Both the position numbers and the translations under genes were made by a program. This document shows positions 1 through 34,744 of a stretch of DNA of 34,744 nucleotides, one piece after another. The notes under the pieces were generated by a model. The model had not been told where the DNA came from, made no database searches, and saw only the letters and a list, made by a program, of their open reading frames with translations. Every line of letters starts with the position of its first letter. Within the stretch, counting starts at the first letter, position 1. Source of the DNA: an uncultured Massilia sp. (GTDB lineage Bacteria > Pseudomonadota > Gammaproteobacteria > Burkholderiales > Burkholderiaceae_D). The DNA lies in the NCBI GenBank assembly GCA_913777025.1, contig CAJYQM010000248.1, positions 1 to 34,744 of the forward strand, read 5' to 3'.

Positions 1-67
1 CTGCCAACTGCTCCTGGTGCGATTGAATGCCGGGACTGCTGAATCCAGCAATCATGTCGCCCAGCAT
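1..67 (-). CDS. Possible partial open frame at the left edge, function unknown
   Basis: Downstream of the helicase stop on the minus strand, one frame stays open to the window edge. Its first ATG is at 65-67 and it begins MLGDMIAGFSSPG. The same frame is also open further upstream, through 68-134 and into the end of the helicase gene, but with no obvious start there. I do not recognise the protein. It could be the start of another gene of the defence operon or chance open sequence. A 12-base direct repeat (CCAGGAGCAGTT on this strand) occurs at 6-17 and at 141-152, inside the end of the helicase gene, so a local duplication is also possible. Only 22 codons are visible after the ATG, so support is weak. 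Confidence 0.25.
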   Translation of the reverse strand, partial: MLGDMIAGFSSPGIQSHQEQLA

Positions 68-134
68 AGCCTTTGCACGAAACAAAGGCCAGCTACGGCG
101 AGGAATATGATCGCACGAAACTAAACAGCTATGC

Positions 135-1811
135 TCATTGAACTGCTCCTGGAGAAGGTGGGAGAGGAAAGTTGAATTCAGGCAGCTCTAGCTTGGCATC
201 ACCTTCTCGATTAAATAGATCAGCTTGATCTAATAACCATTCAAACATAAAGTGTCCTGCACCTCGGTCGGAGAACTGAACAATACGTTCAATCAAATCT
301 AGTTTCTCTACCTCGCCTGATATCGATTTTTGTAGATCAATTACTTCGGATATCCGACGAAGGTCACTCACAAAGTCCAGAACCACAACCTTATTTTTAT
401 TTGCAGATAGTCGTAATCCTCTTCCTAGCTGTTGAACGAAAATCCTCCGGCTATGCGTGACTCGCATGAAGGCCAGCATATCAACGTCAGGAACATCTAC
501 GCCTTCGTTAAAAATGTCTACAGTAGTTACGGCATTAATGGTACCTCTACGTAACGCCGCCATCGTCTTTTCTCGCTCCCGGGAGTCCATGTCGCCAGTG
601 ATAAAGGCCGAGTTGAATCCGAATAACCTCAGCATCGCCGAAAAAGTCCTTGCATGTTCAATGCCCGGGCAGAACACAAGCAAACTACGCCTTCCCTCTT
701 TATTGAACGTATCTGCAATCAACTTTGCCGCTTCCTCATCACGCGTTGGGATTAGCAGTTTAGTGTTAAGCTCCTTGATTGAGTACTCATTACGTGATTG
801 CTTTCTTACGAAATCCCAATCGATATTATCGGCAAGAAGGCGATAATCAGCTTCGCAAAGAAAACCTTGGCGAAGGCCTTCGTCAATACCAATTTTTGCT
901 ATCGGTTGTCCTAACATTGTATCAATATCAAACCGATCGCCTCGCCATGGGGTAGCAGTCGCCCCACCAATCATCGGAGGCGCAAGACGTTCTATTGCTC
1001 TTCTGAAACTATCTGATCCAATATGGTGCGCTTCATCGACCCAAACCAGACCAAACTGAGGAAGAATGTCTAAACGTGGTATTACACTCTGAACCGTAGC
1101 GAATGTAATACCGTCCCAAAATGTCGGGATTTCACCACCGATAAGTAAGTGCGTTGGAATATTTTTAGGAAGTTGTTGCCAAAATTCACGTTGCAACTGC
1201 TCCACTAATTCGCGCTTGTCTGCTAAAACTAATACACGGCCCGAATCAATAGCTCCATCTCTAAGTAATTGAGCAGTAGTTTCCGCCATCACTACGGTTT
1301 TACCTAGACCAGTGGCAAGTACTAGCTGGCCACGACCAGTTTCGCGAAGAGCTGCAACTAGTTTTGTAACACAATCGTCTTGATAGTCGCGAAGTTCACG
1401 TCGAGCTCGTGGATATTCAGGACTACGACGCATCATCTCAATAAGCGTGCCCGGCGGCAATGAATCAATTCGAATACCTAACCGGGCCCACCGATCAATT
1501 GCTGCGTTCATCGCAGGTCCAAAAGGCCGTGAGCTAGCGATAGCGAGCCGATCTGCTTCGTAAAATTGAGCAGCTTCTACAATTTCTTCGACCGCATGTG
1601 GATCTGGATAGCTATCGCTAGTAAATTTGCATTGAATAACCCATAGCTGCCCATTTTTTACGCCGAGAACATCCGCGCCACGATCACCGGACCCACCAAC
1701 AACACGGACATCTTCAAATGAATTCTGAACAAGTAACCGCGCGACATCACGTTCGAAAGCACGCCATGATCCATTTAATAGTCGGCGCGAGTCAAGAAAA
1801 TAACCCTCCAT
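135..1811 (-). CDS. Mrr-type restriction endonuclease fused to a DEAD/DEAH superfamily 2 helicase
   Basis: This 558-residue protein has two parts. Residues 15-120 form an Mrr-like PD-(D/E)XK nuclease: Glu20, then SGDRGAD with Asp47, then QCK at 60-62, so the catalytic set looks complete. Residues 139-500 form a superfamily 2 helicase: LRDYQ at 140-144, Walker A ATGLGKT at 166-172, DEAH at 259-262, TATP at 285-288, and motif VI QLGRGLR at 461-467. It is probably the DNA-translocating and cutting subunit of the system encoded with it. It is the last recognised gene of a leftward operon, and its ATG lies two bases past the stop of the ATPase gene, so translation is probably coupled. Base composition is far lower in GC than the chromosome to the right. 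The domain calls are secure; the target DNA and the role in restriction are inferred from the neighbours. Confidence 0.88.
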   Translation of the reverse strand: MEGYFLDSRRLLNGSWRAFERDVARLLVQNSFEDVRVVGGSGDRGADVLGVKNGQLWVIQCKFTSDSYPDPHAVEEIVEAAQFYEADRLAIASSRPFGPAMNAAIDRWARLGIRIDSLPPGTLIEMMRRSPEYPRARRELRDYQDDCVTKLVAALRETGRGQLVLATGLGKTVVMAETTAQLLRDGAIDSGRVLVLADKRELVEQLQREFWQQLPKNIPTHLLIGGEIPTFWDGITFATVQSVIPRLDILPQFGLVWVDEAHHIGSDSFRRAIERLAPPMIGGATATPWRGDRFDIDTMLGQPIAKIGIDEGLRQGFLCEADYRLLADNIDWDFVRKQSRNEYSIKELNTKLLIPTRDEEAAKLIADTFNKEGRRSLLVFCPGIEHARTFSAMLRLFGFNSAFITGDMDSREREKTMAALRRGTINAVTTVDIFNEGVDVPDVDMLAFMRVTHSRRIFVQQLGRGLRLSANKNKVVVLDFVSDLRRISEVIDLQKSISGEVEKLDLIERIVQFSDRGAGHFMFEWLLDQADLFNREGDAKLELPEFNFPLPPSPGAVQ

Positions 1812-1813
1812 CG

Positions 1814-4168
1814 CTAGACCACTCCGTCTGAATTTAAGAGCCTCACAGAAAGAGTGGCACGAATCAATTCGTCACGATCACATCGATCTAGATCTCGTGG
1901 GCTTTGAGTAGCTAGCCATACGGCGTCTGCTAAGTATGAGGTGTATCGCTCTAGCACTCTTTCTTTAGCCTCTTCATTAATTTTTTCATCACCGAATTCT
2001 ATGGAAGAATAGGGTTGTGCCCAATAGATTCCATCGAAAAACAGTTCTGGATTTTGCCGAACGAAATCACGAATATTAGGGGCTTCTGCATATGCTAAGA
2101 ACTCACCGGCATCAATAATTGATTGAATGCCACTGCTGCCGGTCGATGCAACTTTTCTTCTTATTTTGTCTTGAGCGGATTGTGACAATTCAGAAAACAG
2201 CGTTTTGAATAAGCTCAAATCTTCAAGCGTGCTAATAGATAGACCGATATCTTTAAGTGTCTTGTCGGCAAACGCGATGATGCTTTTTGGATCTAACTTC
2301 GCATCTTCAGCATACTCTCCACGGAAGTCAGCTAATATTGTCGAGAATACTGCTGAGTCAGGACTCACATCTTTTAGAAATTCATATGTTTTAAATGCGA
2401 GCTCGCACAAAATTGCGTCGTTTGGTGTCATAGTCACCGAACGAAACACAGGATGATCTGGATTGAAGAGGAATAAAAAAGTTCTCGTCCCTGGATCTTC
2501 GATTTTTAGCGTCCATGGCGCTTTTTTCGGCAGGTCAGGATCGTCCTGCTCAGCCATAAAGGCCTCGACAGTGAATTCAATTTTTAGTAACGGATGCTTG
2601 TAAACACGGGATAGCTCGTGCAATTTTTGCCGAACTAGAACAGCTGATGTACTAGTCGAAGACTCATCTATATCGGTTGCTGCAGTGCTGGTTGTTGGCG
2701 ATACAGGTGGGCTTGACGGTGTATCTTCGTCATCCAAGAAACCATCTGGCGCCGGAGGAGCTGCGGATCCCGGACCATTTGGTGTTGGCGTCGCTCCGAC
2801 GATGCCGCGATCTTCTTCCTCTACAAGTTCGTACCATTTCTCATCAGTTTGATATTCTGGATCTCCCTTATGGAAGAGGTCTGCCATCTCGATCGCTCGC
2901 TCATTATTTTTGACGGCAAGAATCCGCGACCATCTTCCGGTTTTTCCTTGCGGGCTACTCCGCCGAAATGCTTGAAAAAGGCGGTACAAAGGCGCAGTCT
3001 GCGGGATAAAACCCAGAGACTTAGCTTTTTGAGGCTGTAAGGGACCGTCGCCTCTAACTAGATTCACCATTTCCGCCCATGATGAGTCATCACGTTCAAA
3101 ACGGTCTTTTGTATAGCTGACACGGCAATGATCGAGGTGTATTTCACCAATAAAACGACCTCGATTCCGCTGGTCATCAATTGGGTACTCGCGTTCAGGT
3201 CGATCTCCGCCAGTCCAAATAAAGAGATCTTTATTTTGAACTTCTATAACACGGCCGTTCCGGATAATGTCGAGACCAAAGTCCTCTTCATGCATATAGC
3301 GTTGAAGACCTACCCAACCATGTAATCGTCTTTTAATTTCAATAGTCTTACATTCAGTGCTCCCAGTTGGACAACCTTGTGAGCCACTAAACGGAAGCAT
3401 GCAAGTCAAGCAGTATTGTCGTGATGGAAGCTCGAAATCGAAAGTTTCGACAGCTTGAACTGCTTTACCATCACTTCCTTGTACCCATCGATCGGGATTC
3501 CAATGGCATGGACGTTTTGCTTGAATATTCTGCGAATTTAACTGCAGGGCAAAGCTTGCGTCCTTCGATAGTAACAAAGGTGCATAAATCCGAGCTAATT
3601 GTCGGCGAATTTTGTTATGATTCGCACTTTTTGAGAAGTAGACGCGTTGATCAGCTTTTAACCGAAGAATCTTGATTTCGGTGCCATGCATTGATGAGTC
3701 ATGTTTAGGTCTCGTTAACCTAGGAGTTTGGTAGGTTCGCGTACGACGCAACTCATTTAAATCAATGCGAAGTCCAGTCCATTCTTTATCCCCTGCTCGC
3801 GTGGTATAGACTTCAGTCACCATGCCTAGCCGTGCTGTGGCAATATTAAATCCCATGCCAAAAAGACCAAGGTTATCAAGCGGGTTATTCCCGCTCCAAC
3901 CAGCACGAACAGCTCTTTCTAATTGCTCCAAGGTCATGCCGGGACCGTTGTCCCGTACGGTTACACTAGCGTCTTCCTTGTCCTGGGTTGGAAGCGAGAT
4001 TGCAACCATTGGTGATTCTACTTGATTGCCGTCCCTCCGCGCATTTATGAATGCATCAACACTATTGTCAATTAACTCTGCAAGACATTTCCATTGCTCA
4101 AGGTTGATTTCTCCGAGAATTTGAAGAACACGGGGGTCAGGAGTTAAGTCGAAATCAGTTGTGCTCAT
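1814..4168 (-). CDS. GHKL/MORC-type ATPase of a modification-restriction locus
   Basis: This 784-residue protein begins with a GHKL (Hsp90/MutL/MORC-type) ATPase domain: N box with Glu31, Asn35 and Asp38 in LAELIDNSVDA, DNGPGM at 73-78, and GLFGMG at 101-106. A transducer-like part follows at about 230-380, including GWVGLQRYMHEEDFGLDI, as in MORC-like bacterial ATPases. Cys253, Cys256, Cys266 and Cys273 form a CxxC-x9-C-x6-C cluster that could bind zinc. A Pro/Ser/Thr-rich linker at about 465-515 leads to a C-terminal domain of about 270 residues that I do not recognise. The gene sits between the methyltransferase (31-base gap) and the helicase-nuclease (two-base gap). MORC-like ATPases are known from predicted bacterial restriction systems, where they may clamp or remodel DNA. 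The domain call is firm; the exact role is inferred. Confidence 0.85.
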   Translation of the reverse strand: MSTTDFDLTPDPRVLQILGEINLEQWKCLAELIDNSVDAFINARRDGNQVESPMVAISLPTQDKEDASVTVRDNGPGMTLEQLERAVRAGWSGNNPLDNLGLFGMGFNIATARLGMVTEVYTTRAGDKEWTGLRIDLNELRRTRTYQTPRLTRPKHDSSMHGTEIKILRLKADQRVYFSKSANHNKIRRQLARIYAPLLLSKDASFALQLNSQNIQAKRPCHWNPDRWVQGSDGKAVQAVETFDFELPSRQYCLTCMLPFSGSQGCPTGSTECKTIEIKRRLHGWVGLQRYMHEEDFGLDIIRNGRVIEVQNKDLFIWTGGDRPEREYPIDDQRNRGRFIGEIHLDHCRVSYTKDRFERDDSSWAEMVNLVRGDGPLQPQKAKSLGFIPQTAPLYRLFQAFRRSSPQGKTGRWSRILAVKNNERAIEMADLFHKGDPEYQTDEKWYELVEEEDRGIVGATPTPNGPGSAAPPAPDGFLDDEDTPSSPPVSPTTSTAATDIDESSTSTSAVLVRQKLHELSRVYKHPLLKIEFTVEAFMAEQDDPDLPKKAPWTLKIEDPGTRTFLFLFNPDHPVFRSVTMTPNDAILCELAFKTYEFLKDVSPDSAVFSTILADFRGEYAEDAKLDPKSIIAFADKTLKDIGLSISTLEDLSLFKTLFSELSQSAQDKIRRKVASTGSSGIQSIIDAGEFLAYAEAPNIRDFVRQNPELFFDGIYWAQPYSSIEFGDEKINEEAKERVLERYTSYLADAVWLATQSPRDLDRCDRDELIRATLSVRLLNSDGVV

Positions 4169-4199
4169 GATGGACCTTAATCAATAAAGCAGTTAACAA

Positions 4200-5381
4200 T
4201 TATTGCTTTTTAGTATTATCGCATGCTGCTAAGCTGGCCGCGACCGAATTCGCAACTGCCTCAGCCAATATTACAGGTACAGCATTACCTAACTGACGCA
4301 TAGTTTGGCTCCAAGACCCTCGGAATTCGTATTCATCAGGGAAGGTTTGAAGTCGCGCTGCTTCACGAACAGTGAAATAGCGAACCGATCCGTCGTCTTT
4401 TACAAACATATTTTCGCCCCCCGGAACTCCGTGATATCCTGCTTTTAAGGTCTTTGCTGGTTCATCTAATAGACTACCCGTATGCCCAATATAGGTTCTG
4501 GCGCCCGGAGTATAAATATGATTAGCAATTGCTGAAGTTGGATATAATTCGGGATCAGGGAGATTAAATATTGCATCGCGCGTAGTTTGCCATCTCTCTG
4601 TTCTTAGAATTGACGGTTTTGCGCGCAGTCTTTCTATTTTCTTTAGAAGGCGATGTGGGATGGTTGGCCTATTTGCTCGACTAATTTGGTGTTTGTCCCA
4701 ATAGTCGCCATCAATCCACTTTGAAATTAATAGCTCATCTAAAGTATGAGTTTTTTCTGGAAATGACCAACGTGCTCCTATGTCGGATCTAAAACCCACA
4801 AAAAAGACCCTCTCACGTTTTTGAGGAACGCCATAATCTGCAGCGTTCAGTACATCAAAAAGTACATTGTAAGTCGAGGCGCCATTATTCGCTGAATGGT
4901 GCTGTTCTAGGCGAAAACAATGCTGGAGCCAATCTTCTTGTAAACGACGAGCTAATTCTGGATATTGAAGTTGGAGATGAATATAAGAAAAATATGATGC
5001 AAAGCTTTCGCGAGTAAGGCCTTTTACATTCTCGAAAATAAAAGCCTTTGGCATTAATTCTCTAATTGCACGGACAGCTTCAGGGAACATGTTTCGCTCA
5101 TCTTCATGAGCACGATGTTTTCCGCCCATCGAAAATGGTTGGCATGGCGGCCCTCCAGATACCACCGCAATATCAGTTTTAATATTGCTAAAGTTAAAGT
5201 TGCGCGCATCCATTTCATGCACTGGCCAACCATCTACGGTGTGCGTATGATGTCGCTGATTCTCACGAAAAGTTTCACAAGCATCATGGTCCCATTCAAT
5301 TACAGCCGCGTGTTGAAAGCCGGCTTTTGCCATACCAATTGCGAGTCCACCTGCGCCCGCAAAGAGTTCGACACTACGCAT
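4200..5381 (-). CDS. C5-cytosine DNA methyltransferase (Dcm family)
   Basis: The enzyme transfers a methyl group from S-adenosylmethionine to C5 of cytosine in a specific DNA site. Motif I is near the N-terminus (FAGAGGLAIG, about 7-16 counted from this ATG). The catalytic Pro-Cys motif GGPPCQPFS has its nucleophile Cys at about residue 80. ENV, QKRERV (about 187-192) and the C-terminal QLGNAVP (about 363-369) follow in the usual order. The target-recognition region, about 200-320, does not reveal the site. I chose the ATG at 5379-5381, which overlaps the vsr stop by eight bases and has AAGGAA seven bases upstream; a TTG one codon earlier (5382-5384) is also possible. Pairing with vsr is typical of 5-methylcytosine systems. 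The enzyme probably marks self DNA for the restriction proteins encoded downstream. Confidence 0.95.
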   Translation of the reverse strand: MRSVELFAGAGGLAIGMAKAGFQHAAVIEWDHDACETFRENQRHHTHTVDGWPVHEMDARNFNFSNIKTDIAVVSGGPPCQPFSMGGKHRAHEDERNMFPEAVRAIRELMPKAFIFENVKGLTRESFASYFSYIHLQLQYPELARRLQEDWLQHCFRLEQHHSANNGASTYNVLFDVLNAADYGVPQKRERVFFVGFRSDIGARWSFPEKTHTLDELLISKWIDGDYWDKHQISRANRPTIPHRLLKKIERLRAKPSILRTERWQTTRDAIFNLPDPELYPTSAIANHIYTPGARTYIGHTGSLLDEPAKTLKAGYHGVPGGENMFVKDDGSVRYFTVREAARLQTFPDEYEFRGSWSQTMRQLGNAVPVILAEAVANSVAASLAACDNTKKQ

Positions 5382-5781
5382 CAAGAAATTCCTTTATTTT
5401 ACTTTTGAGCTTTTCCGTTTCGTGAAGCTCACATTCCCAAATTGTTAAGATGTTCCATCCCATCTCTTGTAGCTCATCCGCATTTCTTTTGTCACGTTGT
5501 CGGTTCGCTTCGAGCTTTTTAGTCCAGAAGACAGTTCTAGATTTCGGTATTCTTGCCAGAACACATTCCGAATGACGGTGCCAAAAACATCCATGCACAA
5601 AAACCACTTTTTTTCTTTTTCGGAAGACTATGTCAGGTTTTCCAGGCAAATCTTTTGCATGAAGACGATATCGATAACCCATCGAATGAATAAGTTGTCG
5701 CACTTTCATTTCTGGCTTCGTATCACGGGATCGGACTCGACCCATAATCTCCGACCGACGAGCGGGGGTGACGCTGTCCAT
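5374..5781 (-). CDS. vsr: Very short patch repair endonuclease (Vsr)
   Basis: Vsr nicks DNA beside T:G mismatches that arise when 5-methylcytosine deaminates, starting repair that restores the methylated site. The 135-residue length is normal. The N-terminal signature TPARRSEIMGRVRSRDTKPE is present, as are PGKPDIVF with the metal-binding Asp50, HGCFWHRH at 63-70, and Asp97. Cys65, His70, Cys73 and Cys117 match the structural zinc site of the E. coli enzyme. It is the first gene of the leftward island operon. A promoter lies just upstream, and its 3' end overlaps the methyltransferase start. Its specificity should follow that of the partner methyltransferase. Confidence 0.95.
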   Translation of the reverse strand: MDSVTPARRSEIMGRVRSRDTKPEMKVRQLIHSMGYRYRLHAKDLPGKPDIVFRKRKKVVFVHGCFWHRHSECVLARIPKSRTVFWTKKLEANRQRDKRNADELQEMGWNILTIWECELHETEKLKSKIKEFLDA

Positions 5782-5810
5782 ACGTTACTCTATTGGCTAG
5801 GTGTCAGACT

Positions 5811-5840
5811 ATTTTACAGGAGGTGCTTTTTTGTTGTCAG
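5811..5840 (-). promoter_or_regulatory. Probable sigma-70 promoter of the vsr-methyltransferase-ATPase-helicase operon
   Basis: On the minus strand, CTGACA (5835-5840) and TAAAAT (5811-5816) are separated by 18 bases, each one mismatch from the sigma-70 consensus. Transcription would start near 5803, giving an untranslated leader of about 20 bases before the vsr ATG at 5779-5781. It is the only good promoter seen for the four-gene operon. The call comes from inspection only. Confidence 0.6.
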
Positions 5841-6047
5841 CTATGAGTTTGATGCGCAAAAAATTGTTGGATGATTAAGACAATATTTGAGGCGATAGTT
5901 GACGACAAGTGCGGAATTGGTTTCGGAAAATTTATGATTCCTCTGGGGGCTGCATCTTCGTCTGGATTTCGAGTGATACTAGGCATGAGTGAGAAGAATA
6001 CGAATTCGCAGCTGTATTGCATAGCGAATATGCGATATCGATAAACA
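5841..6047. other. Island/chromosome boundary spacer with no gene recognised
   Basis: This stretch lies between the vsr promoter and the gyrB terminator. It has only short open frames without convincing starts. AGGAGGTG at 5819-5826 precedes a run of codons that stops after about 16, so it is not a credible gene. No tRNA, integrase or clear attachment-site repeat is visible. The low GC of the island continues here, so the right junction of the acquired segment probably lies in this spacer or in the 3' end of gyrB. Confidence 0.4.
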
Positions 6048-6075
6048 AAACGCCAACCGATATCGGTTGGCGTTT
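6048..6075 (-). terminator. Rho-independent terminator of gyrB with a perfect palindromic stem
   Basis: The 28 bases form a perfect palindrome (arms AAACGCCAACCGAT and its complement) 35 bases past the gyrB stop. On the minus strand the stem is followed by a T-rich run, TTTTGTTTAT, as expected for intrinsic termination of leftward gyrB transcription. On the plus strand the tract after the stem is weaker. It should insulate the defence operon from gyrB read-through. Confidence 0.85.
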
Positions 6076-6110
6076 CAAGGTATTGCGGTTTAAAGGAAGA
6101 GTATAGAGCT

Positions 6111-8684
<2,574 letters not shown>

Positions 8685-8709
8685 CTATATGGGGTCGTCT
8701 CAGCCTTTT

Positions 8710-9816
8710 TTAAATACGCATCGGCATGACGACATATTTGAAATCGCCATTTTCCGGAATCGAAATCAATGCCGACGAATTCGAATCGCCCAGCGCGACG
8801 TTGATCTGGTCGCACTTCAGGTTGTTCAGGACGTCGAGCAGATAAGTGACGTTGAAACCGATGTCGATGGTGTCGCCGCCGTAGTCGATTTCGAGTTCTT
8901 CGACCGCTTCTTCCTGGTCGGCGTTGGTCGAGCTGATCTTCATCGAGCCCGGGGCGATCATGCAGCGCACGCCCTTGAATTTGTCGCTCGTCATGATCGC
9001 GGCGCGCTGCAGCGAACGCAGCAGTTCTTCGCGGCTGATCGTGAAGTCGTTCTTGTAGCCTTTCGGGATCACGCGGGTGTAATCCGGGAACTTGCCCTCG
9101 ACCAGTTTCGACACCAGTTCGATGTCGGCAAAGGTCAGTTTCACCTGGGAGGCGGCGATGTCCAGCTGGACGGTCTCGTCGCTTTCTTCCAGCAGGCGCT
9201 GCAGTTCGATGATGGTCTTGCGCGGGATGATGACTTCCTGGCGCTCGAAGGTCTGGTCGGTTGCGACCTGGGCGAAGGCCAGGCGGTGGCCGTCGGTCGC
9301 CACGGCGATCACGTTGTTACCGTCCAGTACCAGAAGCAGGCCGTTCAGGTAGTAGCGGATGTCCTGCTGGGCCATCGCGAAGTGCACCATGTTGAACAGG
9401 TGCTTCAGCGTCTTTTGCGGCAGGGTGACGGAGGCGTTGTGCGTCTCGGCCACGTTCACGGTCGGGAATTCTTCCGCGGCCAGGGTCTGCAGCGCGAAGC
9501 GCGACTTGCCGCTCTGGACGGTCAGGCGCTTGTTCAGAAGGGTCAGCGTGACGTCGCCGGATTCCGGCAGCGCGCGCAGGATGTCGAGCAGCTTGCGGGC
9601 GGCGACGGTGGTACCCGTTTCCTCAGGACCCGAGCCGATGTTGGCCAGGGTCGTGATCTGCACCTCGGTGTCGGTGGACAGGAAGGAGACGCTTTCGCCG
9701 TTCTTGCGGATGAGGATATTGGCCAGAATCGGCATAGTGTGCCGACGCTCGACAATACCACTCACGATCTGCAGTGGCCGGAGAAGCGTGTCTCGGGTGG
9801 ATTTGACCAGTTGCAT
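8710..9816 (-). CDS. dnaN: DNA polymerase III sliding clamp, beta subunit
   Basis: The beta clamp is a ring-shaped homodimer that holds DNA polymerase III and repair enzymes on DNA. The 368-residue length is the usual one for three clamp domains. The N-terminus MQLVKSTRDTLLRPLQIVSG and the C-terminal FKYVVMPMRI, the end of the protein-binding cleft, are characteristic. The ATG has GAGGA about ten bases upstream. It lies 113 bases downstream of dnaA and 94 bases upstream of gyrB, all leftward. The gap to dnaA is AT-rich near 9838-9860 but shows no DnaA box. Confidence 0.99.
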   Translation of the reverse strand: MQLVKSTRDTLLRPLQIVSGIVERRHTMPILANILIRKNGESVSFLSTDTEVQITTLANIGSGPEETGTTVAARKLLDILRALPESGDVTLTLLNKRLTVQSGKSRFALQTLAAEEFPTVNVAETHNASVTLPQKTLKHLFNMVHFAMAQQDIRYYLNGLLLVLDGNNVIAVATDGHRLAFAQVATDQTFERQEVIIPRKTIIELQRLLEESDETVQLDIAASQVKLTFADIELVSKLVEGKFPDYTRVIPKGYKNDFTISREELLRSLQRAAIMTSDKFKGVRCMIAPGSMKISSTNADQEEAVEELEIDYGGDTIDIGFNVTYLLDVLNNLKCDQINVALGDSNSSALISIPENGDFKYVVMPMRI

Positions 9817-9929
9817 AAGTATCCTCAGTTATAGGTAAAAAATATATTCTGCGCAATATTTTGCCAGAGTAACCAGGAAAAATCCCTTTCAGTTTCCTTG
9901 CCGGGCGAGGTAGGCTCCCCGCTCCGTCA

Positions 9930-11357
9930 TCAGCCTTTCAGCGTCTGTTCCAGCACGTGCAATTCGTGGTTGCACTCGGCATTCTTCTGGCGGTCCTGGG
10001 CGATCTTGCGCACCGCATGCAGCACGGTGGTGTGGTCGCGGCCGCCGAACAATTCGCCGATTTCCGGCAGACTCTTCTGCGTGAGCTCTTTTGCCAGATA
10101 CATCGCGATCTGGCGCGGACGGGCGATGTTCGCCGGGCGGCGCTTCGAATACATGTCCGCGACCTTGATGTTGAAGAAGTCGGCCACGGTCTTCTGGATG
10201 TTCTCGACCGAGATCTGGCGGTTCTGCACCGACAGCAAGTCCTTCAGGGCTTCCTTCACCACGTCGATGGTGATGTCCTTGCCGTGGAAGCGCGAGTAGG
10301 CCAGGATCTTGCGCAGCGCGCCTTCCAGCTCGCGCACGTTCGAGCGCAGGTGCTTGGCCACGAAGAAGGCGACGTCGTCGTTCAGCACCACGCCTTCGGA
10401 TTCCGCCTTTTTCATCAGGATCGCCACCCGCATCTCGAGTTCCGGCGGTTCGATCGCGACCGTCAGGCCGGAGTCGAAGCGCGAGATCAGGCGGTCGTCC
10501 ATGCCGGTGATCTCTTTCGGATAGGTGTCCGAGGTGATGATGATCTGCTTCTTGGCGGCGATCAGCGCTTCGAACGCATAGAAGAACTCTTCCTGCGTGC
10601 GGCTTTTGCCGCCGAAGAACTGGATATCGTCGATCAGCAGCATGTCCAGCGAGTGGTAGTAGTGCTTGAAATCGTCGAAACCCTTGCGCTGGTAGGCCGT
10701 CACCACGTCGCGCACGTATTGTTCCGCGTGGATGTAGCGGATGCGCGCGCCCGGCTGGTCGGCCATGACCTGGTTGCCGATCGCATGGATCAGGTGGGTC
10801 TTACCGAGGCCGACGCCGCCGTAGAAGAACAGCGGGTTGTACGAGATGCCGGGGTTGTTCGCGACCTGGATCGCGGCGGCGCGCGCCAGCTGGTTGGCCT
10901 TACCGGTCACGAAGTTCTCGAAGGTCAGGTCCGGATTGACGCGGCTCTGTTCGCGGCGCGGGTTGTTGGCGATGACGTTGTCCGGCGTGACCACCGGCTG
11001 GGCCGGGATGGTCGTGTCGGCCGCGGCATTGACACCGACCGCGCCATACGAACCGTTGCCGTTCGGCGCGGACGGGGCAGGGGCCGGGCTGGGCGCCGGC
11101 TTCTTTTGCCCGTTGGTCTTCTGGTCGAGCACGAACTGGACCTCGACCGGACGCTCCCAGTACTGGCTTGCCAGCTCGGTGATGCGGTTGGCGAATTGTG
11201 TCTTGACCCAGTCGAGCTTGAAACGATTGGGCGCGGCAACGCGCAGCTTGCCGTCCTCGTAATCAAGGGCGACCAGCGGTTTGATCCACGCGGTATATTG
11301 CTGCGGCGTCAGCTCGAGTTCCAACTGCGAGGAACAGGTCTGCCAGAAGTTTTCCAT
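9930..11357 (-). CDS. dnaA: Chromosomal replication initiator DnaA
   Basis: DnaA binds 9-base boxes at the origin and melts the DNA to start replication. The 475 residues show all four domains: an N-terminal interaction domain (1-78), a Pro/Ala/Gly-rich linker (about 84-130), an AAA+ domain with Walker A GGVGLGKT at 180-187 and Walker B LLIDDIQ at 240-246, and a C-terminal DNA-binding domain ending in the [11 protein letters not shown] signature. The gene is read leftward from the dnaA-rpmH gap. A perfect DnaA box overlaps its likely -35 region, pointing to autoregulation. The ribosome-binding site is weak. Confidence 0.99.
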
Positions 11358-11385
11358 ACATCGACTAAAGTAAGCGTAACACTCT

Positions 11386-11416
11386 ATTTTACCTGTGTTC
11401 TCGGAAGTTATCCACA
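11386..11416 (-). promoter_or_regulatory. dnaA promoter with an overlapping DnaA box
   Basis: The perfect DnaA box TTATCCACA occupies 11408-11416 as read on the plus strand. On the minus strand a -10 element TAAAAT is at 11386-11391. A -35 hexamer at 17-base spacing would fall at 11409-11414, inside the box, where its sequence (GGATAA) is poor. Bound DnaA would block RNA polymerase, the classic arrangement for autorepression. The box is read directly; the regulation is inferred. Confidence 0.6.
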
Positions 11417-11513
11417 GGCGAGTCAGGTTTTTTCCACTGAAATCTCAACAGGCCCGGGCAAACACGCAACCGTTTGCGCGGCCGCCGGGGCGGGCCTTCG
11501 AACAACACCTTCC

Positions 11514-11543
11514 TTGACAGCTGGACTGGAAATGCTGTCTAAT
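11514..11543 (+). promoter_or_regulatory. Strong promoter for rpmH-rnpA-yidD-yidC
   Basis: TTGACA (11514-11519, full consensus) and TCTAAT (11538-11543) are spaced 18 bases apart. Transcription would start near 11550, leaving a leader of about 165 bases before rpmH. A strong promoter fits a ribosomal protein operon. Confidence 0.65.
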
Positions 11544-11713
11544 TCAGGGTTCCCCGCCCGTACACATTGTCCAACGGACACTTGGCACACAGGCGAACAA
11601 GCTTTGCTGTGGCGTGACGCTGGCTTAACAACTGCGAAATGTCATTGGCGTACCGCCGGTTCAAAGAACGCGGCTCCGATTTTGCATATTAATTTGCTTT
11701 AAGCGAGACCACC

Positions 11714-11848
11714 ATGAAACGTACTTACCAACCTTCCGTCGTCCGTCGCAAGCGCACGCACGGCTTCCGCGCACGCATGGCTACCCGTGGTGGCCGTCTG
11801 GTTCTGAACGCACGCCGCGCCAAGGGCCGCAAGCGCCTGGCTGTCTAA
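11714..11848 (+). CDS. rpmH: 50S ribosomal protein L34
   Basis: L34 is a small, very basic protein of the large ribosomal subunit. The 44-residue product begins [18 protein letters not shown] and ends [11 protein letters not shown], the universal L34 pattern. It is the first gene of the rightward rpmH-rnpA-yidD-yidC cluster, with a strong promoter upstream and rnpA 36 bases downstream. Confidence 0.99.
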
Positions 11849-11884
11849 GCCAAGCCTGCCCTTCGAATCGCGCTGCGGTCAGCC

Positions 11885-12337
11885 ATGACAGGCGAAGGTT
11901 CGCACGACTTCGCGCGCGTTCGGCGTATCGTAAAAACGGATGAGTTTTCATCCGTTTTTCGTTTGCGCCCTGCTCAAAAAACCGCGCATTTCGTGCTCTA
12001 CACCCGGCCAAACGCCCTGCCTCATGCGCGGCTGGGCGTCGTCGCGGCCAAACGCTTTGCCCCGCGCGCGGTCACGCGCAACACGATCAAGCGCATTACG
12101 CGCGAACTGTTCCGCACCGCGCCGCTGCCCGGCATCGATTGCATCGTGCGCCTGGCGCGCCCGGTGAATGCCAAGACCGGTCCGGCCACCAACACGGCGC
12201 TCAAGACGCTGCTGCACGCCGAACTGGCGAAGCTGTTCGCGTCGCAGGCGCCGCGGCCGCGCAAGCCTGCCGCCGCACCCGCGGCCACGCAGGCCGCCGA
12301 TGCGTTGCCCCCGGGGTCGGGGCCCACGCTATCATGA
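11885..12337 (+). CDS. rnpA: Ribonuclease P protein component
   Basis: RnpA binds the catalytic RNase P RNA and helps it remove 5' leaders from pre-tRNAs. The family core spans about residues 8-120: [10 protein letters not shown], the [18 protein letters not shown] strand and the conserved RNTIKR helix at 65-70. The protein is 150 residues, longer than the usual 115-125, because of an Ala/Pro-rich C-terminal tail from about 125 that is probably disordered. Its stop overlaps the yidD ATG by four bases (ATGA), so the two are probably translated together. Confidence 0.96.
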
Positions 12338-12594
12338 ACCGGCTGTTCGTCTGGCTGTTGCGCGGTTACCAGTTACTGGTGTCTCCGATGCTCGGACAGA
12401 ACTGCCGTTTCTATCCGAGCTGCTCCCATTACGCAATTGAAGCGCTGCAGGTGCATGGCACCCTGCGCGGCGGCTGGCTGGCCTTGCGCCGGCTGTCCCG
12501 CTGCCATCCGTGGCACGAGGGCGGCGTCGATCCGGTGCCGCCCCACGGGCATGCGCATTCATCACCAACCGCTTGCGGCTGCAAGCACTCCTGA
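12334..12594 (+). CDS. yidD: Membrane protein insertion efficiency factor YidD
   Basis: YidD is a small membrane-associated protein that aids insertion of membrane proteins, usually encoded beside yidC. The 86-residue product contains the family signature: a hydrophobic N-terminus ([19 protein letters not shown]), then [15 protein letters not shown] at 24-38, and [13 protein letters not shown] at 57-69. It starts inside the rnpA stop (ATGA overlap), and yidC follows 11 bases after it. The short C-terminal tail ends in CGCKHS. Confidence 0.95.
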
Positions 12595-12605
12595 CTAAGA
12601 CCTCA

Positions 12606-14276
12606 ATGGAATTCAATAAACGTACCATTTTGTGGATCGTGTTCGCCGTATCCCTGATCTTCCTGTGGAACGACTGGATGGTCGCCAACGGCAAGCAGTC
12701 GATGTTCTCGGCAACGCCGCCGGCCAAGGTCGCGACCGCACCGGCCGCACAGGCCAAGGTCAACGATCTGCCGAACGCCGCCACGACCACGCCGGCAACA
12801 GTACCGGGCGCTTCTGCGCCGGGTACTGGGGCCGCTCCTATTGCCACGAAAATCGTCACGGTCACGACCGACCTGTTCAAGGCCGACATCGACACCGCCG
12901 GTGGCGTGATCCGCCGCCTGGAACTGCTGAAGTACCGCGACAAGGTCGATCCGACCAAGAACCAGCTGCTGTTCCACGTCGATCCGGCCAAGGGCCGCAT
13001 CTACCTGGGCCAGACCGGCCTGACCGGCAACAGCCCGGCCGGCCTGATGCCGAACCATAACACCCCGTTCAGCGTGGTGTCCGGTCCGACCGTGGACGGC
13101 AACGGCCAGGTGCAACTGGTGCTGCAGGCGGAGCAGGGCGGTGTGCGCCTGACCAAGACCTTCACCTTCAAGCGCGGCGACTACGTCATCGGCGTGCGCC
13201 ACGACGTCGCCAACATCGGCGCCGCCGCGGTCATGCCGTCGCTGTACCTGCAGCTGCAGCACGACGGCAGCAAGCCGGAAGGCGACAGCTTCTTCAACAG
13301 CACCTACACCGGTCCGACCCTGTACACGTCGCAGGACAAGTACCAGAAGCTGACCTTCGACAAGATCGCCAAGGGCAGCGCCGACCATTCGAAGACGGCG
13401 ACCGACGGCTGGATCGCGATCTCGCAGCACTTCTTCGTCTCGGCCTTCGTCCCGCCGGAGAAGCTGCAGCGCACGATCGAAACCAAGAGCCTGGGTAACA
13501 ACCTGTTCTCGATCAGCACCATCCTGCCGCTGGGCACCCTGCAGCCTGGCCAGACCGTGTCGAACGAGAGCCGCCTGTACTCGGGTCCGCAGGAAGAGAA
13601 GCTGCTGGAAGCCGTGACCCCGGGCCTGGACCTGGTGCGCGACTACGCCTGGGCCGCGATCATCGCCAAGCCGATCTTCGCCACCATGAACTGGCTGCAC
13701 TCCCTGATCGGCAACTGGGGCTGGACCATCGTCGCCTTCACCATCCTGATCAAGCTGCTGTTCTTCCCGCTGTCGGCGGCCGGCTACCGCAGCATGGCCA
13801 AGATGAAGACCGTGACGCCGAAAATGCAGGCGATCCGCGAGCGCTTCAAGAACGATCCGGTCAAGATGCAGCAGGCCACCATGGAGCTGTACAAGTCCGA
13901 GAAGATCAACCCGCTGGGTGGCTGCCTGCCGATCCTGGTCCAGATGCCGGTGTTCCTGGCCCTGTACTGGGTGCTGCAGGCCGCGGTCGAGATGCGCGGC
14001 GCGTCCTGGCTGTGGGTCCCTGACCTGACCGTCAACGATCCGTTCTACATCCTGCCGATCCTGTACGCGATCTCGATGTTCGTGACCACGCGCCTGAACC
14101 CGCAACCGGCCGATCCGGTGCAGGCCAAGATGATGATGTTCATGCCGCTGGCCTTCTCCGTGATCTTCATCTTCTTCCCGTCCGGCCTGGTGCTGTACTG
14201 GGTGGTGAACAACCTGATCTCGATGGCGCAGCAGTATGTGATCACCAAGAAGCTGGCGCCGTCTCCGGCCAAGTAA
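12606..14276 (+). CDS. yidC: Membrane protein insertase YidC (Oxa1 family)
   Basis: YidC inserts and folds inner-membrane proteins alone or with the Sec translocon. I chose the ATG beginning MEFNKRTILWIVFAVSLIFL, which gives 556 residues, normal for the family. The frame is open upstream, but those residues are overlapped by yidD. An N-terminal membrane segment (8-24), an Ala/Thr/Pro-rich linker, the large periplasmic domain and the C-terminal five-helix insertase core follow in order. Core landmarks include GWTIVAFTILIKLLFFPLS and INPLGGCLPILVQMPVFLAL. A strong terminator follows the gene. Confidence 0.98.
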   Translation: MEFNKRTILWIVFAVSLIFLWNDWMVANGKQSMFSATPPAKVATAPAAQAKVNDLPNAATTTPATVPGASAPGTGAAPIATKIVTVTTDLFKADIDTAGGVIRRLELLKYRDKVDPTKNQLLFHVDPAKGRIYLGQTGLTGNSPAGLMPNHNTPFSVVSGPTVDGNGQVQLVLQAEQGGVRLTKTFTFKRGDYVIGVRHDVANIGAAAVMPSLYLQLQHDGSKPEGDSFFNSTYTGPTLYTSQDKYQKLTFDKIAKGSADHSKTATDGWIAISQHFFVSAFVPPEKLQRTIETKSLGNNLFSISTILPLGTLQPGQTVSNESRLYSGPQEEKLLEAVTPGLDLVRDYAWAAIIAKPIFATMNWLHSLIGNWGWTIVAFTILIKLLFFPLSAAGYRSMAKMKTVTPKMQAIRERFKNDPVKMQQATMELYKSEKINPLGGCLPILVQMPVFLALYWVLQAAVEMRGASWLWVPDLTVNDPFYILPILYAISMFVTTRLNPQPADPVQAKMMMFMPLAFSVIFIFFPSGLVLYWVVNNLISMAQQYVITKKLAPSPAK

Positions 14277-14296
14277 GCCGTTGGTGACGCGATGAG

Positions 14297-14324
14297 AAAG
14301 CCCGTGCTTGCACGGGCTTTTTTT
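14297..14324 (+). terminator. Rho-independent terminator after yidC
   Basis: A perfect 10-base stem, AAAGCCCGTG and CACGGGCTTT, with loop CTTG continues into TTTT. It ends the rpmH-rnpA-yidD-yidC transcript 20 bases past the yidC stop. Confidence 0.93.
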
Positions 14325-14344
14325 ATTCGAGTTGGCCTCGAAAC

Positions 14345-14421
14345 CGTCGCCCCTGCGCAGGCAGGGGCCCAAGTTCGTGGCGGACTGCAAAACCTGGATT
14401 CCCGCCTGCGCGGGAATGACG
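14345..14421. repeat. Composite inverted repeat, REP-like, copy 1
   Basis: The two ends are imperfect inverted copies of about 31 bases. The left half reads CGTCGCCCCTGCGCAGGC and the right half includes TTCCCGCCTGCGCGGGAA followed by TGACG. Each half is itself a small hairpin. A second copy is at 25603-25684 with better conserved halves. It lies between the yidC terminator and the mnmE start, and its right end is 16 bases from the mnmE ATG. This looks like a dispersed extragenic palindromic element. Confidence 0.75.
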
Positions 14422-14437
14422 TTTACAATCTCTCCCC

Positions 14438-15817
<1,380 letters not shown>

Positions 15818-15826
15818 TCGACCCGC

Positions 15827-15859
15827 AGGCGCGCAATTTTGTGTGAATGTTGCGCGCCT
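15827..15859 (+). terminator. Hairpin after mnmE, probable terminator
   Basis: Perfect 10-base arms AGGCGCGCAA and TTGCGCGCCT flank a 13-base T/G-rich loop, starting 10 bases past the mnmE stop. No T-run follows the stem, so termination by this hairpin alone is uncertain. It could also affect the start of the next gene, 45 bases on. Confidence 0.45.
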
Positions 15860-15903
15860 CCCGCCTGCTAGGATGACGCCTGAAGAACGTCAGCCCGTCA
15901 ACC

Positions 15904-16572
15904 ATGCTTTTACCCCCCATGCTGGAACCGCCGCCGCCCCAGGCCATCGCCTGGCTGTGGAAGGATGCCGCCATCCCCGCCTGGTCGCGCGGCACCGTCG
16001 CCGTGGTCGACCGCCACGTCTGGCTGCTTGGCGACAAGGTGCTGGTGCGTCCCGGCGCGCGTCCGCGCCGTTTGCCGCCGGGCGCCGCCGTGATCCCCGT
16101 CGTGCACGTCGAGCTCGACCCGCTGCGTCCACCCGCCAGCCTCGCGCGGGCGCAAACGGCCGTGGTCGAGGCGATGCGGGCCGCGGCGCGCGCCACCACC
16201 TCCGGCTGGGTCCAGCTCGACCTGGAGGCGCGTCCGTCGCAGCGCGCCGATTACCGCGAACTGGTGCGCCAGGTCCGCGCTACCCTGCCGCGCCAGGTCA
16301 AGCTGAGCGTGACGGCGCTGGCCTGGTGGTGCCGCTCGGATGCCTGGGTGGATGGCCTGGCGGCCGATGAGGTGGTGCCGATGTTCTTCAGGATGGGCCG
16401 CGACAACGCGCCGCTGCGCGCGATCGTGGCCGGACAGCCGGCCCGGCTGCACCCGCTGTGCCGCGGCGGCAGCGCCGGGTTCTCGCGGCAGGAGCCGTTC
16501 GCGCGCGACGTGAGCGCCCGCTACCGGCGCACTTACTGGTATGACGAAACAGGATGGAAGGACATCGAATGA
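15904..16572 (+). CDS. DUF3142-like protein, function unknown
   Basis: The 222-residue protein resembles the DUF3142 family, for which no biochemical function is established to my knowledge. Recognisable parts are a WLWKDAAIPAW start, VIPVVHVELDPL in the middle, WVQLDLEARPSQRADYRELV, and VKLSVTALAWWC. These look like strands and helices of a barrel-type enzyme fold, but I cannot name a catalytic residue with confidence. There is no clear signal peptide. The stop overlaps the start of the next gene by four bases (ATGA), so the two proteins are probably made together and may work together at the envelope. Confidence 0.75.
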   Translation: MLLPPMLEPPPPQAIAWLWKDAAIPAWSRGTVAVVDRHVWLLGDKVLVRPGARPRRLPPGAAVIPVVHVELDPLRPPASLARAQTAVVEAMRAAARATTSGWVQLDLEARPSQRADYRELVRQVRATLPRQVKLSVTALAWWCRSDAWVDGLAADEVVPMFFRMGRDNAPLRAIVAGQPARLHPLCRGGSAGFSRQEPFARDVSARYRRTYWYDETGWKDIE

Positions 16573-18803
16573 AACGCATCACCCTGGCCCTGGCCAGCGC
16601 CTTGGCGCTGGCGCTGGCCTCGAACGCCGGCGCCAGCGGCGACTACGGTCCCAGCTACACCATGTTCAAGGCCTGGACCGCGCCCGACATCCCGCTCGAG
16701 CGCTTCCAGGCGGGCGAGCTCGGCGTGATCCAGCCGGGCATGCGCCGGGTCTACCTGTACACGGCCTGGCGCGCGATCGCGCTGGGTCCCAAGGCGGCGT
16801 CGATGCCGGGACTGGCCGGCGGCCTGGCGCGCGCCGACGGCAGCGTCTTCGCGCAGGGCTGGACGGAGGGCGGCGATAAATCGAACGACGACCTGCTCAA
16901 ACGCGCGGCCGCCGTGCTGCGCCTGCCGGCGAATGACCCGCAGGTGCGCAAGATCCTCGCCTGTCCGCCGGCCGCCACCGCATATGCCGCGCAGGTCTTG
17001 CGCGGCGCGGCCGCGCGCGCCGACGCCACGCCGGCGCGCCTGAATGCCTGGACGCTGGCGCAATACCGGGTCGGCGAAGCCTGCCAGGCCGCCGAAGACG
17101 CGCGCTACCGCTACGGCGACGAGAAACCGCCAAGCCTGGCCGCGCCGGCACAGCCGCCCGCCAACGAGCCGGCCTACTGGCGCCAGCTGAACGAATATCA
17201 GCGCGCCGCCTGGGCCTTCCAGGGCGAGCGCTACGCCGACAGCACGGCCCTGTTCGAACGCATCGGCGCCACGCCCGGCCACCCGATGCGCGCGCTGGGC
17301 GCCTACCTGGCTCTGCGCTCCGAAGTGCGGCGCGCGCTGGCGATCGAGGTGCCGAAGGTCGCGCCGGCCGCGCGCGAGCAGCAGGCGCGCACCCTGGAAA
17401 AGCGCGCCGACGCCATCCTGGCCGACGCTTCGCTGGCCGCCATGCACGAGCCGGCGCGCGCGCTGCTGCGTTCGATGCGCGCCCGGCTGACGCCCGAGAG
17501 CCGGCTGCAGGAACTGAGCCGCTACCTGGACGATCCGGCGCACGATCCGTTCGCGCAGGACCGGCTGGGCGACTGGTCGGTGGTGATGGAGGCGTCCTTG
17601 AATGGTCCGCTGGCCAAGGTGGCACCGGCGCTGCAGTCGCTGCGCGACGGCCATGAATTCATCGACTGGATCGAGACCCTGCGCGGCTGCACCGGCCTGG
17701 ATGCGAAGCCGTCCTGCCCGGTCGCGGGCAGCCATGCCCTGGCGCGCTGGCAGGAGACGACATCGCGCCCCTGGCTGGTGGCGGCGCTGATGCTGGCGGA
17801 ATCCGCGCCGCCGGCGCTGGTCCAGGCCGGAATGGCGCTGCCGGCGGGCGACCCGGGTTACCTCACGGCGCGCTACCACCTGGCGCGGCTGCTGCGCCTG
17901 GGCGGCAAGGCGGATGAAGCGCGCACGGTCTCGGAGGGTGTCCTGAAGGGCAAGCTCTCGCCCGGCACGCGCAACCTGTTCCGCGAAGAGCGCTTCGCGG
18001 TCGCCACTTCGGTGCGCGATGGCGGCGCCTGGCTGCTGCGCACCAATGTCGACTTCCGCAAGGGCGACGACAAGGTGCGGGAAGACGCGATCAACGACGA
18101 CGGCCTGGCCTGGCTGAACCAGGGCTTGCCGGTGGCCGGCCTGGTCGAACTGGCGGGCCAGCCCGGCTTGCCGCAAGCGCTGCGCGCGCGCATCGCCGGC
18201 GCGGCCTGGATCCGTGCCGCGCTGCTCGACGCGAAGGAAGAGGGCGACCGCGCCGGTGCGCTGCTGGCGCAACTGGCCCCGGTCACCGCGGATGCGGTCG
18301 CCCGTTACAGCCGCGCCGCCTCGAGCACCGAGCGCCGTCACATCGTGCTGGCCGCGTCGCTGCGCTTCCAGCTGGCCGGGCAGCTGCAGATGGTTGCGGA
18401 GCCGGTCGCCGCGCCGGCGGATCCGGGCGAGTTGACGGCCTCCGGCTGGTGCTCGTTCAAGCCCGGCGCAGGAGAAACCGGGACCGCGTCCGGCGCCCCT
18501 GGCCTGGGCTGGCGCCTGCCGGCCATGCCCGACACCGGCCACGCGGCCGCGGCGCGCGCCGAGATCGCCCGGCTGTCCAGCCTGAAAACCGCCACCGGCA
18601 CGGTCGGCGACGATGTCATGGCCTGGGCCGCGAGCCATCCTGACGATCCCGAGCTGCCCTGGCTGCTGCACGTGGTGGTCATGTCCACGCGCGGCGGCTG
18701 CCTCGATCCGGATGCGAAGGCCCTGTCGCGCAAGGCCTGGAACCTGCTGCACAAGCGCTATGCGCGCAGCGAGTGGGCGGCCAAGACGCCCTACTATTAT
18801 TAG
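16569..18803 (+). CDS. Large exported protein of unknown function
   Basis: The 744-residue product starts MKRITLALASALALALASNA and has a Sec-type signal peptide, with probable cleavage near residues 20-23 (NAGAS). No lipobox is seen. The rest is rich in Ala, Arg and Leu and mostly helical. A segment YADSTALFERIGATPGHP and several similar helix pairs suggest TPR-like or helical solenoid repeats, but I cannot assign a family. I chose the ATG that overlaps the stop of the DUF3142 gene; the frame is open five codons further upstream. The gene ends tail-to-tail with the LysR regulator, overlapping it by four bases. Confidence 0.78.
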   Translation: MKRITLALASALALALASNAGASGDYGPSYTMFKAWTAPDIPLERFQAGELGVIQPGMRRVYLYTAWRAIALGPKAASMPGLAGGLARADGSVFAQGWTEGGDKSNDDLLKRAAAVLRLPANDPQVRKILACPPAATAYAAQVLRGAAARADATPARLNAWTLAQYRVGEACQAAEDARYRYGDEKPPSLAAPAQPPANEPAYWRQLNEYQRAAWAFQGERYADSTALFERIGATPGHPMRALGAYLALRSEVRRALAIEVPKVAPAAREQQARTLEKRADAILADASLAAMHEPARALLRSMRARLTPESRLQELSRYLDDPAHDPFAQDRLGDWSVVMEASLNGPLAKVAPALQSLRDGHEFIDWIETLRGCTGLDAKPSCPVAGSHALARWQETTSRPWLVAALMLAESAPPALVQAGMALPAGDPGYLTARYHLARLLRLGGKADEARTVSEGVLKGKLSPGTRNLFREERFAVATSVRDGGAWLLRTNVDFRKGDDKVREDAINDDGLAWLNQGLPVAGLVELAGQPGLPQALRARIAGAAWIRAALLDAKEEGDRAGALLAQLAPVTADAVARYSRAASSTERRHIVLAASLRFQLAGQLQMVAEPVAAPADPGELTASGWCSFKPGAGETGTASGAPGLGWRLPAMPDTGHAAAARAEIARLSSLKTATGTVGDDVMAWAASHPDDPELPWLLHVVVMSTRGGCLDPDAKALSRKAWNLLHKRYARSEWAAKTPYYY

Positions 18804-19705
18804 AGCGCTTCCATGCCCGGCGCCAGCAGCGCCTGGGCCCAGTCCATGAAGGCCAGCGTGCGCGCCGGCACATGGCGCCGCGACGGGTAGACGAAGGACA
18901 CCGGCATCGGGGCCGGCCGGAACCCGGGCAGGACCTCGACCAGCGATCCGTCCTGCAGCCGGTCGCGCACCCCGGGCTCGGGCAACTGCACCATGCCCAG
19001 CCCGGCCACGCAGGCCGCCTCGTAGGCCGCGGTGCCGTTCACGGTCAAGGACGCGCCGACCGGGGCGTAGCGGGTCTGCTCGCCGTCGAACCATTCCCAG
19101 CCCGCCGCGCTGCCGCCCAGCTGCGGGTCGTAGTGGACCACGCGATGGCGGGTCAAATCCTCCAGCCCGCGCGGTGTGCCGTACTGGCGCAGGTAGGCCG
19201 GGCTGGCGCAGTTGACGATGCGGTAGTGGCCCAGCGGCCGCGCCACCAGCGAGGAATCTTCCAGCACCCCGGCGCGCAGCACGCAGTCATAGCCTTCGCG
19301 GATCACGTCGACGCGGCGGTCGGCCGTGCCCAGGTCGACCAGCAGTTGCGGGTGCATGGCCATGAATTCACCCAGGCGCGGCACCACCAGCTTGATCGCG
19401 CTCCCCACCGACATGTCGATGCGCAGGCGGCCGCTCAATACATCGGCGCCGCCGTTGAACATCGTGCGCAGCGCGTCGTAGTCTTCCAGCACACCACCGC
19501 TGCGCGCGCGGAAGGCTTCGCCTTCCTGCGTCAGCTGGACTCGGCGCGTGGTCCGCTGCAGCAGGCGCGATCCGAGTGCCAGCTCGAGCTGGCGTACGGC
19601 CGCCGAGACGGTGGCATTCGGCAGCCCGAGCTGGCGCGCGGCGCCGCTGAAGCTTTCCAGGTCGGCGACTTTGAGGAAGATGCGGATGGTGTCGAGATCG
19701 TTCAT
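18800..19705 (-). CDS. LysR-family transcriptional regulator
   Basis: LysR regulators bind DNA as tetramers and respond to a small-molecule co-inducer. The 301-residue product has the N-terminal winged helix-turn-helix (about 1-60: MNDLDTIRIFLKVADLESFS, then GAARQLGLPNATVSAAVRQLE) and a substrate-binding domain ending near residue 290. I chose the ATG at 19703-19705; an extension of 12 codons upstream is possible but less typical. It is divergent from a short-chain dehydrogenase, with a palindrome between them, so it probably controls that gene and itself. Its stop overlaps the convergent exported-protein gene by four bases. Confidence 0.93.
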   Translation of the reverse strand: MNDLDTIRIFLKVADLESFSGAARQLGLPNATVSAAVRQLELALGSRLLQRTTRRVQLTQEGEAFRARSGGVLEDYDALRTMFNGGADVLSGRLRIDMSVGSAIKLVVPRLGEFMAMHPQLLVDLGTADRRVDVIREGYDCVLRAGVLEDSSLVARPLGHYRIVNCASPAYLRQYGTPRGLEDLTRHRVVHYDPQLGGSAAGWEWFDGEQTRYAPVGASLTVNGTAAYEAACVAGLGMVQLPEPGVRDRLQDGSLVEVLPGFRPAPMPVSFVYPSRRHVPARTLAFMDWAQALLAPGMEAL

Positions 19706-19727
19706 GGCATGCCGATTATGTGTGATT

Positions 19728-19784
19728 CCTGCAAAGTCCATGCAGGTTTGCCGAGTTTATTAGCCCAGACGCGAAAAATATACT
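19728..19784 (+). promoter_or_regulatory. Probable LysR operator and promoter of the dehydrogenase gene
   Basis: A perfect inverted repeat, CCTGCA-N7-TGCAGG, lies at 19728-19746. A -10 element TATACT is at 19779-19784, with no good -35 at the right distance. If transcription starts near 19791, the palindrome is centred about 54 bases upstream, a usual position for a LysR activation site. The weak -35 fits a need for an activator. Confidence 0.5.
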
Positions 19785-19811
19785 AGGTGCTCCACCTTCA
19801 AGGAGTCCATC

Positions 19812-20567
19812 ATGACCCAACGCATCGCACTCATCACCGGCGGCAGCCGCGGCCTCGGACGCAGCATGGCCCTGCACCTGGCGCGCGCCGGCACCGACAT
19901 CATCCTCACCTGGCACCAGGACGAAGCGGCGGCGCGCGACGTCGTGGCGCAGGTCGAAGCGCTGGGCCGGCGCGCCATGGCGCTGCGCCTGGACGTGGCC
20001 GACAGCGCAAGCTTTATCGCCTTCGCGGGCGAGGTGCGCACGGTGCTGGCCGGCTGGCAGCGCGAGCGCTTCGACATCCTCGTCAACAATGCCGGCACCA
20101 GCCTGCACGTGCCGCTGATGGAAGTGACCGAAGCGCAGTTCGACGGCATCGTCGCCGTGCACTTCAAGGCGGTGGTGTTCCTGACGCAGGCATTGGCGCC
20201 GATGCTGGCCGACGGCGGGCGCATCCTGAACATTTCGAGCGGCCTGGCGCGCGTGTCGCTGCCGGGATCCGGCGTGTACGGCGCGACCAAGGGCGCGGTC
20301 GAAGTGCTGACGCGCTACCAGGCGCGCGAACTGGCGGCGCGCGGCATCAGGGTCAACGTGCTGGCGCCGGGCGCCGTCGAGACCGACTTCAGCGGCGGCA
20401 TGGTGCGCGACAACCCGGAACTGAATCGCATGGTGGCGTCGATGACGGCCCTGGGGCGCGCCGGCCTGCCGGACGATATCGGCGCGGCGGCGGCGCTTCT
20501 ACTGGCCGAAGGCAATGGCTGGGTCACGGGTCAGCGTATCGAAGTCTCGGGCGGCATGGTGCTGTGA
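19812..20567 (+). CDS. Short-chain dehydrogenase/reductase
   Basis: An NAD(P)-dependent oxidoreductase of the classical SDR family, 251 residues. The Rossmann cofactor motif TGGSRGLG is at 9-16, NNAG at 92-95, the catalytic Ser at 142-143 (NISSGLA), and Tyr156 and Lys160 form YGATK. VNVLAPGAVETDF and the C-terminal VTGQRIEVSGGMVL are also typical. The substrate cannot be read from sequence. The start has AAGGAG seven bases upstream (19799-19804). The divergent LysR gene, with a palindrome between, suggests inducible control. Confidence 0.95.
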   Translation: MTQRIALITGGSRGLGRSMALHLARAGTDIILTWHQDEAAARDVVAQVEALGRRAMALRLDVADSASFIAFAGEVRTVLAGWQRERFDILVNNAGTSLHVPLMEVTEAQFDGIVAVHFKAVVFLTQALAPMLADGGRILNISSGLARVSLPGSGVYGATKGAVEVLTRYQARELAARGIRVNVLAPGAVETDFSGGMVRDNPELNRMVASMTALGRAGLPDDIGAAAALLLAEGNGWVTGQRIEVSGGMVL

Positions 20568-20601
20568 TACCCTTTGCCCATCCATGATAACGGAGGGGCA
20601 C

Positions 20602-21174
20602 ATGAACGAGGCAGGGATCACGCGGCGCGGCTTCGGCCGCATGGCATTGGCGCTGGCGGGTGGCGCGCTGCTGGCATCCTGCGCGGGCGTGATCGGACCG
20701 CGCCGCGTCGAGCTGAGCCAGGCCAAATTGCAGGCCGGCCTCGAGCGCCGCTTCCCGCTGCGCAACCGCCTGCTCGAGCTGTTCGACGTGCAGCTGACCC
20801 GCCCCCGGCTGGCGATCCTGGCCGAGCAGGACCGTGTCGGCCTGACGCTCGACGTCTCGGTCTCGCCGCCCTTCCTGCACAAGTCCTGGGACGGCACCAT
20901 GGCGCTGTCCGGGCGCCTGGTGCTGGACGCCGCGCGCAACGCCGTATTCCTGACCGAGACCCACGTCGACCGCTTCGAGGTGAACGGCCTGGATGCCGGC
21001 CGTTCGCGCGACCTGGGCCATGCCGCCGACCTGCTCGTGAACCAGCTGGTGCGCGACATGGCGGTCTACACCTTCCACCCCGACGACCTGCGCTACGCCG
21101 GCGTCCAGTTCGTGCCGACCCGGCTCGAGACGTTGCCCGGGGCCTTGTCCGTCACCCTCGAACCGGTGCGCTGA
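20602..21174 (+). CDS. DUF1439-family lipoprotein with a probable Tat signal
   Basis: The 190-residue product resembles the DUF1439 family, which includes E. coli YceB, of unknown function. The N-terminus carries a twin-arginine pattern, TRRGFGRM (Arg8-Arg9), then a hydrophobic segment and a lipobox LASC with Cys27, so it is probably exported folded by Tat and lipid-anchored. The body has the family's alternating strands, such as VGLTLDVSVSPPF and VFLTETHVDRFEVNGLD. I chose the ATG at 20602 because GGAGGGG lies six bases upstream; the frame is open further upstream into the dehydrogenase gene, but those residues look like shadow sequence. It follows the dehydrogenase after 34 bases and may share its transcript. 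Confidence 0.85.
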   Translation: MNEAGITRRGFGRMALALAGGALLASCAGVIGPRRVELSQAKLQAGLERRFPLRNRLLELFDVQLTRPRLAILAEQDRVGLTLDVSVSPPFLHKSWDGTMALSGRLVLDAARNAVFLTETHVDRFEVNGLDAGRSRDLGHAADLLVNQLVRDMAVYTFHPDDLRYAGVQFVPTRLETLPGALSVTLEPVR

Positions 21175-21309
21175 ACCCCGCCGTCGCGAATCCGATACGC
21201 GTCACGCGCACGATTGAATGGCCCAGCGTTGCCCTTGTCAATGCTGCTATTATTTGCGGCAGTTGGGTGGTCCGGCATCGGTTGGCCCCGATCCTTTCGG
21301 GGGAGCACC

Positions 21310-21453
21310 GTGACTGTTGTTTCTTCCAGACGCCGTGGGCAGGCCGTTGCACAGGTAACGCAATCGGCGCACACTGAAATGGTCTCGAAGGCCCGGCAGC
21401 ACGCAATGCACAAGCGGCGCTTGCGCTTTCTCATGCACATGGTGTTCCACTGA
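21310..21453 (+). CDS. Candidate 47-residue basic protein
   Basis: In the 323-base gap between the DUF1439 lipoprotein and the four-cysteine protein, a GTG start at 21310 has GGGGGAG five bases upstream. The frame runs 47 codons, starting VTVVSSRRRGQAVAQVTQ and ending in a Lys/Arg/His-rich stretch (HKRRLRFLMHMVFH). I do not recognise it. The good ribosome-binding site is the main support. The rest of the gap (21175-21309 and 21454-21497) shows nothing clear. Confidence 0.3.
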   Translation: MTVVSSRRRGQAVAQVTQSAHTEMVSKARQHAMHKRRLRFLMHMVFH

Positions 21454-21497
21454 AGTAATCTCTGCGTTACTGACGTGTTGCCGGTAAGGGGGTAACC

Positions 21498-21683
21498 TTG
21501 GAAACGATACAGGAAAGTCTTCCCGAAAAAAGCGCGCTGGGCGCGGTTTCGGTCCCGACCCGCCAAAGCCTGCCGCCGAAAGGCTCGTGCTGGTATTGCG
21601 AGAAACCGCTCGACAGCGTGCGCCGCTTCTGCGGCAAGCCCTGCGCCGACGCCTTCGATGAAGAAGCGGAATACACCCGCTGA
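21498..21683 (+). CDS. Small four-cysteine (treble-clef or zinc-ribbon-like) protein
   Basis: This 61-residue protein has Cys31, Cys34, Cys45 and Cys49 in a C-x2-C-x10-C-x3-C pattern (CWYCEKPL, then FCGKPCADAF), typical of a small zinc-binding fold. It resembles small predicted nucleic-acid-binding zinc proteins, but I cannot name a family with certainty. The start is TTG at 21498 with AAGGGGG five bases upstream; no ATG fits. It is convergent with the histidine phosphotransfer gene, 29 bases away. Confidence 0.75.
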   Translation: METIQESLPEKSALGAVSVPTRQSLPPKGSCWYCEKPLDSVRRFCGKPCADAFDEEAEYTR

Positions 21684-21712
21684 GCGCTGAGCGCTGAGGC
21701 CTGCGCCGGGGC

Positions 21713-22330
21713 TCAGGCCTTCAGCAAGGCCAGCGCGCCGTCGAAGTCGAAAGCCTCGATGGCATCCGCGAGCCGGCGGTAGCGCTGTTCTCCCAGATGC
21801 GCCGTCAATGCCGCAGCGGCCTCGCGCACCAGGTCGACCGCGTCGCCATTGCCGTCGTCGAGCAGCGTCGCCAGCCGCCCGGCCGCTTCCTTGCCCGCGT
21901 CCCTGTCCGATTCCGCCGGCGTTTCCGCTATCGGCATGCCGGCCGTGGCCACCGCGGTCGAGGCGGCCGCCATGTCAAGTTCCAGCAGCACGCGGTCGAG
22001 CGCCTGTTCCAGCCGCGCCAAGCGCTGCCACGCATCCCCATCGCCGCCGCGCAGCACCTGTTCCAGCCCGTGCGCCTCCTGCCTGAGCGGCACCGCCTCG
22101 ATCATCCCGGCCGCGCCCTTCAGCGTATGCACCAGGCGCAGCGCCAGCGGCGTGTCGCCGCTGGCCAGCGCGTCGCGGATCCCGGCCGCGGCCTGGCGGT
22201 ACTCGTTGCGGAAACGCCCGAGCACGCGCGCGAACAGCGCGCCGTCGCCCATCAGGCGCGCGATGCCGCCGGCGTGGTTGACGGCGGGACGCTCGCGCCC
22301 GGGCGCGGGATCTACGTCGTGCGGGCTCAC
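21713..22330 (-). CDS. Histidine phosphotransfer (Hpt) domain protein
   Basis: Hpt proteins carry a phosphoryl group on histidine between response-regulator domains of a phosphorelay. The conserved HTLKGAAGMI motif is at 68-77, with His68 the phosphate acceptor. The 205-residue product also has a long C-terminal part ending FDFDGALALL, a pattern I associate with the ends of hybrid histidine kinases. It could therefore be a kinase fragment or a kinase output that became separate. The start is GTG, overlapping the stop of the upstream CAP-domain gene by four bases (GTGA), so translation is probably coupled. No kinase or receiver is encoded nearby. Confidence 0.85.
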   Translation of the reverse strand: MSPHDVDPAPGRERPAVNHAGGIARLMGDGALFARVLGRFRNEYRQAAAGIRDALASGDTPLALRLVHTLKGAAGMIEAVPLRQEAHGLEQVLRGGDGDAWQRLARLEQALDRVLLELDMAAASTAVATAGMPIAETPAESDRDAGKEAAGRLATLLDDGNGDAVDLVREAAAALTAHLGEQRYRRLADAIEAFDFDGALALLKA

Positions 22331-23367
22331 TTCGTGGTGAACGACCAGGTCTTGCTCACCGCGTTGCCGTCGATCGCCCCGATGAAGGAGACGTCGTAGG
22401 TGGTCGCGGGGGCCAGCGTCGACAGGGGCACGATCGCGGCCGCCGACGAGGTGGTGGTGTTCGGGTCCTGGCCCTTCACCAGCAGGCGGGTCTGCAGGTT
22501 GGCCGAGCCGTTGCGCGCGCGGATCGTGAAGCTCTGGACGGTGAGCGTGTGCGACAGGTTGACGTGCACGCTGACCGGGTAGCCGACCTCGTTCAGGTCC
22601 GGCACCGGGTCCGGTTCCTCGTTATTGCTGAAGAAGTTCACCGGCACGCCGGTCTGGCCGTTGACCGGCCAGACCCCGACCGTATTGCCCGCCAGGCCGG
22701 TGCCGAAGCCGTCGTTGGTGACGAAGTCGGCGGTGAAATAGGCGTAGCCGGACGAGGTCGTGCCCGAGCCGGTGCCGACTTCGCGGAACACCGGTTCGAA
22801 GATCACGAAGCGGTGGTAGATCGCCGTGATCAGTTCTTCGGCCATGTAGAAGCCGTTCTGGTTGCTGGTGGCGGAGATCACCTCGCCGATCGCGTTCGAG
22901 CCGGTGAAGACATAGCCCGCGTTCTTGAGGCGGTCCTCCAGCGTGGCACCCGTGAAGCCCTGCTTGCCGCTGGTCTGCACGTGGGTGATCGTGTTGTTGA
23001 TGCGCTGGTAGTCCGAATGGCCCTGGGCCGCCTTGTCGATGATGGCGTTCTGGGTCAGCGCCGCCATGCCGATCTGGGAGCGGCGGTAGTTGAGCCAGTT
23101 GCGGCCGTCGGCCGCGATGTTGTTGGTCAGCGTCGGCGCCGAGGCATCCTGGCCCGAGAACCCGCCCGACGAACCGCCGCCGGTGTTGCCGCCGTTTCCG
23201 GTGCCGGTCCCGCCGCCATTCCCGGTGCCGGTGCCAACTGGGGTGCCGGTGTTGTTGCCGGTACCGACGTTGTCATTGTTGCTGCCGCCACCGCCGCCGC
23301 AGGCGATCAGTGCCCACGCGGCGATGCAGCCGGCGATGATGTTTTTTGTGCGATGAAGTTTGCTCAT
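22327..23367 (-). CDS. CAP-domain (SCP/PR1) lipoprotein
   Basis: This 346-residue secreted protein has a signal peptide and lipobox LIAC with Cys23, then a Gly/Asn/Thr-rich linker (about 24-75). A CAP domain follows at about 83-235: LNYRRSQIGMAALTQNAII, the HSDYQ helix, ITHVQ and the conserved GEVIS. A C-terminal Ig-like domain at about 255-346 ends TYDVSFIGAIDGNAVSKTWS. CAP proteins are often secreted with lipid-binding or other roles, but bacterial ones are poorly characterised. The ATG has AGGAG upstream. It is divergent from the phosphatidylserine synthase gene and coupled to the downstream Hpt gene, an odd pairing. Confidence 0.88.
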   Translation of the reverse strand: MSKLHRTKNIIAGCIAAWALIACGGGGGSNNDNVGTGNNTGTPVGTGTGNGGGTGTGNGGNTGGGSSGGFSGQDASAPTLTNNIAADGRNWLNYRRSQIGMAALTQNAIIDKAAQGHSDYQRINNTITHVQTSGKQGFTGATLEDRLKNAGYVFTGSNAIGEVISATSNQNGFYMAEELITAIYHRFVIFEPVFREVGTGSGTTSSGYAYFTADFVTNDGFGTGLAGNTVGVWPVNGQTGVPVNFFSNNEEPDPVPDLNEVGYPVSVHVNLSHTLTVQSFTIRARNGSANLQTRLLVKGQDPNTTTSSAAAIVPLSTLAPATTYDVSFIGAIDGNAVSKTWSFTTK

Positions 23368-23476
23368 CTTGTCATACTCCTGATGTTCGCCGGTCCCCGG
23401 GCAAAATGAGCCCCCATTCTAGGCGAAAAACTGGAACGGTGACGCCCGTGCCGCCCCATGTAAAATAGGCCATTCC

Positions 23477-24286
23477 TTGCACCTTCGAGCCAACGATTTG
23501 AAGCCCAGCTCCCAGCAGCGCCTCGCGCGCGCCAAATTCGCCCTGCCCAGTTTCGTGACCCTGCTGTCGATCGCCTGCGGTTTCGGCAGCATCGTGATCT
23601 CGGTCGACAACGCGCCGGTGGGGGACCCCGCGGATTACCGCCTGGCCGCCATCCTGCTGGTGCTGGCCGGCGTGTTCGACGCGCTCGACGGTTTCGTGGC
23701 GCGCGCCACCAACACCCAGTCGGCCTTCGGCGTGCAGCTGGACTCGATCGCCGACGTGATGAACTTCGGCTGCGCCCCCGGCCTGTTGTTGTACTGCTAC
23801 GGCTTCGCGCAGATGAGCGCCGCGCATCCGACCCTGGTGCGCATGGGCGGCCTGGCCTGCTTCGTGTTCGTCGCCTGCGGCGCGCTGCGGCTGGCGCGCT
23901 TCAACGTCATGGTCGGCAAGACCGACCCGCGCTACTTCGTCGGCATGCCGATCACCGCCGGCGCGGCCTGCGTGGCCGCCGTGGTCGTGGCCTGGCCGGA
24001 CCCGGTGGACAGCCTGTTCCAGGCCTTCATGGTGATGGTCCTGATGATCGCGGTCGGCACGCTGATGGTGTCGACGGTGCGCTTCCCGAGCTCGAAGCAG
24101 CCGAAATCGAAGGCGGTGTTCGTGGGGCTGGGCGTGTGCGTGGTGCTGCTGGCGCTGTTGCAGACGCGCTTCTTCGCGCTGTTCTTCGTCTTCTATATCA
24201 GCGCGACGCTGCTGCTGAACATCGCCTGGCAGGGCGGCTGGAAGGGGATCGCGCCGCCGCGCGTGTACGACGACGACGCCGAGTAG
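23477..24286 (+). CDS. pssA: CDP-alcohol phosphatidyltransferase, probable phosphatidylserine synthase
   Basis: This membrane enzyme joins CDP-diacylglycerol to an alcohol, here probably L-serine, to make phosphatidylserine. The family motif D-x2-DG-x2-AR-x8-G-x3-D-x3-D is complete, with Asp68, Asp71, Gly72, Arg76, Gly85, Asp89 and Asp93. Six to eight hydrophobic segments follow, and the protein ends YDDDAE. Length is 269 residues from the first TTG, typical of the class. There is no ATG or GTG near the start; TTG at 23477 or at 23498 are the candidates. TAAAAT at 23461-23466 may be the -10, which would give a leader of only a few bases to the first TTG. No decarboxylase gene is nearby to confirm serine as the substrate. 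Confidence 0.85.
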   Translation: MHLRANDLKPSSQQRLARAKFALPSFVTLLSIACGFGSIVISVDNAPVGDPADYRLAAILLVLAGVFDALDGFVARATNTQSAFGVQLDSIADVMNFGCAPGLLLYCYGFAQMSAAHPTLVRMGGLACFVFVACGALRLARFNVMVGKTDPRYFVGMPITAGAACVAAVVVAWPDPVDSLFQAFMVMVLMIAVGTLMVSTVRFPSSKQPKSKAVFVGLGVCVVLLALLQTRFFALFFVFYISATLLLNIAWQGGWKGIAPPRVYDDDAE

Positions 24287-24296
24287 GCAGGCCGGT

Positions 24297-24605
24297 TCAC
24301 GCGAACTTGTCGAACAGCGCCGCCAGATGGGCGGCGCTTTGTTTTGCCTCGTCGATATCGGCGGCATTGCCGGTGTGGGTGACGATGCTGGCCGTGAGCA
24401 GCTGCACGAAGGAGCGGTCCAGCGCCTTGCGCGCGGCCGCCATCTGCTGGGCCACGGCGTCGCAGTCGGACGGCGCGTCGGCCAGCGCGACCAGCTTCTG
24501 GATGCCGCGCAGCTGGCCTTCCACCCGCGCCAGGCGGTTGAGCAGGTCCTTCTTTTGCTGGGCGCTCAGCGCGCGCCCCTCGACGATTTTCAGCGGCTCG
24601 GGCAT
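24297..24605 (-). CDS. CsoR/FrmR-family metal- or aldehyde-sensing repressor
   Basis: This 102-residue all-helical protein matches the CsoR/RcnR/FrmR (DUF156) family: LLNRLARVEGQLRGIQKLV, then Cys48, then AARKALDRSFVQLL. The family represses efflux or detoxification genes until a metal, persulfide or formaldehyde binds. The invariant first-site Cys is present (Cys48). The His usual in the second helix appears replaced by Ser in TASIVTHT, though a His three to four residues later might substitute. Pro2 is present, as in FrmR, where Pro2 and the Cys react with formaldehyde. The frame is open about 30 residues further upstream, inside the aldo/keto reductase gene. It follows that reductase after 13 bases, so it is probably in the same operon, perhaps sensing a reactive aldehyde. 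Confidence 0.88.
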   Translation of the reverse strand: MPEPLKIVEGRALSAQQKKDLLNRLARVEGQLRGIQKLVALADAPSDCDAVAQQMAAARKALDRSFVQLLTASIVTHTGNAADIDEAKQSAAHLAALFDKFA

Positions 24606-24618
24606 GGCGGTGGCCTCG

Positions 24619-25545
24619 TCACGCCACTTCGTGCCCGCGCGCGGCGCGCAGGATGGCGAACCAGTCGCTGCGCGGCAGCTGGAAGGTGGACCCAAGCACC
24701 GCCACGCCGATCGCTTCGATGCGCCCGGACCCGGTCAGCGGGATTGGCCTGGACGGCAGCTGCATGATCCAGGCGAATACCACGCTGGCGAAGGGCTGCT
24801 GCAGGCGGTCGGCGATCTGCTTGATCACCAGGCGCAGGTTCTCGGTGTTGGCGTCGTTGGCGCTGAACAGGCGGCCGCCGCCCAGCGGCGACCAGATCAT
24901 CGGCGCCACTTTCATGTCCTGCAGGCCGTCGAAGGTCTCGTCGAACATCGGCGCCACGTGCAGCGGCGAGAACTCGACCTGGTTGGTGGCCAGTTCGATG
25001 CGGCGGTTCAGCACCTCGAACTGGTGGCGGCTGAAGTTCGACACGCCGAAGTGCAGGACCTTGCCGGATTGTTTGAGGCGGCTGAAGGCTTCGGCGATCT
25101 CGTCGAAGTCCATCAGCGGGTCCGGACGGTGGATCAGCAGCAGGTCGAGGCGGTCGGTGTGCAGCTGGCGCAGCGATTCCTCGGCGGACGCCACGATGTG
25201 GGCGGCCGTGGTGTCGTAGTGCTGGATGCCGTGCTGCGGGCGTTTATTGGAAATGAGCTTGATGCCGCACTTGCTCACCAGTTCGATGCGCTCGCGCAGC
25301 GAGGGTTGCGCGCGCAGCGCCTCGCCGAACAGGCCTTCGACGCCGTAGTTGCCGTAGATGTCGGCGTGGTCGAAGGAGGTGACCCCCATCGCGATGCACT
25401 GCTCGATCAGCGCCACGCGCTGCTCGACCGTCATGTTCCACTCGACCATGCGCCACATGCCGGCGACGACGCGGGACAGTTCGAGGCCGCCGGAACGGGT
25501 GGCGATGCGGGGGCAGGACAGGTCGCGGGGGAGGGCGGGGGACAT
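24619..25545 (-). CDS. Aldo/keto reductase
   Basis: This NADPH-dependent reductase of the aldo/keto reductase superfamily is 308 residues long. The (alpha/beta)8 barrel catalytic residues are visible: Asp59 and Tyr64 in FDHADIYGNY, Lys92 in SKCG, and His139 in LLIHRPD. VLHFGVSNFS and the C-terminal GSGRIEAIGVAV fit the cofactor site. The length and start resemble the E. coli YdhF type. I chose the ATG at 25543-25545, though the frame is open 18 codons further upstream. Downstream is a CsoR/FrmR-like regulator, suggesting a role in aldehyde stress. Confidence 0.94.
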   Translation of the reverse strand: MSPALPRDLSCPRIATRSGGLELSRVVAGMWRMVEWNMTVEQRVALIEQCIAMGVTSFDHADIYGNYGVEGLFGEALRAQPSLRERIELVSKCGIKLISNKRPQHGIQHYDTTAAHIVASAEESLRQLHTDRLDLLLIHRPDPLMDFDEIAEAFSRLKQSGKVLHFGVSNFSRHQFEVLNRRIELATNQVEFSPLHVAPMFDETFDGLQDMKVAPMIWSPLGGGRLFSANDANTENLRLVIKQIADRLQQPFASVVFAWIMQLPSRPIPLTGSGRIEAIGVAVLGSTFQLPRSDWFAILRAARGHEVA

Positions 25546-25602
25546 TGCGGGTCTTTCAAGGTTGCAGATGACTTCATTATAGCGAAGCAGGCTGCCCAAG
25601 AA

Positions 25603-25684
25603 CGTCGTTCCCGCGGAGGCGGGAACCCAATTTACGTCAGCGCAGTGCTGGCAAACTTGGGTTCCCGCCTGCGCGGGAACGACG
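25603..25684. repeat. Composite inverted repeat, REP-like, copy 2
   Basis: Two near-identical inverted halves of about 31 bases flank a short spacer. The left half reads CGTCGTTCCCGCGGAGGC and the right half ends GCCTGCGCGGGAACGACG. Each half can fold alone, or the whole can form one long hairpin. The same arrangement occurs at 14345-14421 with more divergence. It lies between the aldo/keto reductase and the carboxypeptidase gene, so it could act as a transcript-end structure. Confidence 0.8.
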
Positions 25685-25711
25685 TTACAACTTTGCGGGC
25701 TTACGTTGCGG

Positions 25712-26860
25712 TTACTTCATCCACAAGCGCATCGAGTCCCACGCGCGCCCGAAGATCGACGCCTCCTGCACCTCTTCCAGCGCCATCACCGGCAGCGCCA
25801 GCAGCGGCTTCCCGTCGACCATCATCTTGAGCGTGCCGACGCGGCTGTTCAGGGCCAGCGGCGCGACCAGCGGGTCCTTGCGTTCCAGCACCGGCTTCAT
25901 CTTCTGGGCCACGCCCTTCGGCACGGTCACCAGCACGTCGTTCGGGAAGCCGATCTTGACGTTCGACTTCGAACCCTTCCAGATTTCCGGGACCAGGATC
26001 GGCTGGCCCTTCGAGTACAGCTTGACGGTGTCGAAGTTCTGGAAGCCCCAGTTCAGGAGCTTCTGGCTTTCCGCGGTGCGCAAGCCGTCCGAGGTGGCGC
26101 CGGACAGCACCGAGATCAGGCGGCGCTCGCCGGCCGGGCCGTTCGGGCGGTGGGCGGATGCGATCATCGAGAAGCCCGAGGCTTCGGTGTGGCCGGTCTT
26201 CATGCCGTCCACGGTCGGGTCCAGCCACAGCAGGCGGTTGCGGTTCTGCTGCTTGATCTTGTTATAGGTGAATTCCTTGACCGAGTCGATCTTGTAGAAC
26301 TCGGGGAAGTCGCGGATCACGTGCGAGGCCAGGATCGACAGGTCGCGCGCGGTCGAATAGTTGTCCGGGCTGGGCAGGCCGTGCGGGTTGGCGAACTTCG
26401 TGTTCTTCATGCCCATGCGCTGCGCCTGCTCGTTCATCAGGTGCACGAAGGTGGCTTCGTCGCCGGCGACCGCTTCGGCCAGCGCCACCGCCGCGTCATT
26501 GCCCGACTGGACCATCAGGCCGTACAGCAGGTCGTTGATCTTCACGGGCGTGGCCGGGTCGATGAACATCTTCGAGCTGCTGCCGTCGACCTTCCAGGCG
26601 CGCACCGACACGTTGACCATCTGGTCCAGCGAGATCTTCTTGTCGCGGATGGCGCCGAACACCACGTAGGCGGTCATGACCTTGGTGAGCGAGGCCGGCT
26701 CGATGCGCATGTCCGCATCCTGCGAGGCGATGATCTGGCCGCTGGTGGCATCCAGCAGGGTCCACGAACGGGCGGCGATTTGCGGGGCCGGCACTTGCTG
26801 TGCTTGGGCGGCCGACATCAGGAGGGCACTGGCGGCGAGAGCCGCGATTAACTTTTTCAT
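25712..26860 (-). CDS. Serine-type D-Ala-D-Ala carboxypeptidase (PBP5/6 type)
   Basis: This periplasmic enzyme trims the terminal D-Ala from peptidoglycan pentapeptides. The 382-residue protein has a signal peptide (MKKLIAALAA, cleavage after AQA at 20) and the three penicillin-binding motifs: SLTK at 57-60 (nucleophile Ser57), SGN at 119-121 and KTG at 221-223. The second (PBP5_C) domain spans about 270-365. The C-terminal IFGRAWDSMRLWMK is amphipathic, the usual membrane anchor of this class. I chose the ATG giving MKKLI; a TTG three codons earlier is less likely. It could be named dacA or dacC, and I cannot decide. An upstream hairpin may influence its expression. Confidence 0.96.
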   Translation of the reverse strand: MKKLIAALAASALLMSAAQAQQVPAPQIAARSWTLLDATSGQIIASQDADMRIEPASLTKVMTAYVVFGAIRDKKISLDQMVNVSVRAWKVDGSSSKMFIDPATPVKINDLLYGLMVQSGNDAAVALAEAVAGDEATFVHLMNEQAQRMGMKNTKFANPHGLPSPDNYSTARDLSILASHVIRDFPEFYKIDSVKEFTYNKIKQQNRNRLLWLDPTVDGMKTGHTEASGFSMIASAHRPNGPAGERRLISVLSGATSDGLRTAESQKLLNWGFQNFDTVKLYSKGQPILVPEIWKGSKSNVKIGFPNDVLVTVPKGVAQKMKPVLERKDPLVAPLALNSRVGTLKMMVDGKPLLALPVMALEEVQEASIFGRAWDSMRLWMK

Positions 26861-26896
26861 GGAAGGCAAACGAGGAAGATCAGGGTGGTAAAGCGC

Positions 26897-26932
26897 GCAA
26901 TGTCTTTACCGGAAGTTTCCGGAAGACATTGC
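26897..26932. repeat. Near-perfect 36-base inverted repeat between the hydrolase and carboxypeptidase genes
   Basis: Ten-base outer arms GCAATGTCTT and AAGACATTGC enclose inner arms CCGGAA and TTCCGG separated by two bases, with two unpaired bases on one side. No T-run follows on either strand. It lies in the 110-base gap upstream of the leftward carboxypeptidase start and downstream of the leftward hydrolase stop. It could be a regulatory site, a transcript 3' structure, or a protein-binding palindrome. Confidence 0.55.
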
Positions 26933-26970
26933 CTGAGAATAAGACGCTTAATTATAGGCCAGTGACCGGC

Positions 26971-27600
26971 TCAAATGTCACGCCGCCACAGTTGTGCGAC
27001 AAGATTTTTAATGTGCACGAGCTTGCGATGGAAGAAGTGGTCGGCGCCCGGGATGACGGTGACGGGGATGTCGAGCGGGCGCGCCCAGTCGAACACCTGG
27101 GTCAATGTGATCGTATCGTCGAGCTCGCCGTGGATCAGGATGGTGTCCGCGGGGACCGGCGGCATCGGCCATTTGCCGGCGGCGGTGCCGACCAGCACCA
27201 GGCGCTCGGCCGGGCGGTCCCGGGCTTCCAGGCGCTGCTGCAGCTGGGCCTGGACGAAGGTACCGAACGAGAAGCCGCCCAGCGTGAACGGCAGGCCGGG
27301 ATATTCCTTCAACATATGGTCCAGCATGACTTCCATGTCGTCGACTTCGCCGCGGCCGTCGTCATACGTGCCTTCGGATTCGCCGACGCCGCGGAAGTTG
27401 AAGCGCGCCGTGACGTAGCCCAGGCCGACGAAGGCGCGCGCCAGCGTCTGCGCGACCTTGTTTTCCATCGTGCCGCCGTACAGCGGATGCGGGTGCGCCA
27501 CCAGGGCGATGCCCCGCGGCGCGCCTTCCGGCTCGTCCAGCAGGCACTCCATCTTGCCGGCGTGGCCGGTCAGGTAAAACTTCTGTGAATTCTTGTTCAT
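26971..27600 (-). CDS. Alpha/beta hydrolase (dienelactone-hydrolase-like)
   Basis: A 209-residue alpha/beta hydrolase. The nucleophile elbow GFSFG has Ser111, with Asp161 in GELDDT and His188 in GADHFFH completing a catalytic triad. The N-terminal VAHPHPLYGGTMENKV and RFNFRGVGESEG match small bacterial KANL3/Tex30-type hydrolases, whose substrate is not known. It lies 24 bases after the ferredoxin gene, in the same direction, so it is probably co-transcribed. I know of no functional link between the two. Confidence 0.92.
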   Translation of the reverse strand: MNKNSQKFYLTGHAGKMECLLDEPEGAPRGIALVAHPHPLYGGTMENKVAQTLARAFVGLGYVTARFNFRGVGESEGTYDDGRGEVDDMEVMLDHMLKEYPGLPFTLGGFSFGTFVQAQLQQRLEARDRPAERLVLVGTAAGKWPMPPVPADTILIHGELDDTITLTQVFDWARPLDIPVTVIPGADHFFHRKLVHIKNLVAQLWRRDI

Positions 27601-27624
27601 GCGGGATAAGGGCTGCGATGCGGG

Positions 27625-27951
27625 TCAGATTTTCAGGCGCTCGACCACCTCGCCCTTGACGATGTGGCGGTCGATGATCTCGTCGATGTCCGAGTTGTCG
27701 ACGTAGGTGTACCAGGTGCCCTGCGGGTAGATCACGATGACCGGACCTTCCTCGCAGCGGTCCATGCAGCCGCCCTTGTTGACGCGCACCTTGCCCTGGC
27801 CGCTCAGGCCCAGTGCCTTGATGCGCGATTTGGCGTGTTTCTGGGCCTCGAGGGCGCCATGCTTGCCGCAGCTGTCGCGGCAGTCCTTGCCCTCGCGTTC
27901 GTTCATGCAGAAGAACACGTGGTGCTCGTAGAAGGGTTTGTCGTCGTTCAT
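27625..27951 (-). CDS. Thioredoxin-like [2Fe-2S] ferredoxin
   Basis: The 108-residue product has the thioredoxin-like ferredoxin cysteine layout: Cys15, Cys24 and Cys28 in FFCMNEREGKDCRDSCG, then Cys62 and Cys66 in GGCMDRCEEGPV. The C-terminal IYPQGTWYTYVDNSDIDEII is also typical. It should carry electrons with one [2Fe-2S] cluster, though the cluster ligands are not proven here. The start is the ATG at 27949-27951, 62 bases after the upstream VanZ-family stop. The frame is open far upstream, but that sequence reads through the VanZ gene in the wrong frame. Confidence 0.93.
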   Translation of the reverse strand: MNDDKPFYEHHVFFCMNEREGKDCRDSCGKHGALEAQKHAKSRIKALGLSGQGKVRVNKGGCMDRCEEGPVIVIYPQGTWYTYVDNSDIDEIIDRHIVKGEVVERLKI

Positions 27952-28013
27952 GGTATGTGGGGATTGGCTGGGCTGTGCCCTGATGCCACTATGATACGCG
28001 CATCCGCTTTTCT

Positions 28014-29141
28014 CTACTGCCGATTCAGGCGGTGCGAGGGCAGCAGCAGGAACCAGAGCGCGAAAATCGGCCAGGCCATGCCCATGAACTGGGCCGCGCC
28101 GTTGAAGTTCAGGAATTTCCCCTGCTGCCAGGCCTGCAGCGTGGAGAGGAAATAGGGGTTGGCCGGGATCGTGTTCACCACGATCAGCGACAGCACCAGC
28201 GTCACCACCGCCAGCCGGCGCTGCGCCACCTGGGGCGCGAAGGCCAGCCCGGCCAGCATGATCAGGCCGATCAGGAAGCCGCCCTCGGCGCCCGGCGTGA
28301 GCCAGACCAGGGCATTGTCGGGGGCGAAGAACAGGGAGCTGGACAGCGTCTTGACGAGCAGGCCGGCGCCGAACAGGGCCAGCATCAAGGCCATGCGCGG
28401 GGCGCCGCGCCGCGTCAGGCACATCAGGGTCAGCGCCGCCCCGGTCATGCCGCAGGCGGTGATGATGGTTTCGGACAGCCAGTACTGTTCGACCGACATC
28501 GGGGCGTCGCCGCGCAGCAGCATCACCAGGTCGATGTCGGTGTCGAGCCATTCGGACAGCCATTCCGACAGCAGCGGCAGCACCTGGCCATTGCCGAACA
28601 GGTAATTCTGCGGATAGACCTGGGCCAGCGGCCACAGCGCCACCAGCACCAGGCCCTGGCTGGCGTAGGGCGAGAACCAGCGCCGCCGCAGCTGGTACAG
28701 GCGGCTCTGGTCGAGCAGCATGCGCGCGAAATACGCGCCCACCAGCGCCCCGGCCAGGCAGCCGACGCTGTTGGTCAGCAGGTCGAGGTTGGACGGCACC
28801 CGGCTCGGCAGGTAGTTCTGCACGATTTCCATGGTGCCCGACACCAGGATGCCGGCCACCGCCGAGATCAGCACGGCCCACACGCCGCGCACCGCCGGGT
28901 GCAGGGCCAGCACGAACAGGAACCCGAGCGGCATGTAGCCGACCACGTTGATGCCGGCGTCGAAACCGGTCCAGTAGCGCTGCGGCTGCAGGTTCAGGAA
29001 GGCGAACGGCGACAGCCCGCTGCTGCGCCATCCCGAGAACGGGAACCAGCTGGCGTAGACGATCAGCAGCAGGTAGGCCAGCAGCGACGCGCGCGCCACC
29101 GGGGAGGCGCGCGGCCCGGTGTCGTCTTCCGTGCCGGTCAT
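28014..29141 (-). CDS. VanZ-family membrane protein
   Basis: The 375-residue polytopic membrane protein starts with an N-terminal VanZ-like region: YASWFPFSGW, FDAGINVVGYMPLGFL, and VQNYLPSRVPSNLDLLTN, then SVGCLAGALVGA. VanZ proteins are linked to teicoplanin resistance in enterococci, but most VanZ-like proteins have unknown roles in the envelope. More hydrophobic segments continue to the C-terminus, so it is longer than the classic 160-residue VanZ. Its start overlaps the lipoprotein stop by four bases, so it is coupled to the MCE transport cluster upstream. Confidence 0.88.
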   Translation of the reverse strand: MTGTEDDTGPRASPVARASLLAYLLLIVYASWFPFSGWRSSGLSPFAFLNLQPQRYWTGFDAGINVVGYMPLGFLFVLALHPAVRGVWAVLISAVAGILVSGTMEIVQNYLPSRVPSNLDLLTNSVGCLAGALVGAYFARMLLDQSRLYQLRRRWFSPYASQGLVLVALWPLAQVYPQNYLFGNGQVLPLLSEWLSEWLDTDIDLVMLLRGDAPMSVEQYWLSETIITACGMTGAALTLMCLTRRGAPRMALMLALFGAGLLVKTLSSSLFFAPDNALVWLTPGAEGGFLIGLIMLAGLAFAPQVAQRRLAVVTLVLSLIVVNTIPANPYFLSTLQAWQQGKFLNFNGAAQFMGMAWPIFALWFLLLPSHRLNRQ

Positions 29142-29761
29142 CGGGACTGCAGGTTCAGCGTGCCGAGCCAGCCCGTGATGTCGGCCGCGACCGCGTCGGT
29201 GCCGGTGGCCAGTGCGCGCGCGCCGCCGGCCGCGTCGGCACTGTTGGCGTCGATGCGGCGCGCGAAGCTCTTCTGGTCGACCAGCGTGTGGCCGCGGAAC
29301 ACCGAGGCGCGCACCGCCACCACGCCCTGGCTTTGCGTCGTGCTGCTGAAATCGTGGATGAAGTCGTCGACGTCGACGCGCAGGATCGGGATGCCGGCCG
29401 CGGCATCGGTTTCGGACAGCACCTTGGCGCCGGCCTGGGCCATGCGCGTCCTGATCCGCTGGCTCATCATCTGCAACGGGTTCGCGGTCCAGCGGCTGTT
29501 GGCGTAGGAACGGGCCTGCAGCGCGTCGGCGTAGCTCAGGCGGTAGAACATGCGCTCGCTGTCCAGCGCGCTGGAGCCGGTGACGTCGGTGACGACCACC
29601 GCGCCGAGCGCACCGGCCGGTGCCTGCGCCGCGCTCGGCAGCGCCGGGCCGAAGTCGAACTGGGTGGGCGGCGGGGCCTTGTCCGAGGCGCAGCCGGACA
29701 GGATCAGGGCAAAGGCGACGGCGGCGGCCAGGGTGCGGGTCGGGTTCACGGGACTCATCAT
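29138..29761 (-). CDS. ABC-transport auxiliary lipoprotein of an MCE system
   Basis: The 207-residue lipoprotein has a signal peptide and lipobox LSGC (Cys24 from the first Met). The body matches the auxiliary lipoproteins of MCE-type transporters (PqiC-like): a region around ERMFYRLSYADALQARSYAN and RTRMAQAGAKVLSE, with IPILRVDVDDFIHDF. It should sit in the outer membrane or periplasm, linked to the MCE protein. Two adjacent ATG codons could start it. It follows the MCE gene by seven bases and overlaps the VanZ start by four, in one leftward operon. Confidence 0.88.
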   Translation of the reverse strand: MMSPVNPTRTLAAAVAFALILSGCASDKAPPPTQFDFGPALPSAAQAPAGALGAVVVTDVTGSSALDSERMFYRLSYADALQARSYANSRWTANPLQMMSQRIRTRMAQAGAKVLSETDAAAGIPILRVDVDDFIHDFSSTTQSQGVVAVRASVFRGHTLVDQKSFARRIDANSADAAGGARALATGTDAVAADITGWLGTLNLQSR

Positions 29762-29768
29762 GCTTGCC

Positions 29769-30716
29769 TTATCGGGTCGGGGGAACGAAGCCGGGCTCGC
29801 CGGGGCCGGGTACGGGCTTGGGTGCGCCGAACAGGATGCTCTGCGGGCGGTCGCCCAGGCCGGTCACGGTGCGGCGCACGGCGCGCAGCGAGGTCTTGGC
29901 CTCGTCGGCCATGTCGACCACGTGCGGCAGGGTCTGCAGCTCGAGGTCCGAGGTCACGCCGCCCAGCGAGTCGATGGCGGCGGCGGCGCGTTCGATCGGG
30001 CCGCCCGGCGCCTGCAGGCTGGTGGCCAGGCGATTGTAGTTGTCGGCGGTGGTCTTGATGCCGTCGGCGGCCTGCTGCACCGAGCCCATGCTGCGGTCGA
30101 GCTTTTCGGTGATGGCCGGCAGGCGCGCCAGCGCCGGTTGCAGCTGGCGCGGGATCTCGCCATAGGCCACGGCCGCCTTGCTGATGTTGTCGACCGCGCC
30201 GGTGATCTTGTCCGCGTTTTCCTTGGACAGGACGCTGTTCAGGCTGTCGGTGATGCGTTCGGTCTTTTCCAGGATCGACAGGCCGCGTTTTTCCAGCTGG
30301 TCCAGCAGGCCCGGACGCAGCGGGATGCGCGCCACGTGGCCCGGGCCGGTCTGCAGCAGCGGCGAGCCGGTGCGGTCGTCGTCGAGCTGGATGAAGGCGA
30401 TGCCGGTCACGCCCTGGTAGCCGAGCGAGGCGAAGGTGGTGGTGGTGACCGGGGCGCCTTCCTCGATCGAGAGCTTGATCATGATCTGCCCGGTCACGCG
30501 CGGGTCGAAGATGATGTCGTCGACGCGGCCGACTTCGAGGCCGCGGTAGCGCACGCTGGCCTGCGGGTTCAGGCCCGGGATGGTCTGGGTGGTGACGATC
30601 TCGTAGGGGTGCATCTCGGTGCGGTCCCGGTTCAGCCACAACCCGACTAGGATCGCGGCCACCAGCAGCGCGACGGTGAAGAAGCCCGTCATCAGGGCAT
30701 ACGATCTGTTTTCCAT
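29769..30716 (-). CDS. MCE-family (MlaD-like) lipid-transport protein
   Basis: MCE proteins form periplasmic rings or tubes that carry phospholipids between membranes. The 315-residue protein has one N-terminal membrane segment (about 8-27) and the MCE domain at about 35-120, including SVRYRGLEVGRVDDI and GVTGIAFIQLDD. A long helical part follows to about 260, ending in a Pro-rich tail (VPGPGEPGFVPP). The ATG at 30714-30716 follows the ATPase stop by one base, so translation is coupled. It is longer than E. coli MlaD (about 183 residues), as often in PqiB- or Ttg2-like systems. Confidence 0.93.
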   Translation of the reverse strand: MENRSYALMTGFFTVALLVAAILVGLWLNRDRTEMHPYEIVTTQTIPGLNPQASVRYRGLEVGRVDDIIFDPRVTGQIMIKLSIEEGAPVTTTTFASLGYQGVTGIAFIQLDDDRTGSPLLQTGPGHVARIPLRPGLLDQLEKRGLSILEKTERITDSLNSVLSKENADKITGAVDNISKAAVAYGEIPRQLQPALARLPAITEKLDRSMGSVQQAADGIKTTADNYNRLATSLQAPGGPIERAAAAIDSLGGVTSDLELQTLPHVVDMADEAKTSLRAVRRTVTGLGDRPQSILFGAPKPVPGPGEPGFVPPTR

Positions 30717-30717
30717 G

Positions 30718-31572
30718 TCAGTCTTCCGATTCCTTTCGCGCATAGCGCTCTTCGAGCACTTCCAGCGCCCGCTGGCCGCGCGGGCCCAGGAAAAAGTGTT
30801 TGATGAAGGGATGCTGGACCTGCAGCACGTCGCAGGCCGGGCCGACCGCGAGCACGTGCTTCTCGGCCAGCACCGCGATGCGCGAGGACAGCGCGAACAG
30901 CGTATCGAGGTCGTGCGTCACCATCACCACGGTGAGTTTCAGTTCGCTGTGCAGGGTCTGGATCAGGGACACGAAGGAATCCGACAGGTCCGGGTCCAGG
31001 CCGGCGGTGGGCTCGTCCAGGAACAGCAGCTGCGGCTCCAGCGCCAGCGCGCGGGCCAGGGCCGCGCGCTTGATCATGCCGCCGGACAGGTCGGACGGCA
31101 TCTTGTTGGCGTCGCCCGGGCCGAGGCCGACCATGTTCATCTTGAGCAGCACGGCGTCGCGGATCACGTCCTCGGGCAGGGCGCGCAGTTCGCGCAGCGG
31201 CAGCGCGATGTTGTCGAACACGGTCAGCGCCGAGTACAGCGCGCCCTGCTGGAACAGCATGCCCCAGTGGTTGCGCATGCGCTGCAGCTGCGCCGGGCTG
31301 GCGCTGCTGACGTCTTCTCCGAACACCTTCACCGAGCCGCTGCTGGGGTGTTCCAGGCCCAGCATCTGGCGCAGCAGCACGGTCTTGCCGGTGCCCGACC
31401 CGCCGACGATGGACAGGATCTCGCCCGCGTAAATATCGAGGTTCAGGTCCTGGTGCACCACGGTGCGGCCGAAGCGTGTCCACAGGTTGCGGATCTGGAC
31501 CACCGGCGGGCCGACGTCCTCGTCGGGCCGGGCATTCAGGCGGGGCGGCGGGCGTTGTTTCGTGTTCTCCAT
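30718..31572 (-). CDS. ABC transporter ATPase of an MCE lipid-transport system (MlaF-like)
   Basis: The 284-residue nucleotide-binding subunit has Walker A GGSGTGKT at 57-64, the signature motif LSGGM at 162-166, Walker B LLFLDEPTAGLDP at 182-194 with Asp186 and Glu187, and a His switch at 220 (VTHD). The LSGGM variant with KRAALARALAL is typical of MlaF-like proteins. The ATG shares one base with the stop of the permease gene (TGATG), and the next gene is the MCE protein. It should power lipid movement by the permease. The direction of transport is not shown by the sequence. Confidence 0.96.
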   Translation of the reverse strand: MENTKQRPPPRLNARPDEDVGPPVVQIRNLWTRFGRTVVHQDLNLDIYAGEILSIVGGSGTGKTVLLRQMLGLEHPSSGSVKVFGEDVSSASPAQLQRMRNHWGMLFQQGALYSALTVFDNIALPLRELRALPEDVIRDAVLLKMNMVGLGPGDANKMPSDLSGGMIKRAALARALALEPQLLFLDEPTAGLDPDLSDSFVSLIQTLHSELKLTVVMVTHDLDTLFALSSRIAVLAEKHVLAVGPACDVLQVQHPFIKHFFLGPRGQRALEVLEERYARKESED

Positions 31573-32720
31573 CAGTCGAACCCCACGCTGGAGAAGACGA
31601 TCGCGAACACGGCGTTGGCCATGATGACGACCGTGATCGCGGTAACCACCGAGGTGGTAGTGAGGCGCCCAAGGCTTTCGGTGTTCGGCTTGATGCGCAG
31701 GCCGAAGTGGCAGGCTGCCAGCGCGATCAGCATGCCGAACACGGCGCCCTTGCCCAGGCCGATCCAGTAGTTCACGATCGGCACCGCCGACGGCAGCTTC
31801 TGGATGAAGTAGCGCAGCGACAGGTTCAGCTCGAATTTCGCCGCCAGCATGCCGCCCAGCAGGGCCATCGCATCGGTCCACACGACCAGCAGCGGCATCG
31901 CCACCGCCAGCGCGACGATCTTCGGCATGATCAGGCGGTAGCCGTGCGAGATGCCCATCACCAGCATCGCGTCCAGCTCTTCCGTCACCCGCATCACGCC
32001 CAGCTGGGCGGTGATCGAGGAGCCGGAGCGGCCGGCCACCAGGATCGCGGCCAGCAGCGGCCCGAGTTCGCGGATCACGGCCATGCCGAGGATGTTGACC
32101 AGGTAGATGTCGCCGCCGAACATGCGCAGCTGCTGCGCTGACAGGTAGGACAGCACGATCCCGATCAGGAAGCCGACCAGCGCGGTGATGCCGAGTGCCT
32201 GGAAGCCGGAGTGGTAGATGTTGGCCGAAATTTCCCGCCAGGGACCGCTCAATGGGTGGCGGATGAAGCGGCCGATGTCCTGCACCACCTGGCCGATCAG
32301 GACGACCACGCTCTTGAGGTGTTCGAACAGCGACAGGACGGCGGCGCCCAGCGAGATCACCCAGTGCAGCGGGCTGCTGCGGGTGCGCGGCAGTTCGATC
32401 GCGCTGGCTTCCTCGATGCGCGCGAACAGCTCTTCCTGGCGCGGGTCGAGCGTCAGCTGCCCGGGGCGGCGCTTGCCCCAGGCATTCCAGAACATCTGGG
32501 CGCCGATGTGATCGAGGCTGGCGATCTCGGACAGGTCCCAGGCCAGCGACTTGCCTTTCAGCGCACCCAGGGTCTTGTTGATGTGCTTGAGCGCACCGCG
32601 ATCGGTGAGCGCGTGCACCTGCCATACGCCGCGCGCCACCACGGATTCTTCGTTGCCGGGGGACCGGCCGTCCGGGGTGGGATGTTCGATGGTTAATGTT
32701 GGCGCATTTTCAATCCGCAT
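31572..32720 (-). CDS. STAS-domain and MlaE-type permease fusion
   Basis: The 382-residue protein joins two parts usually encoded separately. An N-terminal STAS-like domain (about 25-110, including LAWDLSEIASLDHIGAQMFW) resembles MlaB. The MlaE permease follows at about 130-380: GFQALGITALVGFLIGIVLS, then the conserved LAAILVAGRSGSSITAQLG and MRVTEELDAMLVMGIS. Five to six membrane segments are seen. The ATG at 32718-32720 has no strong ribosome-binding site, but the frame upstream has no better start. It heads the leftward MCE operon; the radical SAM stop lies 77 bases upstream. Confidence 0.92.
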   Translation of the reverse strand: MRIENAPTLTIEHPTPDGRSPGNEESVVARGVWQVHALTDRGALKHINKTLGALKGKSLAWDLSEIASLDHIGAQMFWNAWGKRRPGQLTLDPRQEELFARIEEASAIELPRTRSSPLHWVISLGAAVLSLFEHLKSVVVLIGQVVQDIGRFIRHPLSGPWREISANIYHSGFQALGITALVGFLIGIVLSYLSAQQLRMFGGDIYLVNILGMAVIRELGPLLAAILVAGRSGSSITAQLGVMRVTEELDAMLVMGISHGYRLIMPKIVALAVAMPLLVVWTDAMALLGGMLAAKFELNLSLRYFIQKLPSAVPIVNYWIGLGKGAVFGMLIALAACHFGLRIKPNTESLGRLTTTSVVTAITVVIMANAVFAIVFSSVGFD

Positions 32721-32777
32721 TGCGGCAGTGTAAAAGAGAATCGCGGGCGCCGCCACCGGCACACCGCTGGCGTGCTC

Positions 32778-32798
32778 AGGCCGGCTTGGGTCCGGCCT
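32778..32798 (-). other. Short hairpin at the end of the radical SAM gene
   Basis: Seven-base arms AGGCCGG and CCGGCCT flank a seven-base loop, with the last base in the radical SAM stop codon. No T-run follows, so it may be only a weak terminator between that gene and the MCE operon. Confidence 0.3.
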
Positions 32799-34285
32799 TA
32801 GGCTGCCAGGTGGCGCACCTGGCGCTCGGGTGCCGCGGCGGCCGGTTTCTGCTTCGGCTCGGCCTTGTCGACATTGCCCGCGTAATCGCTGGCCAGCAGG
32901 GCGGTGGCGTCTTCGCGCGTCATCCCGCGCAGCTGCAGCCATTCCTGCACCAGTTTGGCCAGGCGTTCGAGGGCGATGCGGTGGGTCGCGTCCGTCTTCG
33001 TGTAGATCCAGTCCGAGAAGGCCATGAAGCTGGCGAAGGGACTGTCTCCCAGCAGCGTCTTGACGGTGTGGGCGAAGCGGCCGGAGTTCGCCACCAGGTC
33101 CCAGTAGCGCGCGAAACGGACCAGGCGCTGCATGGTGGCGAAGTCGATACGGTCGGTCGCCAGCACGGTATAGGGCGGATACGGGTCGTACACCATCTTG
33201 TACGCTTCCGTGTGGCGGATGATGGGCGTGCCGCGCAGGCGCTTCAGGATGCCGAACTGGATCTCGTGGGGGCCGAGCGCCACCAGCTTGTCGAAGCCGC
33301 GCGCGAAGCTGTCGACGTCCTCACCCGGCAGGCCGGCGATCAGGTCGACGTGCAGGTGGGCTTGCGAGTGCTCGGTCAGCCAGCGGATGTTGGCGGCGGC
33401 CTTGTCGTTGTCCTGGCGCCGGCTGACCAGGGCCTGCACTTCCGGATTGAAGCTCTGGATGCCGATCTCGAACTGTAGGGCGCCGGGCGGGAACTGGGCG
33501 ATGGTGCTCTTCAACGCATCCGGCAGGTGGTCGGGCACCAGTTCGAAGTGGGCGTAGACCGGATCGTCGGGACGGGCCGCCAGCTTGTCGAGGAAGAACT
33601 GCATGATCTTCTGGCTGGTCTTGACGTTCAGGTTGAAGGTCCGGTCCACGAACTTGAAGAGGCGGGCGCCGCGCCGGTACAGGTCGTCCATCTCGGCCAG
33701 GAAAGTGTCGAGCCCGAAGGGCCAGGCGGTCTTGTCGAGCGAGGAAAGGCAGAACTCGCACTTGAACGGGCAGCCGCGCGAGGCTTCCACGTAGATGGTG
33801 CGGTGGGCGATGTCCTCGTTACTATATAGAGCGTAGGGCAGCTGGATCTCGGCCATCGGTGGCTGGACGCCGGCGTGCACCTTCATCAGCGGTTTCGGAC
33901 CGTGCAGGATCTCGCCGCACAGCTTGGGGAAGGTGATGTCGCCCCAGCCGGTGACGACGTAGTCGGCCAGGCGCACGATCTCCTGCTTGTCGGTCTCGTG
34001 CGAAACCTCCGGGCCGCCCAGCACGATCGTCACCTCGGGCGCCACGCGCTTGAGCAGCGCGACCACTTTGGTCGTTTCCTCGACGTTCCATATATAGATG
34101 CCGAAGCCGACCACGCGCGGCTGTTTCGCCAGCAGGCGTTCGACCACTTCCGTCGTCTTCGCGCCGATGACGAATTCCATCAGCGCCGTCTGTTCCTGCA
34201 ACTCGCCCATATTGGCCAGCAGGTAGCGCAGGCCGAGCGAAGCGTGGGCATAGCGCGCGTTGAGGGTCGAGAGCAGGATGGTCAT
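32798..34285 (-). CDS. B12-binding radical SAM protein with a DUF4080-like tail
   Basis: The 495-residue protein has an N-terminal B12-binding-like domain (about 1-130, with VVGFGIYIWNVEETTKVV and TIVLGGPEVSHE). A radical SAM core follows, with the cluster motif RGCPFKCEFC, cysteines at 172, 176 and 179. The region IGIQSFNPEVQALVSRRQ and VDLIAGLPGEDVDSF fit the core. A C-terminal part from about 370 resembles DUF4080. Radical SAM/B12 enzymes do methylations and other radical reactions, but the substrate here is unknown. The tail ends in an Ala/Pro/Lys-rich stretch. It is leftward and faces the rRNA operon divergently. Confidence 0.92.
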   Translation of the reverse strand: MTILLSTLNARYAHASLGLRYLLANMGELQEQTALMEFVIGAKTTEVVERLLAKQPRVVGFGIYIWNVEETTKVVALLKRVAPEVTIVLGGPEVSHETDKQEIVRLADYVVTGWGDITFPKLCGEILHGPKPLMKVHAGVQPPMAEIQLPYALYSNEDIAHRTIYVEASRGCPFKCEFCLSSLDKTAWPFGLDTFLAEMDDLYRRGARLFKFVDRTFNLNVKTSQKIMQFFLDKLAARPDDPVYAHFELVPDHLPDALKSTIAQFPPGALQFEIGIQSFNPEVQALVSRRQDNDKAAANIRWLTEHSQAHLHVDLIAGLPGEDVDSFARGFDKLVALGPHEIQFGILKRLRGTPIIRHTEAYKMVYDPYPPYTVLATDRIDFATMQRLVRFARYWDLVANSGRFAHTVKTLLGDSPFASFMAFSDWIYTKTDATHRIALERLAKLVQEWLQLRGMTREDATALLASDYAGNVDKAEPKQKPAAAAPERQVRHLAA

Positions 34286-34341
34286 GGCGGTGCGGGACAG
34301 GGTGATGGGGCAAAAGAGCCATTGTACGCGTGGCCGGGGTC

Positions 34342-34370
34342 TTGCAGCGCTATCCCGGCTTTGGTATCAT
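34342..34370 (+). promoter_or_regulatory. Upstream promoter of the rRNA operon (P1)
   Basis: TTGCAG (34342-34347) and TATCAT (34365-34370) are separated by 17 bases. This lies about 116 bases upstream of a second promoter, the spacing common for tandem rRNA promoters. Transcription would start near 34377. Confidence 0.5.
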
Positions 34371-34381
34371 TCCTCCCCTCG

Positions 34382-34423
34382 TTGAAAACGACAGCAATTT
34401 GTAGCTGCTGAGGAAGTTTTCAA
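34382..34423 (+). other. Inverted repeat between the two rRNA promoters
   Basis: Perfect eight-base outer arms TTGAAAAC and GTTTTCAA enclose inner arms CAGCA and TGCTG. It would form early in a P1 transcript. Its role is unknown. It could also be a binding site for a regulatory protein. Confidence 0.45.
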
Positions 34424-34457
34424 AGGGATGTGTCTGAATGGCACGAAACAAAAGGAG

Positions 34458-34486
34458 TTGACGAGTTAAGCGAAACACTGCATAAT
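34458..34486 (+). promoter_or_regulatory. Main promoter of the rRNA operon (P2)
   Basis: TTGACG (34458-34463) and CATAAT (34481-34486) are spaced exactly 17 bases apart, each one base from consensus. Transcription would start near 34493. It leads into a leader with boxA and processing hairpins, as expected for an rRNA operon. Confidence 0.75.
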
Positions 34487-34492
34487 CTCACT

Positions 34493-34744
34493 TCTCTGCT
34501 GCTGACGAACAAAACGATTCGCGCAACGCAGCAAGGCAGTACAGAACACGGTTCTTTAACAATCAACAGTCGATAAGTGTGGGCGTTTGATGAAGGTGCC
34601 GGCTGACTTGTTCAGCCGATTACTTAAATTATCAAATGTTCACAAAAGTATTAAGCGTTGTCTCAGCAATGAGATAACGGTCAGTATCTTGAGTGAGCGA
34701 CACCTCGAAAGAGGTTGCCAGAAATGGCAAAAACAGAGATTAAA
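34493..34744 (+). ncRNA. 5' leader of a 16S-23S-5S rRNA operon, cut by the window edge
   Basis: The sequence matches the pre-16S leader of Burkholderiales rRNA operons. The stretch GTTCTTTAACAATCAACAG, boxA included, is followed by a GATAAGTGTGGGCG segment familiar from these leaders. Hairpins follow at 34600-34618 (CGGCTGA/TCAGCCG), 34661-34674 (TCTCA/TGAGA), 34702-34715 (ACCTC-GAAA-GAGGT) and 34715-34730 (TTGCCA-GAAA-TGGCAA). The window ends AACAGAGATTAAA; I expect the mature 16S RNA to begin within a few bases past the edge. No rRNA gene sequence itself is inside the window. Confidence 0.85.
34551..34562 (+). promoter_or_regulatory. boxA antitermination signal of the rRNA leader
   Basis: GTTCTTTAACAA matches the rRNA boxA core recognised by NusB and NusE (S10), which lets RNA polymerase resist Rho within the operon. 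Its place in the leader, about 60 bases past the P2 start, fits. Confidence 0.8.

What the first reader, a model, noticed from the sequence alone, without database searches (positions are those of the whole stretch)
1..5850. Four-gene modification-restriction operon built on a MORC-like ATPase and an Mrr-helicase fusion
Seen: vsr, a C5-cytosine methyltransferase, a GHKL/MORC-like ATPase and an Mrr-nuclease/superfamily 2 helicase fusion, packed with overlaps of 8 bases and gaps of 31 and 2 bases behind one promoter. No classical type II restriction enzyme is present. Known: MORC-like ATPases were predicted in bacterial restriction systems by Iyer, Abhiman and Aravind (2008), with various partners. 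Inference: the methyltransferase marks self DNA, Vsr repairs deaminated sites, and the ATPase plus helicase-nuclease attack unmarked DNA in an ATP-driven way, possibly as a two-ATPase machine. The exact set may be undescribed experimentally.
Basis: partly seen in the sequence, partly recalled or inferred. Interest (0 to 1): 0.8.

Follow-up and report, generated by a model that had tools for sequence, protein, structure and literature searches.

The report
MORC-ATPase restriction system, fifth gene broken
A bacterial DNA-defence locus that pairs a protective DNA-marking enzyme with a relative of our own MORC chromatin ATPases and a DNA-cutting motor; relatives show a fifth, undescribed gene that belongs to it and is interrupted here by a jumping element.

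Summary
The four genes are there as described: vsr, C5-methyltransferase, MORC-type GHKL ATPase, Mrr-nuclease/SF2-helicase fusion. The type is not new: Iyer, Abhiman and Aravind predicted it in 2008; seven library searches listed no experimental test. (1) The set is incomplete: a fifth gene of about 180 codons ("hyp5") follows the helicase in 70 of 84 related loci, in 52 with its start overlapping the helicase stop. It passes no family cut-off tested; its confident model faintly resembles PD-(D/E)xK nucleases, catalytic state unclear. (2) The methyltransferase is of the M.Eco29kI family (site CCGCGG); 37 of 84 relatives also carry an Eco29kI-like enzyme. (3) Here hyp5 closes after five codons at the end of an IS481-type element, and no other copy was found, so restriction is probably impaired. 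MORC, helicase and hyp5 diverge together (r 0.94-0.97), less so with Vsr and methyltransferase (0.68-0.79). Best reading: an ATP-dependent restriction module joined to an exchangeable methylation module. New variant of a predicted kind.

The parts
5374..5781 (-). vsr: very short patch repair endonuclease, 135 aa
   Evidence: Pfam Vsr 1.8e-31, TIGR00632 3.2e-45 above cut-off; Asp50, Trp67, His68 invariant in 66 of 66 aligned, His63 in 37 of 66
4200..5381 (-). C5-cytosine methyltransferase, M.Eco29kI family, predicted site CCGCGG
   Evidence: DNA_methylase 9.1e-63; 51% identity over 94% to the pECO29 methyltransferase, target-recognition region 43%; Cys80 and Glu117 invariant in 80 of 80
1814..4168 (-). 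MORC-type GHKL ATPase, 784 aa: ATPase plus S5 domain with a cysteine-rich insert, then a C-terminal region of untested fold
   Evidence: HATPase_c_3 3.8e-14; model pLDDT 86.8, MORC3 first among PDB matches; Lys354 and eight GHKL positions in 83 of 83
135..1811 (-). Mrr-type nuclease fused to an SF2 helicase, 558 aa
   Evidence: Mrr_cat 8e-12, ResIII 2.2e-23; D43, D47, Q60, K62, K171, D259, E260, H262, R464, R467 in 79-81 of 81
121..138 (-). start of the fifth gene (hyp5): ATG overlapping the helicase stop, five codons, then a stop
   Evidence: sequence; homology to L024 and L006 ends at 134 and 133; intact in L006 and L024; start overlaps helicase stop in 52 of 70 loci
1..127 (.). end of an IS481-family insertion sequence of about 1.1 kb; it also ends the contig, so the rest is not seen in this genome
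   Evidence: identical 127 bases start contig C153; found in 22 of 61 genus genomes, many matches ending at base 127; full element in G467, 96% identical here, with IS481 transposase 2.2e-74
6111..8615 (-). gyrB, upstream neighbour; not part of the system
   Evidence: NF011501 and TIGR01059 above cut-off

Best explanation
This is a MORC-type restriction-modification system of five genes. The methyltransferase marks CCGCGG (or a close variant) in self DNA, and Vsr repairs the T:G mismatches left when the marked cytosines deaminate. MORC ATPase, Mrr-helicase and hyp5 form a separate ATP-dependent restriction module: MORC clamps DNA as its eukaryotic relatives do, hyp5 and/or the MORC C-terminal region helps find unmarked sites or bridges the partners, and the helicase moves along the DNA and cuts it with its Mrr domain. 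In this genome an IS481-type element interrupts hyp5 at its start, so the restriction half is probably dead or impaired and the locus now most likely acts as a methylation-plus-Vsr module. Shown here: the genes, conserved active sites, the conserved five-gene set, two modules that diverge separately, the interruption. Inferred: the site, the clamp-translocate-cut mechanism, the role of hyp5, the loss of restriction.
For: Five-gene set: of 84 loci, 82 have the helicase after MORC, 70 hyp5 after the helicase, 81 a C5-methyltransferase, 66 Vsr. hyp5 was not seen outside this set: in 398 sampled genomes of the phylum its one match sits beside the only full-length MORC besides the window's (only the best few candidates per genome were scored), and its 3 plasmid matches lie in loci with MORC and helicase. 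Distances of MORC, helicase/nuclease and hyp5 correlate at 0.94-0.97, but with methyltransferase and Vsr only at 0.68-0.79 (58 loci); in a set thinned to 35 loci, 0.89-0.91 against 0.50-0.62 for the pairs printed. Active sites mostly intact. Site: M.Eco29kI family including the recognition region; R.Eco29kI site CCGCGG (PMC1952068, passages). Four of the 18 loci without detected Vsr carry a MutY-like glycosylase, which fits repair of deaminated methylcytosine. A tested precedent for methyltransferase plus ATP-driven helicase restriction is CglI/NgoAVII (PMC4267653, abstract and passages). Interruption; no hyp5 found elsewhere in the genome. Foreign origin: operon GC 45% against 66%.
Against: No activity is known to me for any member. 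37 of 84 relatives carry an Eco29kI-like nuclease, so in those the MORC module cannot be simply the missing restriction enzyme. Nine loci with over 2 kb of following sequence lack a recognisable hyp5, so it is not universal. Support for hyp5 as specificity factor is weak: partial correlation with the methyltransferase recognition region 0.36 against 0.24-0.29 for the other parts; bootstrap separates it from the MORC parts (P about 0.02) but not from the Mrr domain (P 0.11), and in the thinned set Mrr is equal (0.27 against 0.29). A nuclease role of hyp5 is not excluded: 36 of 64 have a D-(10)-(D/E)xK pattern. CCGCGG is not depleted in the 28.6 kb outside the operon: 31 seen, 31.5 expected. Methyltransferases up to 58.7% identical, of sites unknown to me, score above M.Eco29kI. 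The genome is 83.5% complete, so hyp5 fragments could be missing.
Confidence: 0.6

Rival explanations
1. The MORC-helicase-hyp5 triad is an accessory of ordinary type II restriction: an Eco29kI-like enzyme makes the cut and the triad degrades or unwinds the cut DNA, or controls the enzyme.
For: Eco29kI-like genes in 37 of 84 loci, in many of them between methyltransferase and MORC; an MvaI/BcnI enzyme follows the helicase in L065.
Against: 47 of 84 loci have no detected Eco29kI-like gene (some are on short contigs), including the two nearest relatives L006 and L024, and the triad has its own Mrr nuclease with D43, D47, Q60 and K62 kept in 79-80 of 81.
Confidence: 0.2
2. The triad is a modification-dependent (type IV-like) nuclease that attacks foreign methylated DNA.
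For: The helicase scores best against PADLOC's type IV methyl-directed enzymes (2.6e-44), and Mrr domains are classically modification-dependent (recalled).
Against: 81 of 84 loci also carry a C5-methyltransferase, which would make the host its own target unless the marks differ; the match covers only the helicase core (residues 144-486).
Confidence: 0.1
3. The MORC is a dedicated MutL for Vsr: the operon is a mismatch-repair device for deaminated methylcytosine, not restriction.
For: MORC resembles MutL, and Vsr is linked to MutL in repair (Iyer 2008); Vsr in 66 of 84 loci.
Against: With helicase distance held constant, Vsr follows the methyltransferase (0.57-0.58) and not MORC (0.01-0.08); the raw values differ little (0.80 against 0.73-0.75). 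Vsr is undetected in 18 loci, most of which keep the helicase-nuclease.
Confidence: 0.06

Closest known systems
MORC restriction-modification operons, type 1 (Iyer, Abhiman and Aravind 2008, PMC2292703)
   Same: MORC ATPase beside an SF2 helicase fused to a restriction-fold nuclease, with cytosine methyltransferase and Vsr; horizontally mobile
   Different: The text read does not mention a fifth small gene after the helicase, the Eco29kI/CCGCGG link or module exchange; its Figure 2 was not available to me, and part 4 of the section was not read
Eco29kI restriction-modification system (pECO29, CCGCGG)
   Same: Methyltransferase of the same family, about 51% identical
   Different: Two annotated genes only; GIY-YIG nuclease present; no MORC, helicase or hyp5 annotated
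CglI and NgoAVII (PMC4267653)
   Same: C5-methyltransferase plus SF2 ATPase that drives restriction; ATP hydrolysis needed for cutting
   Different: PLD nuclease with B3 domain on a separate protein and a Z1 domain in the ATPase; neither MORC nor Mrr fusion in the passages read
Eukaryotic MORC2/3/4 and SMCHD1
   Same: ATPase-S5 architecture; model aligns to MORC3 at Z 21.7, rmsd 3.8 over 292 residues; by sequence profile only MORC3 and MORC4 are hit
   Different: The MORC rows cover model residues 9 to 446 at most; Hsp90-family structures score nearly as high (TRAP1 Z 20.3); the C-terminal region was not compared on its own
MZA system (MzaB)
   Same: A GHKL ATPase in a defence system
   Different: Only a faint match (0.0046; 23.9 bits against a cut-off of 850)

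Membership tests
MORC family (Iyer 2008) | GHKL ATP-binding motifs | tested here: met
   E31, N35, D73, G77, G101, G104, G106, G162 in 83 of 83 aligned; G75 in 78, T163 in 82
MORC family (Iyer 2008) | S5 domain with conserved basic residue | tested here: met
   Lys354 in 83 of 83; fold match to MORC ATPase-S5 structures. That Lys354 is the functional one is my reading
MORC family (Iyer 2008) | GhXhhpXXRhl motif | tested here: met
   Window protein fits strictly (GLDIIRNGRVI); 9 of 83 strictly, 82 of 83 only if K or T is allowed at the tenth place
MORC R-M operon, type 1 | Rad25-like SF2 helicase fused to a restriction-fold nuclease | tested here: met
   Mrr_cat plus ResIII/Helicase_C; XPB/RAD25 structures at 1e-25 to 2e-32, though a 'putative helicase' (4e-47) and RadD (5e-42) score better
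MORC R-M operon, type 1 | cytosine methyltransferase and Vsr in the operon | tested here: met
Eco29kI R-M system | methyltransferase of the CCGCGG family | tested here: met
   specificity itself is inferred
Eco29kI R-M system | GIY-YIG restriction enzyme | tested here: not met
   none in window with four seeds; none in the genome, but the control genomes rang nowhere either
Complete five-gene system | intact hyp5 | tested here: not met
   closes after five codons; no other copy found
PD-(D/E)xK nucleases (hyp5) | fold | tested here: inconclusive
   EndoMS Z 7.2, rmsd 2.8 over 89 residues, nucleases and unrelated folds below; Foldseek best E 0.12
PD-(D/E)xK nucleases (hyp5) | conserved D...(D/E)xK active site | tested here: inconclusive
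   D111 with (D/E)122-x-K124 in 36 of 64, missing in 28; the second part lies at a helix start, after the strand where I would expect it
Named defence systems of PADLOC | significant match of MORC or hyp5 | tested here: not met
   MORC: MzaB at 0.002-0.005 in 2 of 4 tested, none in 2; hyp5: none in 3 tested; PADLOC dates from 2023. Methyltransferase, Vsr and helicase match its generic restriction models
Working restriction system | protection from phage and methylation-sensitive cutting | not testable with these tools
   needs the bench

The most novel reading that the evidence does not exclude
hyp5 is a nuclease-like protein, degenerate in part of the family, that serves as the target-recognition or bridging subunit of a new kind of restriction enzyme, in which a MORC clamp loads a helicase-nuclease onto unmethylated CCGCGG DNA: the ancestral job from which eukaryotic MORC silencing of foreign DNA arose.
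Probability: 0.2. Interest if true: 0.85.

Novelty: new variant of a known kind. Interest (0 to 1): 0.55.

Why it matters
What bacterial MORC ATPases do has, as far as the papers searched show, stayed a prediction since 2008, although they are the proposed ancestors of proteins that silence foreign DNA in plants and animals. This locus family gives a compact, testable unit: five genes, a predicted site (CCGCGG), a natural interruption of one gene (this genome), and two modules that diverge separately. It also adds an undescribed gene family that anyone cloning the four-gene set would leave out, and so might wrongly find inactive.

Tried and rejected
hyp5 start read from the window end: a 49-residue frame from the window's first bases was aligned to hyp5 and did not match; DNA comparison then showed that homology simply stops at 133/134.

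hyp5 as specificity subunit: co-variation with the methyltransferase recognition region is only slightly above that of the other parts. Recognition types could not be separated cleanly: at 40% identity all 58 join in one cluster, at 50% in two large ones and seven singles.

hyp5 as nuclease: I first took the active site as lost from the column counts; a recount showed a D-(10)-(D/E)xK pattern in 36 of 64, so this is open, not rejected. Weak Pfam RCC1 and PDB matches of hyp5 judged chance. The MORC C-terminal region (520-784) was folded only as part of the whole and is untested as a fold.

CCGCGG depletion as a sign of restriction: none in 28.6 kb of the window; not tried genome-wide.

J. lividum plasmid matches to the window end had no transposase I could name; the element was identified from genus genomes instead.

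Counts: of 6 plasmid hits 4 were opened (H1-H4); of 259 genome relatives the tool kept the best 80. L009 and L047, and L017 and L049, give identical gene coordinates and are probably the same sequence, so counts of 84 are not all independent. 26 of 84 loci were left out of the distance analysis (not all five genes, or fragments too short); the window was left out too, having no hyp5. Loci were found through MORC, so MORC presence is by construction. Methyltransferase and Vsr were sought with the window's own proteins only (phmmer, 1e-5), so divergent ones may be missed; some lie up to 6.8 and 6.4 kb from MORC, and the three loci without methyltransferase are on contigs of 6.3-8.3 kb. Eco29kI-like counts use phmmer at 1e-5; of 8 checked in Pfam, 5 pass its cut-off and 3 fall below it. 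Plain tblastn missed the divergent hyp5 of the Rhodococcus plasmid L005.
Full report
What is there. On the minus strand, reading away from gyrB, lie vsr (5781-5374), a C5-methyltransferase (5381-4200), a MORC-type ATPase (4168-1814) and an Mrr-helicase fusion (1811-135). Pfam confirms each. The operon has 45% GC against 66% for the window beyond it, so it was probably acquired from elsewhere; none of 36 sampled genomes of the same genus has the MORC (one weak partial match only). Position 1 is the start of contig C248.

The set is five genes, not four. A search of public genomes with an alignment of five MORC proteins found 259 relatives, of which the tool kept 80; with four plasmid loci this gives 84. 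In these, 82 have the helicase fusion after MORC, 70 have a small gene (hyp5, about 180 codons) after the helicase, 81 a C5-methyltransferase and 66 Vsr. Of the 14 without hyp5, five end within 150 bases of the helicase or MORC; nine have more than 2 kb and lack a recognisable one, even at a loose threshold. In 52 of 70 the hyp5 start overlaps the helicase stop. The nearest relatives, Herminiimonas L006 (78% in MORC) and Paraburkholderia hiiakae L024 (80%), have exactly vsr-methyltransferase-MORC-helicase-hyp5.

hyp5 is interrupted here. Window DNA matches L024 down to base 134, just inside the overlapping start of hyp5, and then stops matching; the frame closes after five codons. Bases 1-127 are identical to the start of contig C153, occur in 22 of 61 genomes of the genus with many matches ending at base 127, and match the end of a 1.1-kb element that carries an IS481-family transposase in genome G467. 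The rest of the element is not seen in this genome, because the contig ends. No hyp5 was found elsewhere in this 83.5%-complete genome with a single relative or with the profile, a profile that does find hyp5 in genome G190.

What hyp5 is. No Pfam family above its cut-off in 6 proteins tested, no NCBIfam in 2, no PADLOC in 3. The model is confident (pLDDT 94.6): an N-terminal helical part, then an alpha/beta part. Foldseek finds nothing significant (best E 0.12); VIA-align puts the nuclease EndoMS first (Z 7.2) with more nucleases among the next rows (CdiA-CT toxin, Can2, Shedu, EcoT38I; that these share the PD-(D/E)xK fold is recalled), mixed further down with unrelated enzymes, a level that may mean only a common arrangement. 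The invariant residues are W26, W41, G48, K65, K70 and P104, with Y38, L51, R61, D66, Y72, R74, K103 and W117 nearly so. A D-(10)-(D/E)xK pattern (D111, D/E122, K124) is present in 36 of 64 and missing in 28, at a place unusual for the fold. So hyp5 may be a nuclease, a degenerate one, or a DNA-contacting or bridging subunit; I lean to the last because its most conserved residues lie elsewhere (inference). It was not seen apart from MORC: one of 398 genomes of the phylum, beside the only full-length MORC besides the window's, and three plasmids, all in loci with MORC and helicase. On this sample the system is rare.

Two modules. Over 58 loci with all five genes, distances of MORC, Mrr, helicase and hyp5 correlate at 0.94-0.97; methyltransferase and Vsr correlate with them at 0.68-0.79 and with each other at 0.80. 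A set thinned to 35 loci gives the same picture. Vsr and methyltransferase also stand at varying places and strands around the fixed triad. hyp5 tracks the methyltransferase recognition region slightly better than MORC does, but not clearly better than the Mrr domain does, so a specificity role is only hinted at.

Predicted site. The methyltransferase is about 51% identical over 94% of its length to that of pECO29 and 43% in the recognition region, while other C5 enzymes of known structure match only in core segments. R.Eco29kI recognises CCGCGG (PMC1952068, passages read). Of 79 aligned relatives, 74 have a recognition region that aligns to that of M.Eco29kI, at 26-48% identity, so a shared site is likely for the closer ones only; five distant ones (L055, L058, L065, L067, L077) do not align there, and none of these has hyp5, though they are also distant MORCs and L067 ends too early to tell. 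An Eco29kI-like nuclease lies in 37 of 84 loci, but not in L006 or L024 nor in the window.

Active sites. MORC ATP motifs, the S5 lysine, Walker and DExH motifs, Mrr D-D-QxK, methyltransferase Cys/Glu and Vsr Asp50/His68 are conserved; Vsr His63 (37 of 66) and a candidate Mrr Glu20 (52 of 81) are not. The MORC model aligns best to MORC3 (Z 21.7), with TRAP1/Hsp90 close behind (20.3); by sequence profile only MORC3 and MORC4 structures are hit.

Known work. Iyer and co-workers described such operons from sequence: Rad25-like helicase fused to a nuclease, MORC, cytosine methyltransferase, Vsr (PMC2292703, three of four parts of the main text read; figures not seen). A 2021 paper on related paraMORC loci (PMC8011034, passages) calls the biochemistry of bacterial MORCs poorly understood. 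Seven library searches (listings, one of them on Eco29kI) showed no experimental study of a prokaryotic MORC restriction system; subscription papers are mostly not held. CglI/NgoAVII is the nearest tested mechanism I found (PMC4267653, abstract and passages).

Verdict. The value lies in the fifth gene, the two-module structure and the predicted site, which together make the old MORC question directly testable.

Noticed in passing
window 1-6110; L137, L139, L142, L144, L145, L149, L151, L152, L153: The 3' side of gyrB may be a defence hotspot in this genus: from 20 relatives' 8-kb downstream stretches I picked 10 ORFs of 9 genomes that looked like defence genes, and 9 of the 10 matched MrcB_N, HNH, C5-methyltransferase or a PLD-helicase.
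   Followed up: partly
L051:5835-6599, L055:12959-13666, L065:7199-7969, L077:7223-7990: Four distant loci without detected Vsr carry a MutY-like DNA glycosylase (below the family cut-off), apparently a substitute for Vsr in repairing deaminated methylcytosine (L065 by similarity only).
   Followed up: partly
L065:11915-12718: An MvaI/BcnI-type restriction enzyme (1.3e-49) occupies the place of hyp5 after the helicase.
   Followed up: no
L002:10470-11549 and 26 further loci: A PIN-domain protein (PIN_8 in the 2 tested) occurs in 27 of 84 loci, right after hyp5 in the positions listed: a possible sixth, RNase-like member.
   Followed up: no
L064:12608-14011, L077:11982-13544: A Streptomyces and a Caldilineaceae locus carry proteins with sigma-70 regions next to the triad, recalling MzaA (0.068).
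   Followed up: no
L031:7178-7897 and 12 further loci: A divergent gene of about 240 codons lies upstream of MORC in 13 alphaproteobacterial loci; the one tested has no Pfam match.
   Followed up: no
window MORC residues 253-273: A cysteine cluster (C253, C256, C266, each in 81 of 83) lies inside the S5 region, possibly a zinc ribbon.
   Followed up: no
window:1814-4168: The MORC protein also gives a faint match to the BbrUII/HgiDII restriction enzyme family (4.2e-5, 22 bits against a cut-off of 550), a lead to GHKL domains inside type II enzymes.
   Followed up: no
L096:1-918: A second copy of the IS481-type element end lies beside an RHS-like reading frame on contig C153; the gene label is by eye.
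   Followed up: no
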